A stretch of DNA of 64,000 bases. Origin: Burkholderia latens. GTDB lineage: Bacteria; Pseudomonadota; Gammaproteobacteria; Burkholderiales; Burkholderiaceae. The stretch is taken from NCBI RefSeq assembly GCF_001718795.1, contig NZ_CP013438.1, forward strand, positions 434,001 to 498,000, written 5' to 3'. Made by a program: the position numbers and the translations under genes. Numbering within the stretch: the first letter of the stretch is position 1; every line of letters starts with the position of its first letter. The notes beneath the pieces were generated by a model. It was not told where the DNA came from. It did no database searches and was given only the letters and a program-made list of their open reading frames with translations. Of the stretch, positions 1 through 64,000 are shown in pieces.

Positions 1-75
1 CGCAAAAACCCTGAATCACCGAGGATCGCACGGCATTTCCGGTGGCGCGCGGCTACGCCGGCCGACGGTCGTCGT

Positions 76-690
76 TCACGCCTTCGCTTGCGCGCCTTCG
101 ATGAACAGCTTCGCGACCGACCGGAACTCCCGCTTCAGCGACAATCCCGGCACCGTCAGCCAGCGCAGCATCGCCGCAAGATACAGGTGATGGAACCACG
201 CGGCGAGCTGGTCGGCTGCGAGCGCCGCATTCAGTTCGCCCGCCTGCTGCCCCGCGCCGATCAGTTGCTGCCACAGGAGCGCGATGTCGGCGCCGTTCGT
301 CTTGCCGCCGTCCGCGTGTTCCGCGCCGATGCTCAGGAAGCGGTGCCGCAAATACGCGAGCAGGTACGCCGGATGCTGTTCGCACCACGCAGCCGACGCA
401 TCGAGCACGCACGCGAGCCGTGATGCGAACGTCTTGCGCCGCGCGACGTCGCGCTGCAGATGCGCGAGATCGCGCGCGAGTTCACCTTCCAGCCAGTGCG
501 CGAGCACGGCCTCTTTCGTCGCGAAGTGGTTGTACAGCGTCCGCTTCGCGACATCCGCGTGCGCGGCGATCTGCTCCATCGTGACGGCGTCGTAACCGTG
601 TTCGTCGAACAGGCGGGCGCCGGTATCGGCGAGGTGCGCGAGCATCTGGCTGCGCTTGCGCGCGCGGCGGCCCGGTTCGTCGGTCGTCAT
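76..690 (-). CDS. TetR/AcrR family transcriptional regulator
   Basis: A 204-residue protein with a classic TetR N-terminal helix-turn-helix: residues about 15-60 carry GARLFDEHGYDAVTMEQIAA followed by ADVAKRTLYNHFATKEAVLA. The C-terminal ligand-binding part is not specific enough to name an effector. It is transcribed away from the glycosyltransferase gene at 800, and the 109-bp gap holds a near-perfect inverted repeat, so it most likely represses itself and the neighbouring gene. The ATG at 688-690 (complement) was chosen because the HTH begins a short way inside it. A basic RARKRS stretch precedes the HTH. Confidence 0.93.
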   Translation of the reverse strand: MTTDEPGRRARKRSQMLAHLADTGARLFDEHGYDAVTMEQIAAHADVAKRTLYNHFATKEAVLAHWLEGELARDLAHLQRDVARRKTFASRLACVLDASAAWCEQHPAYLLAYLRHRFLSIGAEHADGGKTNGADIALLWQQLIGAGQQAGELNAALAADQLAAWFHHLYLAAMLRWLTVPGLSLKREFRSVAKLFIEGAQAKA

Positions 691-719
691 AGGCGTGGCT
701 CCATGGCGCGGGTCTTACG

Positions 720-759
720 AAAAGTGTACGAATTGCATTAGTATACGACGTGCACTTTT
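720..759. promoter_or_regulatory. Inverted repeat, candidate TetR operator
   Basis: AAAAGTGTACG (720-730) is mirrored by CGTGCACTTTT (749-759), matching at 10 of 11 positions across a spacer that contains GTATAC. It lies between the divergent TetR and glycosyltransferase genes, the usual place for a TetR operator. That this TetR protein binds it is inferred from position and symmetry. Confidence 0.6.
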
Positions 760-799
760 GAGAATCCACCCGCATGCATCGCGGAACGAGGAGTCCCAC

Positions 800-2041
800 A
801 TGAATTTCGTCATCGCCACTTACGGCACCGAAGGTGACACGCGTCCGCTCGCGGCGCTCGGCCGCGCATTGATGAACGCGGGCCATGAAGTCCGGTTGCT
901 GGCCGATGCCGCGACGCTCGGCTCCGCTACCGCACTCGGCGTGCCGTGCGCACCGTTGTCCGGCGATATCCGCGCGGTGATCGCGCCGAACGGCGCGCTG
1001 TCCCGCGCGCTGAACCGGCGCGGCGGTTTCAACGACACGTCGAAGGCGCTCGTCGCGATTGCGAACGGGAATACGGCCGCATGGATGCGCGAGGTCGCCG
1101 ACGCGTCGGCCGGTTGCGATGCGATCCTCGTGTCGGGGCTCGCGTCGTTCGTCGGTCTGTCGGTTGCCGAATATCGGGGCGTGCCGGCGATCGGCGCCGG
1201 TATGATTCCGATCACGCCGACCGCGGCATTCGCGTCGCCGTTCCTGCCGCCCGGCAGGGTGCCGCGCTGGCTGAATCGCACGAGCCACCGGTTCGTGAAT
1301 GCGCTGCTGTGGCAGGCGTTCCGCAGCGCGACCAATGCTGCGCGCGCAAGCGTGTGCGGACTGCCGCCGCGCGGGCGCGTGTGGACCGGCCATCCGATGT
1401 TGTACGGCGTGTCGCCCGCGTTGCTGTCCGATGCGGCCGACTGGCCGCCGAACGCGCTGGCATGCGGTCAGTGGCGCGTCGACGCGCCGGCGTGGATGCC
1501 GCCGCCCGCGTTGTCGGCCTTTCTCGAAGCGGGCGAGCCGCCCGTGTATATCGGTTTCGGCAGCATGGCCGGATTCGATCGGGCCGCGATGACCGACGCG
1601 CTGGTGCGCGCGCTCGACGGCCGGCGCGCACTGTTTTATCCGGGCTGGAGCGGAATCGATGCGTCGATGCTGCCCGCGCACGTGCACGTGATCGGCGATA
1701 CGCCGCACGACGAGTTGTTTCCGCATATCGCGATGGCGATCCATCACGGCGGCTCGGGCACCACGCATTCGGCCGCGCGGGCGGGGATACCGTCGGTCGT
1801 CGTGCCGTTCGTGGGCGATCAGTTTTTCTGGGCCGACCGGCTTCGGCGGCTCGGTGTCGCGGACGCGCCGGTGGCCGGACGTCGCGTGGACAGTGCCGCG
1901 CTCGGCCGTGCGATCGCGTTCGCAGCCCGTGCGGACACCCGGGCGCGTGCCGCCGAACTGGGTGCGCGCATCGCGCGGGAAGACGGCGTGCGGCTGGCAG
2001 TCGACGCGCTCGAGCGCTGGGTGCGCGGCCGCTCGCGCTGA
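800..2041 (+). CDS. GT1-type (UGT/MGT-like) glycosyltransferase
   Basis: A 413-residue enzyme of the GT-B fold, related to macrolide, sterol and rhamnolipid glycosyltransferases. The N-terminus (NFVIATYGTEGDTRPLAALG) is the usual first Rossmann strand and glycine loop. The C-terminal donor-binding domain carries IHHGGSGTTHSAARAGIPSV, the nucleotide-sugar signature. The ATG at 800 follows GAGGAG, and the upstream in-frame extension has no family similarity. It transfers a sugar from an activated nucleotide donor to a small lipophilic acceptor; the acceptor cannot be read from sequence. No biosynthetic partner genes lie beside it. A divergent TetR gene suggests induction by a small molecule, which fits a detoxification or natural-product tailoring role (inference). 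Confidence 0.88.
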   Translation: MNFVIATYGTEGDTRPLAALGRALMNAGHEVRLLADAATLGSATALGVPCAPLSGDIRAVIAPNGALSRALNRRGGFNDTSKALVAIANGNTAAWMREVADASAGCDAILVSGLASFVGLSVAEYRGVPAIGAGMIPITPTAAFASPFLPPGRVPRWLNRTSHRFVNALLWQAFRSATNAARASVCGLPPRGRVWTGHPMLYGVSPALLSDAADWPPNALACGQWRVDAPAWMPPPALSAFLEAGEPPVYIGFGSMAGFDRAAMTDALVRALDGRRALFYPGWSGIDASMLPAHVHVIGDTPHDELFPHIAMAIHHGGSGTTHSAARAGIPSVVVPFVGDQFFWADRLRRLGVADAPVAGRRVDSAALGRAIAFAARADTRARAAELGARIAREDGVRLAVDALERWVRGRSR

Positions 2042-2066
2042 CCGCGCCGAGCGCGCGGCCCGTGCG

Positions 2067-2762
2067 TCAGAAATGTCCGGTGAACCGGTAGCGGCTGCCC
2101 GGGTGCCACAGGTTCGCCACCGACGCGACCATCCCCTGCGACCACGTGCGCCGGTGCAGCAGCAGGCACGGCTCGCGTTCGTCCATCGCAAGATGGCGGC
2201 GCGTTCCCGCGTCGGGCATCGCAGCCTCGATCCGGTATTCGACGCGCTGCAGCGGCGCGACGCGCGTCAGGTACTGGTTCGGTGTCGTCGTCGTGAAATC
2301 CTGCAGTGCGTATTCGGGCGCGCAGGCCGGATTGACCCAGCGCTCCTCGAGTTGCACGGGCGTGTCGTTCTCGAAGTGCAGCACGCGCGAATGAAAGATC
2401 GGATTGCCTGCATCGAGCTGCAGTTCGTCGGCGAGCTTCGCGTCGGCGACCGCCGCGCCCACCTCCAGCACCTGCGCACGATAGGCATGGCCGCGCGCGG
2501 CCACTTCGTCGGAGATGCTGCGGATCGCGACGAGTGTCGATTCGTACTTCGGCGACGCGACATACGTGCCGGAGCCGCGCGTGCGCGTGAGCACCTGCTC
2601 GGCGGTAAGCTCGCGCAGCGCGCGGTTGACCGTCATCCGCGCGACGTTGAATTCGCGCGCGAGTTCGTTCTCCGACGGCACCTGGTCGCCTTCCGCCCAC
2701 TCGCCTGCATGAATGCGCGCGAGGATGAAATCCTTGATTTCCTGATAGATCGGTGTGGTCAT
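2067..2762 (-). CDS. hutC: HutC-type GntR family repressor
   Basis: A 231-residue regulator with an N-terminal GntR winged helix (residues about 1-70, including VPSENELAREFNVARMTVNR and the wing TRTRGSGTYVAS) and a C-terminal UTRA ligand domain (about 90-225) ending in the HutC-like LWHPGSRYRFTGHF. HutC repressors normally sense urocanate and control histidine uptake and degradation. No hut catabolic genes are visible here. It is divergent from a histidine-type ABC transporter and from a perfect HutC-like palindrome at 3141, so it probably controls uptake. The ATG at 2760-2762 (complement) matches the usual family N-terminus; the longer upstream extension reads as non-coding. Confidence 0.88.
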   Translation of the reverse strand: MTTPIYQEIKDFILARIHAGEWAEGDQVPSENELAREFNVARMTVNRALRELTAEQVLTRTRGSGTYVASPKYESTLVAIRSISDEVAARGHAYRAQVLEVGAAVADAKLADELQLDAGNPIFHSRVLHFENDTPVQLEERWVNPACAPEYALQDFTTTTPNQYLTRVAPLQRVEYRIEAAMPDAGTRRHLAMDEREPCLLLHRRTWSQGMVASVANLWHPGSRYRFTGHF

Positions 2763-2970
2763 TGCATTGCTGGTCAAGAGACGGGCCCGCGTGCCGCAGC
2801 GCGGCCATCGTATCGGTGTCCGGGCGGAGTGTACCGGGTTCGACGCCGCGACGGCCCGCCCGTGAGCGGTGATCCGGGTTATCCCGGCATCGGTCCGTCC
2901 CGATGCCGCTCGCCCGGCGCATGGGCGCGAATCGCGGCCGGCCTGTCGAGCGCACGCGTCAAAAATAAAA

Positions 2971-2978
2971 GTATAGAC
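2971..2978. promoter_or_regulatory. GntR/HutC-subfamily operator half, GTATAGAC
   Basis: GTATAGAC fits the GTnTAnAC core described for HutC/FarR-type GntR regulators and sits in an AT-rich stretch about 210 bp upstream of the hutC start. It is a plausible autoregulatory site. Eight bases alone are weak evidence. Confidence 0.4.
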
Positions 2979-3140
2979 AAATACGTGCACGTCGACGGCT
3001 GTCCGGACTCCGCCTCGAAAGGCGCGTTACAGCAGTACATAACGGGAAGATGCCTGAAATATAAGGGTGAGCTGCGCATCCGCGAAATAATCAGACAATT
3101 AGAGAGAAACACGGATTGCCGGTGATGGTCCTGAAAAGGC

Positions 3141-3160
3141 AAAGTTGTATGTACAACTTT
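3141..3160. promoter_or_regulatory. HutC-like operator palindrome
   Basis: AAAGTTGTA and TACAACTTT form a perfect 9-bp inverted repeat around a TG centre, giving the core TTGTATGTACAA. This closely resembles known HutC operators of pseudomonads, which centre on CTTGTATGTACAAG. It lies 97 bp upstream of the small signal-peptide ORF and about 330 bp upstream of hisQ, with a HutC homologue encoded divergently. Operator identity is inferred from the match and the context. Confidence 0.75.
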
Positions 3161-3256
3161 GAGTGCCGCTCGATGAGTGGCATCCGGGTTGGCAGGGCTC
3201 GGGTGGCCGCGCCGCCGGACGGGACCCGAGCCCAGTTCGCCTATGACAGGAACGCC

Positions 3257-3385
3257 ATGAAGAAACTCGCGCTCAGTATCGCCGCCTGCATCACGGCCGG
3301 TGCCCATGCCAACGATCGATCGACGATCGGGCTCGGCGATTCGGCGTCCTCGGCGGCTGACTGCCGCCACGATGTGCGTCGCTGA
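3257..3385 (+). pseudogene. Signal-peptide ORF, possible remnant of the ABC binding-protein gene
   Basis: A 42-codon ORF begins MKKLALSIAACITAGAHAND, a normal Sec signal peptide with an AHA-type cleavage site, preceded by an AGGA ribosome site. After about 22 residues it becomes unrecognisable and stops. The position, directly before hisQ-hisM-hisP and behind the HutC-like palindrome, is where the periplasmic amino-acid-binding protein should begin. The simplest reading is that most of that gene was deleted. An unrelated short secreted peptide cannot be excluded. No other binding-protein fragment was found between 3385 and 3494. Confidence 0.45.
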
Positions 3386-3493
3386 CGGCGCGCACAGCAT
3401 CCGTTGCCGGATGCCGCTCGCGTCGCCTGATGCGCACGGCTTGATGAGCACGCCGCATCATGTCGTGCGCAGAACTCGTTTGCTGCGCGGTTA

Positions 3494-4225
3494 ATGGCTA
3501 TTGACAATCCAGCCACATCGTTCTGGATCCCTAATATGATTTTCCAAGGATTTGGCCCGCTGCTGTGGGCCGGCACGGTCGAGACCGTGAAGCTCGCGGT
3601 GCTGTCGCTCGCCGCGTCGCTCGTACTGGGCCTCGCTGGCGCGGCCGCGAAACTGTCGACCAATCGCGTGCTCAAGTCGGTCGGCACGTTCTATACGACG
3701 CTGATCCGCGCGGTGCCCGACCTCGTGCTGATGCTGCTGCTGTTCTACGGGATACAAATCCTGCTGAACAACGCGACGGACCTGCTCGGCTGGGATCAGA
3801 TCGACATCGACCCGTTCGTCGCCGGTGTGGTGACGCTCGGCTTCATCTACGGCGCATACTTCACCGAGACGTTTCGCGGTGCGTTCCTCGCGGTGCCGCG
3901 CGGCCAGCTCGAAGCCGGTTTCGCATACGGGATGAGCGGCTGGCGCGTGTTTCACCGGATCCTGTTTCCGCAGATGATGCGCTTCGCGCTGCCCGGGATC
4001 GGCAACAACTGGCAGGTGCTCGTGAAGGCGACCGCGCTCGTGTCGATCATCGGCCTCGCGGATGTGGTGAAGGCGTCGCAGGACGCCGGCAAGAGCACGC
4101 TCGATTTCTTCTTCTTCACGCTTGCGGCCGGCGCGATCTACCTCGCGATCACGACGGTGTCGAACGTCGTGCTGCACCACCTCGAGAAGCGTTATTCCGT
4201 CGGCGTCCGGAGGCTTGCACTGTGA
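3494..4225 (+). CDS. hisQ: Histidine/polar amino acid ABC transporter permease (HisQ-like)
   Basis: A 243-residue inner-membrane permease of the HisMQ type. TM helices are seen at about residues 22-45, 64-84 and 200-225. The cytoplasmic EAA loop is present as GQLEAGFAYGMSGWRVFHRI, which docks on the ATPase. It pairs with the next gene as a heterodimeric pore. Its stop overlaps the GTG start of hisM by four bases, so the two are translationally coupled. Histidine, arginine and ornithine importers are closely related; the histidine call leans on the HutC-like site upstream. Confidence 0.9.
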   Translation: MAIDNPATSFWIPNMIFQGFGPLLWAGTVETVKLAVLSLAASLVLGLAGAAAKLSTNRVLKSVGTFYTTLIRAVPDLVLMLLLFYGIQILLNNATDLLGWDQIDIDPFVAGVVTLGFIYGAYFTETFRGAFLAVPRGQLEAGFAYGMSGWRVFHRILFPQMMRFALPGIGNNWQVLVKATALVSIIGLADVVKASQDAGKSTLDFFFFTLAAGAIYLAITTVSNVVLHHLEKRYSVGVRRLAL

Positions 4226-4935
4226 TCGAACTCATCAGTCAGTACTGGCAGAACTATCTGTACACCGACGGCTACCGCTTCAGCGGCCTCGCGATCACGC
4301 TGTGGCTGCTGGTCGTGTCGATCGCGCTCGGCTTCGCACTGGCCGTGCCGCTCGCGATCGCACGCGCATCGTCGAACCGCTGGATCTCCGGCCCGGTGTG
4401 GCTCTACACGTACGTGTTCCGCGGCACGCCGCTCTACGTGCAGCTGCTGATGTGCTACACCGGCATCTACAGCCTGCAGGTCGTGCACAACCACGTGCTG
4501 CTCGACACGTTCTTCCGCAACGCGATGAACTGCACGCTGCTCGCGTTCGTGCTGAACGAGTGCGCGTACGCGACCGAGATCTTCGCGGGCGCGATCAAGG
4601 CAACGTCGGCAGGCGAGATTGAGGCCGGAATGGCATACGGGATGTCGCGCTTCAAGCTCTACACGCGCATCATCCTGCCGTCCGCGCTGCGCCGCTCGCT
4701 GCCGAGCTACAGCAACGAAGTGATCCTGATGCTGCATGCGACGACGCTCGCGTTTACCGCGACCGTGCCCGACATCCTGAAGGTCACGCGCGACGTGAAC
4801 TCGGCGACGTACATGTCGTTCCAGGCATACGGCATCGCGGCCGTGCTGTACGCCGTCGTCGTATTCACGCTCATCTGGGCGTTCCGCAAGCTCGAGACGC
4901 GCTGGCTCGCGTACCTGTCGCCGCGCGGCCACTAA
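4222..4935 (+). CDS. hisM: Histidine/polar amino acid ABC transporter permease (HisM-like)
   Basis: A 237-residue inner-membrane permease, partner of HisQ. It begins at a GTG within a GTGA overlap with the hisQ stop; the frame is open further upstream but only as the antisense-like shadow of hisQ. TM helices are visible near residues 20-42, 55-80 and 200-222. The EAA loop reads EIEAGMAYGMSRFKLYTRII. Together HisQ and HisM would form the import channel driven by HisP. Confidence 0.9.
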   Translation: MIELISQYWQNYLYTDGYRFSGLAITLWLLVVSIALGFALAVPLAIARASSNRWISGPVWLYTYVFRGTPLYVQLLMCYTGIYSLQVVHNHVLLDTFFRNAMNCTLLAFVLNECAYATEIFAGAIKATSAGEIEAGMAYGMSRFKLYTRIILPSALRRSLPSYSNEVILMLHATTLAFTATVPDILKVTRDVNSATYMSFQAYGIAAVLYAVVVFTLIWAFRKLETRWLAYLSPRGH

Positions 4936-4968
4936 TGCATTCGCACGATTCGCAAGGAAAGACCAAGC

Positions 4969-5736
4969 ATGTACAAGCTCACCGTTGAAAACCTGCACAA
5001 GAAGTTCGGCGACAACGAGGTGTTGAAGGGTGTGTCGATGAAGGCGAAGGCCGGCGACGTGATCAGCATCATCGGCTCGAGCGGCTCCGGCAAGAGCACC
5101 TTCCTGCGCTGCATCAACTTCCTCGAGCAACCGTGCTCGGGGCAGATCACGATCGGCGCCGAGCCGATCCAGACCACGCGCGACCGCAACGGGGCGCTGC
5201 GCGTGGCCGACCAGAAGCAGTTGCAGCGAATGCGCACGAAGCTGTCGATGGTGTTCCAGCACTTCAATCTGTGGGCGCACATGACCGTGCTGGAGAACGT
5301 GATCGAGGCGCCGATGGCCGTGCTCGGAATCGGGAAAGACGAGGCGGTTGCGCGCGCACGCAAGTATCTGGAGAAGGTCGGGCTCGCGCCGCGCGTCGAA
5401 GGGATGTATCCGTCGCACTTGTCGGGCGGCCAGCAGCAGCGCGTCGCGATCGCGCGTGCGCTCGCGATGGAGCCGGAGGTGATGCTGTTCGACGAGCCGA
5501 CGTCGGCGCTCGATCCGGAACTCGTCGGCGAAGTGCTGAAGGTGATGCAGCAGCTCGCCGAGGAAGGCCGCACGATGGTCGTCGTCACCCACGAGATGGG
5601 TTTCGCGCGCAACGTGTCGAACCACGTGATCTTCCTGCATCAGGGAAAGATCGAGGAAGAGGGCGACCCGCAACAGATTCTCGTCAACCCGAAGAGCGAG
5701 CGGCTCGGACAGTTTTTGTCGGGGCGACTGAAGTAG
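4969..5736 (+). CDS. hisP: Histidine/polar amino acid ABC transporter ATPase (HisP-like)
   Basis: A 255-residue ATPase with Walker [10 protein letters not shown] (about residues 38-47), the ABC signature LSGGQQQR, Walker [14 protein letters not shown] and the switch histidine in VVVTHEMGF. The length is right for HisP/GlnQ. It lies 33 bp after hisM behind an AAGGAAAG ribosome site and powers the HisQ-HisM pore from the cytoplasm. It completes the transporter except for the binding protein, which is not encoded intact here. Confidence 0.93.
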
Positions 5737-5805
5737 GCAGGCGCTGCTGAAACTGGAACGCTAAATGCTTGTCCCGGACGACTCTTTCGATCGAGGAGCG
5801 CCGCG

Positions 5806-6240
5806 ATGAGCACGCCGACACCTACCGCGTTTTCCCATGTGAGGCCGCAGGACACGCCGTATCGAGGCGAGGGCCTGCGCGACTTCTTCCTGTATCGCGA
5901 TCTCGGCATCGCGGGCGCGACGAACGGCCGGGTCGTCGCGCAACTCGTCAGGGCGAATCATGCACCGGCGGCGGGCACCGGCTGGCACCGTCACGAGGCG
6001 GATTTCCACATCGTGATCATGCTCAAGGGCTGGGCGCGCTTCATGTACGGCGAACGCGAGACACTCGTGAATGCCGGCGACTGCGTGCACCAGGCGCCGG
6101 GCATCGTCCATTACCTGTTCGACTACTCGCCGGACATGGAGTATCTGGAAATCGTCGGGCCCGCCGATTTCAAGTCGATCGACGTCGAAGGGCCGTGCGA
6201 CGTTCCCGCGCCGACGCCGTGGGGCGACGCGGGCGCGTAA
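5806..6240 (+). CDS. Cupin-domain protein
   Basis: A 144-residue single-domain cupin. Motif 1 is visible as GTGWHRHEADFHIVIMLKGW with the HxH metal ligands, and motif 2 as GDCVHQAPGIVHYLFDYS with the later His. Such proteins bind Fe, Mn or Zn and act as dioxygenases, isomerases or sensors; the substrate cannot be read. It follows hisP on the same strand by 69 bp, with a GAGGAG ribosome site, and may belong to the same transcript. A link to histidine or urocanate metabolism is only suggested by context. Confidence 0.8.
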   Translation: MSTPTPTAFSHVRPQDTPYRGEGLRDFFLYRDLGIAGATNGRVVAQLVRANHAPAAGTGWHRHEADFHIVIMLKGWARFMYGERETLVNAGDCVHQAPGIVHYLFDYSPDMEYLEIVGPADFKSIDVEGPCDVPAPTPWGDAGA

Positions 6241-6379
6241 GTCCTCGCCGGGTTCGTGTGACGTTCCGTTACACCGTGTCAAAGATGGTCAATTCGACGC
6301 CGTGCGGTGCACGGCAGCTGCGCGACGGGCGTTAAGGGAGAACAGCCGGGCCACCGGCTGATCAACCCAGGAGAAAGTC

Positions 6380-6517
6380 ATGACCCGCATCGCGAAGATT
6401 CTGGCCGCGGCGGCTGTCGCGGGCGCCGTCCTCATGCCGGCGCTTGCCGAAGCCCATTCGCACCGCGTGTGCCATTTCGATCACCACCATCACCGTACGT
6501 GCCGCTGGGTACGTTGA
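6380..6517 (+). CDS. Small secreted histidine-rich protein
   Basis: A 45-residue protein starting MTRIAKILAAAAVAGAVLMP, a clear signal peptide ending ALAEA, followed by a mature part of about 21 residues containing HSH, two cysteines and a run of four histidines. A strong AGGAGA ribosome site precedes the ATG. The His/Cys content suggests periplasmic or extracellular metal binding (inference). It lies 68 bp before another small secreted protein gene on the same strand. Confidence 0.65.
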   Translation: MTRIAKILAAAAVAGAVLMPALAEAHSHRVCHFDHHHHRTCRWVR

Positions 6518-6585
6518 CCCGCGACGCGCATGCCCGGCACCGCGTCGGGGATGCTGCGAGCATCCAGGCAAATCAGGAGAGGATC

Positions 6586-7041
6586 ATGAAAAAGACGATG
6601 TTGATCGCCGCGCTCGCCGCCGGCATGGGTATGTCGATCGGTGCGTTCGCGCAGGTTCCGGCGAGCGCGCCGGCCGGCACGACGGGCCTGTGCAAGGACG
6701 GCTCGTTCTACTCGGGTGCGTCGAAGAAGGGCGCGTGCGCGGGCCACAAGGGCGTGAAGACATGGTACGGCGCGTCGGCCGCAGTCGCGGCCAGCGCGCC
6801 GGCTGCAGCGCCTGCGGTTGCTGCTTCGGCTTCCGCGGCGTCCGGCGCCGCGCCCGCGAAGAGCGCACCCGCTGCGGCGCCCGGCGGCGGCGCGGGCAAG
6901 GTATGGGTCAACGACAGCACGAAGGTCTACCACTGCTCGACCGACAAATACTATGGCAAGACCAAGCACGGCAGTTACATGTCGGAAGCCGATGCGAAAG
7001 CGAAGGGTTATCACGCGTCGCACGGGAAGGCCTGTTCGTAA
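6586..7041 (+). CDS. Secreted DUF3761-like protein
   Basis: A 151-residue protein with a signal peptide (residues 1-22, ending AFAQ), a short motif LCKDGSFYSGASKKGACAGH, a long Ala/Pro/Ser-rich linker (about residues 65-105) and a C-terminal KVYHCSTDKYYGKTKHGSYM module. The two Cys/Gly/Tyr-rich modules resemble the DUF3761 domain seen in small Burkholderia exported proteins. Function is unknown. The ATG at 6586 has an AGGAGAGG ribosome site. Two GC-rich hairpins follow the stop. Confidence 0.75.
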   Translation: MKKTMLIAALAAGMGMSIGAFAQVPASAPAGTTGLCKDGSFYSGASKKGACAGHKGVKTWYGASAAVAASAPAAAPAVAASASAASGAAPAKSAPAAAPGGGAGKVWVNDSTKVYHCSTDKYYGKTKHGSYMSEADAKAKGYHASHGKACS

Positions 7042-7055
7042 CGCCGGCGGCACGC

Positions 7056-7074
7056 GCGGGCCAGCGCGGCCCGC
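7056..7074 (+). terminator. GC-rich hairpin after the DUF3761-like gene
   Basis: GCGGGCC (7056-7062), loop AGCGC, GGCCCGC (7068-7074) lies 15 bp after the stop at 7041. There is no T-run, so it is a weak intrinsic terminator at best. Confidence 0.45.
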
Positions 7075-7092
7075 ACACCGCACGGTAGCGCG

Positions 7093-7114
7093 CCCCGCCG
7101 CCGACTCGGCGGGG
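7093..7114. terminator. GC-rich hairpin between convergent genes
   Basis: CCCCGCCG (7093-7100) pairs with CGGCGGGG (7107-7114) across a 6-base loop, in the gap between the convergent DUF3761-like gene and phaZ. It could act in both directions; there is no T-run. Confidence 0.45.
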
Positions 7115-7166
7115 CAGTTCGCGCGAGGGCCGGGGTAGCCACGCCGCTCGTCGCGACGGCGCGCGT

Positions 7167-8525
7167 TCAGCGCGCCTGAGCGCATTGCGCGACGGATGTC
7201 GCCGCGTCGTCGACGCGCGTGCGCGCATCGAGCAACGCGCGCAGCGTCACGTAGTGCGCGCCGCTCGCGTCGCCAGCGGGATCGGCGGTCCGGTCGTACG
7301 GCTCGTTGTCGTGGATCGTCGCCCGCACGATCGGATAGATCTGCGTTTCCCAGCGACTGCCGTTGAACACCCCGTAGTGGCCCGCGCCCGTCTGCACGTG
7401 ATGCGTTTTCAGGTACGACGGCAACCCCGAACACAGCTCCTGCGCGGCCACGGTCTGGCCGACTGCGCAGATGTCGTCCTTCTCGCCCTCGATCGTCAGC
7501 AGAGCGGTGCGGTGGATCGCGGCGGGCTCGACCAGCCGGTCGCCCACCATCAGTTCGCCGCGCGCGAGCGCGTATTGCTGAAACACCTTCTCGACGGTCT
7601 CCAGATAGAACTCCGCGGTGAGATCGGCGGTCGCGAAGTATTCGTCATAGAAGCTGCGCAGCGTGTCGGCTTTCGCCGGGTCGCCTTTCGCACGCTCGAA
7701 GTACAGATCGGCAAACGACGCCGCATGCCGGTCCGGATTCATCGACATGAATGCGCCGACCTGCACGAAGCCCGGATACACGCGACGCTGCGCGCCGACG
7801 AAGCCGGGCGGCACGACGCTGATCAGATTGCGCGCAAACCACTCGATCGGCCGGCTCGTCGCGAGCGCGTTGACTTTCGTCGGATTCACGCGGCAGTCGA
7901 TCGGCCCCGCCATCAGCGTCAGGCTCGCGGGCTGTGCCGGATCGCCGGCGGCGGCCATCAGTGCGACCGCCGACAGCGCGGCGACGGTCGGCTGGCAGAT
8001 CGCGAGCACGTGCGCGTCCGGCCCGATCTGCCGAATGAAATCGATCACGTGTTCGACGTATTCGTCGAAACCGAAGCGCCCGGCCGACAGCGGGATGTCG
8101 CGCGGGTTATGCCAGTCGGTGATGTAGACATCGTGATCGGCGAGCATCGTGCTGACCGTGCCGCGCAACAGCGTCGCGAAATGTCCGGACATCGGCGCGA
8201 CGATCAGCACGCGCGGCTGCCGTGCGACTGTTCCCGCCTTTCGGAAATGCAGCAGCGTGCCGAACGGCGACGCCGCGGCGGCTTCCTCGACGATGGGCAC
8301 CGTGTGGCCGTCGACGACGGCCGATGCGATGCCGAACGGCGGACGCCGGTGCGAGAACGCGCAGCATTCGAGCAGTTCGCACAGCGCGTCGATCATGCGG
8401 CCCGTCGGGGTCGACGTGGCGGGCGGCCACAGCGACATCGCCGCGCGTGTGGCGGCGGCCCATGCGCGCGCGGGACGCAGGCATTCCGCAGACCATTGGT
8501 AAAGCGGATAGGCAAGCAGGTTCAT
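7167..8525 (-). CDS. phaZ: Intracellular polyhydroxyalkanoate depolymerase
   Basis: A 452-residue alpha/beta-hydrolase of the intracellular PHB depolymerase family. The N-terminus (MNLLAYPLYQW) is typical. The nucleophile motif is AICQPTVAALSA, in which cysteine replaces the serine of the lipase box, a known trait of this family. The C-terminal GAGHYGVFNGS holds the catalytic histidine. It mobilises stored poly-3-hydroxybutyrate on cytoplasmic granules. The start at 8525 was chosen over a 95-residue upstream extension that has no family similarity. No other pha genes are near. Confidence 0.93.
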   Translation of the reverse strand: MNLLAYPLYQWSAECLRPARAWAAATRAAMSLWPPATSTPTGRMIDALCELLECCAFSHRRPPFGIASAVVDGHTVPIVEEAAAASPFGTLLHFRKAGTVARQPRVLIVAPMSGHFATLLRGTVSTMLADHDVYITDWHNPRDIPLSAGRFGFDEYVEHVIDFIRQIGPDAHVLAICQPTVAALSAVALMAAAGDPAQPASLTLMAGPIDCRVNPTKVNALATSRPIEWFARNLISVVPPGFVGAQRRVYPGFVQVGAFMSMNPDRHAASFADLYFERAKGDPAKADTLRSFYDEYFATADLTAEFYLETVEKVFQQYALARGELMVGDRLVEPAAIHRTALLTIEGEKDDICAVGQTVAAQELCSGLPSYLKTHHVQTGAGHYGVFNGSRWETQIYPIVRATIHDNEPYDRTADPAGDASGAHYVTLRALLDARTRVDDAATSVAQCAQAR

Positions 8526-8826
8526 GTCCGTCGCTCGGTGCGTCACGTTGCATTGTGCGAGGCAAGCGGTGTGCCAGTATCGCCCTGGCACGCGGGTTGC
8601 AGCGCTTCCTGCGCGTCGCGGGATCCGCGGCGGTTCAGGCGGCACGTGCGCGCGGACGCGCGACCGCGCTGCACCTCGAGCGCGGGTTGTGCATGCGGAT
8701 CCGGCCGCGGCGCGGTGCGACGCTGCGCCAGTTCGGCGAATGCGCCGCACGAGCGTGGTGCGGCGCGTGCGGCGCGGCGGGCGCTTTCGGTGCAGGGGCG
8801 CGAACGGCAATCAGCAGGGGAACGAC
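8526..8826. other. Intergenic region phaZ-GST
   Basis: About 300 bp between divergent genes. The only notable element is TTGCATTGTGCGA (8548-8560) close to the phaZ start, loosely like TGC-rich PhaR sites; this is weak. The frame of the downstream gene is open through much of the region, but its codons look like non-coding GC-rich DNA, and a good ribosome site sits only at the far end. Confidence 0.4.
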
Positions 8827-9489
8827 ATGGAATCGACCCGACAAACGACATTGACCATCAGCAGCCGCAATTATTCGTCGTGGTCGATGCGGGGATGGCT
8901 GCTCGCGAAGCTGAGCGGGCTCGAGTTCGAGACGGTCAGCGTGCCGATCGATGCGACCTCGCGCGCGGAACTGCTGCTGCTGTCGCCGTCGATACTCGTG
9001 CCATGCCTGACGCACGACGGCAGCACGGTGTGGGACACGCTGGCGATTGCCGAATACCTGAACGAAATCCGGCCCGATGCGCGGCTGCTGCCCGACGATC
9101 GCCATGCGCGTGCGCATTGCCGGTCGATCTGCGGCGAGATGCACTCCGGTTTCAGCGCATTGCGCTCCGCGCTGCCGATGAACCTGCGTGCGCATTTTCC
9201 CGGTTTCCGGATCTGGTCGCGTGCGCAGCACGACATCGAACGCATCATGACGATTTGGCGCGAATGCCTGTCCGCGTACGGCGGCCCCTGGCTGTTCGGC
9301 GCGCAGATCGGTATCGCCGATGCGATGTACGCGCCGGTCGTCACGCGCTTCCTGACCTACGACGTGAAACTCCCGCCCGATATCGCCGACTACTGCATGC
9401 GCATACTCGCGCATCCGTTCGTCGCCGAATGGATCGACGCGGCGCAGGCGGAGCACGAGGATATCGACGAACTCGACATGGAGTTCTGA
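8827..9489 (+). CDS. Glutathione S-transferase family protein
   Basis: A 220-residue cytosolic GST. Residues 8-85 form the thioredoxin-like N-domain, with SSRNYSSWSMRGWLLAKLSG supplying the catalytic Ser/Tyr region, the cis-proline loop ILVPCLTHDG and the glutathione-binding DTLAIAEYLNE. The C-terminal helical domain includes LFGAQIGIADAMYAPVVTR, a typical N-capping/hydrophobic staple region. The ATG at 8827 has an AGGGGAA ribosome site. The substrate is unknown. It is divergent from phaZ. Confidence 0.9.
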   Translation: MESTRQTTLTISSRNYSSWSMRGWLLAKLSGLEFETVSVPIDATSRAELLLLSPSILVPCLTHDGSTVWDTLAIAEYLNEIRPDARLLPDDRHARAHCRSICGEMHSGFSALRSALPMNLRAHFPGFRIWSRAQHDIERIMTIWRECLSAYGGPWLFGAQIGIADAMYAPVVTRFLTYDVKLPPDIADYCMRILAHPFVAEWIDAAQAEHEDIDELDMEF

Positions 9490-9727
9490 TCCGCTGCGCC
9501 GCTACCCCGGCTTTCAATTTGACGACAGGCGCGCGGTTCGAAACGAATCCACTCGGCGGTCCATCAGTCCGCAAACGTTTGGCTTCGATTGCGCACGCTG
9601 GCGAGTGCGAATTCCCTAAAGGATGTTGCGCGCGATGACGTAAACGGGTCACGGGGACGACTCGCGATCGCACGCATCCGACATGCGACGCGCAGTCCGC
9701 AACAACCAGCGCAGCAGGGGAACCAAC

Positions 9728-10966
9728 TTGAATCGTCAGCAATCGTGGACGCGTACGGCCGCGCCCGGAGAGATCATTTACTCGGAGGGCTTCGCCGGCG
9801 AGCCCGTCATCTTTCTGATCGCCGACGGCAAGGTCGAGTTGTCCACGCGCTGCGACGACAAGCGCGTCGTCGTCGCGACGCTCGGGCGCGGCGAATTCTT
9901 CGGCGAAGCGGCACTGCTCGGATCCGAACCGCGCGCGCATACCGCGAAGGCGCTGTCGTTCTGCCAGCTCACGGTCGTGCCGGCCGCGACGCTCGACGAC
10001 GAAATCGAGCACGTGTCGGCGCTGCTGCGTCATATCGTGCGCACGATGATCCGGCGCGTGAAGCGCAAGGACGACCAGCTCGCGACCTATACGCACGCGG
10101 ACTTCATGCCGGGCGTGGTGTCGTATGCGCACGTGCTGTCGCTGATGGCGGGCGCCGAAACGCGCGGCTCGGACGACGCGTGGTCGCGGCGGCCGATGCA
10201 GGCGCATGCGGCCGAGACGTCGGTGCCGCTCGCTGACGTGATTCGCCGCTGCCGCGCGATTGCCGGTCATTCGCGTCCGCACGTGCTCGCGATGCTGCGC
10301 CGCATGGAAAAGCTCAATCTCGTCACGATCGGCGCCGCGCACGCCGATCACGCCGGCGGTGCGGTCGAACATGGCGCGTCGGCGGATGCGCGCCAGGTCG
10401 TCACGTTCGATGCCGCGCGCGTGGTCGATCGCGCGCAGCAGGTCGCCGATCACGAACTCGACGTATCGATCAACTGCGAACTCGAGCTGATCGAACTCGT
10501 CGATCTCGAAGCGCTGATCGGCGTCGACCGGAAGCTGCTGCTCAACAAGCTGTCGCACGGCGAGATCGCGGACGAAGTGTTCGCGTTCCGCAAGTCGAAA
10601 GTGCTCGGCTATGTCGAGCAGAAGGGCGTTGCGTATTTCTCGCGGCGCAGCCCGCGCGCCGGCGGCGACGTGCGCTCGCTCGAGGACATCGTGTGGGTCG
10701 ACCAGCGCACGCTGTTCGACGTGATCAGCGCATTCGACACGTACGATCTCGCGAAGCTGATCGCGAGCCTCGACGACCGCGCGGTGGCGGACAAGCTGTT
10801 CTCCGTGATGACGGAAGCGCGGCGCAACGAGGTGTCGTGGGTGATGCGCCGCGAGTTGAAGCTCGATCCGATCGAGGTCGAGGAGATCGAACGCCGCGTG
10901 CTGGACGCCGTGCGCGCGGCCAAGGCGCCGGCGGCCGTCGCGCCGCTGGCTTCGTCCGACGCATGA
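9728..10966 (+). CDS. Cyclic-nucleotide-binding protein with FliG-like C-terminal domain
   Basis: A protein of about 412 residues with an unusual architecture. Residues about 8-115 are a cNMP-binding beta-barrel (GEIIYSEGFAGEPVIFLIAD, and the phosphate-cassette region GRGEFFGEAALLGSEPRAHT). Residues about 165-215 look like a CRP-type winged helix (RCRAIAGHSRPHVLAMLRRM). The C-terminus (about 330-400) resembles the FliG C-terminal domain: EDIVWVDQRTLFDVISAFDT, then DLAKLIASLDDRAVADKLFS and the charged helix after it. It lies 22 bp before MotA-like and MotB-like genes. I infer a nucleotide-responsive rotor-like or regulatory partner of that stator pair. TTG at 9728 follows AGGGGAA; an ATG at 9683 is possible but lacks a ribosome site. 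Confidence 0.7.
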   Translation: MNRQQSWTRTAAPGEIIYSEGFAGEPVIFLIADGKVELSTRCDDKRVVVATLGRGEFFGEAALLGSEPRAHTAKALSFCQLTVVPAATLDDEIEHVSALLRHIVRTMIRRVKRKDDQLATYTHADFMPGVVSYAHVLSLMAGAETRGSDDAWSRRPMQAHAAETSVPLADVIRRCRAIAGHSRPHVLAMLRRMEKLNLVTIGAAHADHAGGAVEHGASADARQVVTFDAARVVDRAQQVADHELDVSINCELELIELVDLEALIGVDRKLLLNKLSHGEIADEVFAFRKSKVLGYVEQKGVAYFSRRSPRAGGDVRSLEDIVWVDQRTLFDVISAFDTYDLAKLIASLDDRAVADKLFSVMTEARRNEVSWVMRRELKLDPIEVEEIERRVLDAVRAAKAPAAVAPLASSDA

Positions 10967-10988
10967 CGCACGCACGACGGAGACGCAT

Positions 10989-11753
10989 ATGGACCTGTTG
11001 ACCCTGGTTGGCGTGGTAGTCGGCGGCGCGGCGATCGTGTTCGGCTTCGCGCTGGAAGGCGGGCATTTTTCGATGCTGTTCCAGTTCGAAGCGCTCGTGA
11101 TCGTGCTCGGCGGAACGCTCGGCGCGGTGATGATCCAGAACACGTGGGCGCGCTTCTTCGACGCGGTGAAGCAGCTGCGGCTCGCGTTCGTGCGCGCGCA
11201 GGAAGTCGATCGCAAGCACCTGACCGACGTGCTGGAATGGGGCGATCGCGCGAAGCTCGACGGGTTGCTTGCATTTGAATCGATGGACGTGACCGGCATT
11301 CATCCGTTCGCGCGGCGCGGGCTCGAACTGCTCGCGAACGGCGTGCCGACCGCCGTGCTCGAGGACGCGCTGCATCGCGACCTGGATGCATACGAGCGCA
11401 GCCGGCTCGCCGCCGCCCGCGTGTGGCAGCAGGCCGGCGGCTATGCGCCGACGTTCGGCATTCTCGGCTCGGTGCTCGGGCTCGTGCAGGTGACGAGCCA
11501 CATCCTCGAACCGGCGCAGCTCGGGCCGGGCATCGCGGTCGCGTTCATCGCGACGCTGTACGGCCTCGCGTTCGCGAACCTGGTGTTTCTGCCGCTCTAC
11601 GGGAAGCTGCGTGCGCAGATCGACAGCGAGCTGCGGTTTCGCAAGCTGTATCTGGACGGCCTGCTCGCCATCTCGCGCAAGGAATCACCGCACACGATCG
11701 AAACGCGTCTGACCGGCGACGTGCGCGGACGTGCGGCCGAGTCGCTCGCATGA
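10989..11753 (+). CDS. MotA-like stator/proton-channel subunit
   Basis: A 254-residue inner-membrane protein of the MotA/TolQ/ExbB family. TM1 and TM2 are at about residues 3-21 and 34-52 (LVIVLGGTLGAVMIQNTWA). A cytoplasmic segment of about 90 residues carries the FliG-interaction region. TM3 and TM4 follow at about 150-215, with APTFGILGSVLGLVQVTSHI and the conserved prolines. It is shorter than E. coli MotA (about 295) and closer to MotC/PomA-type proteins. With the next gene it should form an ion-conducting stator. No flagellar genes are adjacent. Confidence 0.85.
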   Translation: MDLLTLVGVVVGGAAIVFGFALEGGHFSMLFQFEALVIVLGGTLGAVMIQNTWARFFDAVKQLRLAFVRAQEVDRKHLTDVLEWGDRAKLDGLLAFESMDVTGIHPFARRGLELLANGVPTAVLEDALHRDLDAYERSRLAAARVWQQAGGYAPTFGILGSVLGLVQVTSHILEPAQLGPGIAVAFIATLYGLAFANLVFLPLYGKLRAQIDSELRFRKLYLDGLLAISRKESPHTIETRLTGDVRGRAAESLA

Positions 11754-11771
11754 TGCGCGAGGAGCTTCGAC

Positions 11772-12458
11772 ATGACCGCTCGAACTGACGCGGCGCGCGT
11801 GCGTGCGCCTGAGCGCGCGCGCGACGACGATGAAGCCGAAGGCACGCAATCGGGGCGCTGGCTGATCTCGTATGCGGACCTCATCACGACGCTGATGGTG
11901 CTGTTTCTCGCGCTGTACGTGCTGCAGCTCGCGAAATACAACGCACTCGATGCGCGGTATCAGACGCTCGCGCGCCACGAGAGCGGCGCAGCCAGTGCAA
12001 CGGCCGCCGCGCCCGCGATGCCGGATCGCGCGCCCGCATGGCTCGCTTCGCTCGACGCGCTGAAGAAGAACGGCCGCATTTCGCTCGTGCGCGCACCGCA
12101 CGGGATCGAGATCGGCATCGACGCGAAGGTGCTGTTCAACGTCGGCGATGCGCACCTGTTGCCGGACGCCGCACCGGTACTGAGCCAGATCGCGCGCGCG
12201 CTGAGCGAGCACGCGAGCGGCGACATCCTCGTCGAAGGGCATACCGACAGCGTGCCGATCGCGAACGCGAAATACGAATCGAACTGGGAGCTGTCGTCCG
12301 CGCGGGCGGGCAGCGTCGTGCGCTATCTGGCCGAGCGCGGCGTCGCGCCGCATCGGCTCGCGGCGATCGGCCGGGCCGATACGCAGCCGCTCGTCGCCGG
12401 CGACGATGCGGCTGCGCGCGCGCGCAACCGGCGCGTGACCATCTTCGTCGCGTATTGA
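11772..12458 (+). CDS. MotB-like stator subunit with OmpA-type peptidoglycan-binding domain
   Basis: A 228-residue protein with one N-terminal TM helix containing WLISYADLITTLMVLFLALY; Asp36 is at the position of the proton-carrying aspartate of MotB. The C-terminal OmpA-like domain has GHTDSVPIANAKYESNWELS and a later RARNRRVTI. It is shorter than flagellar MotB (about 300) because the periplasmic linker is reduced. It starts 18 bp after the MotA-like gene. Together they make a plausible proton-driven, wall-anchored stator. Confidence 0.88.
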   Translation: MTARTDAARVRAPERARDDDEAEGTQSGRWLISYADLITTLMVLFLALYVLQLAKYNALDARYQTLARHESGAASATAAAPAMPDRAPAWLASLDALKKNGRISLVRAPHGIEIGIDAKVLFNVGDAHLLPDAAPVLSQIARALSEHASGDILVEGHTDSVPIANAKYESNWELSSARAGSVVRYLAERGVAPHRLAAIGRADTQPLVAGDDAAARARNRRVTIFVAY

Positions 12459-12570
12459 GATGTGCATCGCGCGGCGGCGGTTCGTCGCGCGACGCGTGGT
12501 CGGCCCGCCGGCATAACGAATCCCGAATGTCGACCATGTGACGGCGGCGATGCGATTTCGCGCGCCGCGT

Positions 12571-12609
12571 GCCGATAACCCGAGCTGGCTCGAATCGAGC
12601 GGTTATCGG
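12571..12609 (+). promoter_or_regulatory. Nested stem-loop with sigma28-like -10 before the MCP gene
   Basis: CCGATAACC (12572-12580) pairs with GGTTATCGG (12601-12609), and inside the loop GCTCGA pairs with TCGAGC. The left arm, GCCGATAA (12571-12578), is identical to the -10 consensus of FliA-dependent flagellar promoters, but the matching -35 (TAAA, 15 bp upstream) is missing. The structure ends ten bases before the ATG at 12619 and may cover the ribosome site. Confidence 0.5.
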
Positions 12610-12618
12610 GGATATTCC

Positions 12619-14508
12619 ATGCACTTCTGGCGCAAGCTGTCCATTCAGAACAAGCTGATTTTCAGCATGACGAGCTGCCTGCTCGTGTTCGTTGCAATCT
12701 CGAGCGGGCTGAGCATACGGCTGATCGGCGACGCGGTGCGCGAGCGCGTTGTCCGCGAGGAACTGCCGACTGCCGTGAACGGCATCCGCGCCGACGTGCA
12801 GCGGCAGATGGCCGGCCCGATCGCCGCGTCGCGCCTCCTCGCGCGCGATGCGTTCCTGCTGCAATGGGAAGCCGACGGCGAGCCCGATGCAGGCACGCGC
12901 AACTGGATCCAGCTTGCGAAGAACGTGAAGGACGAGCAGAAGGCCGCGTCGGTGCAGTGGGCGTCGCTCAAGAGCGGCAATTACTACAACGAGGCCGGCC
13001 TGCAGCGCAAGGTCACCGACAAGGATCAGTGGCTGACCAGCTTTCTCGCGTCGGGCAACGCCTACGACGTGAACATGGATCGCGAAGTCACGCTCGGCGG
13101 CTACATGATGTTCATCAACAGCCGCGTGGAGCTGGACGGCGCGGCGGTCGGCGTCGCCAGCATGAGCTTGTCCGTCGATGCGCTCGCGAAGGGCATCGCC
13201 GCGTACCGGATCGGCGACACCGGGTTCGCGTATCTCGTGCGGCCGGACGGCGCGATCATGATGCATCGCGATACGTCGCTGATCGACGGCAAGCATTTCC
13301 TGAAGGACGCACCGGGCCTGCCGCGCGACGCATCGTCGACGCTGCTGGCCGGCAAGCCGTATGCGTACTTGAGCGTCGACGGCGAAGACGGCGCGCGATT
13401 CATCGCGACGTCGTTCATCCCGGAGCTGAATGCGTACGTGGTCGTCGAAGTGCCGCAGGCGGAATTGCTTGGCCCGGTGACGCGCGCGATTCGCAGCGCG
13501 GCGCTGGTTGCCGCAATCGCCGGCCTCGGCGTCGCGCTCGTCGTGATCTGGCTGGTGGGACGCGCGATCGCCGCGCCGATTCGGCGCGCGGCGACGCTGC
13601 TGTCGGAGATTGCCAGCGGCCAGGGCGACCTGACACGCCGGATGACGGTCGAGAGCGGCGACGAGATCGGCCAGCTGTCCGATGCGTTCAACCGTTTCGT
13701 GTCGTCGCTGTCGACGCTTGTGCACCGGATCCGCGCGGCGTCCGCGTCGATTGCGACCGGCTCCGCGCAGATCGCGTCGGGCAATGCGGACCTGAGCGAG
13801 CGCACCGAAGCGCAGTCCGGCAATCTGGAGCGCACGGCGTCGTCGATGGAGGAAATCACGGCGGTCGTGCGCAACAACACCGAAACCGCGACGACGGCCG
13901 CGCAGCTGATCACCGGCGCAGCGGATACCGCGACGCGCGGTGGGCGGGTGGTCGGCGAAGTCGTGACCACGATGGAGCAGATCAGCGACGCGTCGAGACG
14001 GATCTCGGAGATCATCGTGATGATCGACAGCATTTCGTTCCAGACGAACATTCTCGCGCTGAATGCGGCGGTGGAAGCCGCGCGCGCCGGCGAGCAGGGC
14101 CGCGGGTTCGCGGTCGTCGCGTCGGAGGTGCGCAATCTCGCGCAGCGCAGCGCGCACGCGGCAAAGGAAATCAAGGTGCTGATCGAGCACAGCGCGGGCA
14201 CGGTGAACACCGGGTCGCGTCTCGTCAGCGAGGCCGGCAACGTCATGCGCGATGTCGTGTCGCAGGTTCAGGGCGTCAGCGCGATGATGAGCGAGATCGC
14301 GGAGGCGAGCATCGAGCAGAGCGCCGGCATCGATCAGATCGGCGGCGCGGTGCAGTCGCTCGACCAGATGACGCAGCAGAACGCGGCGCTCGTCGAGCAG
14401 AGCGCGGCGGCCGCGCAGAGCCTGAAGCAGCAGGCGGCCGAGCTGACACGTCTCGTATCGGCGTTCAAGATCGATGACGATGCACGAATGCCGAAGTCGG
14501 ACGATTGA
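12619..14508 (+). CDS. Methyl-accepting chemotaxis protein with periplasmic Cache-like sensor
   Basis: A 629-residue receptor. TM1 is at about residues 13-37. A periplasmic sensor domain of about 255 residues with a Cache-like pattern (GFAYLVRPDGAIMMHRDTSL) follows, then TM2 at about 294-318, HAMP, and a long coiled-coil signalling domain with the conserved tip SFQTNILALNAAVEAARAGE. The ligand is unknown. It starts at the second good ATG (MHFWRKL); the in-frame extension to 12538 is non-coding in character. It follows the MotB-like gene by 160 bp and has its own promoter-like hairpin. Confidence 0.92.
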   Translation: MHFWRKLSIQNKLIFSMTSCLLVFVAISSGLSIRLIGDAVRERVVREELPTAVNGIRADVQRQMAGPIAASRLLARDAFLLQWEADGEPDAGTRNWIQLAKNVKDEQKAASVQWASLKSGNYYNEAGLQRKVTDKDQWLTSFLASGNAYDVNMDREVTLGGYMMFINSRVELDGAAVGVASMSLSVDALAKGIAAYRIGDTGFAYLVRPDGAIMMHRDTSLIDGKHFLKDAPGLPRDASSTLLAGKPYAYLSVDGEDGARFIATSFIPELNAYVVVEVPQAELLGPVTRAIRSAALVAAIAGLGVALVVIWLVGRAIAAPIRRAATLLSEIASGQGDLTRRMTVESGDEIGQLSDAFNRFVSSLSTLVHRIRAASASIATGSAQIASGNADLSERTEAQSGNLERTASSMEEITAVVRNNTETATTAAQLITGAADTATRGGRVVGEVVTTMEQISDASRRISEIIVMIDSISFQTNILALNAAVEAARAGEQGRGFAVVASEVRNLAQRSAHAAKEIKVLIEHSAGTVNTGSRLVSEAGNVMRDVVSQVQGVSAMMSEIAEASIEQSAGIDQIGGAVQSLDQMTQQNAALVEQSAAAAQSLKQQAAELTRLVSAFKIDDDARMPKSDD

Positions 14509-14562
14509 CGCGCGGCGGCACAATGCGCCGCCGCACAGGCGTCCGCGGGCCGACGCCGGGCT

Positions 14563-15780
14563 TCAGGGCGAGCGCAATGTCATCAGCCCCAGCGTGAGCG
14601 CGTTCAACGGCATCGCCGCGGCGCCCATCAGGAAGCTCGACGCATTCGCGCTCGCGCCCGGCATATGCAGCAGTGCGTGAACGATCCGCTCGCTCGCATG
14701 GCCGTCGCCATACGGATTGCTCGCGCGCGACATTTCCTCGTAGGCGCTCTCGCTGTCGAACAGCCGCGACGCTTCCCACAGGATCCGCTCCTGATCCGTG
14801 CCGACGAGCCGCGCGGTGCCGGCCTGGATCGCTTCGGGCCGCTCGGTCGTCTCGCGCGTGACGAGCACGGGCTTGCCGAGCGCCGGCCCTTCCTCCTGGA
14901 TGCCGCCCGAATCGGTGATGATGAAATGCGCGCGCGACATCAGGAACACGAACGACAGATATTCCTGCGGCTCGATCAGGTAGATGTTCGGCACGCCGCC
15001 GAGCAGCGCGCGCGCCGGTTCCCGCACGTTCGGATTCAGATGCAGCGGATACACGAACTGCGCATCGGGATAGCGGTTCGCGAGCGCGCACAGCGCCACG
15101 CAAAAATTGCGGAACGGTTCGCCGAAGCTTTCGCGCCGGTGGCCCGTGATCAGCACCACGCGGCGTGACGGTTCGAGAAACGGAAAATGCGCGGCAACCT
15201 TGCCGTGGAGCTCGGCATCGTGGTCGAGCATCCGTTTGACGTCATGCAGCGCATCGATCACGGTGTTGCCGGTCATCACGACCGCGCCGACCGGCACGCC
15301 TTCGCTGAACAGGTTATCGCGTGCCTGGCCGGTCGGCGCGAAATGCCATGACGACACCGCATCCGTTACGCGGCGGTTCAGTTCCTCCGGCCACGGCGAC
15401 CAGATGTCGCCGCTGCGCAGCCCGGCTTCAACGTGCCCGACCGGCAGATAGCGGTAGAACGCTGCGAGGCTGACGGCGAGTGTCGTGGTCGTATCGCCGT
15501 GCACCAGCACGACGTCCGGATGGAAGTCGTCGAAGACGATGCCGATCGCCTGAAGGATGCCGGTCGTCACGTCGGTGAGCGTCTGGCTCTGGCGCATCAG
15601 GTTCAGATCGTACTCGGGCTTGATGTCGAACAGCGTGAGCACCTGGTCGAGCATTTCCCGATGCTGCGCGGTCACGCAGACTCTGGCGTCCACATCCTTG
15701 CGCGCCTTCAGCGCGCGGACGAGCGGCGCCATCTTGATGGCTTCCGGGCGCGTCCCGAACACAAGCAAGATCTTCTTCAT
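14563..15780 (-). CDS. wecB: UDP-N-acetylglucosamine 2-epimerase (non-hydrolysing)
   Basis: A 405-residue enzyme interconverting UDP-GlcNAc and UDP-ManNAc. Family motifs are [19 protein letters not shown] at the N-terminus, [21 protein letters not shown] and the UDP-binding [20 protein letters not shown], followed by [10 protein letters not shown]. The length is near that of E. coli WecB (376) with a slightly longer C-terminus. It is divergent, across 1.2 kb, from an exopolysaccharide operon ending in glmS, so it may supply a ManNAc donor for that polymer. Other wec genes are absent. Confidence 0.94.
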
Positions 15781-16154
15781 CGTTATCCTCGTTGAGCTTC
15801 TTTGCGCCGGAAGACCCGGCACCTGGCGCCAAGCATGGTTGCGGGCAACCCGCACCGCTCCCGCGTGCGATCGCACCGGCCGATGCGGGCCGCGCGACAT
15901 GCTGCGGTGTGGCGGGGCGGGCGCACCGTTCTTGTCCGCGCGGTCCGTGCCACGCAATCGTCGGACGACGGCCGTCCCGTTGACCCTGATCCGTCACGTC
16001 ATGAGCGTTCCTCGCTATGTCGGTCGCAACGTCTTCGTCATATCGTTCGCGTTGCCATACGGCGGCGCGACCGACGTAGATCCCGATTCCGATACAGCAA
16101 TATTCAAACCAGCCGCTCGTGCTGCCGGGTCCGCTTCAAGCATCACGCACGATT

Positions 16155-16166
16155 CGTTCCGGAACG
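16155..16166. promoter_or_regulatory. 12-bp perfect palindrome CGTTCCGGAACG
   Basis: CGTTCC followed directly by GGAACG lies between divergent wecB and the exopolysaccharide operon. It is a possible operator; no regulator is assigned. Confidence 0.35.
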
Positions 16167-16302
16167 TTTCACAACTGCTACGGACACCGTATCGGCCGCA
16201 TGCCGCGTGACTGAAAAACGTTCGACGCATCGCAGCGCCGCTCCGGTCCCGTGGTTCGACGAATGGTGGTGCGTGCGCTGCGTCGGCCGCCGCGCGCGGG
16301 GC

Positions 16303-16322
16303 ACGCAATTTACGAATTGCGT
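16303..16322. promoter_or_regulatory. Inverted repeat ACGCAATT-TACG-AATTGCGT
   Basis: A perfect 8-bp dyad with a 4-bp spacer, AT-rich in GC-rich DNA, about 700 bp upstream of the GT2 synthase gene. It resembles a dimeric-regulator operator. No regulator gene lies in the locus. Confidence 0.45.
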
Positions 16323-17020
16323 TGGATCGCTTTGCCCGGCGAATTTCATCTGCGCAATGAATGGAGCGACATCGATCTGACGGCTTCGGCCTTTTCGCGA
16401 AGGTTTTCGCCGCAGTGCGTGGCGACGTCGTCGCCGGGGCCGACTGCTGCGAAATGTTGCGTATCTGTAACGTAAGGGCAGTGCGCGGACGCGATATTCG
16501 CATGACGGCCGCCGGCGCCGCGCTGCGGCAGGCCGCCTGCGCGGTTGCCGGACGCGATTCGTCCGTGGACGATTCACGATTGATTTCACGTCGAAGCCGC
16601 GTCGCGCAAAGCGATGCGTGCGCCGATCAGCAGACGATTCGCCGCCCGATGCAAACGGCTGGCGAGACGCGGCCGCTGCGCATGCGTCGACGCTGATTCG
16701 TCGGTGAATCAAAAAGCTGCTGCCGCGGCGCGGCCGGCGCTCGCGGCGACGGTGTCCTCCGTTGCCGCACGGGGCCGCGCGGCCGATGGCTCGCCCCTTG
16801 CTTGTTCTGGCCGGACAAGGCGCATCCCGACGCGTTCGACCGGCAGCAGGCGAACCGGGACGCCAGAGCAACGAATCCGGAAAGCGGCACGGCACGCTCG
16901 TCAGGCGCGGAACATGGCCGCGCGCGCGACGGACGTGTGCCGCTTGCCATTGACATCCGCGCGATCCACGGCCGTGCCCCAGCGTTCATCGGCCGGCGTC
17001 GCCGGCACGGGGGGCAGCAC

Positions 17021-18562
17021 ATGAAAAACCGTCGGACGATGTCGCTGTGTGTCGAAGGCATTCTGCTGCTGATCGTGCTCGCGTGTGCACAGGCGCTGCA
17101 TGACACCGCATCGCGGCCGGCAGCCGCAGCGGTGCAGGTGCAGGTCGGCATGCCGGCCGCCGATGCGGCCGAGCGTGTCGGCGGCTACGGCGGTCCCGCG
17201 CCGCTTGCCGTGCTCACGTCGACCGATACGTCCGCACTGCTCGAGCCGCCGCTCGCCGACGCGCCCCGCATCATGTTCGATCCGGAAACATTGCTGATGC
17301 CGTGCGTGGCGTATCTGTGGCTGTTCACGCTGTTGACGTGCGTGTATGCCGCGCGGCATTACATGTTCAGCCTCGACCGGTTGTTCAAGCCGCAGCATGC
17401 GCCTTATCAGACGATTACCCATGGCGAATGGCCGCGGCTCACCGTGTTCGTTGCCGCGCACAACGAGGAAGCGGTTGTCGTCGATTGCCTGATGGCGCTG
17501 CTCGCGACGACCTATCCGCACGACCGGCTGACGATCATTCCGGTCAACGACCGATCGACCGACAACACGCGCGCGCTGATCGACGAGGTGAAAGCGTTGG
17601 CCCCCGACCTGATCAAGCCGTTTCACCGCGAAAGCGGCAAGCCGGGCAAGGCGGCCGCGCTCAAGGACGCGCTGCGCTTTATCCGCGGCGACATCATGGT
17701 GGTATTCGACGCCGACTACCTGCCGCGTCCCGGCCTGCTGAAGGAACTCGTCGCGCCGTTCTTCGACCCCGAAGTGGGCGCGGTGATGGGGCGCGTCGTC
17801 CCGCAGAACGCCGACAGCAATCTGCTCGCACGGCTGCTCGATCTCGAGCGCGCGGGCGGTTATCAAGTCAATCAGCAGGCGCGCAACAACCTGAACCTGG
17901 TGCCGCAGTACGGCGGAACCGTCGGCGGCGTGCGCAAGGGCGCGCTCGATGCGGTCGGCGGCTGGTGCGACGACACGCTCGCCGAGGACACCGACATGAC
18001 CTACCGCCTGTTGCTGAGCGACTGGCGCACGGTCTACCTGAATCACGCCGAATGCTACGAGGAGGTGCCCGAGCGCTGGGCGGTGCGCGCGCGGCAATTG
18101 ACGCGTTGGGCGAAAGGGCACAACCAGACGCTGCTGCGCTATCTGGGCCCGGTGTTGCGCAATCCGCTGATCTCGCCGCGTTGCCGGCTCGATGGCGCGC
18201 TGCTGCTCGGCGTGTTCCTGATGCCGGCGCTGCTCGCGATTGCATGGGCGACCGCGATCGCGCTGTACCTGCTCAACGGCGTCAACTCGACGGCGCTCGG
18301 CCTGCTCGTGTCGCTGCTCGCGTTGTTCGGGTTCAGCACCTTCGGCAACTTCGGCGTGTTCTTCGAGATCGTCGTCGCCGCACGCCTCGACGGTCGCGCG
18401 ACGCGGCTGCGGCTCGTGCCGGTCAACGTGGTCGGCTTTTGCGTGACGATCGCGGCGGTGGTGTCCGCCTTGTGGGGGCTCGCGCTCGACGCCGCGTTCC
18501 GTCGCGAACTGAAATGGGACAAGACCGAGCGCTTTCGCCGGCAATTGAAACCGGGACGATGA
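17021..18562 (+). CDS. Processive GT2 family glycosyltransferase (polysaccharide synthase)
   Basis: A 513-residue integral membrane synthase of the cellulose synthase/PgaC type. TM helices lie at about residues 9-27 and 95-120, with three more at about 390-415, 425-455 and 470-495. The catalytic core between has VNDRSTDNT, VFDADYLPRP (the DxD site), GGTVGGVRKGALDAVGGW, AEDTDMTYRLL and the product-binding QLTRWAKGH. It should polymerise a beta-linked sugar, probably an N-acetylhexosamine given glmS and wecB nearby, and extrude it across the inner membrane. The ATG at 17021 follows a GGGGGG-rich ribosome site. There is no PilZ domain. It is first in an operon running to glmS. Confidence 0.88.
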   Translation: MKNRRTMSLCVEGILLLIVLACAQALHDTASRPAAAAVQVQVGMPAADAAERVGGYGGPAPLAVLTSTDTSALLEPPLADAPRIMFDPETLLMPCVAYLWLFTLLTCVYAARHYMFSLDRLFKPQHAPYQTITHGEWPRLTVFVAAHNEEAVVVDCLMALLATTYPHDRLTIIPVNDRSTDNTRALIDEVKALAPDLIKPFHRESGKPGKAAALKDALRFIRGDIMVVFDADYLPRPGLLKELVAPFFDPEVGAVMGRVVPQNADSNLLARLLDLERAGGYQVNQQARNNLNLVPQYGGTVGGVRKGALDAVGGWCDDTLAEDTDMTYRLLLSDWRTVYLNHAECYEEVPERWAVRARQLTRWAKGHNQTLLRYLGPVLRNPLISPRCRLDGALLLGVFLMPALLAIAWATAIALYLLNGVNSTALGLLVSLLALFGFSTFGNFGVFFEIVVAARLDGRATRLRLVPVNVVGFCVTIAAVVSALWGLALDAAFRRELKWDKTERFRRQLKPGR

Positions 18563-18565
18563 ACG

Positions 18566-19573
18566 ATGACGACCTTCAACGTGATGGTGCCGGTGGCCGG
18601 TGTGCTCACCTTGCCGTTCCTGCCGTTGCTGCATGAACTGATCCGGCGCAGCGACGTGGCCGCGCTGCCGATCGGCGACGGGCCGTTCGTCGATCAGGCG
18701 CTGCTCGCCGCGCGCTGGCGCGATGCGCTGCGCACGCACGCCGGCGGCGCGCACCCGGCCGATTCGCCGGCCGCGCCGCCGTGGCACGCGCTCGGGCTGC
18801 TGGTGTGCGACGACGACGAGATTCGCGTCGTGCGTGACGAACAGTGCGACGACGTGCTGTACGCGCGCCGCACGATCACGCTCGATGGCGGCGCGCGGGC
18901 CGCGTACGCGTTCGCAGAGCAGCGCATCGACATTCACGCCGGCGCGACGGTCGGCATGCTCGCGCACGCGCCGCACATCGACGTCGACAGCGCAGTGTTG
19001 CGCGGCGCCGTGGTCGGCGGGACGGTGTGCCTGCACGGCGCCGGCGGCTTCGCATGCCTGTACGGCGAGCCGATCGTGTTCGGCAAGACGGCGGGCGCCG
19101 CGCCCGACGCCGCGTCGGCCGACATGCCCGACCCGCCGCGTCGCGCCGTGTCGCTGACGCGCCACTTCGCGAAGCTGCCGCACCGCTACGTGCACGGCCG
19201 TTACCTGCTGCCTTGCGACGTGCGGCTGCCTGCGCACACGGCGGTGCAGGGCAACCTCGTGGTGGACGGCACGCTCGTACTCGGCGACGGTTGCGTGCTG
19301 CACGGCAGCGTGAAGGCGCATCGCGTCGAACTCGAACGCCACGCGTTCCTGCATGGCGGCGTGTTCGCGCGCGACGACGTGCTGCTCGCGAGCGGCAGCT
19401 GCATCGACGGCGTCGTGTCGGCCGGCGGCCTGCTGCGCGTGACCGGCGCGCGCATCGGCGTGGCCGGCCATCCTGTCAGCGCGTGCGCGCGCGACGTCTC
19501 GGTGATCGGCCATGCGTGCGTGCACGGCGACCTCGTCGCGTGCCGCAGCGGCTGGTTTCACGCATCCCGTTAA
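18566..19573 (+). CDS. Bactofilin-like (polymer-forming cytoskeletal family) protein
   Basis: A 335-residue protein three bases after the synthase stop. The C-terminal half (about residues 210-330) is a series of short beta-helix turns: LPAHTAVQGNLVVDGTLVLG, CVLHGSVKAHRVELERHAFL and similar, as in bactofilins and left- or right-handed beta-helix proteins. Residues about 100-160 hold another such stretch. The N-terminus has a hydrophobic segment (VMVPVAGVLTLPFLPLL) that could associate with the membrane. It may form a scaffold for the synthase. The family match is by pattern, not by a unique motif. Confidence 0.6.
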   Translation: MTTFNVMVPVAGVLTLPFLPLLHELIRRSDVAALPIGDGPFVDQALLAARWRDALRTHAGGAHPADSPAAPPWHALGLLVCDDDEIRVVRDEQCDDVLYARRTITLDGGARAAYAFAEQRIDIHAGATVGMLAHAPHIDVDSAVLRGAVVGGTVCLHGAGGFACLYGEPIVFGKTAGAAPDAASADMPDPPRRAVSLTRHFAKLPHRYVHGRYLLPCDVRLPAHTAVQGNLVVDGTLVLGDGCVLHGSVKAHRVELERHAFLHGGVFARDDVLLASGSCIDGVVSAGGLLRVTGARIGVAGHPVSACARDVSVIGHACVHGDLVACRSGWFHASR

Positions 19574-19583
19574 GGAGCGCCCC

Positions 19584-20600
19584 ATGTCCGATCGTTTCCG
19601 CCGTCGCCGCTCGCGCGCGCCGGTCGCCGCCCTGGCGATGCTGTGCGGCGTCGCCGCCGGCCCGCTCCCGGTGCGCGCGGCGCAACCGGATGACACCGAT
19701 GCTTCTCCGCCCGCGCAAACGGCCGACGCTGCGACGCCCGTGATCGTGCCGCGCACGCTCGACGGGCCCGCATTCGTGCGTGTGTCGCCCGGCGGCGTGC
19801 CGGAAGGCACGTCGCTTGCGGAGTTTTCGCCGGACGAAACGAACCGGCCGCCGTTGCCCGATGCGGTGATCGCGCACGTGCAGGCGCCGGGCGAACCGCA
19901 TGCCGAGATGTCGCTCGGCGTGTCGAGCGCGCACCTGACGCACGGCTACGGCGACTGGTACGGCGTGCACGTGCGCGGCGTCTATCAGGACGGCGGCCGC
20001 ACGATACTCGGCGAACTGGCGCAATTGCACCGCTTCGGCGAAAACACGCAGCTCGGCTCATTGACGTACGTGCAGGACATGGGGCCGGACTGGTTCGGCG
20101 GCATCGGCTTTTCCGGCACGACGTCCGGCACGATCCTGCCGAGCGCACGCGTCGACCTGTCGATCAACCGCAAGCTGCTGTCCAACCGGTCGCTGATCGT
20201 GTCGCTGGGAGCCGGCTACGCATGGAACCGCAGCGGTCACAAGGATCAGCTGTATCACGCCGGCCTGATCTGGTATGCGCTGCCGAAGTGGATCTTCGAG
20301 GCTGGCACGAACTATACGGTCGATTCGCCGGGCTCGGTGAAGGCGCCGCAATACTACGGCGCCGTCACTTACGGCGAAGTCGGCAAGAGCGTGATCGTGC
20401 TGCGCGCCGGGTTCGGCCGCGAGGCGTACCAGGTGACCGGTTCCGGTTCGCAGATCGCCGACTTCCGCAGCCACGAAGTGATCGCGAAATGGCGCTACTG
20501 GGTCACGCGCAAGTGGGGCACGCAGCTCGAATTCGACTACTACCACAACCCCTACTATTCACGGATCGGCGGCGAGCTGAGCGTGTTCTACCGCTGGTAG
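19584..20600 (+). CDS. Outer-membrane beta-barrel protein (YaiO-like)
   Basis: A 338-residue exported protein. A basic N-terminus and hydrophobic stretch end at VRAAQ, giving a signal peptide of about 36 residues. A Pro/Asp-rich stretch of about 80 residues follows, then a barrel domain of alternating amphipathic strands (HLTHGYGDWYGVHVRGVY, GSLTYVQDM, KWGTQLEFDYYHNPY) ending in FYRW, the aromatic C-terminus of BAM-inserted barrels. It resembles YaiO barrels found in exopolysaccharide operons and is a candidate export pore. The start has TAAGGAG. It sits ten bases after the bactofilin-like gene. Confidence 0.72.
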   Translation: MSDRFRRRRSRAPVAALAMLCGVAAGPLPVRAAQPDDTDASPPAQTADAATPVIVPRTLDGPAFVRVSPGGVPEGTSLAEFSPDETNRPPLPDAVIAHVQAPGEPHAEMSLGVSSAHLTHGYGDWYGVHVRGVYQDGGRTILGELAQLHRFGENTQLGSLTYVQDMGPDWFGGIGFSGTTSGTILPSARVDLSINRKLLSNRSLIVSLGAGYAWNRSGHKDQLYHAGLIWYALPKWIFEAGTNYTVDSPGSVKAPQYYGAVTYGEVGKSVIVLRAGFGREAYQVTGSGSQIADFRSHEVIAKWRYWVTRKWGTQLEFDYYHNPYYSRIGGELSVFYRW

Positions 20601-20614
20601 CGGGGGCGGGGGCC

Positions 20615-21385
20615 ATGCAGACGCGTCCCGTCCGTTCCGCCGTCGACCGTTCGCTGCGGACCCACCCGCATCCGCAGCGCTGGCTCACGTCGATCGCGCT
20701 GCTGACGCCGACCCTTTACGCGTTGCTGTGGGCCGGCTTGCCGCTCGCGTGGCGCTACTGGCGTGCAGTCATGATCTGGGGTGCACGGCAGATCGATCCG
20801 GCACTGCACGTGATCGTGCTCGGCTATCCGCCCGATGCGCCGCGCGTGCCGCTGCTGTCGATCGACGTCGCCGCGCGCATGCCGAGCGGCACGCAGCTTG
20901 CCGTCACCGCGGCGATCTGCGCGGCCGGCTTCGGCGCGTCGTTCTATCGCCGCGCGAGCTGGTTGCCCGTTGCATATCTGTTACGTATCGCGAGCTTCAC
21001 GCAGCTGCTGATTTGCGCGTATTTCTGGCTCGCGCCCGGCGCGTTTCCGTACGTACCGATGCTGCACCTGCGCGACATGTTCGTGCTGCACGGCGCGGCG
21101 ATCACGCTGATTCCGCTGGTGATGGCAGCGCTCTACTATCCGCTCGATTTCTCGCTGCCGCAGAAAATTGCCGCGTCGGTGCTCGTGGTCGGCTACTTCG
21201 TGTTCGCGCTGCCGTTCGTGATGTTGCTGCATGCGATCGTCGTCCATCACGGCTCGCTGCTGTTCCTGCCGTTCTGCTACTTCCTGCTAGGCGGCCCGCT
21301 GCTGATCGGCCTGCTGGTCACGCTGTACACCTACTGCGCGAGCTGGCCAGGCGCGCTGACGAATCCGTCCGGCGACGCGCGCTGA
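20615..21385 (+). CDS. Polytopic inner-membrane protein of the exopolysaccharide operon
   Basis: A 256-residue protein I do not recognise. It has about six to seven hydrophobic segments: residues about 22-46, 93-112, 118-140, 152-174, 183-205, and 212-240. A hydrophilic loop (about 47-90) probably faces the periplasm. Its ATG follows a GGGGGCGGGGG ribosome site 14 bases after the barrel gene. The position suggests a membrane partner of the synthase. No catalytic motif is evident. Confidence 0.75.
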   Translation: MQTRPVRSAVDRSLRTHPHPQRWLTSIALLTPTLYALLWAGLPLAWRYWRAVMIWGARQIDPALHVIVLGYPPDAPRVPLLSIDVAARMPSGTQLAVTAAICAAGFGASFYRRASWLPVAYLLRIASFTQLLICAYFWLAPGAFPYVPMLHLRDMFVLHGAAITLIPLVMAALYYPLDFSLPQKIAASVLVVGYFVFALPFVMLLHAIVVHHGSLLFLPFCYFLLGGPLLIGLLVTLYTYCASWPGALTNPSGDAR

Positions 21386-21720
21386 GATCGCCGGGAAAAA
21401 CCGCCGTATCAGCGATGAAACGATTCGGCCGCGTTTTCGGCCCGTTCGTGCGGCACCGCGGCACGCGAAGCGAGCACGACCGGGCCTCCAGCGCCAATGG
21501 CACGTTGTTCGCTTGAGTCACCACGTCGCATCGATGCGTTTGCAGCGGAGAAGACGGTGCGGTTTGCCAGGGCCCGTTCGCGAGTCCGGCGGCCGGCGCC
21601 GGCGTCGTTCGATGCTCGACGAATTGGGCAGCCCCACACTTCCACCGGACAAGGTCGGTTGATCGCCCGGCACGCGCACCGCTGCCGCGCACAACCCATT
21701 CCTTAAGCGAGGAGCACACC
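21386..21720. other. Intergenic gap inside the exopolysaccharide operon
   Basis: These 335 bp separate the membrane protein from the deacetylase-like gene. No convincing gene is present; a 33-codon ATG frame at 21417 lacks a ribosome site. It may hold an internal promoter. No strong hairpin was noticed. Confidence 0.4.
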
Positions 21721-23874
21721 ATGTTGGCAAAGTCAGGCAAGTTCTTGCGGATTCTGTTCGCGTTGTTCGCGCTCGCATTCGCATTCAGTCCGGGCGGCGT
21801 TCTGGCAGCCACCAACCAGCTGCTGCTGTTGGTGCCCGATACGCTGACGCTGCCCGATCCTCGCGTATCGGCCTGGCTCGACACCGCGCAGGAGGAGGGG
21901 CTACAGATCAAGGTGATGACCGACAGCCAGTTCCTGGCCGCCGGGTCGACGCTGTCGCAGTACCCGGGCCTGATCCTGCCGGACCAGGTTCATACGACGG
22001 CAGCCGACACGCTGGTGACCGCGATCCAGAACTACGCGTTGAACGGCGGCAAGGTGATGCTCGTCTACGACTTCGGCGTGCTGAATTCGGCCGGCTTCTA
22101 CGTGAGCCCGAAATCGCGCTTCAGCAGCATGGCCGGCGTCGATTACGTGTTGTATGACCAATACGGCGGCAACATGATCGGCCTCGGCAACGTGACCGGG
22201 ATGAGCAGCTGGCTGCGCACGCTGCAGGTGCCTCCCGGCAAGTCGATGGCATGGACGACCACGTCGACGACCACGGCCGCCAGCCCGACGATGTCGTTGG
22301 CGTCGACGAGCAGCTCCGGTACGTCGAAGACTTCGGCATCGACATCCGGCACCAGCGCGCTGTTCCTGCCCGCCAGCCCGTCGAACCCGGGCGGCCTCGC
22401 CAATTACAACCATGGCGCATGGTTCCAGTACACGACGCCGCCGACCGGCAGCGGGCTCTTGAACCAGACGGTGCCGAAATTGACGGGCGCCGTCGCCGGC
22501 AAGCTGAAGAAGACCACGTCGTATAGCGCCGGCTCGCTGCTGAGCACCGCGACGGGTACGACCGCCAACGCGCTCGCGTCGACGCTGGCGACCACGACCG
22601 ACACGCTCGAAGGCATCTCCGGCTACGTGTACGGGTTCCTGACGTATCCGAGCTTCGTCACTCAGGGCACGTATTCGGGCACGACGATCCTGACGTCGCC
22701 GAATTTCGGGCTCGTGTCCGGCTACAACCCGTACGGCAACGGGGGCGTGCTGTTCGTCAACCTGCCGCTCGCGTACCTCGACGGGCAGACCGACGGGATG
22801 CTGATCCACGGCTACCTGCACTATTTCGGCACGCAGATGCTGAATCTGCCGTCGTTGTCGCCGCTGCCGAACGCGCAGGCCGGCCTCGTGTTCAACTGGC
22901 ACTTCTGCGCGGGCGACCAGATCCAGCCGGCGCTCCAGCTGAAGAACCTCGGCGTATGGAACAACGGGCCGTTCTCGATCGTGGTGACGGCCGGCCCGGA
23001 CGAGGCAACGTTCGGTGACGGCAACGGTATCAATCTCGCCAACAATCCGACGGCGCAGAGCCTTCTCAAGTACTTCGTCAGCAAGGGCCAACACGTCGGC
23101 AGCCATGGCGGATGGATTCACGACTACTGGGGGGCGAATGCGAGCGAAACGAACGCGAGCACGTTCACGCAGTACCTGGTGATGAACCATCAGGCGATTC
23201 AGACGGCGACGGGCTTGCCCGATGTCGAATACGCGGCGCCGGAAGGCAACACGCCGACGTGGTCGGTGAACTGGCTCGAAAGCAACGGCTTCAACGGATA
23301 CTACTTCACCGGTCACACCGGCTCGGCGCCGACCCGCGCGTATCGCAACGGCGCGCTGCTGAACCCCGGCCTGTGGGCTTACCCGGTGATGCCGTTCGGC
23401 AAGTACGCGACGTTCGAGGAGTTCCAGCAGTATGCGGTGCCGACGACCGACGTGAACAACTGGTATGCGGCGCTGATGAACTTCGTCGTCGCCAACCGCA
23501 CGAGCCGGTTGATCTATGCGCATCCGCTCGGCGCATCGTCGTATACGTCGACGCTGTCCGCGATCTTCTCGCAAGCCAATTCGCTGAAGCTTACCGGGCA
23601 GTTCCGCTGGTACACGATGACCGACATCACGGTGTTCGACCGGTCGCGCCTGAACGTCACGTGGTCGGCCACCGATACGGGCTCCAGCTGGGCATTCTCG
23701 GCCAGCCACCCGACGAGTCTCGCGAACATGACGTGGCTGCTGCCGAAGGCGAAATTCGCGGCGCCGATCATCACGCAAGGCATCGGCACCGTCGGCATCA
23801 CCGACTCGAAGTACTGGCTCGTCACCGCGAGCACCGGTACCAGCCTCAAGTTCACGAGCGCCAAGGTGAACTGA
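21721..23874 (+). CDS. Large secreted protein with polysaccharide-deacetylase-like domain
   Basis: A 717-residue protein with a signal peptide (about residues 1-30, ending GVLAAT). Residues about 35-170 look like a Rossmann-type or ThuA/GATase-like domain (LLLLVPDTLTLPDPRVSAW). A Thr/Ser-rich linker lies at about 175-220. The region around 385-640 resembles a degenerate NodB/polysaccharide deacetylase: GLVFNWHFCAGDQ, HVGSHGGWIHD at about 458-468, YAAPEGNTP and LIYAHPLG. The canonical DD pair is reduced to one Asp, so activity is uncertain. Context (synthase, barrel, glmS) points to modification of an amino-sugar polymer in the periplasm or outside, by analogy with PgaB and PelA. The start follows GCGAGGAGC. 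Confidence 0.6.
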   Translation: MLAKSGKFLRILFALFALAFAFSPGGVLAATNQLLLLVPDTLTLPDPRVSAWLDTAQEEGLQIKVMTDSQFLAAGSTLSQYPGLILPDQVHTTAADTLVTAIQNYALNGGKVMLVYDFGVLNSAGFYVSPKSRFSSMAGVDYVLYDQYGGNMIGLGNVTGMSSWLRTLQVPPGKSMAWTTTSTTTAASPTMSLASTSSSGTSKTSASTSGTSALFLPASPSNPGGLANYNHGAWFQYTTPPTGSGLLNQTVPKLTGAVAGKLKKTTSYSAGSLLSTATGTTANALASTLATTTDTLEGISGYVYGFLTYPSFVTQGTYSGTTILTSPNFGLVSGYNPYGNGGVLFVNLPLAYLDGQTDGMLIHGYLHYFGTQMLNLPSLSPLPNAQAGLVFNWHFCAGDQIQPALQLKNLGVWNNGPFSIVVTAGPDEATFGDGNGINLANNPTAQSLLKYFVSKGQHVGSHGGWIHDYWGANASETNASTFTQYLVMNHQAIQTATGLPDVEYAAPEGNTPTWSVNWLESNGFNGYYFTGHTGSAPTRAYRNGALLNPGLWAYPVMPFGKYATFEEFQQYAVPTTDVNNWYAALMNFVVANRTSRLIYAHPLGASSYTSTLSAIFSQANSLKLTGQFRWYTMTDITVFDRSRLNVTWSATDTGSSWAFSASHPTSLANMTWLLPKAKFAAPIITQGIGTVGITDSKYWLVTASTGTSLKFTSAKVN

Positions 23875-23965
23875 ACCGCAACGCCGACGCGTGCGCCGGA
23901 CGCGGCGCGGCCAACGCCGCGCCCGGCGCCGATTGCGCAGCATAACCGCGCAGGAGCCCCAGATC

Positions 23966-25054
23966 ATGAATCGGCCCGCGCTTTTCCCCGCCGCCCGCGC
24001 ATGCGTGGCGGCCATCGCCAGGTTGCTGCGTTTCGCGCGCATCGCCTGCTGCGTCGCCGCGTGCTGCTCGATGCCGCACGCGGACGCCGCAGAACTGCAG
24101 CTCAACGGGCTGTACCAACGTCCGGATGGCGCGATCACCGTGCGGCTGAACGGCGCGGGCATCGACCCGTACTTCGCGGCGAAGGCGCTGCTGGCTGCGG
24201 CCGATACGCGGATGGACGCCCGGCAGTCCGCGCTCGCCTGGATCGCGTGGGTATTGCCACGCCAGCGTCCGGACGGCGGCTTCGACCGCTATTGCGTGAA
24301 GAGCGGGCTCGTCAGCCCGTGTGCGGAAGCCGACGCGGACGACGCGATGATGGCGACCTGGATCGAACTGCTCGCGCGCTTTGCGCCGCCCGACGGGATG
24401 CCCGCCGCATGGGAAGCGAGCATGAGCCGCGCGGGCGCGCACCTCGACACGCTGCTCGACAGCGCGACCGGCGTTTACCAGATTTCGTCGACGCTGCACG
24501 TCGCGCTGCTGATGGACAACGTCGAAGTGCACAGCGCGTTTCAGGCGCTCGCCGCGTATTACGTGCGCCGCGCCGACTACGCACGTGCGGCGCCCTGGAG
24601 CCAGCGGGCCGACCGGCTGGCGGCGGCGATCGTGAAAGTGTTCTGGCGCGGCACGCAATCCGGTTTTCGCGCGAGCACGCAGAAGATCAGCGACGCGAGC
24701 TTCTATCCGGCGAAGGTCGCGCAGATCTTTCCGATCCTGTCGGGCATCCGTGTGCCCGACCAGTCGAACGAGACGATCTATGCGCAGTGGATGCACAAGT
24801 ACGGCAAGACATGGATGCAGCTCGCCGGCTCCGATTTTCCGTGGGGATTGATCGCGCTGGTCGCATTCAAGATGAACGACTGGAGCACCGTTGCGTGCTG
24901 GTACGCGCGCTCGGGACCTTATCGTCACGGCGCGCACTGGAACGTACTGGAGGAGGCGTTGTACCTGGCATTCGAAAGCCGGATGGCCGATCCGCTCGCA
25001 CCCGCCACCTGCGGGTTCACGACGGCGGAGGCAACGGTGACCGGATCGCGCTGA
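23966..25054 (+). CDS. Secreted protein, possible (alpha/alpha)-barrel polysaccharide hydrolase
   Basis: A 362-residue exported protein; the signal peptide runs to about residue 45 with [12 protein letters not shown], and a lipoprotein reading at the cysteines is possible. The mature part is helical and rich in Trp, with [12 protein letters not shown] and [14 protein letters not shown] segments as in (alpha/alpha)6-barrel glycoside hydrolases and lyases. I cannot assign a family. Synthase-dependent exopolysaccharide operons usually carry such a hydrolase next to a deacetylase, which matches this order. The start has CAGGAG. Confidence 0.55.
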
Positions 25055-25101
25055 CACGACGGCGCACGGTCCATGAACGGACAAAGGGAAGGAGACGTGT
25101 C

Positions 25102-26919
25102 ATGTGTGGCATCGTCGGCGCGGTCGCGCAACGGAACATCGTTCCGGTTCTGATCGAAGGTTTGCGCCGCCTCGAATATCGCGGCTACGACTCATGCGGG
25201 GTCGCGACCGTCGTCGACGGGCAGGCGCGCCGCGAACGCAGCGTGTCGCGCGTCGCCGATCTCGACGCGCACGTACGCAGCGCCGGCCTCGCGGGGAGCA
25301 CCGGCATCGCGCACACGCGGTGGGCAACGCATGGTGCGCCCGCGACCTGCAACGCGCATCCGATCTTCTCGCGCGACGAGATCGCGCTCGTGCACAACGG
25401 CATCATCGAGAACCACGAGACGTTGCGCAGGCAACTATCGGAAGAGAACTACGAGTTCGACGGGCAGACCGACACCGAGGTCGTCGCGCATCTGATCCAC
25501 AGCAAGTATCGCGGCGACCTGCTCGCCGCCGTGCGCGACGCCACGGCGCAGTTGCACGGTGCGTACGCGATCGCGGTGTTCAGCAAGAGCGAGCCGCAGC
25601 GGCTGATCGGCGCGCGCGCCGGCTCGCCGCTGGTCGTCGGCCTGAAGGACGACGAATGCTTTCTCGCGTCCGATGCGCTCGCGCTGGCCGGCATTACCGA
25701 TCGGTTCATCTTTCTCGAGGAAGGGGACGTCGTCGAATTGACGCCGGGCGGCGTGCGGGTGCTCGCGCGCGACGGCACGCCGGTCGAGCGCCCGATCCAG
25801 ACCGTCGCATCGACGCAAGGTGTCGTCGAGCTCGGACCGTACCGGCATTTCATGCAGAAGGAAATCTTCGAGCAGCCGCAGGCCGTCGCCGCGACGATTC
25901 CCGATGCGGGGCTGTTCGACCCGGCCGCATTCGGCCCGGATGCCGCGCGCGCGTTCGGGCAGATCGACAACGTGCTGATCCTCGCGTGTGGCACGAGCCA
26001 CTATTCTGGGCTGACCGCGCGCCGCTGGCTCGAGACGATCGCGCGGCTGCCCGCGCAGGTCGAGATCGCGAGCGAATACCGCTATAGCGACGCGCTCGCG
26101 CTGCCGAATACGCTGGTGGTCAGCGTGTCGCAATCCGGCGAGACCGCCGATACGCTCGCCGCGCTCAAGTACGCACAGGCGCTCGGCCACATGGACACGC
26201 TCGCGATCTGCAACGTGCCGACCAGCGCGATGATGCGGCAGACCGGGCTGCGGTTTCTCACGCGCGCCGGCCCGGAAATCGGTGTCGCGTCGACCAAGGC
26301 GTTCACGACGCAGCTCGTCGCGTTGTTCATACTGGCGGTCACGCTCGGGCGTTTGCGCGGCTACGTCGACGACGCGCAGCTCGCGCGCTACACGACGCAG
26401 TTGCGGCGGCTGCCGGCCGCGCTCGAGGACGTGCTCGCACTGGAGCCGCAGATCGGGCGCTGGGCGGCGGAATTCTCGCGGCACGAGAACGCGCTGTTTC
26501 TCGGGCGCGGTCTGCATTACCCGATTGCGCTCGAAGGGGCGCTGAAGCTGAAGGAGATTTCGTATATCCACGCGGAAGCGTATCCGGCCGGCGAGCTGAA
26601 GCACGGGCCGCTCGCGCTCGTCACGCACGCGATGCCGGTCGCGACGATCGCGCCGAACGACGCGCTGCTCGAAAAGCTGAAGTCGAACATGCAGGAAGTG
26701 CGGGCGCGCGGCGGGCAGCTTTACGTCTTCGCCGATGCCGATACGCGAATCGATAATGGCGAAGGCGTGTCGGTGCTGCGGATGCCGGATTACTACGGGT
26801 TGCTGTCGCCGATCCTGCACGTCGTGCCGCTGCAACTGCTCGCGTATCACGCCGCGTGCCTGCGCGGCGCGGATATCGACAAGCCAAGAAATCTCGCGAA
26901 ATCGGTGACGGTGGAGTGA
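25102..26919 (+). CDS. glmS: Glutamine-fructose-6-phosphate aminotransferase (isomerising)
   Basis: A 605-residue enzyme forming glucosamine-6-phosphate from fructose-6-phosphate and glutamine, the first step to UDP-GlcNAc. Cys2 of MCGIVGAV is the glutaminase nucleophile; [19 protein letters not shown] and HNGIIEN follow. The C-terminal half has two SIS domains ([39 protein letters not shown]) and ends in KSVTVE. Length is exactly as expected. The ATG at 25102 has AAGGGAAGGAG. Being last of the exopolysaccharide operon, it is probably a second, dedicated copy that raises amino-sugar precursor supply; the housekeeping copy should lie elsewhere (inference). Confidence 0.97.
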
Positions 26920-27035
26920 CGGGAGAGGGGGCCGGCGATCGCGCGGCGCGTGCAGCCGGCCAAACTGGCGGTGTCATGCCGGATCATTCGTGCGAAGATT
27001 GACGCCTCGCTCCGACGCCCGGTCCCGCCGCCGCC

Positions 27036-27497
27036 ATGACCCGATCGAACGCCGACCACAACCCGCAAGCCGGCCACCCGCCGTGGATGGCCGTCGCGCT
27101 GGCCGAACTGGGCATCCGCCGTTTCCCGCCCGGCAGCATCAATCCGCGCATCGTCGAATACAACAACCAAACGAACCTCGCCGGGTACGACGACAAGATT
27201 TCGTGGTGCTCGTCGTTCGTCAACTGGTGCATGACGCACGCGGGCATTCGCGGCACCGGTTCCGCGCTCGCGCGCTCGTGGCTCGCTTGGGGCCGCCCGC
27301 TGGAACAGCCGGTGTACGGCTGCATCGCGATCCTGACGCGCGACGATCCGGCGAGCTGGAAGGGCCACGTCGGCTTCTACCTGCGTCACGACGACCGGCA
27401 CGTGCACCTGTTCGGCGGCAATCAGCTCGAAGAAGTGCGCGAGCTCGCGTATCCGCTGCACGAAGTGATCGGCTACCGGTGGCCCGATGCGGGCTGA
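27036..27497 (+). CDS. TIGR02594-like protein, CHAP/NlpC-type amidase fold
   Basis: A 153-residue protein. WCSSFVNWCMTHAGIRGTGS gives a nucleophile-type cysteine in a helix, and KGHVGFYLRHDDRHVHLFGG gives the histidine, the order seen in NlpC/P60 and CHAP peptidoglycan amidases and in the TIGR02594 family. No signal peptide is visible, so it may be cytoplasmic, an unconventional secretion substrate or a phage-derived enzyme. It follows glmS by 116 bp on the same strand; linkage to the polysaccharide genes is uncertain. Confidence 0.78.
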   Translation: MTRSNADHNPQAGHPPWMAVALAELGIRRFPPGSINPRIVEYNNQTNLAGYDDKISWCSSFVNWCMTHAGIRGTGSALARSWLAWGRPLEQPVYGCIAILTRDDPASWKGHVGFYLRHDDRHVHLFGGNQLEEVRELAYPLHEVIGYRWPDAG

Positions 27498-27514
27498 ACG
27501 CGGCGCATGACGCA

Positions 27515-27540
27515 GCCGGTGCGCGGTAGCTCGCACCGGC
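27515..27540. terminator. Hairpin between convergent genes
   Basis: GCCGGTGCG (27515-27523) and CGCACCGGC (27532-27540) form a perfect 9-bp stem with an 8-base loop, 17 bp after the amidase stop and before the end of the convergent efflux operon. There is no T-run. Confidence 0.55.
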
Positions 27541-27587
27541 CCGATCCCCGCGCGTTCGCCGGGGCCGCAGCCCGGGGGCGGCGGCCG

Positions 27588-29042
27588 TCAGTGTGCTCCG
27601 CCGGCGCCCGCGACCGCCACGGCCTCCGTCTCGCTCCCGCCCGCCGTGTCGTTGCGGCTCCACCCGCCGCCAAGCGACCGATACAGCGCGACCGCCGCCA
27701 GCGCATGCTCGCGCCTGACCTGATTGAGCGCGTCCGAATCGCGCAGGTACACCTCCTGCGCGGACAGTACGTCAAGGAAATCCGTCGCGCCGCCCTTGTA
27801 CAACTGGTTCGCGAGCCCGAGCGCCTTGTCCGACGCCGCGAGCGCATCGCCGAGCCGCCGCGTGGCCTCGTCGCTGCTGACGAGGTTCGCACGCGCATCC
27901 TCGACTTCCCGCAGTGCCTGCAGCATCGTCTGCCGCAAGCCGAGTTCCGACTCGCGCATCCGGCTCTCGCTCTGTGCGATGTCGGCCGTGATGCGCCCCG
28001 CATTGAAGATCGGACTCGTCGCGCTCAGCGCCGCGCTGAACAGGTTGTCGGTCAGCGTCGGCAAACCGAGGTACGACGCGGCCAGAATCCCGTCCGTCAG
28101 ATTCAGCGAGAACTTCGGATACCGCTCTGCCTTCGCGACGCCGACCTGCGCCGCCCGCCGCTCGACTTGCGCATACGCGGCGAGCACGTCCGGCCGGCGC
28201 AGCAGCGCCTGTGACGGCAACGTACGCGGCGAGCCGGCCGGCGGTGCCGGAATCGCACCACCCTGCGCGAGCACGAGCCGGTCGACCGATTCGGGCGTGC
28301 GGCCCGAATACACGGCGATCAGGTTCAGCTGATGCGCGATCTGCGCCTGCGTCGGCGGAATCCGCGCTTCGAGCGCGTCGAGCTGGTTCTGTGCGCGCGT
28401 GACGTCGAGCTCCGTCGACAGCCCGAACGCCTGCCGCTTGCGCGTCAGCTCGAGCGCATGCCGGCGGATCGCCGCGTTGTCCTGCAGGATCTTGAGTTCC
28501 TGCTGCGCCCAGCGCAGGTCCACATACGCGGACGCCGCATCGGCCGCAAGTGCGAGCCGCATCGCGTCTTCCGCATGCTTTTCCCCGACCAGCCCCGCCT
28601 GCGCGGCCAGCAGGTCGAGCCGTTCGCCACCGAACACGTCCGGCGACCAGCTCAGTGCCAGCCCCGCACCGGCCTGTCGCACATAGCCGAGCGGCGGCGG
28701 CGTGTTCTGGCGCGCGTCGGCCGCATGCGCGGTCGCGTCGAGTTCGGGCAGCAGCACCGCGCGCTTCTGTACGGTCAGCGCCTGTGCCTGCTTCACGCGT
28801 TCGGCGGCAGCCTGCAGATCGAGATTGCCGTCGAGCACGGTCGCGATCAGCCGGTCGAGCACCGGATCGTCGAACCGCGCCCACCACGCGGCGGCGTCGA
28901 TGTCCGCGCGCGGCACGTCGGTGTCCCACGCGGCGGGCGCGAGCGATTGGACGGAATCGGGCAGTGCCGGATGCTGTGCGGGCTGCACCGCGCACCCGGC
29001 GGCGAATGCGCTGACGGCCAGCGCGACGAGTAGCTTTTTCAT
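27588..29042 (-). CDS. Outer-membrane efflux lipoprotein (OprM/NodT family)
   Basis: A 484-residue outer-membrane factor. The signal peptide MKKLLVALAVSAFAAGCAVQ ends in a lipobox, with Cys17 lipidated. Two repeats of the TolC-type domain follow, with long helices such as AAAERVKQAQALTVQKRA and the C-terminal ANQLYKGGATDFLDVLSAQ. It would form the trimeric exit duct for the EmrAB-like pump encoded immediately upstream on the same strand (16-bp gap). It is the last gene of the operon. Confidence 0.93.
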   Translation of the reverse strand: MKKLLVALAVSAFAAGCAVQPAQHPALPDSVQSLAPAAWDTDVPRADIDAAAWWARFDDPVLDRLIATVLDGNLDLQAAAERVKQAQALTVQKRAVLLPELDATAHAADARQNTPPPLGYVRQAGAGLALSWSPDVFGGERLDLLAAQAGLVGEKHAEDAMRLALAADAASAYVDLRWAQQELKILQDNAAIRRHALELTRKRQAFGLSTELDVTRAQNQLDALEARIPPTQAQIAHQLNLIAVYSGRTPESVDRLVLAQGGAIPAPPAGSPRTLPSQALLRRPDVLAAYAQVERRAAQVGVAKAERYPKFSLNLTDGILAASYLGLPTLTDNLFSAALSATSPIFNAGRITADIAQSESRMRESELGLRQTMLQALREVEDARANLVSSDEATRRLGDALAASDKALGLANQLYKGGATDFLDVLSAQEVYLRDSDALNQVRREHALAAVALYRSLGGGWSRNDTAGGSETEAVAVAGAGGAH

Positions 29043-29058
29043 GATGATGACCTTCGCT

Positions 29059-30633
29059 TCAGTGTGCGTCCGGCGGCGGCGCGTTGAGGTTGATCGGGCG
29101 TGAAAACGCGACGGCGACGAGCGCGACGACGAAGCACAGCGACAGCGCGTAGTACGCATCGGCGAAGGTCAGTGTCAGCGCTTCGCGATAGATCAGGCGG
29201 TGCAGGTTCGCGAGGCCGGCCTGCGCGGTGTCGAGCGTATTGCCGGCGACGGCGCCCCAGTACGCGGCCTGGCGATCGAGCAGCGACGCGACCTGCGGCT
29301 CCCCGGCGCTCACGTGCTCGTTCAGGCGCAGATAGTGGAAGTTCACGCGGTCGTTGAGCATCGTCGCGCTCACTGCGATGCCGATCGCGCCGCCGAGGTT
29401 GCGCATCAGGTTGAACAGGCCGCTCGCCGATTTCAGCCGCGACTGCGGCAGCGAGCCGAGCGCCATCGTCACGATCGGCGGCACGCTGAACTGCTGGCCG
29501 ATGCCGCGCAGCGCCTGCGGCAGCAGCAGTTCGCGCCAGCCCCAGTCGTGCGTGATCGGCGTGTAAAGATAACAGCCGAGTCCGAAGCAGATCAGCCCGA
29601 ACACGAGCAGCGCGCGCATGCTGAAGTGGCGCGCGGCGAACGCATACGCGCACAGCGCGATCAGCTGAAACGCGCCCACCGACAGCAGCGCGATGCCGAT
29701 CTGCAGCGAGCTGAATGCGCGCACCTGCGCAAGAAAGAGCGGTGTGAGGAACACCGTCACGAAAATCCCGATGCCCGTCACGAACGAAAGCAGGCTGCCG
29801 ATCCCGAAGTTGCGCACGACCAGCGCGCGCAGGTCGACGATCGGATCGTCGGCGGTCAATGCGTGCACGACGAACAGGACGCCGCAGATCGCGGATATCC
29901 ACGCGCAAAAGACGATCACGTCGTCGCTGAACCAGTTCTTGCGCGGGCCTTCCTCCAGCACGTATTCGAGGCAGCCGAGAAAGCCGGACATCAGCGCGAT
30001 GCCGAGATAGTCGCCGCGCTTGACGAGGCTCGGGTCCGGCTCGTCGATGTGCACGTAGCGCGGCACGAGCACGGCCACGACGATGCCCGGCAGCAGGTTC
30101 AGGTAGAACAGCCAGTGCCATGACCATTGATCGGTGATCCAGCCGCCGATCACCGGCCCGATCGCCGGTGCGAGCGACGCGAGCGCGCCGATCGTCGTCG
30201 ACGCGATCAGCCGCTGCTTGCCCGGGAACAGCACGAACGCAGTCGTGAACACGGTCGGGATCATCGCCGCGCCGAGCGCGCCCTGCAGCCCGCGGAACAG
30301 GATCATCGAGTTGATGTCCCACGCGAGCCCGCACAGCATGCTCGTGATCGTGAAGCCGACGGCCGACGCGACGAACAGCCAGCGCGTCGACATCACCTTC
30401 GACAACCAGCCCGACATCGGAATCACGATGATCTCGGCGATCAGGTAAGCCGTCTGCACCCACGACAGCTCGTCCTGGCTCGCAGACAGCCCGCCGCCGA
30501 TGTCGCGCAACGATGACGCGACGATCTGGATGTCCAGCGTCGCCATGAAGAAGCCGACGCACATCAGCGCGAACGCGAACACGCGCTGCTTCGTCGGTTG
30601 CGACGCGGGGTCGCCGGAAAACGCGGTGGTCAT
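29059..30633 (-). CDS. emrB: DHA2-family (EmrB-type) MFS drug exporter
   Basis: A 524-residue, 14-TM major facilitator. It shows the DHA2 motif TLDIQIVASSLRDIGGGLSA, PMSGWLSKVMSTRWLF (motif A) and the motif C region SLAPAIGPVIGGWI. It works with the membrane-fusion protein next door and the OprM-like duct to expel hydrophobic toxicants directly to the outside. Spacing to the neighbours is 13 and 16 bp, so the three are one transcript. Confidence 0.95.
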   Translation of the reverse strand: MTTAFSGDPASQPTKQRVFAFALMCVGFFMATLDIQIVASSLRDIGGGLSASQDELSWVQTAYLIAEIIVIPMSGWLSKVMSTRWLFVASAVGFTITSMLCGLAWDINSMILFRGLQGALGAAMIPTVFTTAFVLFPGKQRLIASTTIGALASLAPAIGPVIGGWITDQWSWHWLFYLNLLPGIVVAVLVPRYVHIDEPDPSLVKRGDYLGIALMSGFLGCLEYVLEEGPRKNWFSDDVIVFCAWISAICGVLFVVHALTADDPIVDLRALVVRNFGIGSLLSFVTGIGIFVTVFLTPLFLAQVRAFSSLQIGIALLSVGAFQLIALCAYAFAARHFSMRALLVFGLICFGLGCYLYTPITHDWGWRELLLPQALRGIGQQFSVPPIVTMALGSLPQSRLKSASGLFNLMRNLGGAIGIAVSATMLNDRVNFHYLRLNEHVSAGEPQVASLLDRQAAYWGAVAGNTLDTAQAGLANLHRLIYREALTLTFADAYYALSLCFVVALVAVAFSRPINLNAPPPDAH

Positions 30634-30646
30634 CGTCGGCTCCCGC

Positions 30647-31738
30647 TCAGTTCGCGTGGTCGGTATGCACGGTCACGACCGCGGACAGACCGGGGCGCAG
30701 CACGTGCTCGATCCCCGGCTGCGGATCGAGATGCACGCGCACCGGCACGCGCTGCACGATCTTCGTGAAGTTGCCGGTCGCGTTCTCGGGCGGCAGCACG
30801 CTGAAGGTGGCGCCGGTCGCGGGCGCGAGGCTGTCGACGCGGCCGTGCAGGCGCGTGCCCGATGCGTCGAGCGCGACGTCGACGCGATCGCCCGCGCGCA
30901 TCTTGCGCAGCTGGTCTTCCTTGAAGTTCGCATCGATCCACAGGCCCGCAGCCGGCACGACCGTCAGCAGCGGCACGCCGACGTTCGCGAGCATCCCGAC
31001 GCGGCCGGTGCGGTTGCCGACATAGCCGTCGACCGGCGAGCGGATCGTCGTGTACTCGACGTTCAACGCCGCGGCGCGTTGCGCGGCGAGCGCCGTGTTT
31101 ACGCGCGCCCGCGCATCGGCAAGCTGCGCGCCGAGCACGTCGAGCTGGCGCTTCGCCGCGAGCAGCGCGGCGTCGCTGCGCGCGACCGCCGCATCCGCTT
31201 TCGAATAGTCGGCGTCCGCACGTTCGACGATCTGGTTCGATACGGCGTCGGACTTGACGAGCTCCCGGTAGCGCACGCGGTCGGACGACGCACGCGCGAG
31301 TTCGGCCGCCGACGCGTTCTTGTCCGCCGCATGCTGGCCGATCACCGCATACTGCAACTGCTGCTTCGCTTCGAGTTCGGTCACCGCGGCGCGCGCGCTG
31401 TCGACTTCCGCGCTGGCCTGCGCCAGTTTCGCATCGTAGTCGCGCGCATCGAGCTGCACGAGCACGTCGCCGGCCTTCACGCGCTGGTTGTCGGTCACGA
31501 GAATCCGGTCGACGAAGCCGCTGACCTTCGGCGCGAGCACGGTCACGTCGCCGCCGACATACGCATCGTCGGTGCTTTCCTGGAAGCGCAGCACGAACAG
31601 CCAGTCGAGCGCCGCCGCCGCGACCGCGACGACGACGGCCGCCACCGCGATCCGCATCCATGGCACGCGGCGCCGTTGCGTCGCAGGCCGCTCGATTGTG
31701 GCTGCCTCGCGTGAGGCAGCGGTTGAGGTCGTTTCCAT
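30647..31738 (-). CDS. emrA: EmrA-type membrane fusion protein (HlyD family)
   Basis: A 363-residue periplasmic adaptor. It has one N-terminal TM helix (WMRIAVAAVVVAVAAAALDW), then the lipoyl half-motifs (TDDAYVGGDVTVLAPKVSG; later TIRSPVDGYVGNRTGRVGML) around a long alpha-hairpin (about residues 95-205). The start at 31738 places the TM helix at about residue 28; the longer open frame runs into the operator region. A MarR-type operator copy lies 10 bp upstream of the start. Confidence 0.94.
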   Translation of the reverse strand: METTSTAASREAATIERPATQRRRVPWMRIAVAAVVVAVAAAALDWLFVLRFQESTDDAYVGGDVTVLAPKVSGFVDRILVTDNQRVKAGDVLVQLDARDYDAKLAQASAEVDSARAAVTELEAKQQLQYAVIGQHAADKNASAAELARASSDRVRYRELVKSDAVSNQIVERADADYSKADAAVARSDAALLAAKRQLDVLGAQLADARARVNTALAAQRAAALNVEYTTIRSPVDGYVGNRTGRVGMLANVGVPLLTVVPAAGLWIDANFKEDQLRKMRAGDRVDVALDASGTRLHGRVDSLAPATGATFSVLPPENATGNFTKIVQRVPVRVHLDPQPGIEHVLRPGLSAVVTVHTDHAN

Positions 31739-31747
31739 CGAATCACC

Positions 31748-31764
31748 TATGTATATGCACTTAT
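31748..31764. promoter_or_regulatory. MarR-type operator copy 1 (before the efflux operon)
   Basis: TATGTATATGCACTTAT matches the motif found at 32231 and 33358 (pattern TRTGYATRTGCACWTRT, with one deviation near the right end). It lies between the MarR gene and emrA, where repressor binding would block the efflux promoter. Confidence 0.65.
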
Positions 31765-31802
31765 TGAGGCGATCGACGACACGTCGCCGATCGGGGAAGT
31801 CG

Positions 31803-32237
31803 TCAATCGCGTTCCGGCAGGTTGTGCGTGATCCGGAACAATTCGTCTCTGAGGCGGGCCGCGCGGGCCGGCCCGAACCGCTGCTCGAACGCTTGCTGCG
31901 CGGCGAGCCAGTGCACATGCGCGTCGGCGATCTTCGCTTCGCCGTGCGCGGTCAGCGCGAACGTCTGGCGGCGGCAGCGCGCCTCGATCCGGCCGGTCAC
32001 GAGCGCCGCGCCGATCAGCGGCTTGAGCGCGCGCAGCAGCGCGGTGCGTTCGATCACCAGCACCGCCGACAGCGTCGCCATCGTCAGGCCCGGGCGCTCG
32101 CGCAGCAGCGCGAGGATGCTGTACTGCGACGGCGTGACGCCCGCCTGCGACAGATAGCGCTCGTAGAACTGCGAAATCCGTCGCGCGGCTTGGCGCACCG
32201 CGAAGCAATCGTCATCGGTCAGCGTAGTGTTGTGCAT
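31803..32237 (-). CDS. MarR family repressor of the efflux operon
   Basis: A 144-residue winged-helix regulator. It shows GVTPSQYSILALLRERPGLT, the recognition region VLVIERTALLRALKPLIGAA and a wing with RCRRQTFALT. It is transcribed just before emrA-emrB-outer-membrane factor, as EmrR/MarR repressors commonly are. The ATG at 32235-32237 (complement) lies inside the palindromic operator copy 2, implying tight autoregulation. It is paralogous to the MarR protein at 33387. Confidence 0.9.
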   Translation of the reverse strand: MHNTTLTDDDCFAVRQAARRISQFYERYLSQAGVTPSQYSILALLRERPGLTMATLSAVLVIERTALLRALKPLIGAALVTGRIEARCRRQTFALTAHGEAKIADAHVHWLAAQQAFEQRFGPARAARLRDELFRITHNLPERD

Positions 32238-32247
32238 GTGCACATGT
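32231..32247. promoter_or_regulatory. MarR-type operator copy 2 (overlaps a MarR start codon)
   Basis: TGTGCATGTGCACATGT contains the perfect palindrome TGTGCA-TG-TGCACA (32231-32244) and overlaps the start codon of the MarR gene. It is the same motif as the copies at 31748 and 33358. Confidence 0.65.
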
Positions 32248-32344
32248 TAGGCGGCGCGACGGCGCGAAGCGAGCGGTGGCGCAGGATCAGATTGGTGTCG
32301 TGGCTGTACCAATCGACGGCCGGCCGGCGCGTGGACGCGCCGGA

Positions 32345-33265
32345 TTACGCGGCGGCCGGAACGGTCCCGCCTTCGCGGGCGGAGTAGGCGGCCGTGTAGT
32401 CGAGGAACGCCTTGACCTTCGCGGGCAGCAGCGCGCGGTTCGCGTAGGCGAGCTTGATCTCGACGAATGCATCGACGAGATCGGCGCCTTCGAGCAACTG
32501 CACGAGCGCGCCCGACGCGAGTTCGGCTTCGACGAGCGTCTTCGGCACGACGCCGATGCCGAAGTCGTGCATCACCATTTCGCGGTTGAAGACGGGGCTG
32601 TTTGACGAGATGTCGAAATCGAGCGGCACGGTGAGCGTGTCGCCGTCGACCCGGAACGACAGCGCGGGCCGCCGCAGCGACGGCGACATCGGCACGAACG
32701 CATGGCCGGCGAGCGCGGCCGGCGTGTCGGGGCGCGGATGCGTGCGCAGATACGCCGGCGTCGCGACGATCACGACCGGGATGCGTTCGATCAGCCGCAC
32801 GACGGTCGTCTCGCTCGTCAGCATGTAAGGCACGACGATGCCGATGTCGTAGCCTTCGCCGACGAGATCGACCGGGCGCTCGGTCAGCGTGACGTCGAGG
32901 CGCACCTTCGGATGCGCGGCCTTGAAGCCGGCGATCAGCGGAACGAGCCGGTTCAGCGCGGCCGTCGTGTGCGCGACGAGACGCAGCAGCCCTTCGGGCT
33001 CGCGCGTGTGCGACTGCGCCTGTGCTTCCAGCGAATCGAGTTCGTCGAGCACCGCTGCGCAGCGCTCGTAGATGCGCTCGGCGGTTTCCGTGAGCGACAC
33101 CTGACGCGTGGTCCGGTGCAGCAGGCGGCTGCCGAAGCGCGCCTCCAGGTCCGCAACCGCCCGCGACACGACGGGCCGCGCGAGGCCGTGCATGTCCGCC
33201 GCGCGCGTGAAGCTGCGCATTTCGACCACCGACCGGAAGATCCGCAACTTGTCGATGTAGTCCAT
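32345..33265 (-). CDS. LysR family transcriptional regulator
   Basis: A 306-residue LysR regulator of the CrgA/DsdC-like group. The N-terminal HTH contains FRSVVEMRSFTRAADMHGLA and RPVVSRAVADLEARFG. The effector domain includes GYDIGIVVPYM. Its gene is divergent from the second MarR gene (121-bp gap holding operator copy 3), and the efflux-linked MarR gene lies 107 bp downstream on the same strand. It might activate the efflux operon or serve an unrelated target. The start at 33265 is the one placing the HTH at the N-terminus. Confidence 0.9.
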   Translation of the reverse strand: MDYIDKLRIFRSVVEMRSFTRAADMHGLARPVVSRAVADLEARFGSRLLHRTTRQVSLTETAERIYERCAAVLDELDSLEAQAQSHTREPEGLLRLVAHTTAALNRLVPLIAGFKAAHPKVRLDVTLTERPVDLVGEGYDIGIVVPYMLTSETTVVRLIERIPVVIVATPAYLRTHPRPDTPAALAGHAFVPMSPSLRRPALSFRVDGDTLTVPLDFDISSNSPVFNREMVMHDFGIGVVPKTLVEAELASGALVQLLEGADLVDAFVEIKLAYANRALLPAKVKAFLDYTAAYSAREGGTVPAAA

Positions 33266-33357
33266 CTTCGTCTCCTCGATCCGATCGGGCGATTGCGGTG
33301 CGCCGGATGCCCGCGACGGCCCGCCGCGACCCGTTACGGGCGAGTGTACATTGACTT

Positions 33358-33374
33358 TATGCATATGCACATAT
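33358..33374. promoter_or_regulatory. MarR-type operator copy 3 (LysR/MarR divergent promoter)
   Basis: TATGCATATGCACATAT is the best copy of the 17-bp motif shared with 31748 and 32231. It lies 13 bp before the ATG of the second MarR gene and 92 bp before the LysR start. Confidence 0.65.
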
Positions 33375-33386
33375 AAATTGCCGGAC

Positions 33387-33815
33387 ATGAACGATACCCA
33401 GATCGCCCAAGCCTGCAATTGCCTCGCGCTGCGTCAGGCGGCGCGCTTCGTCACGCAGCTCTACGAGCGGCATCTGGCCCCGGTTGGCGTCACGCCCGCG
33501 CAGTTCTCGATCATGGCGAACCTGTCGCGCCGGCCCGGCCTCGTGATGAGCGAACTCGCCGATACGCTGGTGATGGACCGCACGACGCTGCTGCGCGCGC
33601 TCAAGCCGCTGCAGCGCGACGGATTCGTGGCGGCGACGGCGTCCGAGCACGACGCGCGCGCGCACGCGCTGAGTCTGACGAAACTCGGCGAGCGGACCTA
33701 CGCGCAGGCCAAAGTCGCATGGCAGGCCGCGCAGGACGAGTTCGAGACGCAGTTCGGCCGCAGCCGGGCCAAGGCGCTGCGCGATGAACTGTCGGGCGTG
33801 ACGGCGCTGCGCTAG
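33387..33815 (+). CDS. MarR family regulator, paralogue of the efflux MarR
   Basis: A 142-residue winged-helix protein closely resembling the MarR protein at 31803: both share LRQAAR, the YER-L-GVTP-Q-SI pattern, RPGL, RTxLLRALKPL and a C-terminal RAxxLRDEL. Two cysteines near the N-terminus (CNCLAL) might sense oxidants (inference). It is transcribed toward the aconitase-X genes 66 bp away, but its operator copy links it to the efflux regulon as well. Confidence 0.9.
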   Translation: MNDTQIAQACNCLALRQAARFVTQLYERHLAPVGVTPAQFSIMANLSRRPGLVMSELADTLVMDRTTLLRALKPLQRDGFVAATASEHDARAHALSLTKLGERTYAQAKVAWQAAQDEFETQFGRSRAKALRDELSGVTALR

Positions 33816-33881
33816 GCGCAACGCGCGCGGTAGTATCGCGAAAGCGATCCGGACCCACCGGACGAGACACGAGGAGCACCC

Positions 33882-35129
33882 ATGCTGCAGTTGAGCGAGC
33901 GCGACGACGCGATGTTGCGCGGCGCATTCGGCGACGGCGTCGCACGCGCGATGCGCATCGTCGCGCGCACGGCCGACGTGATGTCCGCGCCGCATCTGAT
34001 CGACATCACGTGCGCGCATATCGACGGCTGTCTTTATCACGGCCGGACGAGCCTTGACTTCGTCGAGTATTTCGTCGACACCGGCGCGCAGGTCGCGGTG
34101 CCCACCACGCTGAACGTCGGGTCGCTCGACCTGATCCATCCCGAGCTTTATCACGGCGACCGCGCGATTCAGCGCGACGCGCAGCGGCTGATGGATGCGC
34201 ACCTGCAGCTCGGTTGCGAATCGAGCTTCACGTGCGCGCCGTATCAGCTGAAGAATCGTCCGCGTGCCGGCGAGCAGATCGCATGGGCCGAATCCAATGC
34301 GATCGTGTTCGCCAACTCCGTGCTCGGCGCGCGCACCAGCCGCTACGGCGATTTTCTCGATCTGGCCGCCGCAATCACCGGCCGCGCGCCGTATGCGGGG
34401 CTGCACGTCGAAACGAATCGCGCGGCGCGGATCGTGTTCAACGCGCCGGATTTCGGCGACCGGCCGTCGCGCGACATTTATTTCGCAGCGCTCGGGCTGT
34501 TGGTCGGCCGTATCGCGGGCGCGGTCGTGCCCGCGATCGTCGGGCTGCCGCCGGATACCACGGAAGACGAACTGAAGGCGCTCGGCGCGGCCGCCGCGTC
34601 GAGCGGCGCCGTCGCGCTGTTCCACGCGGTGGGCGTCACGCCCGAGGCGCCGACGCTCGACGCCGCGCTGCACGGTCGCGCGGCCGAGCGCGTCGTCAAC
34701 GTCGCGCTCGCCGATCTGGACAACGTCCGCCGCACGCTGAACCACGGCGCGGCAGGCGACACGCTCGTCGCGGTCGCGCTCGGCACGCCGCACTTCTCGC
34801 TGGCCGAATTCCGTACGCTCGATGCGCTGCTCGACCAGTTCGACGGCAAGCCCAAGTGCGATTTCTACGTGAACACGAGCCGCTTCGTGCTGTGGGAGCT
34901 CGGCGAGCTCGGGCTTGCGGAGAAATTCGACGCGCGCGGTATCCAGATCGTCGTCGATACGTGCACGTACATCACGCCGGTGATGAAACAGCTGTCCGGC
35001 CTCGTGATGACCAATTCGGGGAAATGGGCGTCGTATGCGCCCGCGAACATCGGCGTCACGGTCGCTTACGGCAGCATGCGCGAGTGCGTGCGTTCCGCGT
35101 TCGAAGGAAAGGTGCGATTCGATGACTGA
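33882..35129 (+). CDS. Aconitase X (AcnX) catalytic large subunit
   Basis: A 415-residue protein of the aconitase X/DUF521 family, with HLIDITCAHIDGCLYHGRTS, the VPTTLNVGSLDLIHPELY block, GCESSFTCAPYQLKNRPRAG and TNSGKWASYAPANIGVTVAY. Bacterial two-subunit AcnX enzymes are known as cis-3-hydroxy-L-proline dehydratases; archaeal relatives act on phosphomevalonate. It starts behind an AGGAG and overlaps the small subunit by 8 bases. No other hydroxyproline gene is adjacent, so the substrate is inferred from family. Confidence 0.87.
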   Translation: MLQLSERDDAMLRGAFGDGVARAMRIVARTADVMSAPHLIDITCAHIDGCLYHGRTSLDFVEYFVDTGAQVAVPTTLNVGSLDLIHPELYHGDRAIQRDAQRLMDAHLQLGCESSFTCAPYQLKNRPRAGEQIAWAESNAIVFANSVLGARTSRYGDFLDLAAAITGRAPYAGLHVETNRAARIVFNAPDFGDRPSRDIYFAALGLLVGRIAGAVVPAIVGLPPDTTEDELKALGAAAASSGAVALFHAVGVTPEAPTLDAALHGRAAERVVNVALADLDNVRRTLNHGAAGDTLVAVALGTPHFSLAEFRTLDALLDQFDGKPKCDFYVNTSRFVLWELGELGLAEKFDARGIQIVVDTCTYITPVMKQLSGLVMTNSGKWASYAPANIGVTVAYGSMRECVRSAFEGKVRFDD

Positions 35130-35571
35130 CGCAACGATTCGGACACTGACGGGCGACACGCTCGTGCCGGGCGGCGCGTGCGCGCACACGATCGTCCTCG
35201 ACAAGCCGCTCAGCTTCTGGGGCGGCTACGACTCCGGCGCCGGACAGATCGTCGATCGCGGGCACCCGCAGGCCGGCGCGAGCCTCGCCGGCCGGATCAT
35301 GGTGATGCCGCACGCGAAGGGATCGAGTTCGAGCAGCAGCGTGCTCGCGGAAGCGGTGCGCAACGGCACGGGGCCGGTCGGGATCGTGCTGAAGGAGCGC
35401 GACCTGATCATTTCGATCGGCGCGATCGTCGCCGCCGAACTGTATGCGATCGCGGTGCCGGTCGTATGCGTGACGGATGCCGTGTATGACGCGATCGTCG
35501 CCGCGCGCGGCGACGTGCGGATCGATGCACGCGAAGGCGACGGCGGCGCGCGGATTTACGTCGGCAACTGA
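35122..35571 (+). CDS. Aconitase X swivel-domain small subunit (DUF126)
   Basis: A 149-residue partner of the AcnX large subunit. It carries the swivel-domain motif LSFWGGYDSGAGQIVDRGHP and MPHAKGSSSSSSVLAEAVR, where the Ser-rich loop binds the substrate carboxylate or iron in aconitases. The ATG at 35122 lies inside the end of the large-subunit gene, so translation is coupled. The stop at 35571 is ten bases from the end of the convergent AraC gene. Confidence 0.88.
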   Translation: MTDATIRTLTGDTLVPGGACAHTIVLDKPLSFWGGYDSGAGQIVDRGHPQAGASLAGRIMVMPHAKGSSSSSSVLAEAVRNGTGPVGIVLKERDLIISIGAIVAAELYAIAVPVVCVTDAVYDAIVAARGDVRIDAREGDGGARIYVGN

Positions 35572-35580
35572 CTGTCCGGC

Positions 35581-38772
<3,192 letters not shown>

Positions 38773-38956
38773 CGCGGTGCGGCTTCGGGTGTCGCGGCGG
38801 CGCGCGCGGCGCGATGGCCCGTGACGCGCGCTCCGACCATTGCCCGTTCGTACGACGTCGGCAGCATGACGCAACTGCGTGCGGCGTCGCCCTGCGGCGC
38901 GCCGACGCGATCCCGGCAGATTCCGGCAGATCGCGCCCGCTCCTTGCCGGCGTGCA

Positions 38957-39361
38957 TCACGCCGCTTCGGCCCGCTCTTCTTCTTCAGCTTCGAGCATCG
39001 CCTTGACGATCAGGTAGACGGCCGGCAGGTCGTCGTCGTCGCGACGCCAGTCGACAGGCTCGTCGACGTCCGCCGCGACGAGCCGGCTGTCGCGAAGGCG
39101 AATGAACGCATTGACGACCGCCGGATCGTTGCGGCTCAGGAAACCGGCATTCGAGAACGCGAGTTCCTCCACGTTCAGCAGCGCCTGCCAGCTCATTGTG
39201 CGGGTGGCGGCCGGGTGAGTGCGGCGTCGCAGCCCGAGCGCGCGCTGCGCGGGGCCGCCGACGACGCGCTGCAGGTCGACCACCGCCCGCTGCGCGGCGC
39301 GTTCGAAGTGGACAGGATTGAAGCCGGGTTGCTCGGGATCGAATGCGGATGACTGGAACAT
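38957..39361 (-). CDS. Small hypothetical protein behind an SOS-box-like site
   Basis: A 134-residue protein I do not recognise. Its middle (about 55-95) has MSWQALLNVEELAFSNAGFL and NDPAVVNAFIRLRDSRLVAA; the C-terminus is acidic (LEAEEEERAEAA). No signal peptide or TM helix is evident. Its start is 64 bp from a perfect CTGT-N8-ACAG palindrome, so it may be induced by DNA damage. The residues after about 45 have the more protein-like composition. Confidence 0.6.
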   Translation of the reverse strand: MFQSSAFDPEQPGFNPVHFERAAQRAVVDLQRVVGGPAQRALGLRRRTHPAATRTMSWQALLNVEELAFSNAGFLSRNDPAVVNAFIRLRDSRLVAADVDEPVDWRRDDDDLPAVYLIVKAMLEAEEEERAEAA

Positions 39362-39422
39362 GGTCGCCTCACAAAAGTCCGTCCGTCATGGATGACGGAA
39401 TTCGGGTCAAATGGTGCAAAAG

Positions 39423-39442
39423 CACTGTAAATATATACAGTG
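39423..39442 (-). promoter_or_regulatory. SOS-box-like palindrome (LexA type)
   Basis: CACTGTA-AATATA-TACAGTG is a perfect 7-bp dyad whose core CTGT-N8-ACAG (39425-39440) equals the LexA box consensus of gamma- and beta-proteobacteria, with an AT-rich centre. It lies 64 bp upstream of the 134-residue gene on the minus strand and behind the LysR gene at 39550, which points the same way. Confidence 0.7.
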
Positions 39443-39549
39443 TTCGGCGCGACAGCAAGTCCCGAATGAACCCGCGTGCGTGGCGACCGGTTTGGGACGA
39501 CCGGCCGGTGGGCGCACGAGCGTGCGGTCGTTCGCTTCGGCGCGGCCAT

Positions 39550-40443
39550 TCACACTGACGCGGCGATCGTTTCCCGCAGCCACCGATGCGCGGGATCGCG
39601 ATGCACGCGTTCGTGCCACAGCATCGACATTTCATAGCCGGGAACATTGACCGGCGCTTCGACGACGCGCAACGCGGGCGTGTTGCGCACCAGCCGCTCG
39701 GGCAGCATCGCGACGAGGTCGGTGCCGGCGATGGCCGACATCACGAACAGGAAGTGCGGCACCGATAGCACGACGCGCCGTGTGGCGCCCGCTTGCGCGA
39801 GCACTTCGTCGGTCACGCCGAAAAAGCCGCCGCCGTCCGGCGATACGATCACGTGTTCCAGCGCGCCGAACTGCGCGAGCGTGGGCCGCCGCTTCAGCTT
39901 CGGATGCCCGGCTCGGCCGACGAGCACGTAGCGCTCGGTGAACAGCGGCAGGCGCCGCATCCCTTCCGGCGAGCCTTCGGTCGTATGAAACGCCAGGTCG
40001 ATGCCGTTTCGTTCGGCATCCTGCTCGATGCGAGGCGGCACGAGCTCGACGACGGCGAGCCGGGTCGCGGGCGCGGCCGAGCGCAGCGTGTTCAGCGTTG
40101 GCAGGACGATCGTCGATTCGCCGTAGTCGGTCGCGGCCACGCGCCACGTGTTGGTCGCAGTCGCCGGATCGAACGGCGTGGCCGTCAGCACCGCGCGCTC
40201 GAGCCCCTCGAGCGCGTCCCGCAGCGGCTCGCGCAGCGATTCCGCGCGCGCGGTCGGCCGCATTCCTCGTGGGCCAGGCAGCAGCAGCGGGTCGCCGAAC
40301 AGGTCGCGCAGCTTCTGCAACTGCACGCTCACCGACGGTTGAGACATGTTCAGTTTTTCCGCGGCGCGCGTGACGTTGTGCTCGGCGAGCAGCACGTCGA
40401 GTGTGACCAGCAGGTTCAGATCCAGTCGTCTGAGATTATTCAT
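39550..40443 (-). CDS. LysR family regulator (NodD-like)
   Basis: A 297-residue LysR protein beginning MNNLRRLDLNLLVTLDVLLA, then EHNVTRAAEKLNMSQPSVSV, as in NodD/SyrM-type regulators. The ligand domain follows (PALRVVEAPVNVPGYEMSML near the end). It is divergent from the quinone reductase at 40530; the 86-bp gap has a small dyad. It most likely activates that gene in response to a quinone or electrophile (inference). Confidence 0.92.
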   Translation of the reverse strand: MNNLRRLDLNLLVTLDVLLAEHNVTRAAEKLNMSQPSVSVQLQKLRDLFGDPLLLPGPRGMRPTARAESLREPLRDALEGLERAVLTATPFDPATATNTWRVAATDYGESTIVLPTLNTLRSAAPATRLAVVELVPPRIEQDAERNGIDLAFHTTEGSPEGMRRLPLFTERYVLVGRAGHPKLKRRPTLAQFGALEHVIVSPDGGGFFGVTDEVLAQAGATRRVVLSVPHFLFVMSAIAGTDLVAMLPERLVRNTPALRVVEAPVNVPGYEMSMLWHERVHRDPAHRWLRETIAASV

Positions 40444-40450
40444 GGCTATA

Positions 40451-40464
40451 CCTGGAATGTCAGG
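40451..40464. promoter_or_regulatory. Small dyad CCTG-GAATGT-CAGG in a LysR divergent promoter
   Basis: A 4-bp arm dyad 8 bp from the LysR start, with the outline of a T-N11-A LysR site. Weak alone, but in the expected place. Confidence 0.35.
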
Positions 40465-40529
40465 AATTCATTTCAACTATATCGGTTGAGACGGCATCCT
40501 GCAGTCATTCCATCCACGGAGCCAGGAAA

Positions 40530-41315
40530 ATGAATGTGTTGATCGTCTATGCCCATCCGGAACCGCGATCGCTGAACGGTGCGTTGCGGGATTTCGCCGT
40601 CGCGCATCTCGAAGCGGCCGGCCACACGGTGCGGGTCACAGATCTGTATGCGATGAACTGGAAGGCCGCATTCGACGCGGACGACGTGCCCGACCGCGCG
40701 CCCGACGCCCGGTTCGATCCCGCGCTCGATTCGAAGCGTGCGTTCGAGACGGGCACGCAGCGCGACGACATCGCACGCGAACAGGAGAAACTGAAGTGGG
40801 CCGATGCGGTGATTCTGCAGTTTCCGCTGTGGTGGTTCTCGATGCCGGCGATCATGAAGGGCTGGGTCGAGCGTGTGTATGCGTACGGATTCGCGTACGG
40901 CGTTGGCGAGCATTCCGACCGGCATTGGGGCGACCGTTACGGCGAAGGATCGCTCGCGGGCAAGCGTGCGATGGTGATCGTGACGACGGGCGGATGGGAG
41001 TCGCACTACAGTGCGCGCGGGATCAACGGGCCGATCGACGACGTGCTGTTTCCGATCCAGCACGGGATTCTGTATTACCCCGGGTTCGACGTGTTGCCGC
41101 CGTTCGTGATCTACCGCGCCGGAAAAATGAACGATGCGCGCTTCGACGAAATCCGGGCGGCACTGGGCAAGCGTCTCGATGCGCTTTGGACGGCGCAGCC
41201 GATCCCGTTCCGGCGGCAGAATGCGGGCGATTACGAGATTCCGGCGCTGACGCTGAAGCCGGGAATCGCGCCGGGAGCGGTCGGATTCGCCGCGCATCTC
41301 GCCTTGGAGCCGTGA
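40530..41315 (+). CDS. NAD(P)H dehydrogenase (quinone), NQO1/MdaB-type
   Basis: A 261-residue flavodoxin-fold oxidoreductase. It has MNVLIVYAHPEPRSLNGALR (FMN/FAD phosphate loop), ADAVILQFPLWWFSMPAIMK and VTTGGWESHYSARGINGP. It reduces quinones by two electrons, avoiding semiquinone radicals. The ATG follows CCAGGAAA. The divergent LysR gene is the likely regulator. Specific symbols such as mdaB or kefF-like are not assigned because the subgroup is unclear. Confidence 0.92.
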   Translation: MNVLIVYAHPEPRSLNGALRDFAVAHLEAAGHTVRVTDLYAMNWKAAFDADDVPDRAPDARFDPALDSKRAFETGTQRDDIAREQEKLKWADAVILQFPLWWFSMPAIMKGWVERVYAYGFAYGVGEHSDRHWGDRYGEGSLAGKRAMVIVTTGGWESHYSARGINGPIDDVLFPIQHGILYYPGFDVLPPFVIYRAGKMNDARFDEIRAALGKRLDALWTAQPIPFRRQNAGDYEIPALTLKPGIAPGAVGFAAHLALEP

Positions 41316-41370
41316 TCGTCCCCGCATCGTCGCGATGCGGGACGACACCGGCATCCCGGGCTGCAAAACG

Positions 41371-41409
41371 ACACGGGCGGCCAGCGAGCAAAGCGCCGGT
41401 CGCCCGTGT
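41371..41409. terminator. Hairpin between convergent quinone reductase and catC
   Basis: ACACGGGCG (41371-41379) and CGCCCGTGT (41401-41409) form a 9-bp stem, extended by a few more pairs with a bulge. It lies between convergent genes and could end both transcripts. There is no T-run. Confidence 0.5.
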
Positions 41410-41452
41410 GCTTCCCGTCGCGCGGCCGGCTGGCGGCGCGCTTCAACGTGAC

Positions 41453-41743
41453 TTACCGATCATCCTCCCGCACCGAAGACGGATGCCGGCATAGCGCGCG
41501 CACTTCCATCTCCATATACGGAAACAACGGCAGCTGACTCAGCACGTCATGCAGCTGCTGCACGCTCTCGACGTCGAAAATGCTGACGTTCGCATACTGC
41601 CCCGCGATCCGCCACAGATGCCGCCACACGCCTTCGTGCATCAGCCGCTGGCACATCGCCTTTTCTTCGGCCTTCAACGTGGCCGCCTTGACCGGGTCCA
41701 TGTCCGCCGGCAGGCGGACGGTCATTTCCACATGAAACAGCAT
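41453..41743 (-). CDS. catC: Muconolactone delta-isomerase
   Basis: A 96-residue enzyme of the beta-ketoadipate pathway that isomerises muconolactone to beta-ketoadipate enol-lactone. MLFHVEMTVRLPADMDP, WRHLWRIAGQYANVSIFDVE and the C-terminal LPLFPYMEMEVRALCRHPSS match CatC throughout, and length is correct. It is the last gene of catBAC, 43 bp after catA. Confidence 0.96.
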   Translation of the reverse strand: MLFHVEMTVRLPADMDPVKAATLKAEEKAMCQRLMHEGVWRHLWRIAGQYANVSIFDVESVQQLHDVLSQLPLFPYMEMEVRALCRHPSSVREDDR

Positions 41744-41786
41744 CCTGCGCTCCTTGCGTTATCGATTCGTCGAACGGGACGGCCGC

Positions 41787-42689
41787 TCAGGCCTGCGCGC
41801 GCGCTCGCTCGACCTCGCTCGCGGGAACGTCCTGCTTGTCCTTCAGAAGCGTGAAATCGAAGTCGATCAGCGCGAACTGCCCGTCGACGCCGTACGGCTT
41901 GCCTTCCGCGCCTTCGGCCTGCCTGATCTTCGGGATCAGCCCTTCGCGCGTCGCGAATGCGAAATCGTCCCAGATATGCGGATCGCCTTCGATGTTGATC
42001 TGCGTCGTCAGCTTACGATATCCGTCCGCGGAAACGAAGAAGTGGATGTGCGCGGGACGGTGACCGTGTCGGCCGAGCAGATCGAGCAGCTGCTCGGTCT
42101 TGCTGCCCGGCGGCACGCTGTAGCCGACCGGCAGCACGCTGCGGAAGCTGTAGCGGCCGTCGGCATCGGTGCGGATCGAGCGGCGCAGATTGAACGCCGG
42201 CTGCGACTGGTCGAAGTACGAGTAGTTGCCCAGATGGTTCGCATGCCACACCTCGACGAGGGCGTTTGCAAGCGGCGCGCCGTCCTGGCCGAGCACCCGG
42301 CCGCGCATCACCAGCGTCTGGCCCGGATCGGTGCCGTCGTCAAGACGCGCATGGCCGACCGATTCCGGCGCGCCCGCGACGTACAGCGGCCCTTCGATCG
42401 TGCGCGGCGTGCCGCCGTGAAAGCCGGCCTTCTCCTCGGCCTCGTCCATCCGCACGTCGAGGAAGCGCTCGAGACCGAGGCCCGCCGCGATCAGCCCGAA
42501 TTCGCGGCCGGCTTCGTTCAGGTAGTTCAGCGCGGTCCAGAATTCGCTCGGCTGCACGTCGAAGTCCTCGATCGTGTAGCAGATGTCTTTCACGATCCGA
42601 TTGACGATCGCGCGCACGCGCGGGTTGCCGGGTTTTTCCGCGGCGTCGTCGAAGGTCTTCAGCAGGGCGTCGATGGCTTGCTTGTTCAT
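41787..42689 (-). CDS. catA: Catechol 1,2-dioxygenase
   Basis: A 300-residue intradiol dioxygenase cleaving catechol to cis,cis-muconate. The N-terminal helical linker domain (about 1-100) is followed by the catalytic beta-sandwich with the Fe(III) ligands: Tyr in EGPLYVAGAP, Tyr in NLGNYSYFDQ and two His in RPAHIHFFVSADG. It sits between catB and catC and receives catechol made by the anthranilate dioxygenase encoded downstream in this window. Confidence 0.96.
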   Translation of the reverse strand: MNKQAIDALLKTFDDAAEKPGNPRVRAIVNRIVKDICYTIEDFDVQPSEFWTALNYLNEAGREFGLIAAGLGLERFLDVRMDEAEEKAGFHGGTPRTIEGPLYVAGAPESVGHARLDDGTDPGQTLVMRGRVLGQDGAPLANALVEVWHANHLGNYSYFDQSQPAFNLRRSIRTDADGRYSFRSVLPVGYSVPPGSKTEQLLDLLGRHGHRPAHIHFFVSADGYRKLTTQINIEGDPHIWDDFAFATREGLIPKIRQAEGAEGKPYGVDGQFALIDFDFTLLKDKQDVPASEVERARAQA

Positions 42690-42725
42690 CTGTGTCTCCG
42701 GGTTCGGTTGTCGTGTCGTGTGTGA

Positions 42726-43859
42726 TCAGCGGGCGCCGCGTCGCATCCGATCGATGCGGGCCCAGTCGAAGGTGATGCCGAGGCCGGGCGTGGCCGGCAG
42801 GTGCAGCTGGAAATTTTCGTAGCGCAGCGGCTCGACGAGGATTTCCTCCGTGAGCAGCAGCGGGCCGAACAGTTCGGTGCCCCATTTCAGCGCGCCGAAC
42901 GTGCTGAACAGTTGCGCGGACGCCATCGTGCCGGCCGCGCCTTCGAGCATCGTGCCACCGTACAGGCCGATGCCGGCCGCGGCCGCGATCGACGCAACGC
43001 TCGCGGCGCCCAGCAGCCCGCCCGATTGCGCGATCTTCACCGCGAACACGTCGGCCGCGCGGTCCTGCGCGAGCGCGAATGCGTCGACCGGGCCGTGCAG
43101 CGCTTCGTCTGCCATGATCGGGATGTGCGCGAGTTGGGTGAGCCGCTTCAGTCCCGCGCGATTGGTCGCAGCGATCGGCTGCTCGACGAGGCTCACGCCG
43201 GCGTCGGCGAGGCGCGCGCCGGCGCGGATCGCGTCGGTTTCGCTCCATGCCTGGTTGACGTCCACGCGCACGTCGCCGCGCTCGCCGAGCGCGCGCTTGA
43301 TTGCGATCACGTGCGCGACGTCGTCGTCGACCGCGTTCGAGCCGATCTTCAGCTTGAATGCGCGATGGCGGCGCGCGTCCAGCATCGCCTCGGCTTCCGC
43401 GATGTCGCGCTGCGTGTCGCCGCTCGCGAGCGTCCATGCGACGTCGACCGCGTCGGTTGTCCGGCCGCCGAACAGTTCGGATAGCGGCACGCCGACGCGG
43501 CGCGCGTGCGCGTCGAACAGCGCGGTTTCGAGCGCGCATTTCGCGAACCGGTTGCCCTGGAACAGCTTGCGCGCACGCGCCATCGCGGCGCCGGGGCGTG
43601 TTGCGTCCATCCCGTGCAGCAGCGGCGCGAAATACGTATCGATATTGACCTTGATGCTCTCGGGGCTCTCCTCGCCGTACGCGAGACCGCCGATCGTGGT
43701 CGCCTCGCCGACGCCTTCGATACCGTCCGTGCATCGAACGCGCACCAGCACGAGGGTCTGGCAATTCATCGTCGCGACCGACAGTTTGTGGGGCCGAATC
43801 GTCGGCACGTCGACGAGCAGCGTCTCGATGCGTTCGATGGTGGCGGCTGTTGCTATCAT
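42726..43859 (-). CDS. catB: Muconate cycloisomerase
   Basis: A 377-residue enolase-superfamily enzyme turning cis,cis-muconate into muconolactone. It has the 20s/50s capping loops at the N-terminus (IGGLAYGEESPESIKVNIDT), the KLKIGS lysine pair near residue 170, and metal ligands in RVDVNQAW, SLVEQPI and IMADEALHGP. The gene is divergent from catR. The ATG at 43859 was preferred; an in-frame GTG/ATG region upstream would add about 25 unlike residues. Confidence 0.95.
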   Translation of the reverse strand: MIATAATIERIETLLVDVPTIRPHKLSVATMNCQTLVLVRVRCTDGIEGVGEATTIGGLAYGEESPESIKVNIDTYFAPLLHGMDATRPGAAMARARKLFQGNRFAKCALETALFDAHARRVGVPLSELFGGRTTDAVDVAWTLASGDTQRDIAEAEAMLDARRHRAFKLKIGSNAVDDDVAHVIAIKRALGERGDVRVDVNQAWSETDAIRAGARLADAGVSLVEQPIAATNRAGLKRLTQLAHIPIMADEALHGPVDAFALAQDRAADVFAVKIAQSGGLLGAASVASIAAAAGIGLYGGTMLEGAAGTMASAQLFSTFGALKWGTELFGPLLLTEEILVEPLRYENFQLHLPATPGLGITFDWARIDRMRRGAR

Positions 43860-43932
43860 GCGATTCCTCCTGTTGGTGCACATGGTAGGAATTCCCGCCC
43901 GGCGTCGTCCAACACTCTTTCCGACTACTTCC

Positions 43933-43947
43933 ATACCTTTGAGGCAT
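43933..43947. promoter_or_regulatory. CatR/BenM-type binding site
   Basis: ATAC-CTTTGAG-GCAT differs at one base from the ATAC-N7-GTAT recognition site of CatM/BenM/CatR regulators. It lies in the 91-bp gap between divergent catB and catR, just before the catR start at 43951, as expected for a muconate-responsive activator that also represses itself. Confidence 0.6.
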
Positions 43948-43950
43948 GAA

Positions 43951-44841
43951 ATGGAATTGCGCCAGCTCCGCTACTTCATCGCCGTCGCCGAGGAAATGAA
44001 CATCACGCGCGCGGCGGAGCGGTTGCACATGACGCAGCCGCCGCTCAGCCGGCAGCTTCAGGCGATCGAGGACGAGCTCGGATTGCCGCTCTTCGAGCGC
44101 GGCGCGCGGCCGCTGAAACTGACCGACGCGGGCCGCGTGTTCTATGCGCAGGCGAAGCGCGTGGTCGAGCAGGCGGACGAGCTAGGCCCGCTGACGCGGC
44201 GACTCGCGCAATTGTCGGAGCGGATCGTGATCGGCTTCGTGCCGTCGACGCTTTATGGCGCGCTGCCGGACGTGATCCGCGCGTTTCGGCAGGCGCACCC
44301 GGATGTCGAGCTGTCGCTGATCGAAATGTTCACGCTCGAACAGCTTGGCGCGCTGAAGGGCGGCCGAATCGACGTAGGGTTCGGCCGCTTGCGCTTCGAT
44401 GACGACCAGCTCGTGCGCGAGGCGCTGATCGAGGAAAAGCTCATCGCCGCGCTGCCGGCCGGGCACCGCCTTGCCGATCCTGACCGGCCGCTGACGCTCG
44501 CCGACATCGCGAACGAAACGCTGATCGTCTATCCGAGCACGCCGCGACCGAGCTTTGCCGACCAGCAGCTGTCCGCGCTGCGCGACGGCGCGCTCGTGCC
44601 GGCTGCGGTGCACGAGGTGCGCGAGCTGCAGACAGCGCTCGGGCTCGTCGCCGCGCAGGTGGGCGTGTCGCTGGTGCCGGAAAGCGTCGACGGCGTGCGG
44701 GTGAAGGGCGTCGTGTACCGGCGGTTGCCGGAGCCCACGGCGACGTCGCCGATCATCATGAGCCGCCGGCTGCACGGCGAGAGCGCGGCGACGACCGCAT
44801 TCTGCGCGATTGCGCGGGAGATGATCGCGCCGGCAGGGTAG
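43951..44841 (+). CDS. catR: LysR family activator of the catechol genes
   Basis: A 296-residue LysR regulator starting MELRQLRYFIAVAEEMNITR, with HMTQPPLSRQLQAIEDELGL as recognition helix, as in BenM/CatM/CatR. The effector domain includes GFVPSTLYGALPDVIRAF. Divergent placement next to catB is the conserved arrangement; the usual inducer is cis,cis-muconate. An ATG five bases upstream (43946) is out of frame. Confidence 0.93.
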   Translation: MELRQLRYFIAVAEEMNITRAAERLHMTQPPLSRQLQAIEDELGLPLFERGARPLKLTDAGRVFYAQAKRVVEQADELGPLTRRLAQLSERIVIGFVPSTLYGALPDVIRAFRQAHPDVELSLIEMFTLEQLGALKGGRIDVGFGRLRFDDDQLVREALIEEKLIAALPAGHRLADPDRPLTLADIANETLIVYPSTPRPSFADQQLSALRDGALVPAAVHEVRELQTALGLVAAQVGVSLVPESVDGVRVKGVVYRRLPEPTATSPIIMSRRLHGESAATTAFCAIAREMIAPAG

Positions 44842-45166
44842 CGGCGTTCGTTCTCGTAGTGCTGCAACTAACGGTCTATTTCGACGTGGTCGGCGGAGTG
44901 TGGAACGGGCGGTGCGACGCGGCGGTCATCCGCGCCCGATACAGGCTAGGCGCCGGGCAAGGCTGCGCGCGGCTGGCGAGGCGGCAAGCGGCAAGCGGCA
45001 AGCGGCAAGTGGCAAGCGGCAAGCGGCAAGCGGCAAGCGGCAAACGGCAAACGGCAAACGGCAAACGGCAAGCGACAGGGCGACAGGCGACAGGCGACAA
45101 ACGGCAACGCGACAAACGGCAACGCCGCAATCGCCAAGGCGCCCAACGCTGCAACCCCACGTCCAC
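44842..45166. other. Intergenic region catR-andR with tandem repeat
   Basis: These 325 bp lie between convergent catR and andR. They hold the heptanucleotide array 44982-45072 and a degenerate continuation of CGACAGG/CGACAAA units to about 45125. No gene is supported; peptides read through the array are simple translated repeats. Confidence 0.6.
44982..45072 (+). repeat. Heptanucleotide tandem repeat, 13 units of CGGCAAG/A
   Basis: Thirteen consecutive 7-bp units: eight CGGCAAG near the start with one TGGCAAG variant, then four CGGCAAA and a closing CGGCAAG. Degenerate CGACAGG and CGACAAA units follow. This is a VNTR-type array in a convergent gap. The number of units may vary between strains. 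Confidence 0.95.
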
Positions 45167-46132
45167 CTACCGCTTCCCGTCGAGCGTCTCCGACGGCGAT
45201 TCGCCGAACTTCTCCCGATAAGCGATCGCGAATCGCCCGAGGTGCGTGAACCCGCAATCGAGCGCGATGTCGGCGATCCGCCGCTCTGATCGCGGCCCGC
45301 GCAGCAACTCCCTCGCGTGCTCGAGCCGCGTCGCCCGCAGGTATTGCATCGGGCTCATCCCGCGGAATTGCAGGAAAGCGTCGCGCAGCGTCCGCTCGGG
45401 CACGTTGGCGGCCTGGACGATGTCCGCGAGTTGCAGCGGCTGCGCGTAATGCGCGGCGATGAACTCCTGCGCGCGGCGCACGAACCCCGGCGCCGGATCG
45501 TGGCGCGAGCGCTGCAGCACCGACGGCGGGTGGCCTTCGATCAGCAGGTCGATCAGCAGATGCTCGAGTTGCGATGCGACACGCGGGTTCGCATTCGCGC
45601 GTTCGAGCAGTTCGGGCGAGCCGGCCACGAGCATCAGCTGCTGGCGCCACGCGGCGAGCGCGGCGTCGCTTACGTGCAGCACCGGGTCGAGCGTCGCGCG
45701 CGGGTCGCCGGTCAGCGCACCGACGGTCGCCGCGTCGATGCGCAGCACGAACTGTTCGCAGTCGGCCGACAGCACCGCGTCGAAGCGCTCGCCAGGCGCA
45801 CACAGCACGCCCGTGTGCGCGTCGACGCCGAGCCGGCGTCCCATCGCGTGGACTTCGGCCTGCCCGGACAGGCAGAACATCAGCAGGTAATAGCCGTCGA
45901 CGGCGTCGACCTGTACGCGCATCGCGTCGCCGAACGCGATGGTGCCGATCCCGAGGCCGCCGAGCCGCACGAAATCCATATGCGACGCGCCCTGCACGCG
46001 GCCGCTCGGCAGCAGCGCGTGCGGCTGCATCACGCGCGAGATCCGCTCGCGCGTCTCGTCGAGATCGCGGGATTCGAACAGCCGGTGCGCGCGCAGTGCA
46101 AACGGCTCGAACGACGTTGGGGACATGGGCAT
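45167..46132 (-). CDS. andR: AraC family regulator of anthranilate degradation
   Basis: A protein of about 321 residues with an AraC-type N-terminal domain ([37 protein letters not shown]) and a C-terminal double HTH ([40 protein letters not shown]). It is divergent from andAc, the arrangement described for AndR in B. cepacia DBO1. Starts at 46132 (MPMSPT) and 46126 (MSPT) are both possible; 46132 is given. A nested dyad at 46225-46259 lies in the shared promoter. Confidence 0.88.
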
Positions 46133-46224
46133 CGGCCTTGGAATAGACGCGCGCTTCGATCCGGCGAATGGGTCGCGATCGTGCGCGGGTCGCGTGTGTC
46201 GCCATGCTAGCGCAGAAATCCGCC

Positions 46225-46259
46225 GAAAGTGGATATTGCGCCGCCGCAATCGCACTTTC
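46225..46259. promoter_or_regulatory. Nested dyads in the andR-andAc promoter
   Basis: GAAAGTG (46225-46231) mirrors CACTTTC (46253-46259), and inside, about the same centre, ATTGCG (46235-46240) mirrors CGCAAT (46245-46250). GGATA also recurs at 46231 and 46261, 30 bp apart, a spacing compatible with AraC-type direct repeats. A binding site for AndR is inferred. Confidence 0.5.
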
Positions 46260-46335
46260 CGGATAGACGCCGAATATTAGCTTTTCAAAAATCGGCTCCA
46301 TGCAATCAACGACACGGAACCACAAGGAGTCCGAC

Positions 46336-47607
46336 ATGGAGCAGACAGAATCGCCCGTCGTCTTCGCCGCGCGCGACGACGCATCCGACGTGCATTTTCC
46401 GCACGACGACGGTTCGCGCGTGCCGTACAAGGTATTCAGCTCGCGCGCCGTCTACGATCGCGAGCAGGAACGCATCTTCCGCGGGCCGACGTGGAACTTC
46501 GTCGCGCTGGAGGCGGAGATTCCGAAGGCCGGCGACTTCAAGAGCACGTTCGTCGGCGACACGCCGGTGGTGGTCACGCGCACCGAGGACGGCGCGCTGT
46601 CCGCGTGGGTGAACCGCTGCGCGCACCGCGGTGCGCAGGTTTGCCGCAAATCGCGCGGCAACGCGAGTTCGCACACGTGCGTGTACCACCAGTGGAGCTT
46701 CGACAATCAGGGCAACCTGCTCGGCGTGCCGTTCCGGCGCGGCCAGAAGGGCATGACCGGGATGCCGGCCGACTTCGACCCGAAGCAGCACGGGTTGCGC
46801 AAGCTGCGCGTGGACAGCTATCGCGGGCTCGTGTTCGCCACCTTCAGCGATGAAGTTGCGCCGCTGCCCGACTATCTCGGCGAGCAGATGCGCCCATGGA
46901 TCGACCGGATCTTCCACAAGCCGATCGAGTATCTCGGCTGCACGCGCCAGTATTCGAAGTCGAACTGGAAGCTGTACATGGAGAACGTGAAGGATCCGTA
47001 TCACGCGAGCATGCTGCACCTGTTCCATACGACCTTCAACATTTTCCGCGTCGGCATGAAGGCGCGCTCGATCCCGGATGCGAACCACGGGCTGCACAGC
47101 ATCATCACGGTGACGAAGACGGGCGACGACACGTCCGCCGCATACAAGCAGCAGAACATTCGCTCGTTCGACGAAGGGTTCCATCTGGAAGACGAATCGA
47201 TCCTCGATCTCGTGTCGGAATACGACGAGGACTGCACGAACCACATCCAGCCGATCTTCCCGCAGCTCGTGATCCAGCAGATCCACAACACGCTGGTCGC
47301 GCGGCAGATCCTGCCGAAGGGGCCGGACAACTTCGAGCTGATCTTCCACTTTTTCGGCTACGCGGACGACACGCCCGAACTGCGCGCGCTGCGCATCAAG
47401 CAGGCGAACCTGGTCGGCCCGGCCGGCTACATCTCGATGGAAGACACCGAGGCGACCGAACTCGTGCAGCGCGGCACCGTACGCGACGCCGACGCGACGT
47501 CGGTGATCGAGATGTCGCGCGGCAACCCGGACCAGCAGGACACGGTGATCACCGAAAGCCTGATCCGCAAGTTCTGGGTCGGTTATCAGAAGCTGATGGG
47601 CTATTGA
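46336..47607 (+). CDS. andAc: Anthranilate 1,2-dioxygenase, terminal oxygenase large subunit
   Basis: A 423-residue Rieske oxygenase alpha subunit. The Rieske site is NRCAHRGAQVC (CxH) with HTCVYHQWSF (Cx2H) at about residues 93-120. The mononuclear iron site is VKDPYHASMLH, with two His and the bridging Asp. It deaminates and hydroxylates anthranilate to catechol. Gene order andAc-andAd-andAb-andAa is that of the three-component enzyme known in B. cepacia DBO1. The ATG at 46336 has CAAGGAG. Confidence 0.94.
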   Translation: MEQTESPVVFAARDDASDVHFPHDDGSRVPYKVFSSRAVYDREQERIFRGPTWNFVALEAEIPKAGDFKSTFVGDTPVVVTRTEDGALSAWVNRCAHRGAQVCRKSRGNASSHTCVYHQWSFDNQGNLLGVPFRRGQKGMTGMPADFDPKQHGLRKLRVDSYRGLVFATFSDEVAPLPDYLGEQMRPWIDRIFHKPIEYLGCTRQYSKSNWKLYMENVKDPYHASMLHLFHTTFNIFRVGMKARSIPDANHGLHSIITVTKTGDDTSAAYKQQNIRSFDEGFHLEDESILDLVSEYDEDCTNHIQPIFPQLVIQQIHNTLVARQILPKGPDNFELIFHFFGYADDTPELRALRIKQANLVGPAGYISMEDTEATELVQRGTVRDADATSVIEMSRGNPDQQDTVITESLIRKFWVGYQKLMGY

Positions 47608-47624
47608 AGCGGGAGCGCGCAACG

Positions 47625-48110
47625 ATGGAAAACCTCACGGAAGACATGAAGACGTGGTTCGAGATTTACATGCTGCAGAACCGCTACATCGGCCATCTCG
47701 ACAACGACCGGCTCGAACGCTGGCCGGAAATGTTCACCGAGGACTGCACGTACGAGATCGTGCCGAAGGAAAACGCGGATCTCGGGCTGCCGGTCGGGAT
47801 CGTCCACTGCACGAACCAGCGGATGCTGCGCGACCGCGTGGTGTCGCTGCGGCATGCGAACATCTATGAAGAGCACACGTACCGGCACATGACGTCGGGC
47901 CTGACGATCGTCGCGCAGCGCGACGGCGAGATCGACACCGAAAGCAACTACGTGGTCGTGCAGACGCGCAGCAACGGCGAATCGAACGTGTATCAGGCCG
48001 GCAAGTACTACGACACGGTCGTGCGCACGCCCGACGGGCTGCGCTACAAGACCAAGCGCGTGATCTACGACACGTCGCGCGTGCAGACGCTGCTCGCGAC
48101 CCCGATCTGA
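47625..48110 (+). CDS. andAd: Anthranilate 1,2-dioxygenase, small subunit
   Basis: A 161-residue beta subunit of the aromatic-ring-hydroxylating oxygenase, with the cystatin/NTF2-like fold (RWPEMFTEDCTYEIVPKENA; RVSLRHANIY-type region; KTKRVIYDTSRVQTLLATPI at the end). It has no metal ligands and stabilises the hexamer. It starts 17 bp after andAc. Confidence 0.93.
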   Translation: MENLTEDMKTWFEIYMLQNRYIGHLDNDRLERWPEMFTEDCTYEIVPKENADLGLPVGIVHCTNQRMLRDRVVSLRHANIYEEHTYRHMTSGLTIVAQRDGEIDTESNYVVVQTRSNGESNVYQAGKYYDTVVRTPDGLRYKTKRVIYDTSRVQTLLATPI

Positions 48111-48136
48111 CCGATCTGACGAAGCAAGGAATCGAC

Positions 48137-48463
48137 ATGACTGAAGCAACGCTCGCGCAATGGCATCCGCTGGGCGCATTCGACGAATTCTCCGAAGACG
48201 AACCGGCGGCGCGTGTCGCCGGTCAGAAACCGATCGCCGTGTTCCGGATCGGCGACGAACTGTTCGCGATGCACGACCTGTGTTCGCATGGTCACGCTCG
48301 GCTGTCGGAAGGCTATGTGGAAGACGGCTGTGTCGAATGCCCGCTGCACCAGGGCTTGATCGACATTCGCACGGGCGCGCCGAAATGCGCGCCGATCACC
48401 GAGCCGGTGCGGGTTTATCCGATCCGGATCGTCGACGGGCAGGTGGAAGTCAATGTCGACTGA
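48137..48463 (+). CDS. andAb: Anthranilate 1,2-dioxygenase, Rieske ferredoxin
   Basis: A 108-residue Rieske-type ferredoxin. The cluster ligands are in DLCSHGHARL (CxH) and VECPLHQGLID (Cx2H). It carries electrons from AndAa to AndAc. AAGGAA precedes the ATG. Its end overlaps the andAa start by 11 bases. Confidence 0.94.
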   Translation: MTEATLAQWHPLGAFDEFSEDEPAARVAGQKPIAVFRIGDELFAMHDLCSHGHARLSEGYVEDGCVECPLHQGLIDIRTGAPKCAPITEPVRVYPIRIVDGQVEVNVD

Positions 48464-49673
48464 CCCGTTCGTGATCGTCGGGGCCGGCCATGCGGCCCGG
48501 CGCACCGCCGAGGCGCTGCGCGAGCGCGATGCCGCCGCGCGCATCGTGATGATCGGCGCGGAACGCGAACTGCCGTACGATCGTCCGGCACTGTCGAAGG
48601 ACGCGCTGCTGAGCGACGGCGGCGAGCAGCGGGCGTTCATCCGCGACGCGGGATGGTACGACGCGCAGCGCATCGAGCTGCGGCTCGGCACACGCGTCGA
48701 CGCGATCGAGCGCGCTGCGCAACGGGTTCGGCTCGACGACGGCGCGACGGTGCCATACGCGAAGCTCGTGCTCGCGACGGGCTCGCGCGTGCGCACGTTC
48801 GGCGGGCCGGTCGACGAAGGCGTCGTCCCGCATTACGTGCGTACCGTTGCCGATGCGCGTGCGTTGCGGGCGCGGCTCGCGCCGGGGCGTCGCGTGGCGG
48901 TGCTCGGCGGCGGGTTCATCGGCCTCGAAGTGGCGGCGGCCGCGCGCCAGCTCGGTTGCGACGTGACGGTGATCGATCCCGCGCCGCGCTTGTTGCAACG
49001 TGCGTTGCCCGAAGTCGTCGGCGCGTATGCACGGCAGTTGCATGACGCGCGCGGCGTGGTCTTCCGGATGGCGACGCTGCCGCGTGCGATCCGCCGCGCG
49101 CCGGGGGGCGGCGCGCTCGTCGAGACGGATCGCGGCGACGTGCCGGCCGACATCGTCGTGGTCGGCATCGGCGTCGTACCGAATGTCGAGCTCGCGCATG
49201 CGGCGGGGCTGGATGTCGACAACGGCATCCGCGTCGATGCGGGATGCCGCACCGCCGATCGCGCGATCTTCGCGGCGGGCGAGGTGACGATGCATTTCAA
49301 TCCGCTGCTCGGGCGTCACGTGCGGATCGAGTCGTGGCAGGTTGCCGAGAACCAGCCGGCGGTGGCGGCCGCGAACCTGCTCGGCGCGGACGAAACGTAT
49401 GCCGAGCTGCCGTGGCTGTGGTCCGATCAGTACGACTGCAACCTGCAGATGCTCGGGCTGTTCGGCAGCGAGCGGACTACCGTCGTGCGCGGCGATCCCG
49501 CGAATGGACCGTTCACGGTGTTCGGGCTCGGCGACGACGGGAAAATCGTGGCGGTGGCCGCCGCGAACCTGGGGCGAGACATCGGCGCGTCGCGCCGGCT
49601 GATCGCGGCAGGCGCCGCGCCCGATCCGGCGAAGCTCGCCGATCCGGCGGTGAACCTGAAAACGTTTCTGTGA
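48453..49673 (+). CDS. andAa: Anthranilate 1,2-dioxygenase, ferredoxin reductase
   Basis: A 406-residue FAD/NADH reductase. The FAD loop is VIVGAGHAARRTAEALRE, the NADH loop is VLGGGFIGLEVAAAARQLG, and the second FAD motif is ADRAIFAAGEV. The C-terminal reductase domain with LPWLWSDQYDCNLQMLGL is typical of the RHO-reductase family. It supplies electrons from NADH. It overlaps andAb and closes the operon. Confidence 0.95.
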   Translation: MSTDPFVIVGAGHAARRTAEALRERDAAARIVMIGAERELPYDRPALSKDALLSDGGEQRAFIRDAGWYDAQRIELRLGTRVDAIERAAQRVRLDDGATVPYAKLVLATGSRVRTFGGPVDEGVVPHYVRTVADARALRARLAPGRRVAVLGGGFIGLEVAAAARQLGCDVTVIDPAPRLLQRALPEVVGAYARQLHDARGVVFRMATLPRAIRRAPGGGALVETDRGDVPADIVVVGIGVVPNVELAHAAGLDVDNGIRVDAGCRTADRAIFAAGEVTMHFNPLLGRHVRIESWQVAENQPAVAAANLLGADETYAELPWLWSDQYDCNLQMLGLFGSERTTVVRGDPANGPFTVFGLGDDGKIVAVAAANLGRDIGASRRLIAAGAAPDPAKLADPAVNLKTFL

Positions 49674-49825
49674 CGTGATGCGCGAACGCGGCCGGCTTGG
49701 CGGCGTTCGCGTCGGTTAGCGGGAACGTCGGCAGAGGCCCGTTTCGGCATGACACGCGCGGTGCGGGTTTGTCGTCGGTCGGCGATCGGTGCATATTAGC
49801 GGCATTGCCGTTTCACCGGTCGCCC

Positions 49826-51112
49826 ATGACGCCAGACAAAGCCCTCGAACTGAAACGCAGCAAGCGCCGCGCGCTATGGCTGCTGCTGGCCGCCGTCGCC
49901 ATATTCGTCACGACGATCCTGTTGCCGCGCGGCCCGTGGGTCGACGGCTTCAAGGCGGTGGCCGAAGCCGCGATGGTCGGCGCGCTCGCCGACTGGTTCG
50001 CGGTCGTCGCGCTGTTTCGTCGCGTGCCGATTCCGTTCGTGTCGCGCCACACCGAAATCATCCCGAAGAACAAGGACAAGATTGCGGACAACCTCGCGGT
50101 GTTCGTGCGCGAGAAATTCCTTGGCCCTGACGCGCTCGCCGCGCAGATTCGCCAGCACGATCCTGCGCAGAAGCTCGGCGCGTGGCTCGGCGAGCCGGCG
50201 AACACCGAAGCGCTCGGCGGCTACGCGACGAAGCTGATGAGCTTCGCGCTCGACATGACTGACGACGCGCGGATCCAGTCGTTCGTCCACGACGCGTTCC
50301 GCACGGTGATCGACCGGATCGACCTGTCGCAATCGGCGGGCGCGATCCTCGACACGCTGACGAAGGACGGCCGCCACCAGACGCTGCTCGACGATGCGAT
50401 CGAACAGGTCGTCGACGTGCTCGACAAGGAGGAGAACCGCGAGGTGATCGCCGGCTTCATCGTCGAATGGCTGAAGACGCAATACCCGAAGGTCGAGAAG
50501 ATCATGCCGACCCAGTGGTTCGGCGAGAACGGCGCGCGGATGCTCGCGAGCGCGGTGAGCCGCGTGCTCGAAGGCGTTGCGGCCGATCCCGAACACGAAC
50601 TGCGGCAGCGCTTCGACCGCACGGTCGCGCGATTGACCGAGCGGCTGAAGCACGACCCGGCGTTCATCGCGAAAGGCGACGAGATCAAGCGCTACATTCG
50701 CGACGGCGATGCGTTCAACGTGTATGTGCGCGATCTGTGGGACCAGTTGCGCGCGTGGCTGAAGGCCGATCTCGCGCGCCCGGATTCGGCGTTGCACCGG
50801 CAGGCCGCGACGCTCGGCGGCTGGCTCGGCGCGCGGCTCGCGGAAAGCCCGGCGCTGCGCGCGTCGCTGAACGAGCACATCGAGCGGGCCGTGCACGAAA
50901 TGGCGCCGGATTTCGCGGATTTCCTGATGCGTCACATACGCGATACGGTGCGCAACTGGGATGCGCGCGAAATGTCTCGGCAGATCGAGCTGAACATCGG
51001 CAAGGATCTGCAGTACATCCGCATCAACGGCACGCTGGTCGGCGGGCTGATCGGGCTCGGGCTCTACGTGGTGTCGCTCGTGCCGCGATGGGCGGCTGCC
51101 TGGCTGCATTGA
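49826..51112 (+). CDS. DUF445 family membrane protein
   Basis: A 428-residue protein with TM helices at about residues 16-34 and 45-65 (MVGALADWFAVVALFRRVPI, a family hallmark) and a third at the C-terminus (GTLVGGLIGLGLYVVSLVP). A long, mainly helical middle connects them. The function of DUF445 is not established. It follows andAa by 152 bp on the same strand but has no evident link to anthranilate. The ATG at 49826 is preferred over a longer frame without a ribosome site. Confidence 0.9.
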   Translation: MTPDKALELKRSKRRALWLLLAAVAIFVTTILLPRGPWVDGFKAVAEAAMVGALADWFAVVALFRRVPIPFVSRHTEIIPKNKDKIADNLAVFVREKFLGPDALAAQIRQHDPAQKLGAWLGEPANTEALGGYATKLMSFALDMTDDARIQSFVHDAFRTVIDRIDLSQSAGAILDTLTKDGRHQTLLDDAIEQVVDVLDKEENREVIAGFIVEWLKTQYPKVEKIMPTQWFGENGARMLASAVSRVLEGVAADPEHELRQRFDRTVARLTERLKHDPAFIAKGDEIKRYIRDGDAFNVYVRDLWDQLRAWLKADLARPDSALHRQAATLGGWLGARLAESPALRASLNEHIERAVHEMAPDFADFLMRHIRDTVRNWDAREMSRQIELNIGKDLQYIRINGTLVGGLIGLGLYVVSLVPRWAAAWLH

Positions 51113-51146
51113 CGCGGCTGCGCCCGGCGCGCAGCGCGCGGCCGGC

Positions 51147-51446
51147 TCACGCGTGCGCCTTCGCGCCGTGCAGCTGCAGGCCGAGCGCCTTGATCACTTT
51201 CAGGATCGTGCCGAAGCTCGGATTGCCGTCGTGCGACAGCGCCTTGTACAGCCCTTCGCGCGACAGGCCGGCGTCGCGCGCGACCTGCGACATCCCGCGC
51301 GCGCGCGCGATCACGCCAAGCGCATGCGCGATGAAGGCCGGGTCGTCGCCGGCTTCCTGCAGACAGGCCTCGAAATACTCGGCCATGTCGTCGTCGGTTT
51401 TCAGGTGTTCGGCCGAATCCCACGGCCGGGTCTTGATCTTGTCCAT
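51147..51446 (-). CDS. Addiction-module antitoxin (HTH, TIGR02684-like)
   Basis: A 99-residue protein with an XRE-type HTH at about residues 50-90: MSQVARDAGLSREGLYKALS, then NPSFGTILKVIKALGLQL. It starts 3 bp after the toxin gene stop, on the same strand. It should neutralise the toxin and repress the shared promoter. The N-terminus (DSAEHLKTDDDMAEYFEACL) matches the toxin-binding part of this antitoxin family. Confidence 0.9.
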   Translation of the reverse strand: MDKIKTRPWDSAEHLKTDDDMAEYFEACLQEAGDDPAFIAHALGVIARARGMSQVARDAGLSREGLYKALSHDGNPSFGTILKVIKALGLQLHGAKAHA

Positions 51447-51449
51447 CCG

Positions 51450-51767
51450 TTACTCCAGGTCGAGCCGTTCGAGCATCGCGTGCGCGGCGCGGATGTCCGC
51501 CTGTTGTGTCGACTTGTCACGGCCGCAGAGCAGGATCACCCATATCGTTTCGCGCCTCGCGTAGTAGACGCGATAGCCGGGGCCGTGGTCGATACGCATT
51601 TCGACGATCGGTGAGCCGGCGGATTTCCAGTCGCCCGGGTTGCCCATCGACAGACGGTCGATGCGCGCCTGGATGCGGCGCCGCGCGACGCGATCCGTAA
51701 GGGCGGCAAACCACGCGTCGAAGACGTCTGTGGTCCGGATACTGTACGAAGGCGAACTGTAGGGCAT
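51450..51767 (-). CDS. RelE/ParE-superfamily toxin (TIGR02683-like)
   Basis: A toxin of about 105 residues with GNPGDWKSAGSPIVEMRIDH, GPGYRVYYARRETIWVILLC and GRDKSTQQADIRAAH, matching the phage-derived Gp49-like/HigB addiction killer family. Members usually cleave mRNA on the ribosome. The start MPYSSPS at 51767 fits relatives; an in-frame ATG at 51788 would add seven residues. Toxin-first order is typical of this subgroup. Confidence 0.9.
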   Translation of the reverse strand: MPYSSPSYSIRTTDVFDAWFAALTDRVARRRIQARIDRLSMGNPGDWKSAGSPIVEMRIDHGPGYRVYYARRETIWVILLCGRDKSTQQADIRAAHAMLERLDLE

Positions 51768-51788
51768 GGATTTCAGTATGTCAACCAT

Positions 51789-52159
51789 GGTTCACAGATA
51801 GATTGAATCGAATTCGGTGCCGATACGGTACGGCCGTGCGCGCCGTTTGACGTCCAATTGGCCGTCAGGCCGATGCTGCGCGGGCGCCGGCCGCTGGTCA
51901 TCCGGTCGAAGTCGCGATGCCGCGAATCCGTCTACAATCGAAAACGTCCCTGCCGCCCGCGCATGTTTTCGCTGTTTGCTGCGCGCGGGCGGATCCGTTT
52001 GTCCTCCTGCTCACGGAGGCGCCGCCGTGCGATGCGCGGCGGGCAATGCAATGGTTGCATCCGGTAGGTAAAGCGTCCGCGTGCCGTAGGCCGGCGCGCG
52101 TTCTGAACGCCGCGCGCCTGTAAGCCGGGCAAGGCGGCATCAACCGAGAGTCCCCACCC
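51789..52159. other. Intergenic region between the TA module and acetolactate synthase
   Basis: About 370 bp between divergent genes. It holds the TA promoter side and a GC-rich hairpin at 52093-52118 in the probable leader of the next gene. No coding frame is convincing. There is no clear riboswitch or T-box pattern. Confidence 0.45.
52093..52118 (+). promoter_or_regulatory. GC-rich stem-loop in the acetolactate synthase leader
   Basis: GGCGCGCG (52093-52100) and CGCGCGCC (52111-52118) pair across a 10-base loop, 42 bp before the ATG. It has no T-run after it, so mRNA structure rather than an intrinsic terminator is likely. Confidence 0.4.
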
Positions 52160-53800
52160 ATGAAAGCATCGGATCTGTTCGTGAAGGCGCTGGAAGCCGA
52201 AGGCGTCGAGTACGTGTTCGGCATTCCCGGCGAGGAAAACCTCGATCTGCTCGAATCGCTGCGGCGATCGAAGATCAAGCTCGTGCTGACCCGGCACGAG
52301 CAGGCCGCCGGTTTCATGGCGGCCACGTACGGTCGTCTGACGGGGCGCACCGGCGTGTGTCTCGCGACGCTCGGGCCCGGTGCGACGAATTTCGTGACGG
52401 CCGCCGCGTATGCGCAACTCGGCGGCATGCCGATGCTGATGATCACCGGGCAGAAGCCGATCAAGTCGAGCAAACAGGGTCACTTCCAGATCGTCGACGT
52501 CGTCGACATGATGCAGCCGCTTACGAAGTTCACGCGGCAGATCGTGTCGATCGGCAATATTCCGGCGGCCGTGCGCGAGGCGTTTCGCCGTGCGGAGGAA
52601 GAGCGTCCGGGCGCCGCGCACCTCGAACTGCCGGAAGACATCGCGCATGAAGAGGGCGACGGCAAGCCGATTCCGCGCAGCTACAGCCGGCGGCCGGTGG
52701 CCGAGGAGAAGGCGGTCGCGCATGCGATCGACGCGATCCAGGCAGCACGTCATCCGCTGCTGATGATCGGCGCGGGCGGCAACCGCAAGACGACCTGCAA
52801 GATGCTGCTCGAATTCGTGAACAAGACGGGCATTCCGTTCTTCACGACGCAGATGGGCAAGGGCGTGATCGACGAAACGCATCCGCTGTGGCTCGGCAAC
52901 GCGACGCTGTCCGACGGCGACTTCGTGCACCGCGCGATCGAGCATGCCGACTGCATCATCAACGTCGGCCACGACGTGATCGAGAAGCCGCCGTTCTTCA
53001 TGCGCGCGGACGACAAAACGGTGATCCACGTGAACTTCCTCGGCGCGCAGGTCGACCCCGTCTATTTCCCGCAGATCGAAGTGGTCGGCGACATCGCGAA
53101 CGCGGTATGGCAGATGAAGGAAGCGGTGACGCCGCAGTCGCACTGGGATTTCGAGCGCTTCACGATGATCAAGGAGCATTTCGACGCGCATCTGCAAAAG
53201 GGCCAGCACGATCCGCGCTTTCCGATGTATCCGGTGCGGATCGTGAACGATCTGTATAACGCGCTGCCGGTCGACGGGATCGTCTGCCTCGACAACGGGA
53301 TGTACAAGATCTGGTTCGCGCGCTACTGGCGTGCGCATGAACCGAACTCGCTGCTGCTCGACAACGCGCTCGCGTCGATGGGCGCAGGATTGCCGTCGGC
53401 GATCGCGACGAAGATCGTGCATCCGCAGCGCAAGGTGATCGCCGTGTGCGGCGACGGCGGGTTCATGATGAATTCGCAGGAACTCGAAACGGCCGTGCGG
53501 CTGAAGCTCGACATAGTCGTGATGATCCTCCGCGACGACGCGTTCGGGATGATCCGCTGGAAGCAGGAAAACATGAACTTCCCCGATTTTGCGATGACGC
53601 TGAAGAACCCCGATTTCGTGTCGTATGCGCAAAGCTACGGCGCGCACGGGCATCGCGTCGAAGCCGCCGATGATCTCGAGCCGCTGCTGCGCGACTGTTT
53701 CTCGACGCCGGGCGTTCACGTGATCGACGTGCCGATCGACTATTCGGACAACGAGCGCGTGCTGAACCGCGAAATCAAGCGCCTGTCGGCGCAACTCTGA
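52160..53800 (+). CDS. Acetolactate synthase large subunit-like ThDP enzyme
   Basis: A 546-residue thiamine-diphosphate enzyme of the IlvB/AlsS group. It has the catalytic Glu in VLTRHEQAAGFMAATYGRLT, GPGATNFVTAAAYA, LELPEDIAHEE and the ThDP/Mg site CGDGGFMMNSQELETAVRL. It probably condenses pyruvate to 2-acetolactate; no regulatory small subunit is adjacent, which favours a catabolic-type role. An aldehyde dehydrogenase gene follows by 29 bp, so both may act in one oxidative pathway (inference). Confidence 0.88.
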   Translation: MKASDLFVKALEAEGVEYVFGIPGEENLDLLESLRRSKIKLVLTRHEQAAGFMAATYGRLTGRTGVCLATLGPGATNFVTAAAYAQLGGMPMLMITGQKPIKSSKQGHFQIVDVVDMMQPLTKFTRQIVSIGNIPAAVREAFRRAEEERPGAAHLELPEDIAHEEGDGKPIPRSYSRRPVAEEKAVAHAIDAIQAARHPLLMIGAGGNRKTTCKMLLEFVNKTGIPFFTTQMGKGVIDETHPLWLGNATLSDGDFVHRAIEHADCIINVGHDVIEKPPFFMRADDKTVIHVNFLGAQVDPVYFPQIEVVGDIANAVWQMKEAVTPQSHWDFERFTMIKEHFDAHLQKGQHDPRFPMYPVRIVNDLYNALPVDGIVCLDNGMYKIWFARYWRAHEPNSLLLDNALASMGAGLPSAIATKIVHPQRKVIAVCGDGGFMMNSQELETAVRLKLDIVVMILRDDAFGMIRWKQENMNFPDFAMTLKNPDFVSYAQSYGAHGHRVEAADDLEPLLRDCFSTPGVHVIDVPIDYSDNERVLNREIKRLSAQL

Positions 53801-53829
53801 ATCCCCCGTTCACCGGAAGGAGCCGTTCC

Positions 53830-55263
53830 ATGTTGAAGGAAACCTATCCGTACTACCTCGCCAACGAGGCCGTCTACGCGAATACCGATCTGGAAGTGAC
53901 CGACAAGTTCAACGGGAAGGTCGCAACGCGCGTCGCGCTGGCCGATGCGAAGGCGATCGATGCGGCCATCGGCGCGGCGGTCGACGCGACGAAACCGATG
54001 CGCGAACTGCCCGCCTACAAGCGGCAGGCGGTGCTCGACCACTGCGTCGCGCGTTTTCGCGAGCGCTTCGACGAACTGGCCGAGGCGCTCTGCATCGAGG
54101 CCGGCAAGCCGATCAACGATTCGAAGGGCGAAGTGACGCGGCTGATCGATACGTTTCGCGTCGCGTCCGAAGAGGCCGTGCGCATCGACGGCGAAGTGCT
54201 TAATCTGGAGATCTCCGCACGCGCGCAAGGCTACACCGGCTATACGCGGCGCGTGCCGATCGGCCCGTGCTCGTTCATCTCGCCATTCAACTTCCCGCTG
54301 AACCTTGCCGCGCACAAGGTCGCGCCCGCGCTGGCCGCCGGCTGCCCGTTCGTGCTGAAGCCCGCGAGCCGCACGCCGATCGGCGCGCTGATCATCGGCG
54401 AGGTGCTCGCGGAAACCGATCTGCCGAAGGGGGCGTTCTCGGTGTTGCCCGCGCATCGCGACGGCGCCGACCTGTTCACGACGGACGAGCGTTTCAGGCT
54501 GCTGTCGTTTACGGGCTCGCCGGCAGTCGGCTGGGCGCTGAAGGAGAAGGCGGGCAAGAAGAAAGTCGTGCTGGAGCTCGGCGGCAACGCGGCGGCGATC
54601 GTCGACGCGGATCAACGCGATCGGCTCGACTACGTGGTGGAGCGTCTCGCGTTCGGTGCGTTCTACCAGTCGGGTCAGAGCTGCATCGGCGTGCAGCGGA
54701 TTCTCGTGCATGCTGATGTATACGACGCGCTGCGCGAAAAACTGATCGCGAAGACGCGTTCGCTGAAGATGGGCGATCCGAAGGATCCGTCGACGTTTGT
54801 CGGGCCGATGATCTCCGAATCCGAATCGCGCCGGTTGTCGGGCTGGATGGATGCGGCCGTGGCCGCGGGCGCGAAGATTGTCGCGGGCGGCAAGGTGGAC
54901 GGCGCGATGTTCGAGGCGACGCTGCTGGAAAACGTCGGCCGCGACCAGGATCTTTATCGCAAGGAGGCGTTTGGCCCGGTCGCGATTCTCGAGAAGTTCG
55001 ACAGCTTCGACGATGCGCTCGCGCGCGTGAACGACAGCGACTTCGGGCTGCAGGCCGGCGTGTTCACCGATTCGCTCGCGCATGCGCAGCGCGCGTGGGA
55101 CGAGCTGGAGGTCGGCGGGGTCGTGATCAACGACGTGCCGTCGTTCCGCGTCGACAACATGCCGTACGGCGGCGTGAAGGATTCGGGGCTCGGCCGCGAA
55201 GGGATCCGCTATGCGATCGAGGACATGACCGAGCCGCGGCTGATGGTCGTGCGCCGCCGCTAG
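53830..55263 (+). CDS. NAD(P)-dependent aldehyde dehydrogenase family protein
   Basis: A 477-residue ALDH. It shows SPFNFPLNLAAHKVAPALAA, FTGSPAVGWALKEKAGKK, the general-base Glu in LELGGNAAAI and the nucleophilic Cys in QSGQSCIGVQRI, all in order. The substrate is not evident; subfamily relatives include lactaldehyde and phosphonoacetaldehyde/glyceraldehyde-type enzymes. It is coupled to the acetolactate-synthase-like gene and has GGAAGGAG before the ATG. A strong hairpin follows its stop. Confidence 0.92.
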   Translation: MLKETYPYYLANEAVYANTDLEVTDKFNGKVATRVALADAKAIDAAIGAAVDATKPMRELPAYKRQAVLDHCVARFRERFDELAEALCIEAGKPINDSKGEVTRLIDTFRVASEEAVRIDGEVLNLEISARAQGYTGYTRRVPIGPCSFISPFNFPLNLAAHKVAPALAAGCPFVLKPASRTPIGALIIGEVLAETDLPKGAFSVLPAHRDGADLFTTDERFRLLSFTGSPAVGWALKEKAGKKKVVLELGGNAAAIVDADQRDRLDYVVERLAFGAFYQSGQSCIGVQRILVHADVYDALREKLIAKTRSLKMGDPKDPSTFVGPMISESESRRLSGWMDAAVAAGAKIVAGGKVDGAMFEATLLENVGRDQDLYRKEAFGPVAILEKFDSFDDALARVNDSDFGLQAGVFTDSLAHAQRAWDELEVGGVVINDVPSFRVDNMPYGGVKDSGLGREGIRYAIEDMTEPRLMVVRRR

Positions 55264-55288
55264 CGGGCGCCGGCGCGGCGGCGCCGAC

Positions 55289-55330
55289 CGGCACGCGGGC
55301 GGGCGGGCGTTCGTGCCGGCCCGCGTGCCG
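55289..55330 (+). terminator. Strong hairpin after the aldehyde dehydrogenase gene
   Basis: CGGCACGCGGGC (55289-55300) and GCCCGCGTGCCG (55319-55330) form a perfect 12-bp stem with an 18-base loop, 26 bp after the stop. There is no T-run. Confidence 0.6.
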
Positions 55331-55515
55331 TTCTCGTTCCGGCGTGCGCTCGGGCGAAAAGCCGGCCGGCGTTCGTGCACGGACGTGCCGCAGCCGCGTG
55401 TCGCGCGCCGAGCGCGCTCGACTGCAAGCATCGCATCATGATGTAATCGCGCGAAATGGTCGCCGGGGGTACGACACCGGCTGGCATGCGCATTCATTCT
55501 TCATGAGGTCGATCG

Positions 55516-57099
55516 ATGTCCCCCGTCTCGGCGTTCAAGCTGGTTTTGCTGTCATTCCTCGCGATCGTCGCACTCGAATACATCGCGAAGCGGTTGCGAT
55601 TGCCGCCCGCCGCCGCGCTGCTGATCGGCGGCATCGGCATCGCGTTCATTCCCGGGCTGCCGCACGTCAATCTCGATCCCGAACTCGTACTGCTCGTGTT
55701 CCTGCCGCCGCTGCTGATGGACGGTGCGTATTTCACCGTGTGGGAGGAATTCAAGCGCAACGTGGGCGGCATCCTGCTGCTCGCGATCGGCGCTGTCGTG
55801 TTCACGACGTTTGCGGTCGGCTTCGCGGTCCACTGGATCGTGCCGTCGCTGCCGTGGGCTGCGTGCTTCGCGCTCGGCGCGATCGTGTCGCCGCCCGATG
55901 CGGTCGCCGCGAAAGCGGTGCTCGAACGCGTCGCGTTGCCGCGCAGGCTGATGGTGCTGCTCGAAGGCGAAAGCCTGCTGAACGACGCGGCGGGGCTGGT
56001 GCTGTTCCGCTTCGCGGTCGCGGCCGCGTTGACGGGCGCGTTCAGCCTCGAGCACGCAGTCGTCCGCTTCGCGGAGCTCGGGCTCGGCGGCGTCGTGGTG
56101 GGCTTTCTGGTCGGCAAGCTCGTCGTGTGGTTCCTGAAGCTGCTCGACGACGACTATCTGGTGATTACCGTCGCGGTGATCGCCGGCTGGATCGCGTACA
56201 TCGCCGGCGAAATGGTCGAGGTGTCGGGCGTAATCGCGACGGTGACGGCCGGCATGATCATCGGCTGGCACCAGCACGAAGTGTTTTCGGCAGCCGTGCG
56301 CACGCGTGGGACCGCGTTCTGGCAGGTGATCGTGTTCCTGCTCGAGGCGATGGTGTTCGTGCTGATCGGGTTGTCGCTGCGCGGTGCGATTCATCGGCTC
56401 GGCGGCTTCGGGCAGGTGCTCGGCACGATGATGCCGGCGGTGCTTGCCGTGCTCGCTGCCGTGATCGTGTCGCGCTTCGTGTGGGTCTACGCGGTCGAGG
56501 CGCTGAAGTGGCCCGTGCGCGGGATCGTCCGGCGCGGCGGCGCGCCCGACTGGAAGGCCGCGACGATCATGAGCTGGGCCGGCATGCGCGGGGTCGTGAC
56601 GCTGGCGATCGCGCTGTCGCTGCCCGAGGCGATGCCGGGCCGCGACGTGATCCTGGTCGCGTCGTTCGCGGTGATTCTCGTCACCGTGCTGCTGCAGGGC
56701 ACGACGATCGGGCCGCTGATCCGGCTGCTGCGCCTGCCGCCGAGCGAAGCGCGCGCAGCGCACCATCTGACCGAGCCGCAGACGTGGGCGTACATCGAGG
56801 CGGCACAGCTCGCGGCAATCCAGCCGCTGGTGCGCGACGACAGCGGCAACGTCATTCATCCGCGCCTGCTGGAGCAATACACGTATCGCGCGGAGCTGAC
56901 CGAGCGCACGAAGAACGAGCCCGAGTACCCGGCGGAAATCCGTGTTGCGCACTACGACGTCGTGCTGGCCGCGATCAAGGCCGGCCGCGCGGAATTGTTG
57001 CGCCTGCACCGTTCGGGGCACATCCACGACGAGATGCTGCACATGGTCGAGCGCGATCTCGATCTGCAGGAAGTGTCTGCGCAGCACGCGCGCGGGTAA
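55516..57099 (+). CDS. Na+/H+ antiporter, CPA1 family
   Basis: A 527-residue inner-membrane antiporter with about 12 TM helices. Family motifs are FLPPLLMDGAYFTVWEEFKR, GAIVSPPDAVAAKAVLERV (the ion-binding PDAVA) and LEGESLLNDAAGLVLFRFAV (the ND pair). A cytoplasmic C-terminal tail of about 130 residues follows. It exchanges Na+ or K+ for protons for pH and salt homeostasis. The ATG at 55516 lies near a weak GAGGTCG; it is unrelated to the neighbouring operons. Confidence 0.93.
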   Translation: MSPVSAFKLVLLSFLAIVALEYIAKRLRLPPAAALLIGGIGIAFIPGLPHVNLDPELVLLVFLPPLLMDGAYFTVWEEFKRNVGGILLLAIGAVVFTTFAVGFAVHWIVPSLPWAACFALGAIVSPPDAVAAKAVLERVALPRRLMVLLEGESLLNDAAGLVLFRFAVAAALTGAFSLEHAVVRFAELGLGGVVVGFLVGKLVVWFLKLLDDDYLVITVAVIAGWIAYIAGEMVEVSGVIATVTAGMIIGWHQHEVFSAAVRTRGTAFWQVIVFLLEAMVFVLIGLSLRGAIHRLGGFGQVLGTMMPAVLAVLAAVIVSRFVWVYAVEALKWPVRGIVRRGGAPDWKAATIMSWAGMRGVVTLAIALSLPEAMPGRDVILVASFAVILVTVLLQGTTIGPLIRLLRLPPSEARAAHHLTEPQTWAYIEAAQLAAIQPLVRDDSGNVIHPRLLEQYTYRAELTERTKNEPEYPAEIRVAHYDVVLAAIKAGRAELLRLHRSGHIHDEMLHMVERDLDLQEVSAQHARG

Positions 57100-57356
57100 G
57101 CCCGTCGCGCGGCTCCGCCCGGCGCGAGGCGCGGCGATGCTCGCTGCGGCCGCTGCGGTTTGCGCCGCGCACCGGCGCTGTGCGCCGCGATCGGCGCGGC
57201 CGCGGAACCCGGTCCCGATACGATCGACGCACCACCCTTGCAGCGCATGCAAGCCTCGCGGCGCCGGCTTCGCAAACGTTATCGTCGTTCGCGTCCGGAA
57301 ATGATCTGATTTAACCGAACCCCGCTCTTTCACCATATTTGGCAAAACTAAACCGG

Positions 57357-57390
57357 AAGGAGATAGATGCTGTGTTCTAATTTCATTTAG
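57357..57390 (+). other. Possible leader peptide MLCSNFI with strong ribosome site
   Basis: AAGGAG (57357-57362) stands four bases before ATG (57367), which opens a seven-codon frame, MLCSNFI, then TAG (57388-57390). The stop lies within the inverted repeat 57375-57392. The ribosome site is among the best in the window, better than that of the following real gene. A leader-peptide role is speculative. Confidence 0.3.
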
Positions 57391-57392
57391 AA
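57375..57392. promoter_or_regulatory. Inverted repeat TTCTAA-TTTCAT-TTAGAA
   Basis: A perfect 6-bp dyad in the AT-rich region before the wsp operon. It could be an operator or part of a leader structure. Confidence 0.4.
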
Positions 57393-57563
57393 TCAGCTGG
57401 TTATCTTTATTGAGAGAAAGCGTGCGGAGGTAATACGACCGTCGGCGGGGAAAATCGGCGTTCGGATCCCCGCGAGCCAATGCCGACAGGCCACATCGGC
57501 AACAACAGGCGGATTTCTCAACCGCTAAATCAAGATGGCGTCCAAGTCGGATAAACAACTCCC

Positions 57564-58697
57564 ATGAAAGAATCAATTGGAGATTTGGCGTTTGAAACGG
57601 TATTTATGAAAGAATCGAGCGGTGAAAATGCGCCGGATTGCCTTGAATCGGGACTGTCGGTTCTGCTCGTTGACGATCAGCCGTTCGTCGGCGAGGTGAT
57701 CCGCCGCGCGCTGCGCGGCGAGCACGATATCGACCTGCACGTGTGCACCGACGCGCACCGGGCGATGGCACTCGCGCGCGACGTGAAGCCGACGGTCATC
57801 CTGCAGGATCTCGTGATGCCGGACATCGACGGTCTCGATCTCGTGCGCGCGTGGCGTGCCGACGCCGAGACCGCGCGTGTGCCGATCATCGTGCTGTCGG
57901 CGAAGGAGGAGCCGATCGTCAAGCGCGAGGCGTTCATCGCCGGCGCGAACGACTATCTCGTGAAGCTCCCCGACGCGATGGAGCTGACCGCGCGCATCCG
58001 CTATCACTCGAATTCGTATCTGATGTCGCGGCAACGCGACGAAGCGCTGGATTTCCTGTCGCACGACATGCGCTCGCCGCAGACGTCGATCCTCGCGCTG
58101 CTCGAGGTCTATCGCAACGAGCACGGCGACATGCCGGCGATCATGGAGCGCATTGCCGGCCACGCGCGGCGCGCGCTCGCGCTCGCCGACGGGTTCATCC
58201 ATCTGACGCGCGCGCAGTCCGAGCGCCGCGCGCACGAGGTTCTGAGCCTGAACGAGATCGTGCTCGACGCCGTCGACCAGCTGTGGGAGAAGGCGGCCGG
58301 CTTCGGCAGTCGCGTCGTCGCGCACGTGCCCGACACAGCCGGCGTGACGATGGGCGACCGCATGATGCTCACGCGCGCGGTCGCGAACCTGATCGACAAC
58401 GCGCTGAAGTACGGGCCGGCCGGCACGGACGTGCGCTGCACGTTGAGCGATGACGGCGGTGCGTGGCTGATCGGGGTCGAGGACGCCGGCGCCGGCATCG
58501 CGCCCGAGCAGCGCACGGCCGCGACGGAGTCGTTCGTGCGGCTCGAATCCGCGCACGGTGCGGCTCGCAGCGGCTTCGGCCTGGGGCTGGCGTTCGTCCG
58601 TGCGACCGCCGCGCGGCATCGCGGCCAGATCCTGATGCGCAATACCGCGCGCGGCTTCATGGTCGCGCTGCGGTTGCCGGCGCAGGCGGAGCGGTAA
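57564..58697 (+). CDS. Hybrid receiver-histidine kinase of the Wsp cluster (WspHRR-like)
   Basis: A 377-residue protein with an N-terminal receiver (about 31-150; phospho-acceptor Asp82 in ILQDLVMPDIDG, Lys in LVKLPD) followed by a kinase core: His167 in FLSHDMRSPQTS, N-box NLIDNALKYG, G boxes GVEDAGAGIAPEQ and GFGLGLAFVRATAARHRG. This REC-HK order occurs at the head of Burkholderia wsp clusters, where it is thought to take the phosphoryl signal in place of an adjacent WspR. There are two candidate starts, 57564 and 57606, both reading MKES; the ribosome sites are weak. Confidence 0.85.
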   Translation: MKESIGDLAFETVFMKESSGENAPDCLESGLSVLLVDDQPFVGEVIRRALRGEHDIDLHVCTDAHRAMALARDVKPTVILQDLVMPDIDGLDLVRAWRADAETARVPIIVLSAKEEPIVKREAFIAGANDYLVKLPDAMELTARIRYHSNSYLMSRQRDEALDFLSHDMRSPQTSILALLEVYRNEHGDMPAIMERIAGHARRALALADGFIHLTRAQSERRAHEVLSLNEIVLDAVDQLWEKAAGFGSRVVAHVPDTAGVTMGDRMMLTRAVANLIDNALKYGPAGTDVRCTLSDDGGAWLIGVEDAGAGIAPEQRTAATESFVRLESAHGAARSGFGLGLAFVRATAARHRGQILMRNTARGFMVALRLPAQAER

Positions 58698-58820
58698 TGT
58701 CGCGGCGCAGCCCGCCGCGGCCGCGCTGCCGGAGAGACCCGATGCGCTCGTGGCGCGCCGTGCGGCGCGCAGGCGGGCGCGGATTTTTTCAACGCTGAAT
58801 TTAGAAAGCCCATAACGAAC

Positions 58821-60500
58821 ATGGCCACCGTGACGCCTCGCGCGACCAATGAAAGCCTGCATCCGACGATCGGCGGCGCCGCCAGGCTGACGCTCGGCAA
58901 CCGCATCCTGCTCAGCTTCGGCGTGCTGTTCGTGCTGATGCTGGTGACCGCCGGCGTGTCGTACGAACGTCTGCGTGCGATCAATACCGAAGCCGTCAGC
59001 ATCGAGCGCGACTCGCTGCCCGGCGTCTATCTCGCGGCGTCGCTGCGCGGTTCGGTCAACGAATCGTTCACCGCGCTGCAGCAGGCGACGTTCGTCGAAA
59101 GCGATCCGGAGGCCGTGCAGCGCGATCTCGCGAAGATCGGCGAAGCGGTGAAGGACGTCGAGTCACTGTCGGTCGATTACCAGAACACCACGTTCCGCGA
59201 TGACGACCGCCAGCGCTTTGCGACGTTCCGCGCGTCGTTCGACCGCTACCTTCCGCTGTTGAACGATGCGGTCCAAAAACACCGCGTGTCGCACGACGAG
59301 GCCGTCGCCGCGTACGCGAAAGTGCAACCCGCGTGGGCCGACGTCGTGCGCAACGCGAATGTGCTGGTGCAGGAGAACCGCAAGTTCGCCGACCAGTCCG
59401 CGAAGCTGATCCGCGAGTCGGTGCAGGACACCGAGATCGTCCTGGCCGCCGCGCTCGGTATCGTGCTGCTGTCCGCGCTCGCGCTGGGCTACGGGCTGTA
59501 CCGCACCGTCACCGTGCCGATGGCGCGGCTCGTCGAGGTGCACGACGTGATGCGCACCGGCAATCTGACGCGCCGCCTCGACCTGCGCCGCCGCGACGAG
59601 TTCGGCACGCTCGAGACGGGCTTCAACCGGATGGCCGACGAACTGACCGAACTGGTCGCGCGCGCGCAGCAGTCGTCGCTGCAGGTGACGACGTCGGTCG
59701 CCGAAATCGCGGCGACGTCGCGCGAGCAGCAGGCGACCGCCAACGAAACCGCGGCGACGACGACGGAGATCGGTGCGACGTCCCGCGAGATTTTCGCGAC
59801 GTCGCGCGACCTGCTGCGCACGATGAACGAGGTGGCCGGCGTGGCCGAGCAGTCCGCGACGCTCGCGGGCGTGAGCCAGAGCGGCCTCACGCGGATGGGC
59901 GAGACGATGCGCAGCGTGATGGACGCGGCCGGCTCGGTGAACGCGAAGCTCGCGATCCTCAACGAGAAGGCGCTGAACATCAATCAGGTCGTCGCGACGA
60001 TCACCAAGGTGGCCGACCAGACCAACCTGCTGTCGCTGAATGCGGCGATCGAGGCGGAGAAAGCCGGCGAATACGGCCGCGGCTTCGCGGTCGTCGCGAC
60101 CGAAATCCGCCGCCTGGCCGACCAGACGGCGGTGGCGACCTACGATATCGAGCAGACGGTGAAGGAAATCCAGTCGGCCGTGTCGGCGGGCGTGATGGGC
60201 ATGGACAAGTTCTCGGAGGAAGTGCGCCGCGGGATGCTCGACGTGCAGCAGGTCGGCGGCCAGCTGTCGCAGATCATCGCCGAAGTGCAGACGCTCGCGC
60301 CGCGCTTCCAGATGGTCAACGAAGGGATGCAAACGCAGGCGAACGGCGCCGAGCAGATCACGCAGGCGCTGTCGCAGCTGTCCGAGGCCGCGCAGCAGAC
60401 GGCCGAATCGCTGCGGCAGTCGTCGCAGGCGATCGACGACCTGACGCTCGTCGCAAACCAGCTGCGCACCAGCGTGTCGCGCTTCAAGGTCGACGCGTGA
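58821..60500 (+). CDS. wspA: Wsp chemoreceptor
   Basis: A 559-residue methyl-accepting protein. TM1 is at about residues 30-52, a four-helix-bundle-like periplasmic domain runs to about 200, TM2 is at about 205-228, then HAMP and the signalling domain with tip [20 protein letters not shown]. The [12 protein letters not shown] variant at the tip is characteristic of WspA receptors, which sense surface contact. It starts the receptor part of the operon; its stop overlaps wspB by one base. Confidence 0.92.
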
Positions 60501-61009
60501 TGCGGGCCGAGCCGCACGGCGGCGCGCACGCGCTGTTCCTGATGTTCGATCTCGACGGCGAGCGCTATGCGCTCGACGCGGCCGACATCGACGAGGTGTT
60601 GCCGCTCGCCGCCGCCAAGGCCGTGCCCGGTGCGCCCGAATGGATTGCCGGGCTGCTGATGCGCGGCGGTCAGCCGGTGCCGGTGATCGACGTGCCGATG
60701 CTGGCGCTCGGGCGGCGCGCGCATGCGCTGCGCTCGACGAGGCTGGTGATGGTCCGCCATCGCGTCGAGCCGCTCGATCGCGCGCGCGTGATCGGGCTGA
60801 TCGTCGAGCGCGCGACGCAGACGCTGCGGATCGACCGCACGGCGTTCCGCGCGAGCGGCATCTCGACCGCGCGCACGCGCTGGCTCGGGCGCGTCGCGCA
60901 CACGCGCGACGGGATCGTGCAGCAGGTGTCGGTGTCGGACCTGATCGGCGACGTCGCGCGTTCGTATCTGTTCGACGGCTTGGCCGGCCAAGGAGGGGAG
61001 TTCGCATGA
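60500..61009 (+). CDS. wspB: CheW-like adaptor
   Basis: A 169-residue CheW-domain protein (LFLMFDLDGERYALDAADID; GLLMRGGQPVPVIDVPML; LIVERATQTLRID). It couples WspA to WspE. The ATG overlaps the wspA stop (TGATG), and its own stop overlaps wspC by four bases, so all three are translationally coupled. Confidence 0.92.
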   Translation: MRAEPHGGAHALFLMFDLDGERYALDAADIDEVLPLAAAKAVPGAPEWIAGLLMRGGQPVPVIDVPMLALGRRAHALRSTRLVMVRHRVEPLDRARVIGLIVERATQTLRIDRTAFRASGISTARTRWLGRVAHTRDGIVQQVSVSDLIGDVARSYLFDGLAGQGGEFA

Positions 61010-62457
61010 GAGTGGCCGATTCGCGATTTCGCGGCTGGCTGTTGCGCGAAACGGGCATCGATTCCGATTCGCTCGGCAACGATTTTCTGCTCCGCGCACT
61101 GACTGAACGCGTGCACGCACTGCAGGGCGACGGCGAGCGGCTGCCGTCGGCGGCGCGCCCGCCGCTCACGCCGGAAGCGCTCGATGCGTACTGGCAGCAG
61201 CTCAATGCGTCGGCCGACGAGCGGCGCGCGCTGATCGAGCTGTTCGTCGTGCCGGAAACGTGGTTCTTCCGCGATCGCGAGGCATTCTCGACGCTCGCGC
61301 GGCTCGCGGCCGAGCGGGTCGCCGCCACGCCCGGGCGTGTGATTCGCGTGCTGAGCGCGCCGTGCTCGACCGGCGAGGAGCCGTATTCGGCGGCGATGGC
61401 GCTGCTCGACGCCGGCCTCGATCCGGCCAGTTTCACGATCGACGCGATCGACCTCAGCGCGCGCGCGGTCGCATACGCGCGGCTCGGTTGCTACGGGCGC
61501 AACGCATTCCGCGGCACGGCCACGGAGTTTCGCGGCCGCTACTTCACGCCCGTCGAGGACGGCTGGCTGCTCGACGAGCGCGTGCGCGCGTGCGTGCAGT
61601 TTCGGCAGGCGAACCTCGTCGAACCGGGCGCCGATACGGGCATCCGCTACGACTTCGTGTTTTGCCGCAACGTGCTGATCTATTTCGACCGCGACGCGCA
61701 GGACCGCGTAATCGGTTCGCTGGAAAGCATGCTCGTCGATGACGGCGTGCTGTTCGTCGGTCCGGCCGAAACGGGTGTCGCGATGCGCCACGGGATGCGC
61801 TCGGCGCGCGTGCCGCTCGCGTTCGCGTTCCATCGTGCGCACGGCGACACGGCGGAAGGCCACGCGGCCCGGCATGCGGCGGCGCCCGCGCTGGCGCCAT
61901 CCCGGCGCGCGGAGCGCTTCTCGGTTACGCCGCCGGCCGCGCCCCGGCCGGTGCTGGCTGTCGTGCCGCCGGCGTGGGCCGGCACCGCTCGTTCGCCCGG
62001 CGCGCCCGCACAAGCCGAGCGCGCGATTGCGTACGAGCCGCCAGCCGACCTGCGCGGCGATGTGCGACTTGGTGCGCTCGATGCGCTCAATACAAGCCGC
62101 GCGGGGACTGCCGTGCATGCGGTCGACGCGCCGGCAGCGCCGCTTGCCGCCGGCGCCGCGCCGACGCTGGAGGAAGCACAGGCGCTGGCCAACGCGGGCG
62201 CGTTCGACGAGGCCGAGCGCGTGCTCGCACAGTTCTCCGCGCATGCCGGGCCGCACGCGGACGCGTTCTATTTGAACGGGCTTATCGCCGACGCACGCGG
62301 CCGCGCTGCCGAAGCGGGCGATTTCTACCGTAAGGCGCTGTATCTGCGGCCGACGCATCACGAAGCGCTGACGCATCTCGCGACGTTGCTGGACGCCGGC
62401 GGCGACGGCGCCGGCGCGCAATGGCTGCTCGAGCGAGCGCGCCGCTCGGCCGGCTGA
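61006..62457 (+). CDS. wspC: CheR-type methyltransferase with TPR tail
   Basis: A 483-residue protein. The CheR domain (about 1-280) has FVVPETWFFRDREAFSTLAR, LSAPCSTGEEPYSAAMALLD (SAM binding) and FVFCRNVLIYFDR. An Ala/Pro-rich linker of about 100 residues leads to a C-terminal TPR-like part (EEAQALANAGAFDEAERVLA; GDFYRKALYLRPTHHEALTH). It methylates WspA to tune signalling. ATG overlaps the wspB stop. Confidence 0.93.
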   Translation: MRVADSRFRGWLLRETGIDSDSLGNDFLLRALTERVHALQGDGERLPSAARPPLTPEALDAYWQQLNASADERRALIELFVVPETWFFRDREAFSTLARLAAERVAATPGRVIRVLSAPCSTGEEPYSAAMALLDAGLDPASFTIDAIDLSARAVAYARLGCYGRNAFRGTATEFRGRYFTPVEDGWLLDERVRACVQFRQANLVEPGADTGIRYDFVFCRNVLIYFDRDAQDRVIGSLESMLVDDGVLFVGPAETGVAMRHGMRSARVPLAFAFHRAHGDTAEGHAARHAAAPALAPSRRAERFSVTPPAAPRPVLAVVPPAWAGTARSPGAPAQAERAIAYEPPADLRGDVRLGALDALNTSRAGTAVHAVDAPAAPLAAGAAPTLEEAQALANAGAFDEAERVLAQFSAHAGPHADAFYLNGLIADARGRAAEAGDFYRKALYLRPTHHEALTHLATLLDAGGDGAGAQWLLERARRSAG

Positions 62458-62487
62458 TGAGAATACGGGTTGGGAGCCGACATCGGG

Positions 62488-63207
62488 ATGACCGACGAAA
62501 GAATGAACCGCGACGCGGTTGCCACTGACGACACGACGATCGGCGTCGACGATTGCTGGAACCGGATCGGCACGCGCGGCGACCGCTCGTGCGAGCGGCT
62601 GGCCGACTGCCTGCGCTGCCTGAACTGCCCGGTCTACGCGTATCACGCGGCGAAGCTGCTCGAGCGCCCGCTCGATGCGGCCGAGATGGCCGACGCCACG
62701 CAGCGGATCAGCGCGGTCGATGCGCCGCGCGCGCATGCCGGCGACGATACGCGTCAGGCGGCGCTCGCGTTTCGCGTCGCCGACGAATGGCTCGCGCTGC
62801 CGATCGGCGTGTTGCGCGAGATCGCCGGCACGCGCCCGATCCATTCGCTGCCGTATCGCCGCCATTCGGCCGTGCGCGGCGTGGTCAACATTCGCGGCAC
62901 GCTGCGCATCGCGATCTCGATCGGCGCGCTGCTCGGCCTCGACGCGGGCACCGTCGGCGCACGCCGCGCCGACGGCCGCTTCACGCGGCTGCTCGTCGCG
63001 GCCCACCAGGGCGAGCCGGTGGTGTTCCCGGTCGACGAAGTCGAGGGCGTGCTGCGCTTTAGCGCGTCCGAATGGGTGCCCGTGCCGGCCACGGTCGGCC
63101 GCGCGAGCGCCGGGCTGTCGCGCGGCGTACTGTCGTGGCGCGGCAAGTCCGTCGGGCTGCTCGACGACGACCGGCTGTTCGACGCGGTCACCCGGAGCAT
63201 GCGATGA
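62488..63207 (+). CDS. wspD: Second CheW-like adaptor
   Basis: A 239-residue protein with an N-terminal stretch of about 75 residues containing paired cysteines (CLRCLNCPVYAYHAAKLLE) and a CheW domain (AFRVADEWLALPIGVLREIA; GVVNIRGTLRIAISIGALLG; PVDEVEGVLRFSASEW). This long N-terminus is typical of WspD. The ATG at 62488 was preferred over a TTG at 62470. The stop overlaps wspE by four bases. Confidence 0.9.
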   Translation: MTDERMNRDAVATDDTTIGVDDCWNRIGTRGDRSCERLADCLRCLNCPVYAYHAAKLLERPLDAAEMADATQRISAVDAPRAHAGDDTRQAALAFRVADEWLALPIGVLREIAGTRPIHSLPYRRHSAVRGVVNIRGTLRIAISIGALLGLDAGTVGARRADGRFTRLLVAAHQGEPVVFPVDEVEGVLRFSASEWVPVPATVGRASAGLSRGVLSWRGKSVGLLDDDRLFDAVTRSMR

Positions 63208-64000
63208 GCGGCGATGACGATCTGAGCCACCTGTCGCTGCTCGAGCTGTACCGCGAGGAGACGCGCACGCAGACCCAGGCGCTGTCCGAGCGTCTGCTCG
63301 CGCTCGAAGCCGGCGAGCCCGACGCCGCGGCGCTCGAGGCGTGCATGCGCGCCGCGCATTCGCTGAAGGGCGCCGCGCGCATCGTCGGCGTGCCGCTCGG
63401 CGTCGACATCGCGGGCCGGATGGAAGAATGCTTCGTTGCCGCGCAGGCCGGCACGGTCGCGCTGACGGCCACGCACGTGGACGTGCTGCTCGCCGGCGTC
63501 GATCTGCTGGTGCGCGTTGCGGACCCGCACGCTCAACCCGTGTCGTCTGCCGAAATCGACGCGTTCGCGCTTGCGCTGGCGAGTGCCGACGGCGCGCATG
63601 CGATGCCGACATCGAGCGTCGCGCCGCCGTCCGTCATGCCATTGCGCGGACACGACGGGGCCGCGAACGAACCCGGTGGGGCCGCCGCGGTGCCGCCGCT
63701 CGCGGTGCCGGCGGCCGCGCCCGATCCGGTCCCGGCCGGCCGCGCGGCCGGCGCGGGCGCGATGCGGCGCGTGCGCGCGGATACGTTGAACCGGCTGCTG
63801 AGCCTGTCCGGCGAATCGCTGGTCGAATCGCGCTGGCTGAAGCCGTTTGCCGAATCGATGCTGCGCGTGAAGCGAGCGCAACGCGATGCGGCGCGCTCGC
63901 TCGATCTGTTGTACGAACAGTTCGCCGACGATCTCGATGCGGGCGTGCTCGCGTCGGTGAACGAAGTGCGGCACATGCTCAACGACCTGCAGCGTTCGCT
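63204..64000 (+). CDS. wspE: CheA-like hybrid kinase, N-terminal part (cut by window end)
   Basis: The first 265 codons are present and the frame is open to the last base. The HPt domain is at the N-terminus with phospho-acceptor His52 in CMRAAHSLKGAARIVGV. A Pro/Ala-rich linker (about 130-190) follows, then the start of the dimerisation region (RVRADTLNRLLSLSGESLVE). The kinase core, CheW-like and receiver domains expected of WspE lie beyond the window. Confidence 0.92.
   Translation, partial: MSGDDDLSHLSLLELYREETRTQTQALSERLLALEAGEPDAAALEACMRAAHSLKGAARIVGVPLGVDIAGRMEECFVAAQAGTVALTATHVDVLLAGVDLLVRVADPHAQPVSSAEIDAFALALASADGAHAMPTSSVAPPSVMPLRGHDGAANEPGGAAAVPPLAVPAAAPDPVPAGRAAGAGAMRRVRADTLNRLLSLSGESLVESRWLKPFAESMLRVKRAQRDAARSLDLLYEQFADDLDAGVLASVNEVRHMLNDLQRS

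Follow-up and report, generated by a model that had tools for sequence, protein, structure and literature searches.

Flagellar rotation can be adjusted by accessory proteins. YcgR, EpsE and MotL are reported to target the rotor and/or the stator of the flagellum, and YcgR and MotL are responsive to c-di-GMP (PMC10140304, PMC12713396, PMC3000366, PMC8203827). In Burkholderia, a transcriptional regulator, Bcam1349 of B. cenocepacia, is reported to bind c-di-GMP (PMC3584217). How bacteria pick among stator sets and how motor load is reported to the cell are open questions. We take Bcam1349 to be a member of the Crp/Fnr family. MotC/MotD of Pseudomonas, like the pair described here, is a MotA-/MotB-type pair additional to a separate primary MotAB.

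In the window (the whole stretch of 64,000 nucleotides that was analysed, from Burkholderia latens), one compact cassette on the forward strand unites a stator pair with a nucleotide sensor and with the fold by which the rotor binds stators. The preliminary description had noted a CNBD/FliG_C-like fusion beside a MotA-MotB-like pair, and this observation is confirmed. No description of the protein, the cassette or second stators in Burkholderia was found in the literature covered, which left out preprints and most subscription papers. One candidate paper, PMC6768053, is unrelated to it.

The fusion protein

The first gene of the cassette (9728..10966) begins with a TTG start at 9728; the ribosome-binding site GGGGAA (9717..9722) ahead of it is seen in the sequence and as a conserved block. 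The product has 412 amino acids and consists of a cyclic-nucleotide-binding domain (CNBD), a predicted Crp-like winged helix, a small middle domain and a FliG_C domain. The CNBD (residues 9-93; 9752..10006), a domain also found in Crp/Fnr transcription factors, matches Pfam PF00027 (6.9e-18). Its FGE motif is kept in 54/54 fusions and the pocket residues G59, E60 and R69 are unchanged in 23/23, which bears out the nucleotide-binding domain recognised earlier; this part of the predicted structure is modelled at low confidence. The predicted Crp-like winged-helix region follows at residues ~125-240 (10100..10447). The middle domain (residues ~252-310; 10481..10657) is possibly a MerR/RacA-like helix-turn-helix; its matches to known folds are weak and it has none in Pfam.

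The C-terminal domain (residues 316-402; 10673..10933) has a FliG_C fold, matched over 86-87 residues in the predicted structure. The preliminary description had made its case depend on this similarity. In the fold ranking, the top 14 matches are all FliG C-terminal domains; next come FliG middle domains (scoring about 8), a FliF-FliG_N complex chain (7.0) and others at 5.3 or less. Foldseek gave no match at E 0.001 or better. The Pfam FliG_C score is borderline in Burkholderiaceae and reaches 38 bits in three distant relatives, some of which keep part of the torque charges. At E<=0.001, FliG_C of the fusion was found in 4/4 genomes in one scan and in only 6 of 19 fusion-bearing genomes in another. 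Among 399 genomes from the order (up to 8 candidates scored per genome), the A2 profile matched 2, both via the fusion and none via canonical FliG. When the C-terminal profile was compared with canonical FliG in hhalign, the probability was only 1.5% and the alignment fell on the FliG middle region; the relation of the fusion to FliG rests on Pfam and the predicted fold.

FliG_N and FliG_M, the FliF- and FliM-binding domains of FliG, have no Pfam match in the window's fusion or in any of 22 members. The charges of the FliG torque helix are K264, R281, D288, D289 and R297 (E. coli numbering). All five are replaced in 54/54 Burkholderiaceae fusions, so the classical MotA contact may be lost; they are kept in 31/31 canonical FliG proteins, drawn mostly from top-scoring loci (D288 as E in 14; R297 as K in 10). 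Since FliG_N and FliG_M are absent and the torque charges are gone in Burkholderiaceae, the rotor-side role first proposed for the fusion is unlikely.

Stator pair, genomic setting and promoter

The second gene (10989..11753) encodes a stator subunit of MotA/MotC type with 254 amino acids. Both of its Pfam matches are above cut-off (MotA_ExbB channel domain PF01618, 1.1e-23; MotA_N PF20560, 1.9e-10), and it scores 252.9 bits against the NCBIfam model PRK09109 'flagellar motor protein' (cut-off 237), the model of the MotC family. K89, E97, P154 and P202 are unchanged in 54/54. K89 and E97 align to PomA 88 (R) and 96 (E); the corresponding E. coli residues are R90/E98, in the cytoplasmic loop, and P173/P222. 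The third gene (11772..12458) encodes a MotB/MotD-type subunit of 228 amino acids with a plug domain (MotB_plug, PF13677) and an OmpA-type peptidoglycan-binding domain (PF00691). Asp36 of its channel helix, reported as intact in the window, is unchanged in 54/54. This subunit lies under the MotD equivalog cut-off (PRK09038, 174.5 bits vs 283). A pair of this type would drive flagellar rotation. In a MotA tree the stators of the two triad groups separate; a single clade is still allowed (p-AU 0.065, long branches).

The order fusion-MotAB is kept in 55/55 untruncated Burkholderiaceae loci and in three of four distant gammaproteobacterial loci, which agrees with the conserved synteny that the preliminary description had required. 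In the fourth, G941, the fusion is present and MotAB is absent on its 8.8-kb contig. Outside Burkholderiaceae the fusion occurs in at least 4 further genomes among 369 (E<=1e-20); up to 4 candidates were scored per genome, so its true range may be broader. In three protein searches, the best 120 of 485, 552 and 479 proteins were examined. The cassette recurs in distantly related bacteria, in varied genomic surroundings. In the window it is followed by a gene for a methyl-accepting chemotaxis protein (MCP; 12538..14508, likely start ATG 12619), with MCPsignal and HAMP above the Pfam cut-off and dCache_1 below. This linkage is partial; an MCP with 88-93% identity lies 3' of motB in 23 of 54 loci (L013-L066).

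Upstream of the cassette is a conserved sigma28-like promoter, TAAAG-N15-GACGTAAA (9617..9644), in which the -10 box matches 5/8 consensus bases. A site of this kind scoring at least 10/13 is found at -100..-125 in 52 of 55 upstream regions vs 0.65% of 4000 random windows, although the 55 regions are akin to one another whereas the control windows are random. When 18 upstream regions are aligned with no use of the consensus, only three blocks stand out as conserved: the two boxes of the promoter and the ribosome-binding site. The TAAAG-N14/15-GCCGATAA-type site is present in Burkholderiaceae, and the flagellin promoters of G002 and G012 share its layout; the flagellin promoter of G007 has a spacing of 14 and is weaker (10/13). 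The exact pattern is not enriched genome-wide (3, 2 and 4 matches in G002, G012 and G007, where the reversed pattern used as control has 2, 3 and 7). Ahead of the distant gammaproteobacterial fusions no sigma28 site is clear, the best scoring 9-10/13, close to background. There is no sigma70-like promoter in 9480-12700 and no Rfam element in 9400-12800. FliA is encoded in 4/4 genomes, and the flagellin-like promoter sequence predicts FliA-dependent expression of the cassette.

The hosts examined carry flagellar genes. Canonical FliG is present in all 26 genomes scanned (23 with the fusion and 3 sisters without it); of the distant host G940, 42% was covered as well, with G818, G829 and G941 outside the scan. 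This part of G940 contains genes for flagellin and chemotaxis and also encodes an FlhA-family protein and a flagellar-type ATPase. A flagella-free host bearing the fusion was sought among the 23 fusion genomes and 42% of G940, and none was found.

Possible roles of the cassette

The explanation we favour, and to which we give about an even chance, is that the cassette encodes an accessory MotC/MotD-type flagellar stator together with a dedicated second-messenger-gated adaptor, which grips the stator via FliG_C and acts as a clutch, brake or loader. This builds on the domain content and conserved order of the three genes, the FliG_C fold predicted for the fusion, a promoter whose sequence in Burkholderiaceae is flagellin-like, and the flagellar genes of the hosts examined; judged from sequence, the fusion is a plausible nucleotide-switched stator partner. 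The adaptor would dimerise via its CNBD half in the manner of Crp, and its FliG_C domain would dock onto the cytoplasmic loop of the adjacent MotA, at the place of the rotor FliG. Nucleotide binding would then alter the grip on MotA, and the adaptor would set when the second stator drives the flagellar rotor. Candidate ligands are cAMP, cGMP and c-di-GMP. A class III cyclase is found in 2/4 fusion genomes and a class I cyclase in 0/4, so cAMP is unproven in this role. The pairing of a stator with a partner that joins a nucleotide sensor to a rotor domain suggests a chemical clutch or sensor for a bacterial motor, and it bears on the recruitment of a rotor domain as a regulator. If so, proteins that databases list just as 'Crp/Fnr regulator' or as 'cyclic nucleotide-binding domain protein' may be members of the flagellar motor.

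The fusion may instead be a transcription factor tethered to the stator, which we consider unlikely. A Crp/Fnr-type regulator would be held at the membrane by FliG_C on idle MotA-MotB; under load the stators would join the rotor, and rotor FliG would displace the regulator, allowing second-messenger-gated gene expression. Doubtful to the same degree is the idea that this single protein, assembled from parts of the flagellar motor and tethered to a dedicated stator by a copy of the rotor's stator-binding domain, is a mechanosensor which converts stator engagement (load, surface contact) into transcription. The fusion has no Pfam HTH match. Conservation of its candidate recognition helix does not extend from Burkholderiaceae to the other gammaproteobacteria, where G829 and G940 have a one-residue insertion, and the aligned upstream stretch holds no conserved operator-like block beyond the two boxes and the ribosome-binding site.

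It is quite improbable that the cassette is a plain auxiliary flagellar stator, with the upstream Crp-like gene serving only as its regulator and the FliG_C-like fold making another contact. The related armadillo-like folds of MgtE_N are a precedent for such a contact, and the G941 relative has a weak extra MgtE_N match under the Pfam cut-off; the borderline FliG_C score and the loss of torque charges in Burkholderiaceae also fit. This does not account for the uniform top of the fold ranking, the higher FliG_C scores and partly kept charges of the distant relatives, or the adjacency of fusion and MotA-MotB genes in widely separated families.

Least probable is an independent non-flagellar device driven by MotAB with the fusion as its rotor-side part, close to the 'alternative motor' first suggested: the self-contained three-gene unit does lie away from flagellar loci, on a separate replicon from fliC, fliA and fliG in G002 and also on plasmid records, but a non-flagellar motor is not favoured given the conserved flagellin-like promoter and the canonical FliG of the hosts, and against it also stand the flagellar and chemotaxis genes of G940, the lack of any further component common to all loci that might be driven, the missing torque charges in Burkholderiaceae and a MotA-type subunit unmatched by ZorA models.

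Comparison with known systems

The cassette does not resemble Zorya, an anti-phage defence system with a MotAB-like motor, in its MotA: the MotA-type subunit has no match at E<=0.001 among the PADLOC models, including ZorA. The MotB-type subunit matches ZorB models (best 1.4e-21), as would be expected since MotB/OmpA domains are common to both. We know of no CNBD-FliG protein in Zorya.

The MotA-type subunit shares 41-42% identity with the product of the gene next to motD in P. aeruginosa. In contrast to the cassette, motCD of P. aeruginosa lies in a chemotaxis cluster, and its record shows no FliG_C-bearing partner. The fusion shares its predicted C-terminal fold with FliG; unlike FliG, it has a CNBD and a predicted winged helix in place of FliG_N and FliG_M, and the torque charges are lost in Burkholderiaceae but partly retained in distant relatives. 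As in Crp/Fnr regulators, a CNBD is followed by a predicted winged helix; the fusion adds the middle and FliG_C domains and the linkage to a stator.

YcgR, EpsE and MotL would be functional analogues of the fusion; PilZ and glycosyltransferase domains are absent from the Pfam matches of the window's protein and of 22 members. Unlike these three proteins, the fusion bears the fold by which the rotor itself binds stators, and its gene lies together with those of a stator of its own.

Gene order and conservation of the cassette

The fusion gene (412 aa, 9728-10966) is followed after 22 bp by the MotA-like gene (254 aa) and, 18 bp further on, by the MotB-like gene (228 aa), which ends at 12458; all three are read on the plus strand, in the order given in the preliminary description. 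The window fusion protein is 96% identical to that of G001, the nearest genome compared, which has 21% of sampled 31-letter words in common with the window. The G001 fusion has the same coordinates as the fusion in the Burkholderia latens locus L013.

Among 54 loci found by scanning genome contigs, 52 carry all three genes, with order and orientation unchanged; the remaining two are contig-end pieces. With three loci from plasmid records (L067, L106 and L107) added, the full triad is present in 55 of 55 untruncated loci, which are phylogenetically non-independent, many being from close species. When the ORFs (100 aa or longer) of ten representative loci were compared, no further gene family proved common to all 55, two loci being just 6-7.5 kb long with their flanking genes out of view. 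Full-length fusions occur in 21/25 Burkholderia genomes and in 0/16 genomes representing as many other families of the order. A MotC-like gene is found in all four genomes with the fusion and in none of three without it.

A class-level search of 369 genomes identified at least four further fusions outside Burkholderiales (G829, G940, G818 and G941), with FliG_C scores of 27.5 to 38.3 bits. The three compared with the window fusion (G829, G818 and G941) are 25-28% identical to it over 374-386 residues. The linkage to MotAB-like genes noted earlier extends to three of these four loci: fusion, MotA and MotB have the same order and orientation as in the window in G829, G940 and G818, while in G941 MotA and MotB are not on the fusion's contig, which is short. 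Between fusion and MotA, G940 also encodes a 157-aa stand-alone CNBD protein (L130, 7849-8322, minus strand).

With start codons chosen mechanically, 46 of 55 fusion genes (L013-L067) begin with TTG, 7 with GTG and 2 with ATG; in contrast, the adjacent motA has an ATG start in all loci listed. The weak start codon may make the adaptor scarcer than the stator.

An MCP gene, recognised by its Pfam domains, lies 3' of the MotB-like gene (12538, or more likely 12619, to 14508); MCPs 88-93% identical to it are found 3' of the cassette in 23/54 loci. Just 5' of the likely MCP start is a 9-bp inverted repeat with a 20-base loop (CCGATAACC ... GGTTATCGG, 12572-12609), which could be an operator or attenuator. 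Further downstream, a UDP-GlcNAc 2-epimerase gene (14563-15849, minus strand) precedes a likely exopolysaccharide operon (16802-24000) encoding a GT2 glycosyltransferase, a YaiO-type outer-membrane barrel, and a bactofilin-like protein (a weak match, below the Pfam cut-off); two further large ORFs in it match no Pfam family. Only in some of the relatives do the GT2 and YaiO genes lie with the cassette.

Stator pair and FliG_C domain

The MotA-like protein matches NCBIfam PRK09109 at 252.9 bits (cut-off 237), whereas the MotB-like protein scores 174.5 bits, below the MotD cut-off of 283. The solved structures closest to the MotA-like protein are flagellar stators: MotA of 9lu9 (1.3e-52; the B-chain label names Paenibacillus MotA1B1), PomA (8.9e-39) and MotA of 8ucs (7.2e-28). 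Loop residues K89 and E97 and prolines P154 and P202 are invariant in 54/54 MotA-like proteins. The channel-helix Asp36 of the MotB-like protein, earlier described as intact, is likewise invariant (54/54).

The proposed resemblance of the fusion C-terminus to FliG-C is borne out by its predicted structure, which aligns 86 residues over 87 with the FliG C-terminal domain, almost without gaps. In canonical FliG, the five stator-facing charged positions are K, R, D/E, D and R/K in 31/31 sequences, mostly drawn from the top-scoring loci of one search. In the Burkholderiaceae fusions (54/54), the same positions are mostly A/S/N, A/V/T, W, V/L/I and D; distant fusions retain part of the charges, e.g. 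K and R in G829 and G940. Judged by these residues, the Burkholderiaceae fusions have retained the FliG_C fold while their torque chemistry has drifted, which would fit a regulator better than a rotor.

Putative promoter and flagellar link

A sigma28-like site, TAAAG-N15-GACGTAAA, lies upstream of the fusion gene (9617-9644). The best sigma28-type site falls at -100 to -125 in 52/55 related upstream regions; for 4000 random windows drawn from these loci, the figure is 0.65%. Across 15 representatives, identity is 92% and 81% in the two boxes (inflated, since the best site was picked per region), 41% in the spacer and 32-34% in the flanks. Consensus-free alignment of 18 upstream regions shows only the two promoter boxes and the ribosome site as conserved blocks. 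Sites in Caballeronia and P. hospita score 12 of 13. In G002 and G012, the flagellin genes are preceded by TAAAG-N15-GCCGTCAA at -119; that of G007 has a weaker site with a spacing of 14.

FliA is present in 4/4 genomes examined and canonical FliG in 7/7 and 19/19 genomes (two scans). A 42% sample of G940 contains an FlhA-family protein, a flagellar-type ATPase, flagellin and CheB. Two results count against a flagellar link: a genome-wide scan with the exact promoter pattern found no enrichment, and the distant gammaproteobacterial loci have no clear sigma28 site.

Locus L072 (G001 contig C2, ~252-260 kb) encodes a second FliG (95 bits). Close to it are genes for another FliA-type sigma factor, which scores over the cut-off, and for a further MotA-type protein; together these are probably a second flagellar system of G001. 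A protein made of short threonine-rich repeats (e.g. TTDQVKALTTDSVAALTT) is encoded in L109 (G002:C1, ~159.6 kb) and at the start of L135, ~9 kb from flagellin and downstream of a sigma28-like site.

Proposed mechanism and known systems

The cassette would comprise a second stator and a protein in which the rotor's stator-binding fold sits on a body that is probably dimeric and can be switched by a nucleotide. As it lacks FliG_N and FliG_M, the fusion, judged by its domains, has no known contacts through which to join the C-ring. In the simplest mechanism, the adaptor would grip the MotA loop and so compete with, or prepare for, rotor FliG; nucleotide control of this grip would make it a clutch, brake or loader. 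A bolder reading, that the fusion is a stator-tethered transcription factor, is less likely; if true, it would be new in kind.

The adaptor may respond to cAMP, cGMP or c-di-GMP. Class III cyclases are absent from two of four fusion genomes and class I cyclases from all four. Bcam1349, a Burkholderia transcriptional regulator, is reported in PMC3584217 to bind c-di-GMP. This precedent contrasts with G829, where the gene immediately 5' of the CNBD-FliG_C gene, on the same strand, encodes a class III nucleotide cyclase (L131, 9695-11917, minus strand), a possible source of the fusion's ligand.

A FliG_C-fold brake- or sensor-like protein, fused to a CNBD and encoded beside its own stator, did not turn up in aimed searches of the literature, and in that respect would be new. 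Both second stators (e.g. MotCD) and second-messenger brakes (e.g. YcgR) are already known. The stator pair resembles MotC/MotD of P. aeruginosa: the protein encoded beside motD is 41-42% identical to the window MotA-like protein.
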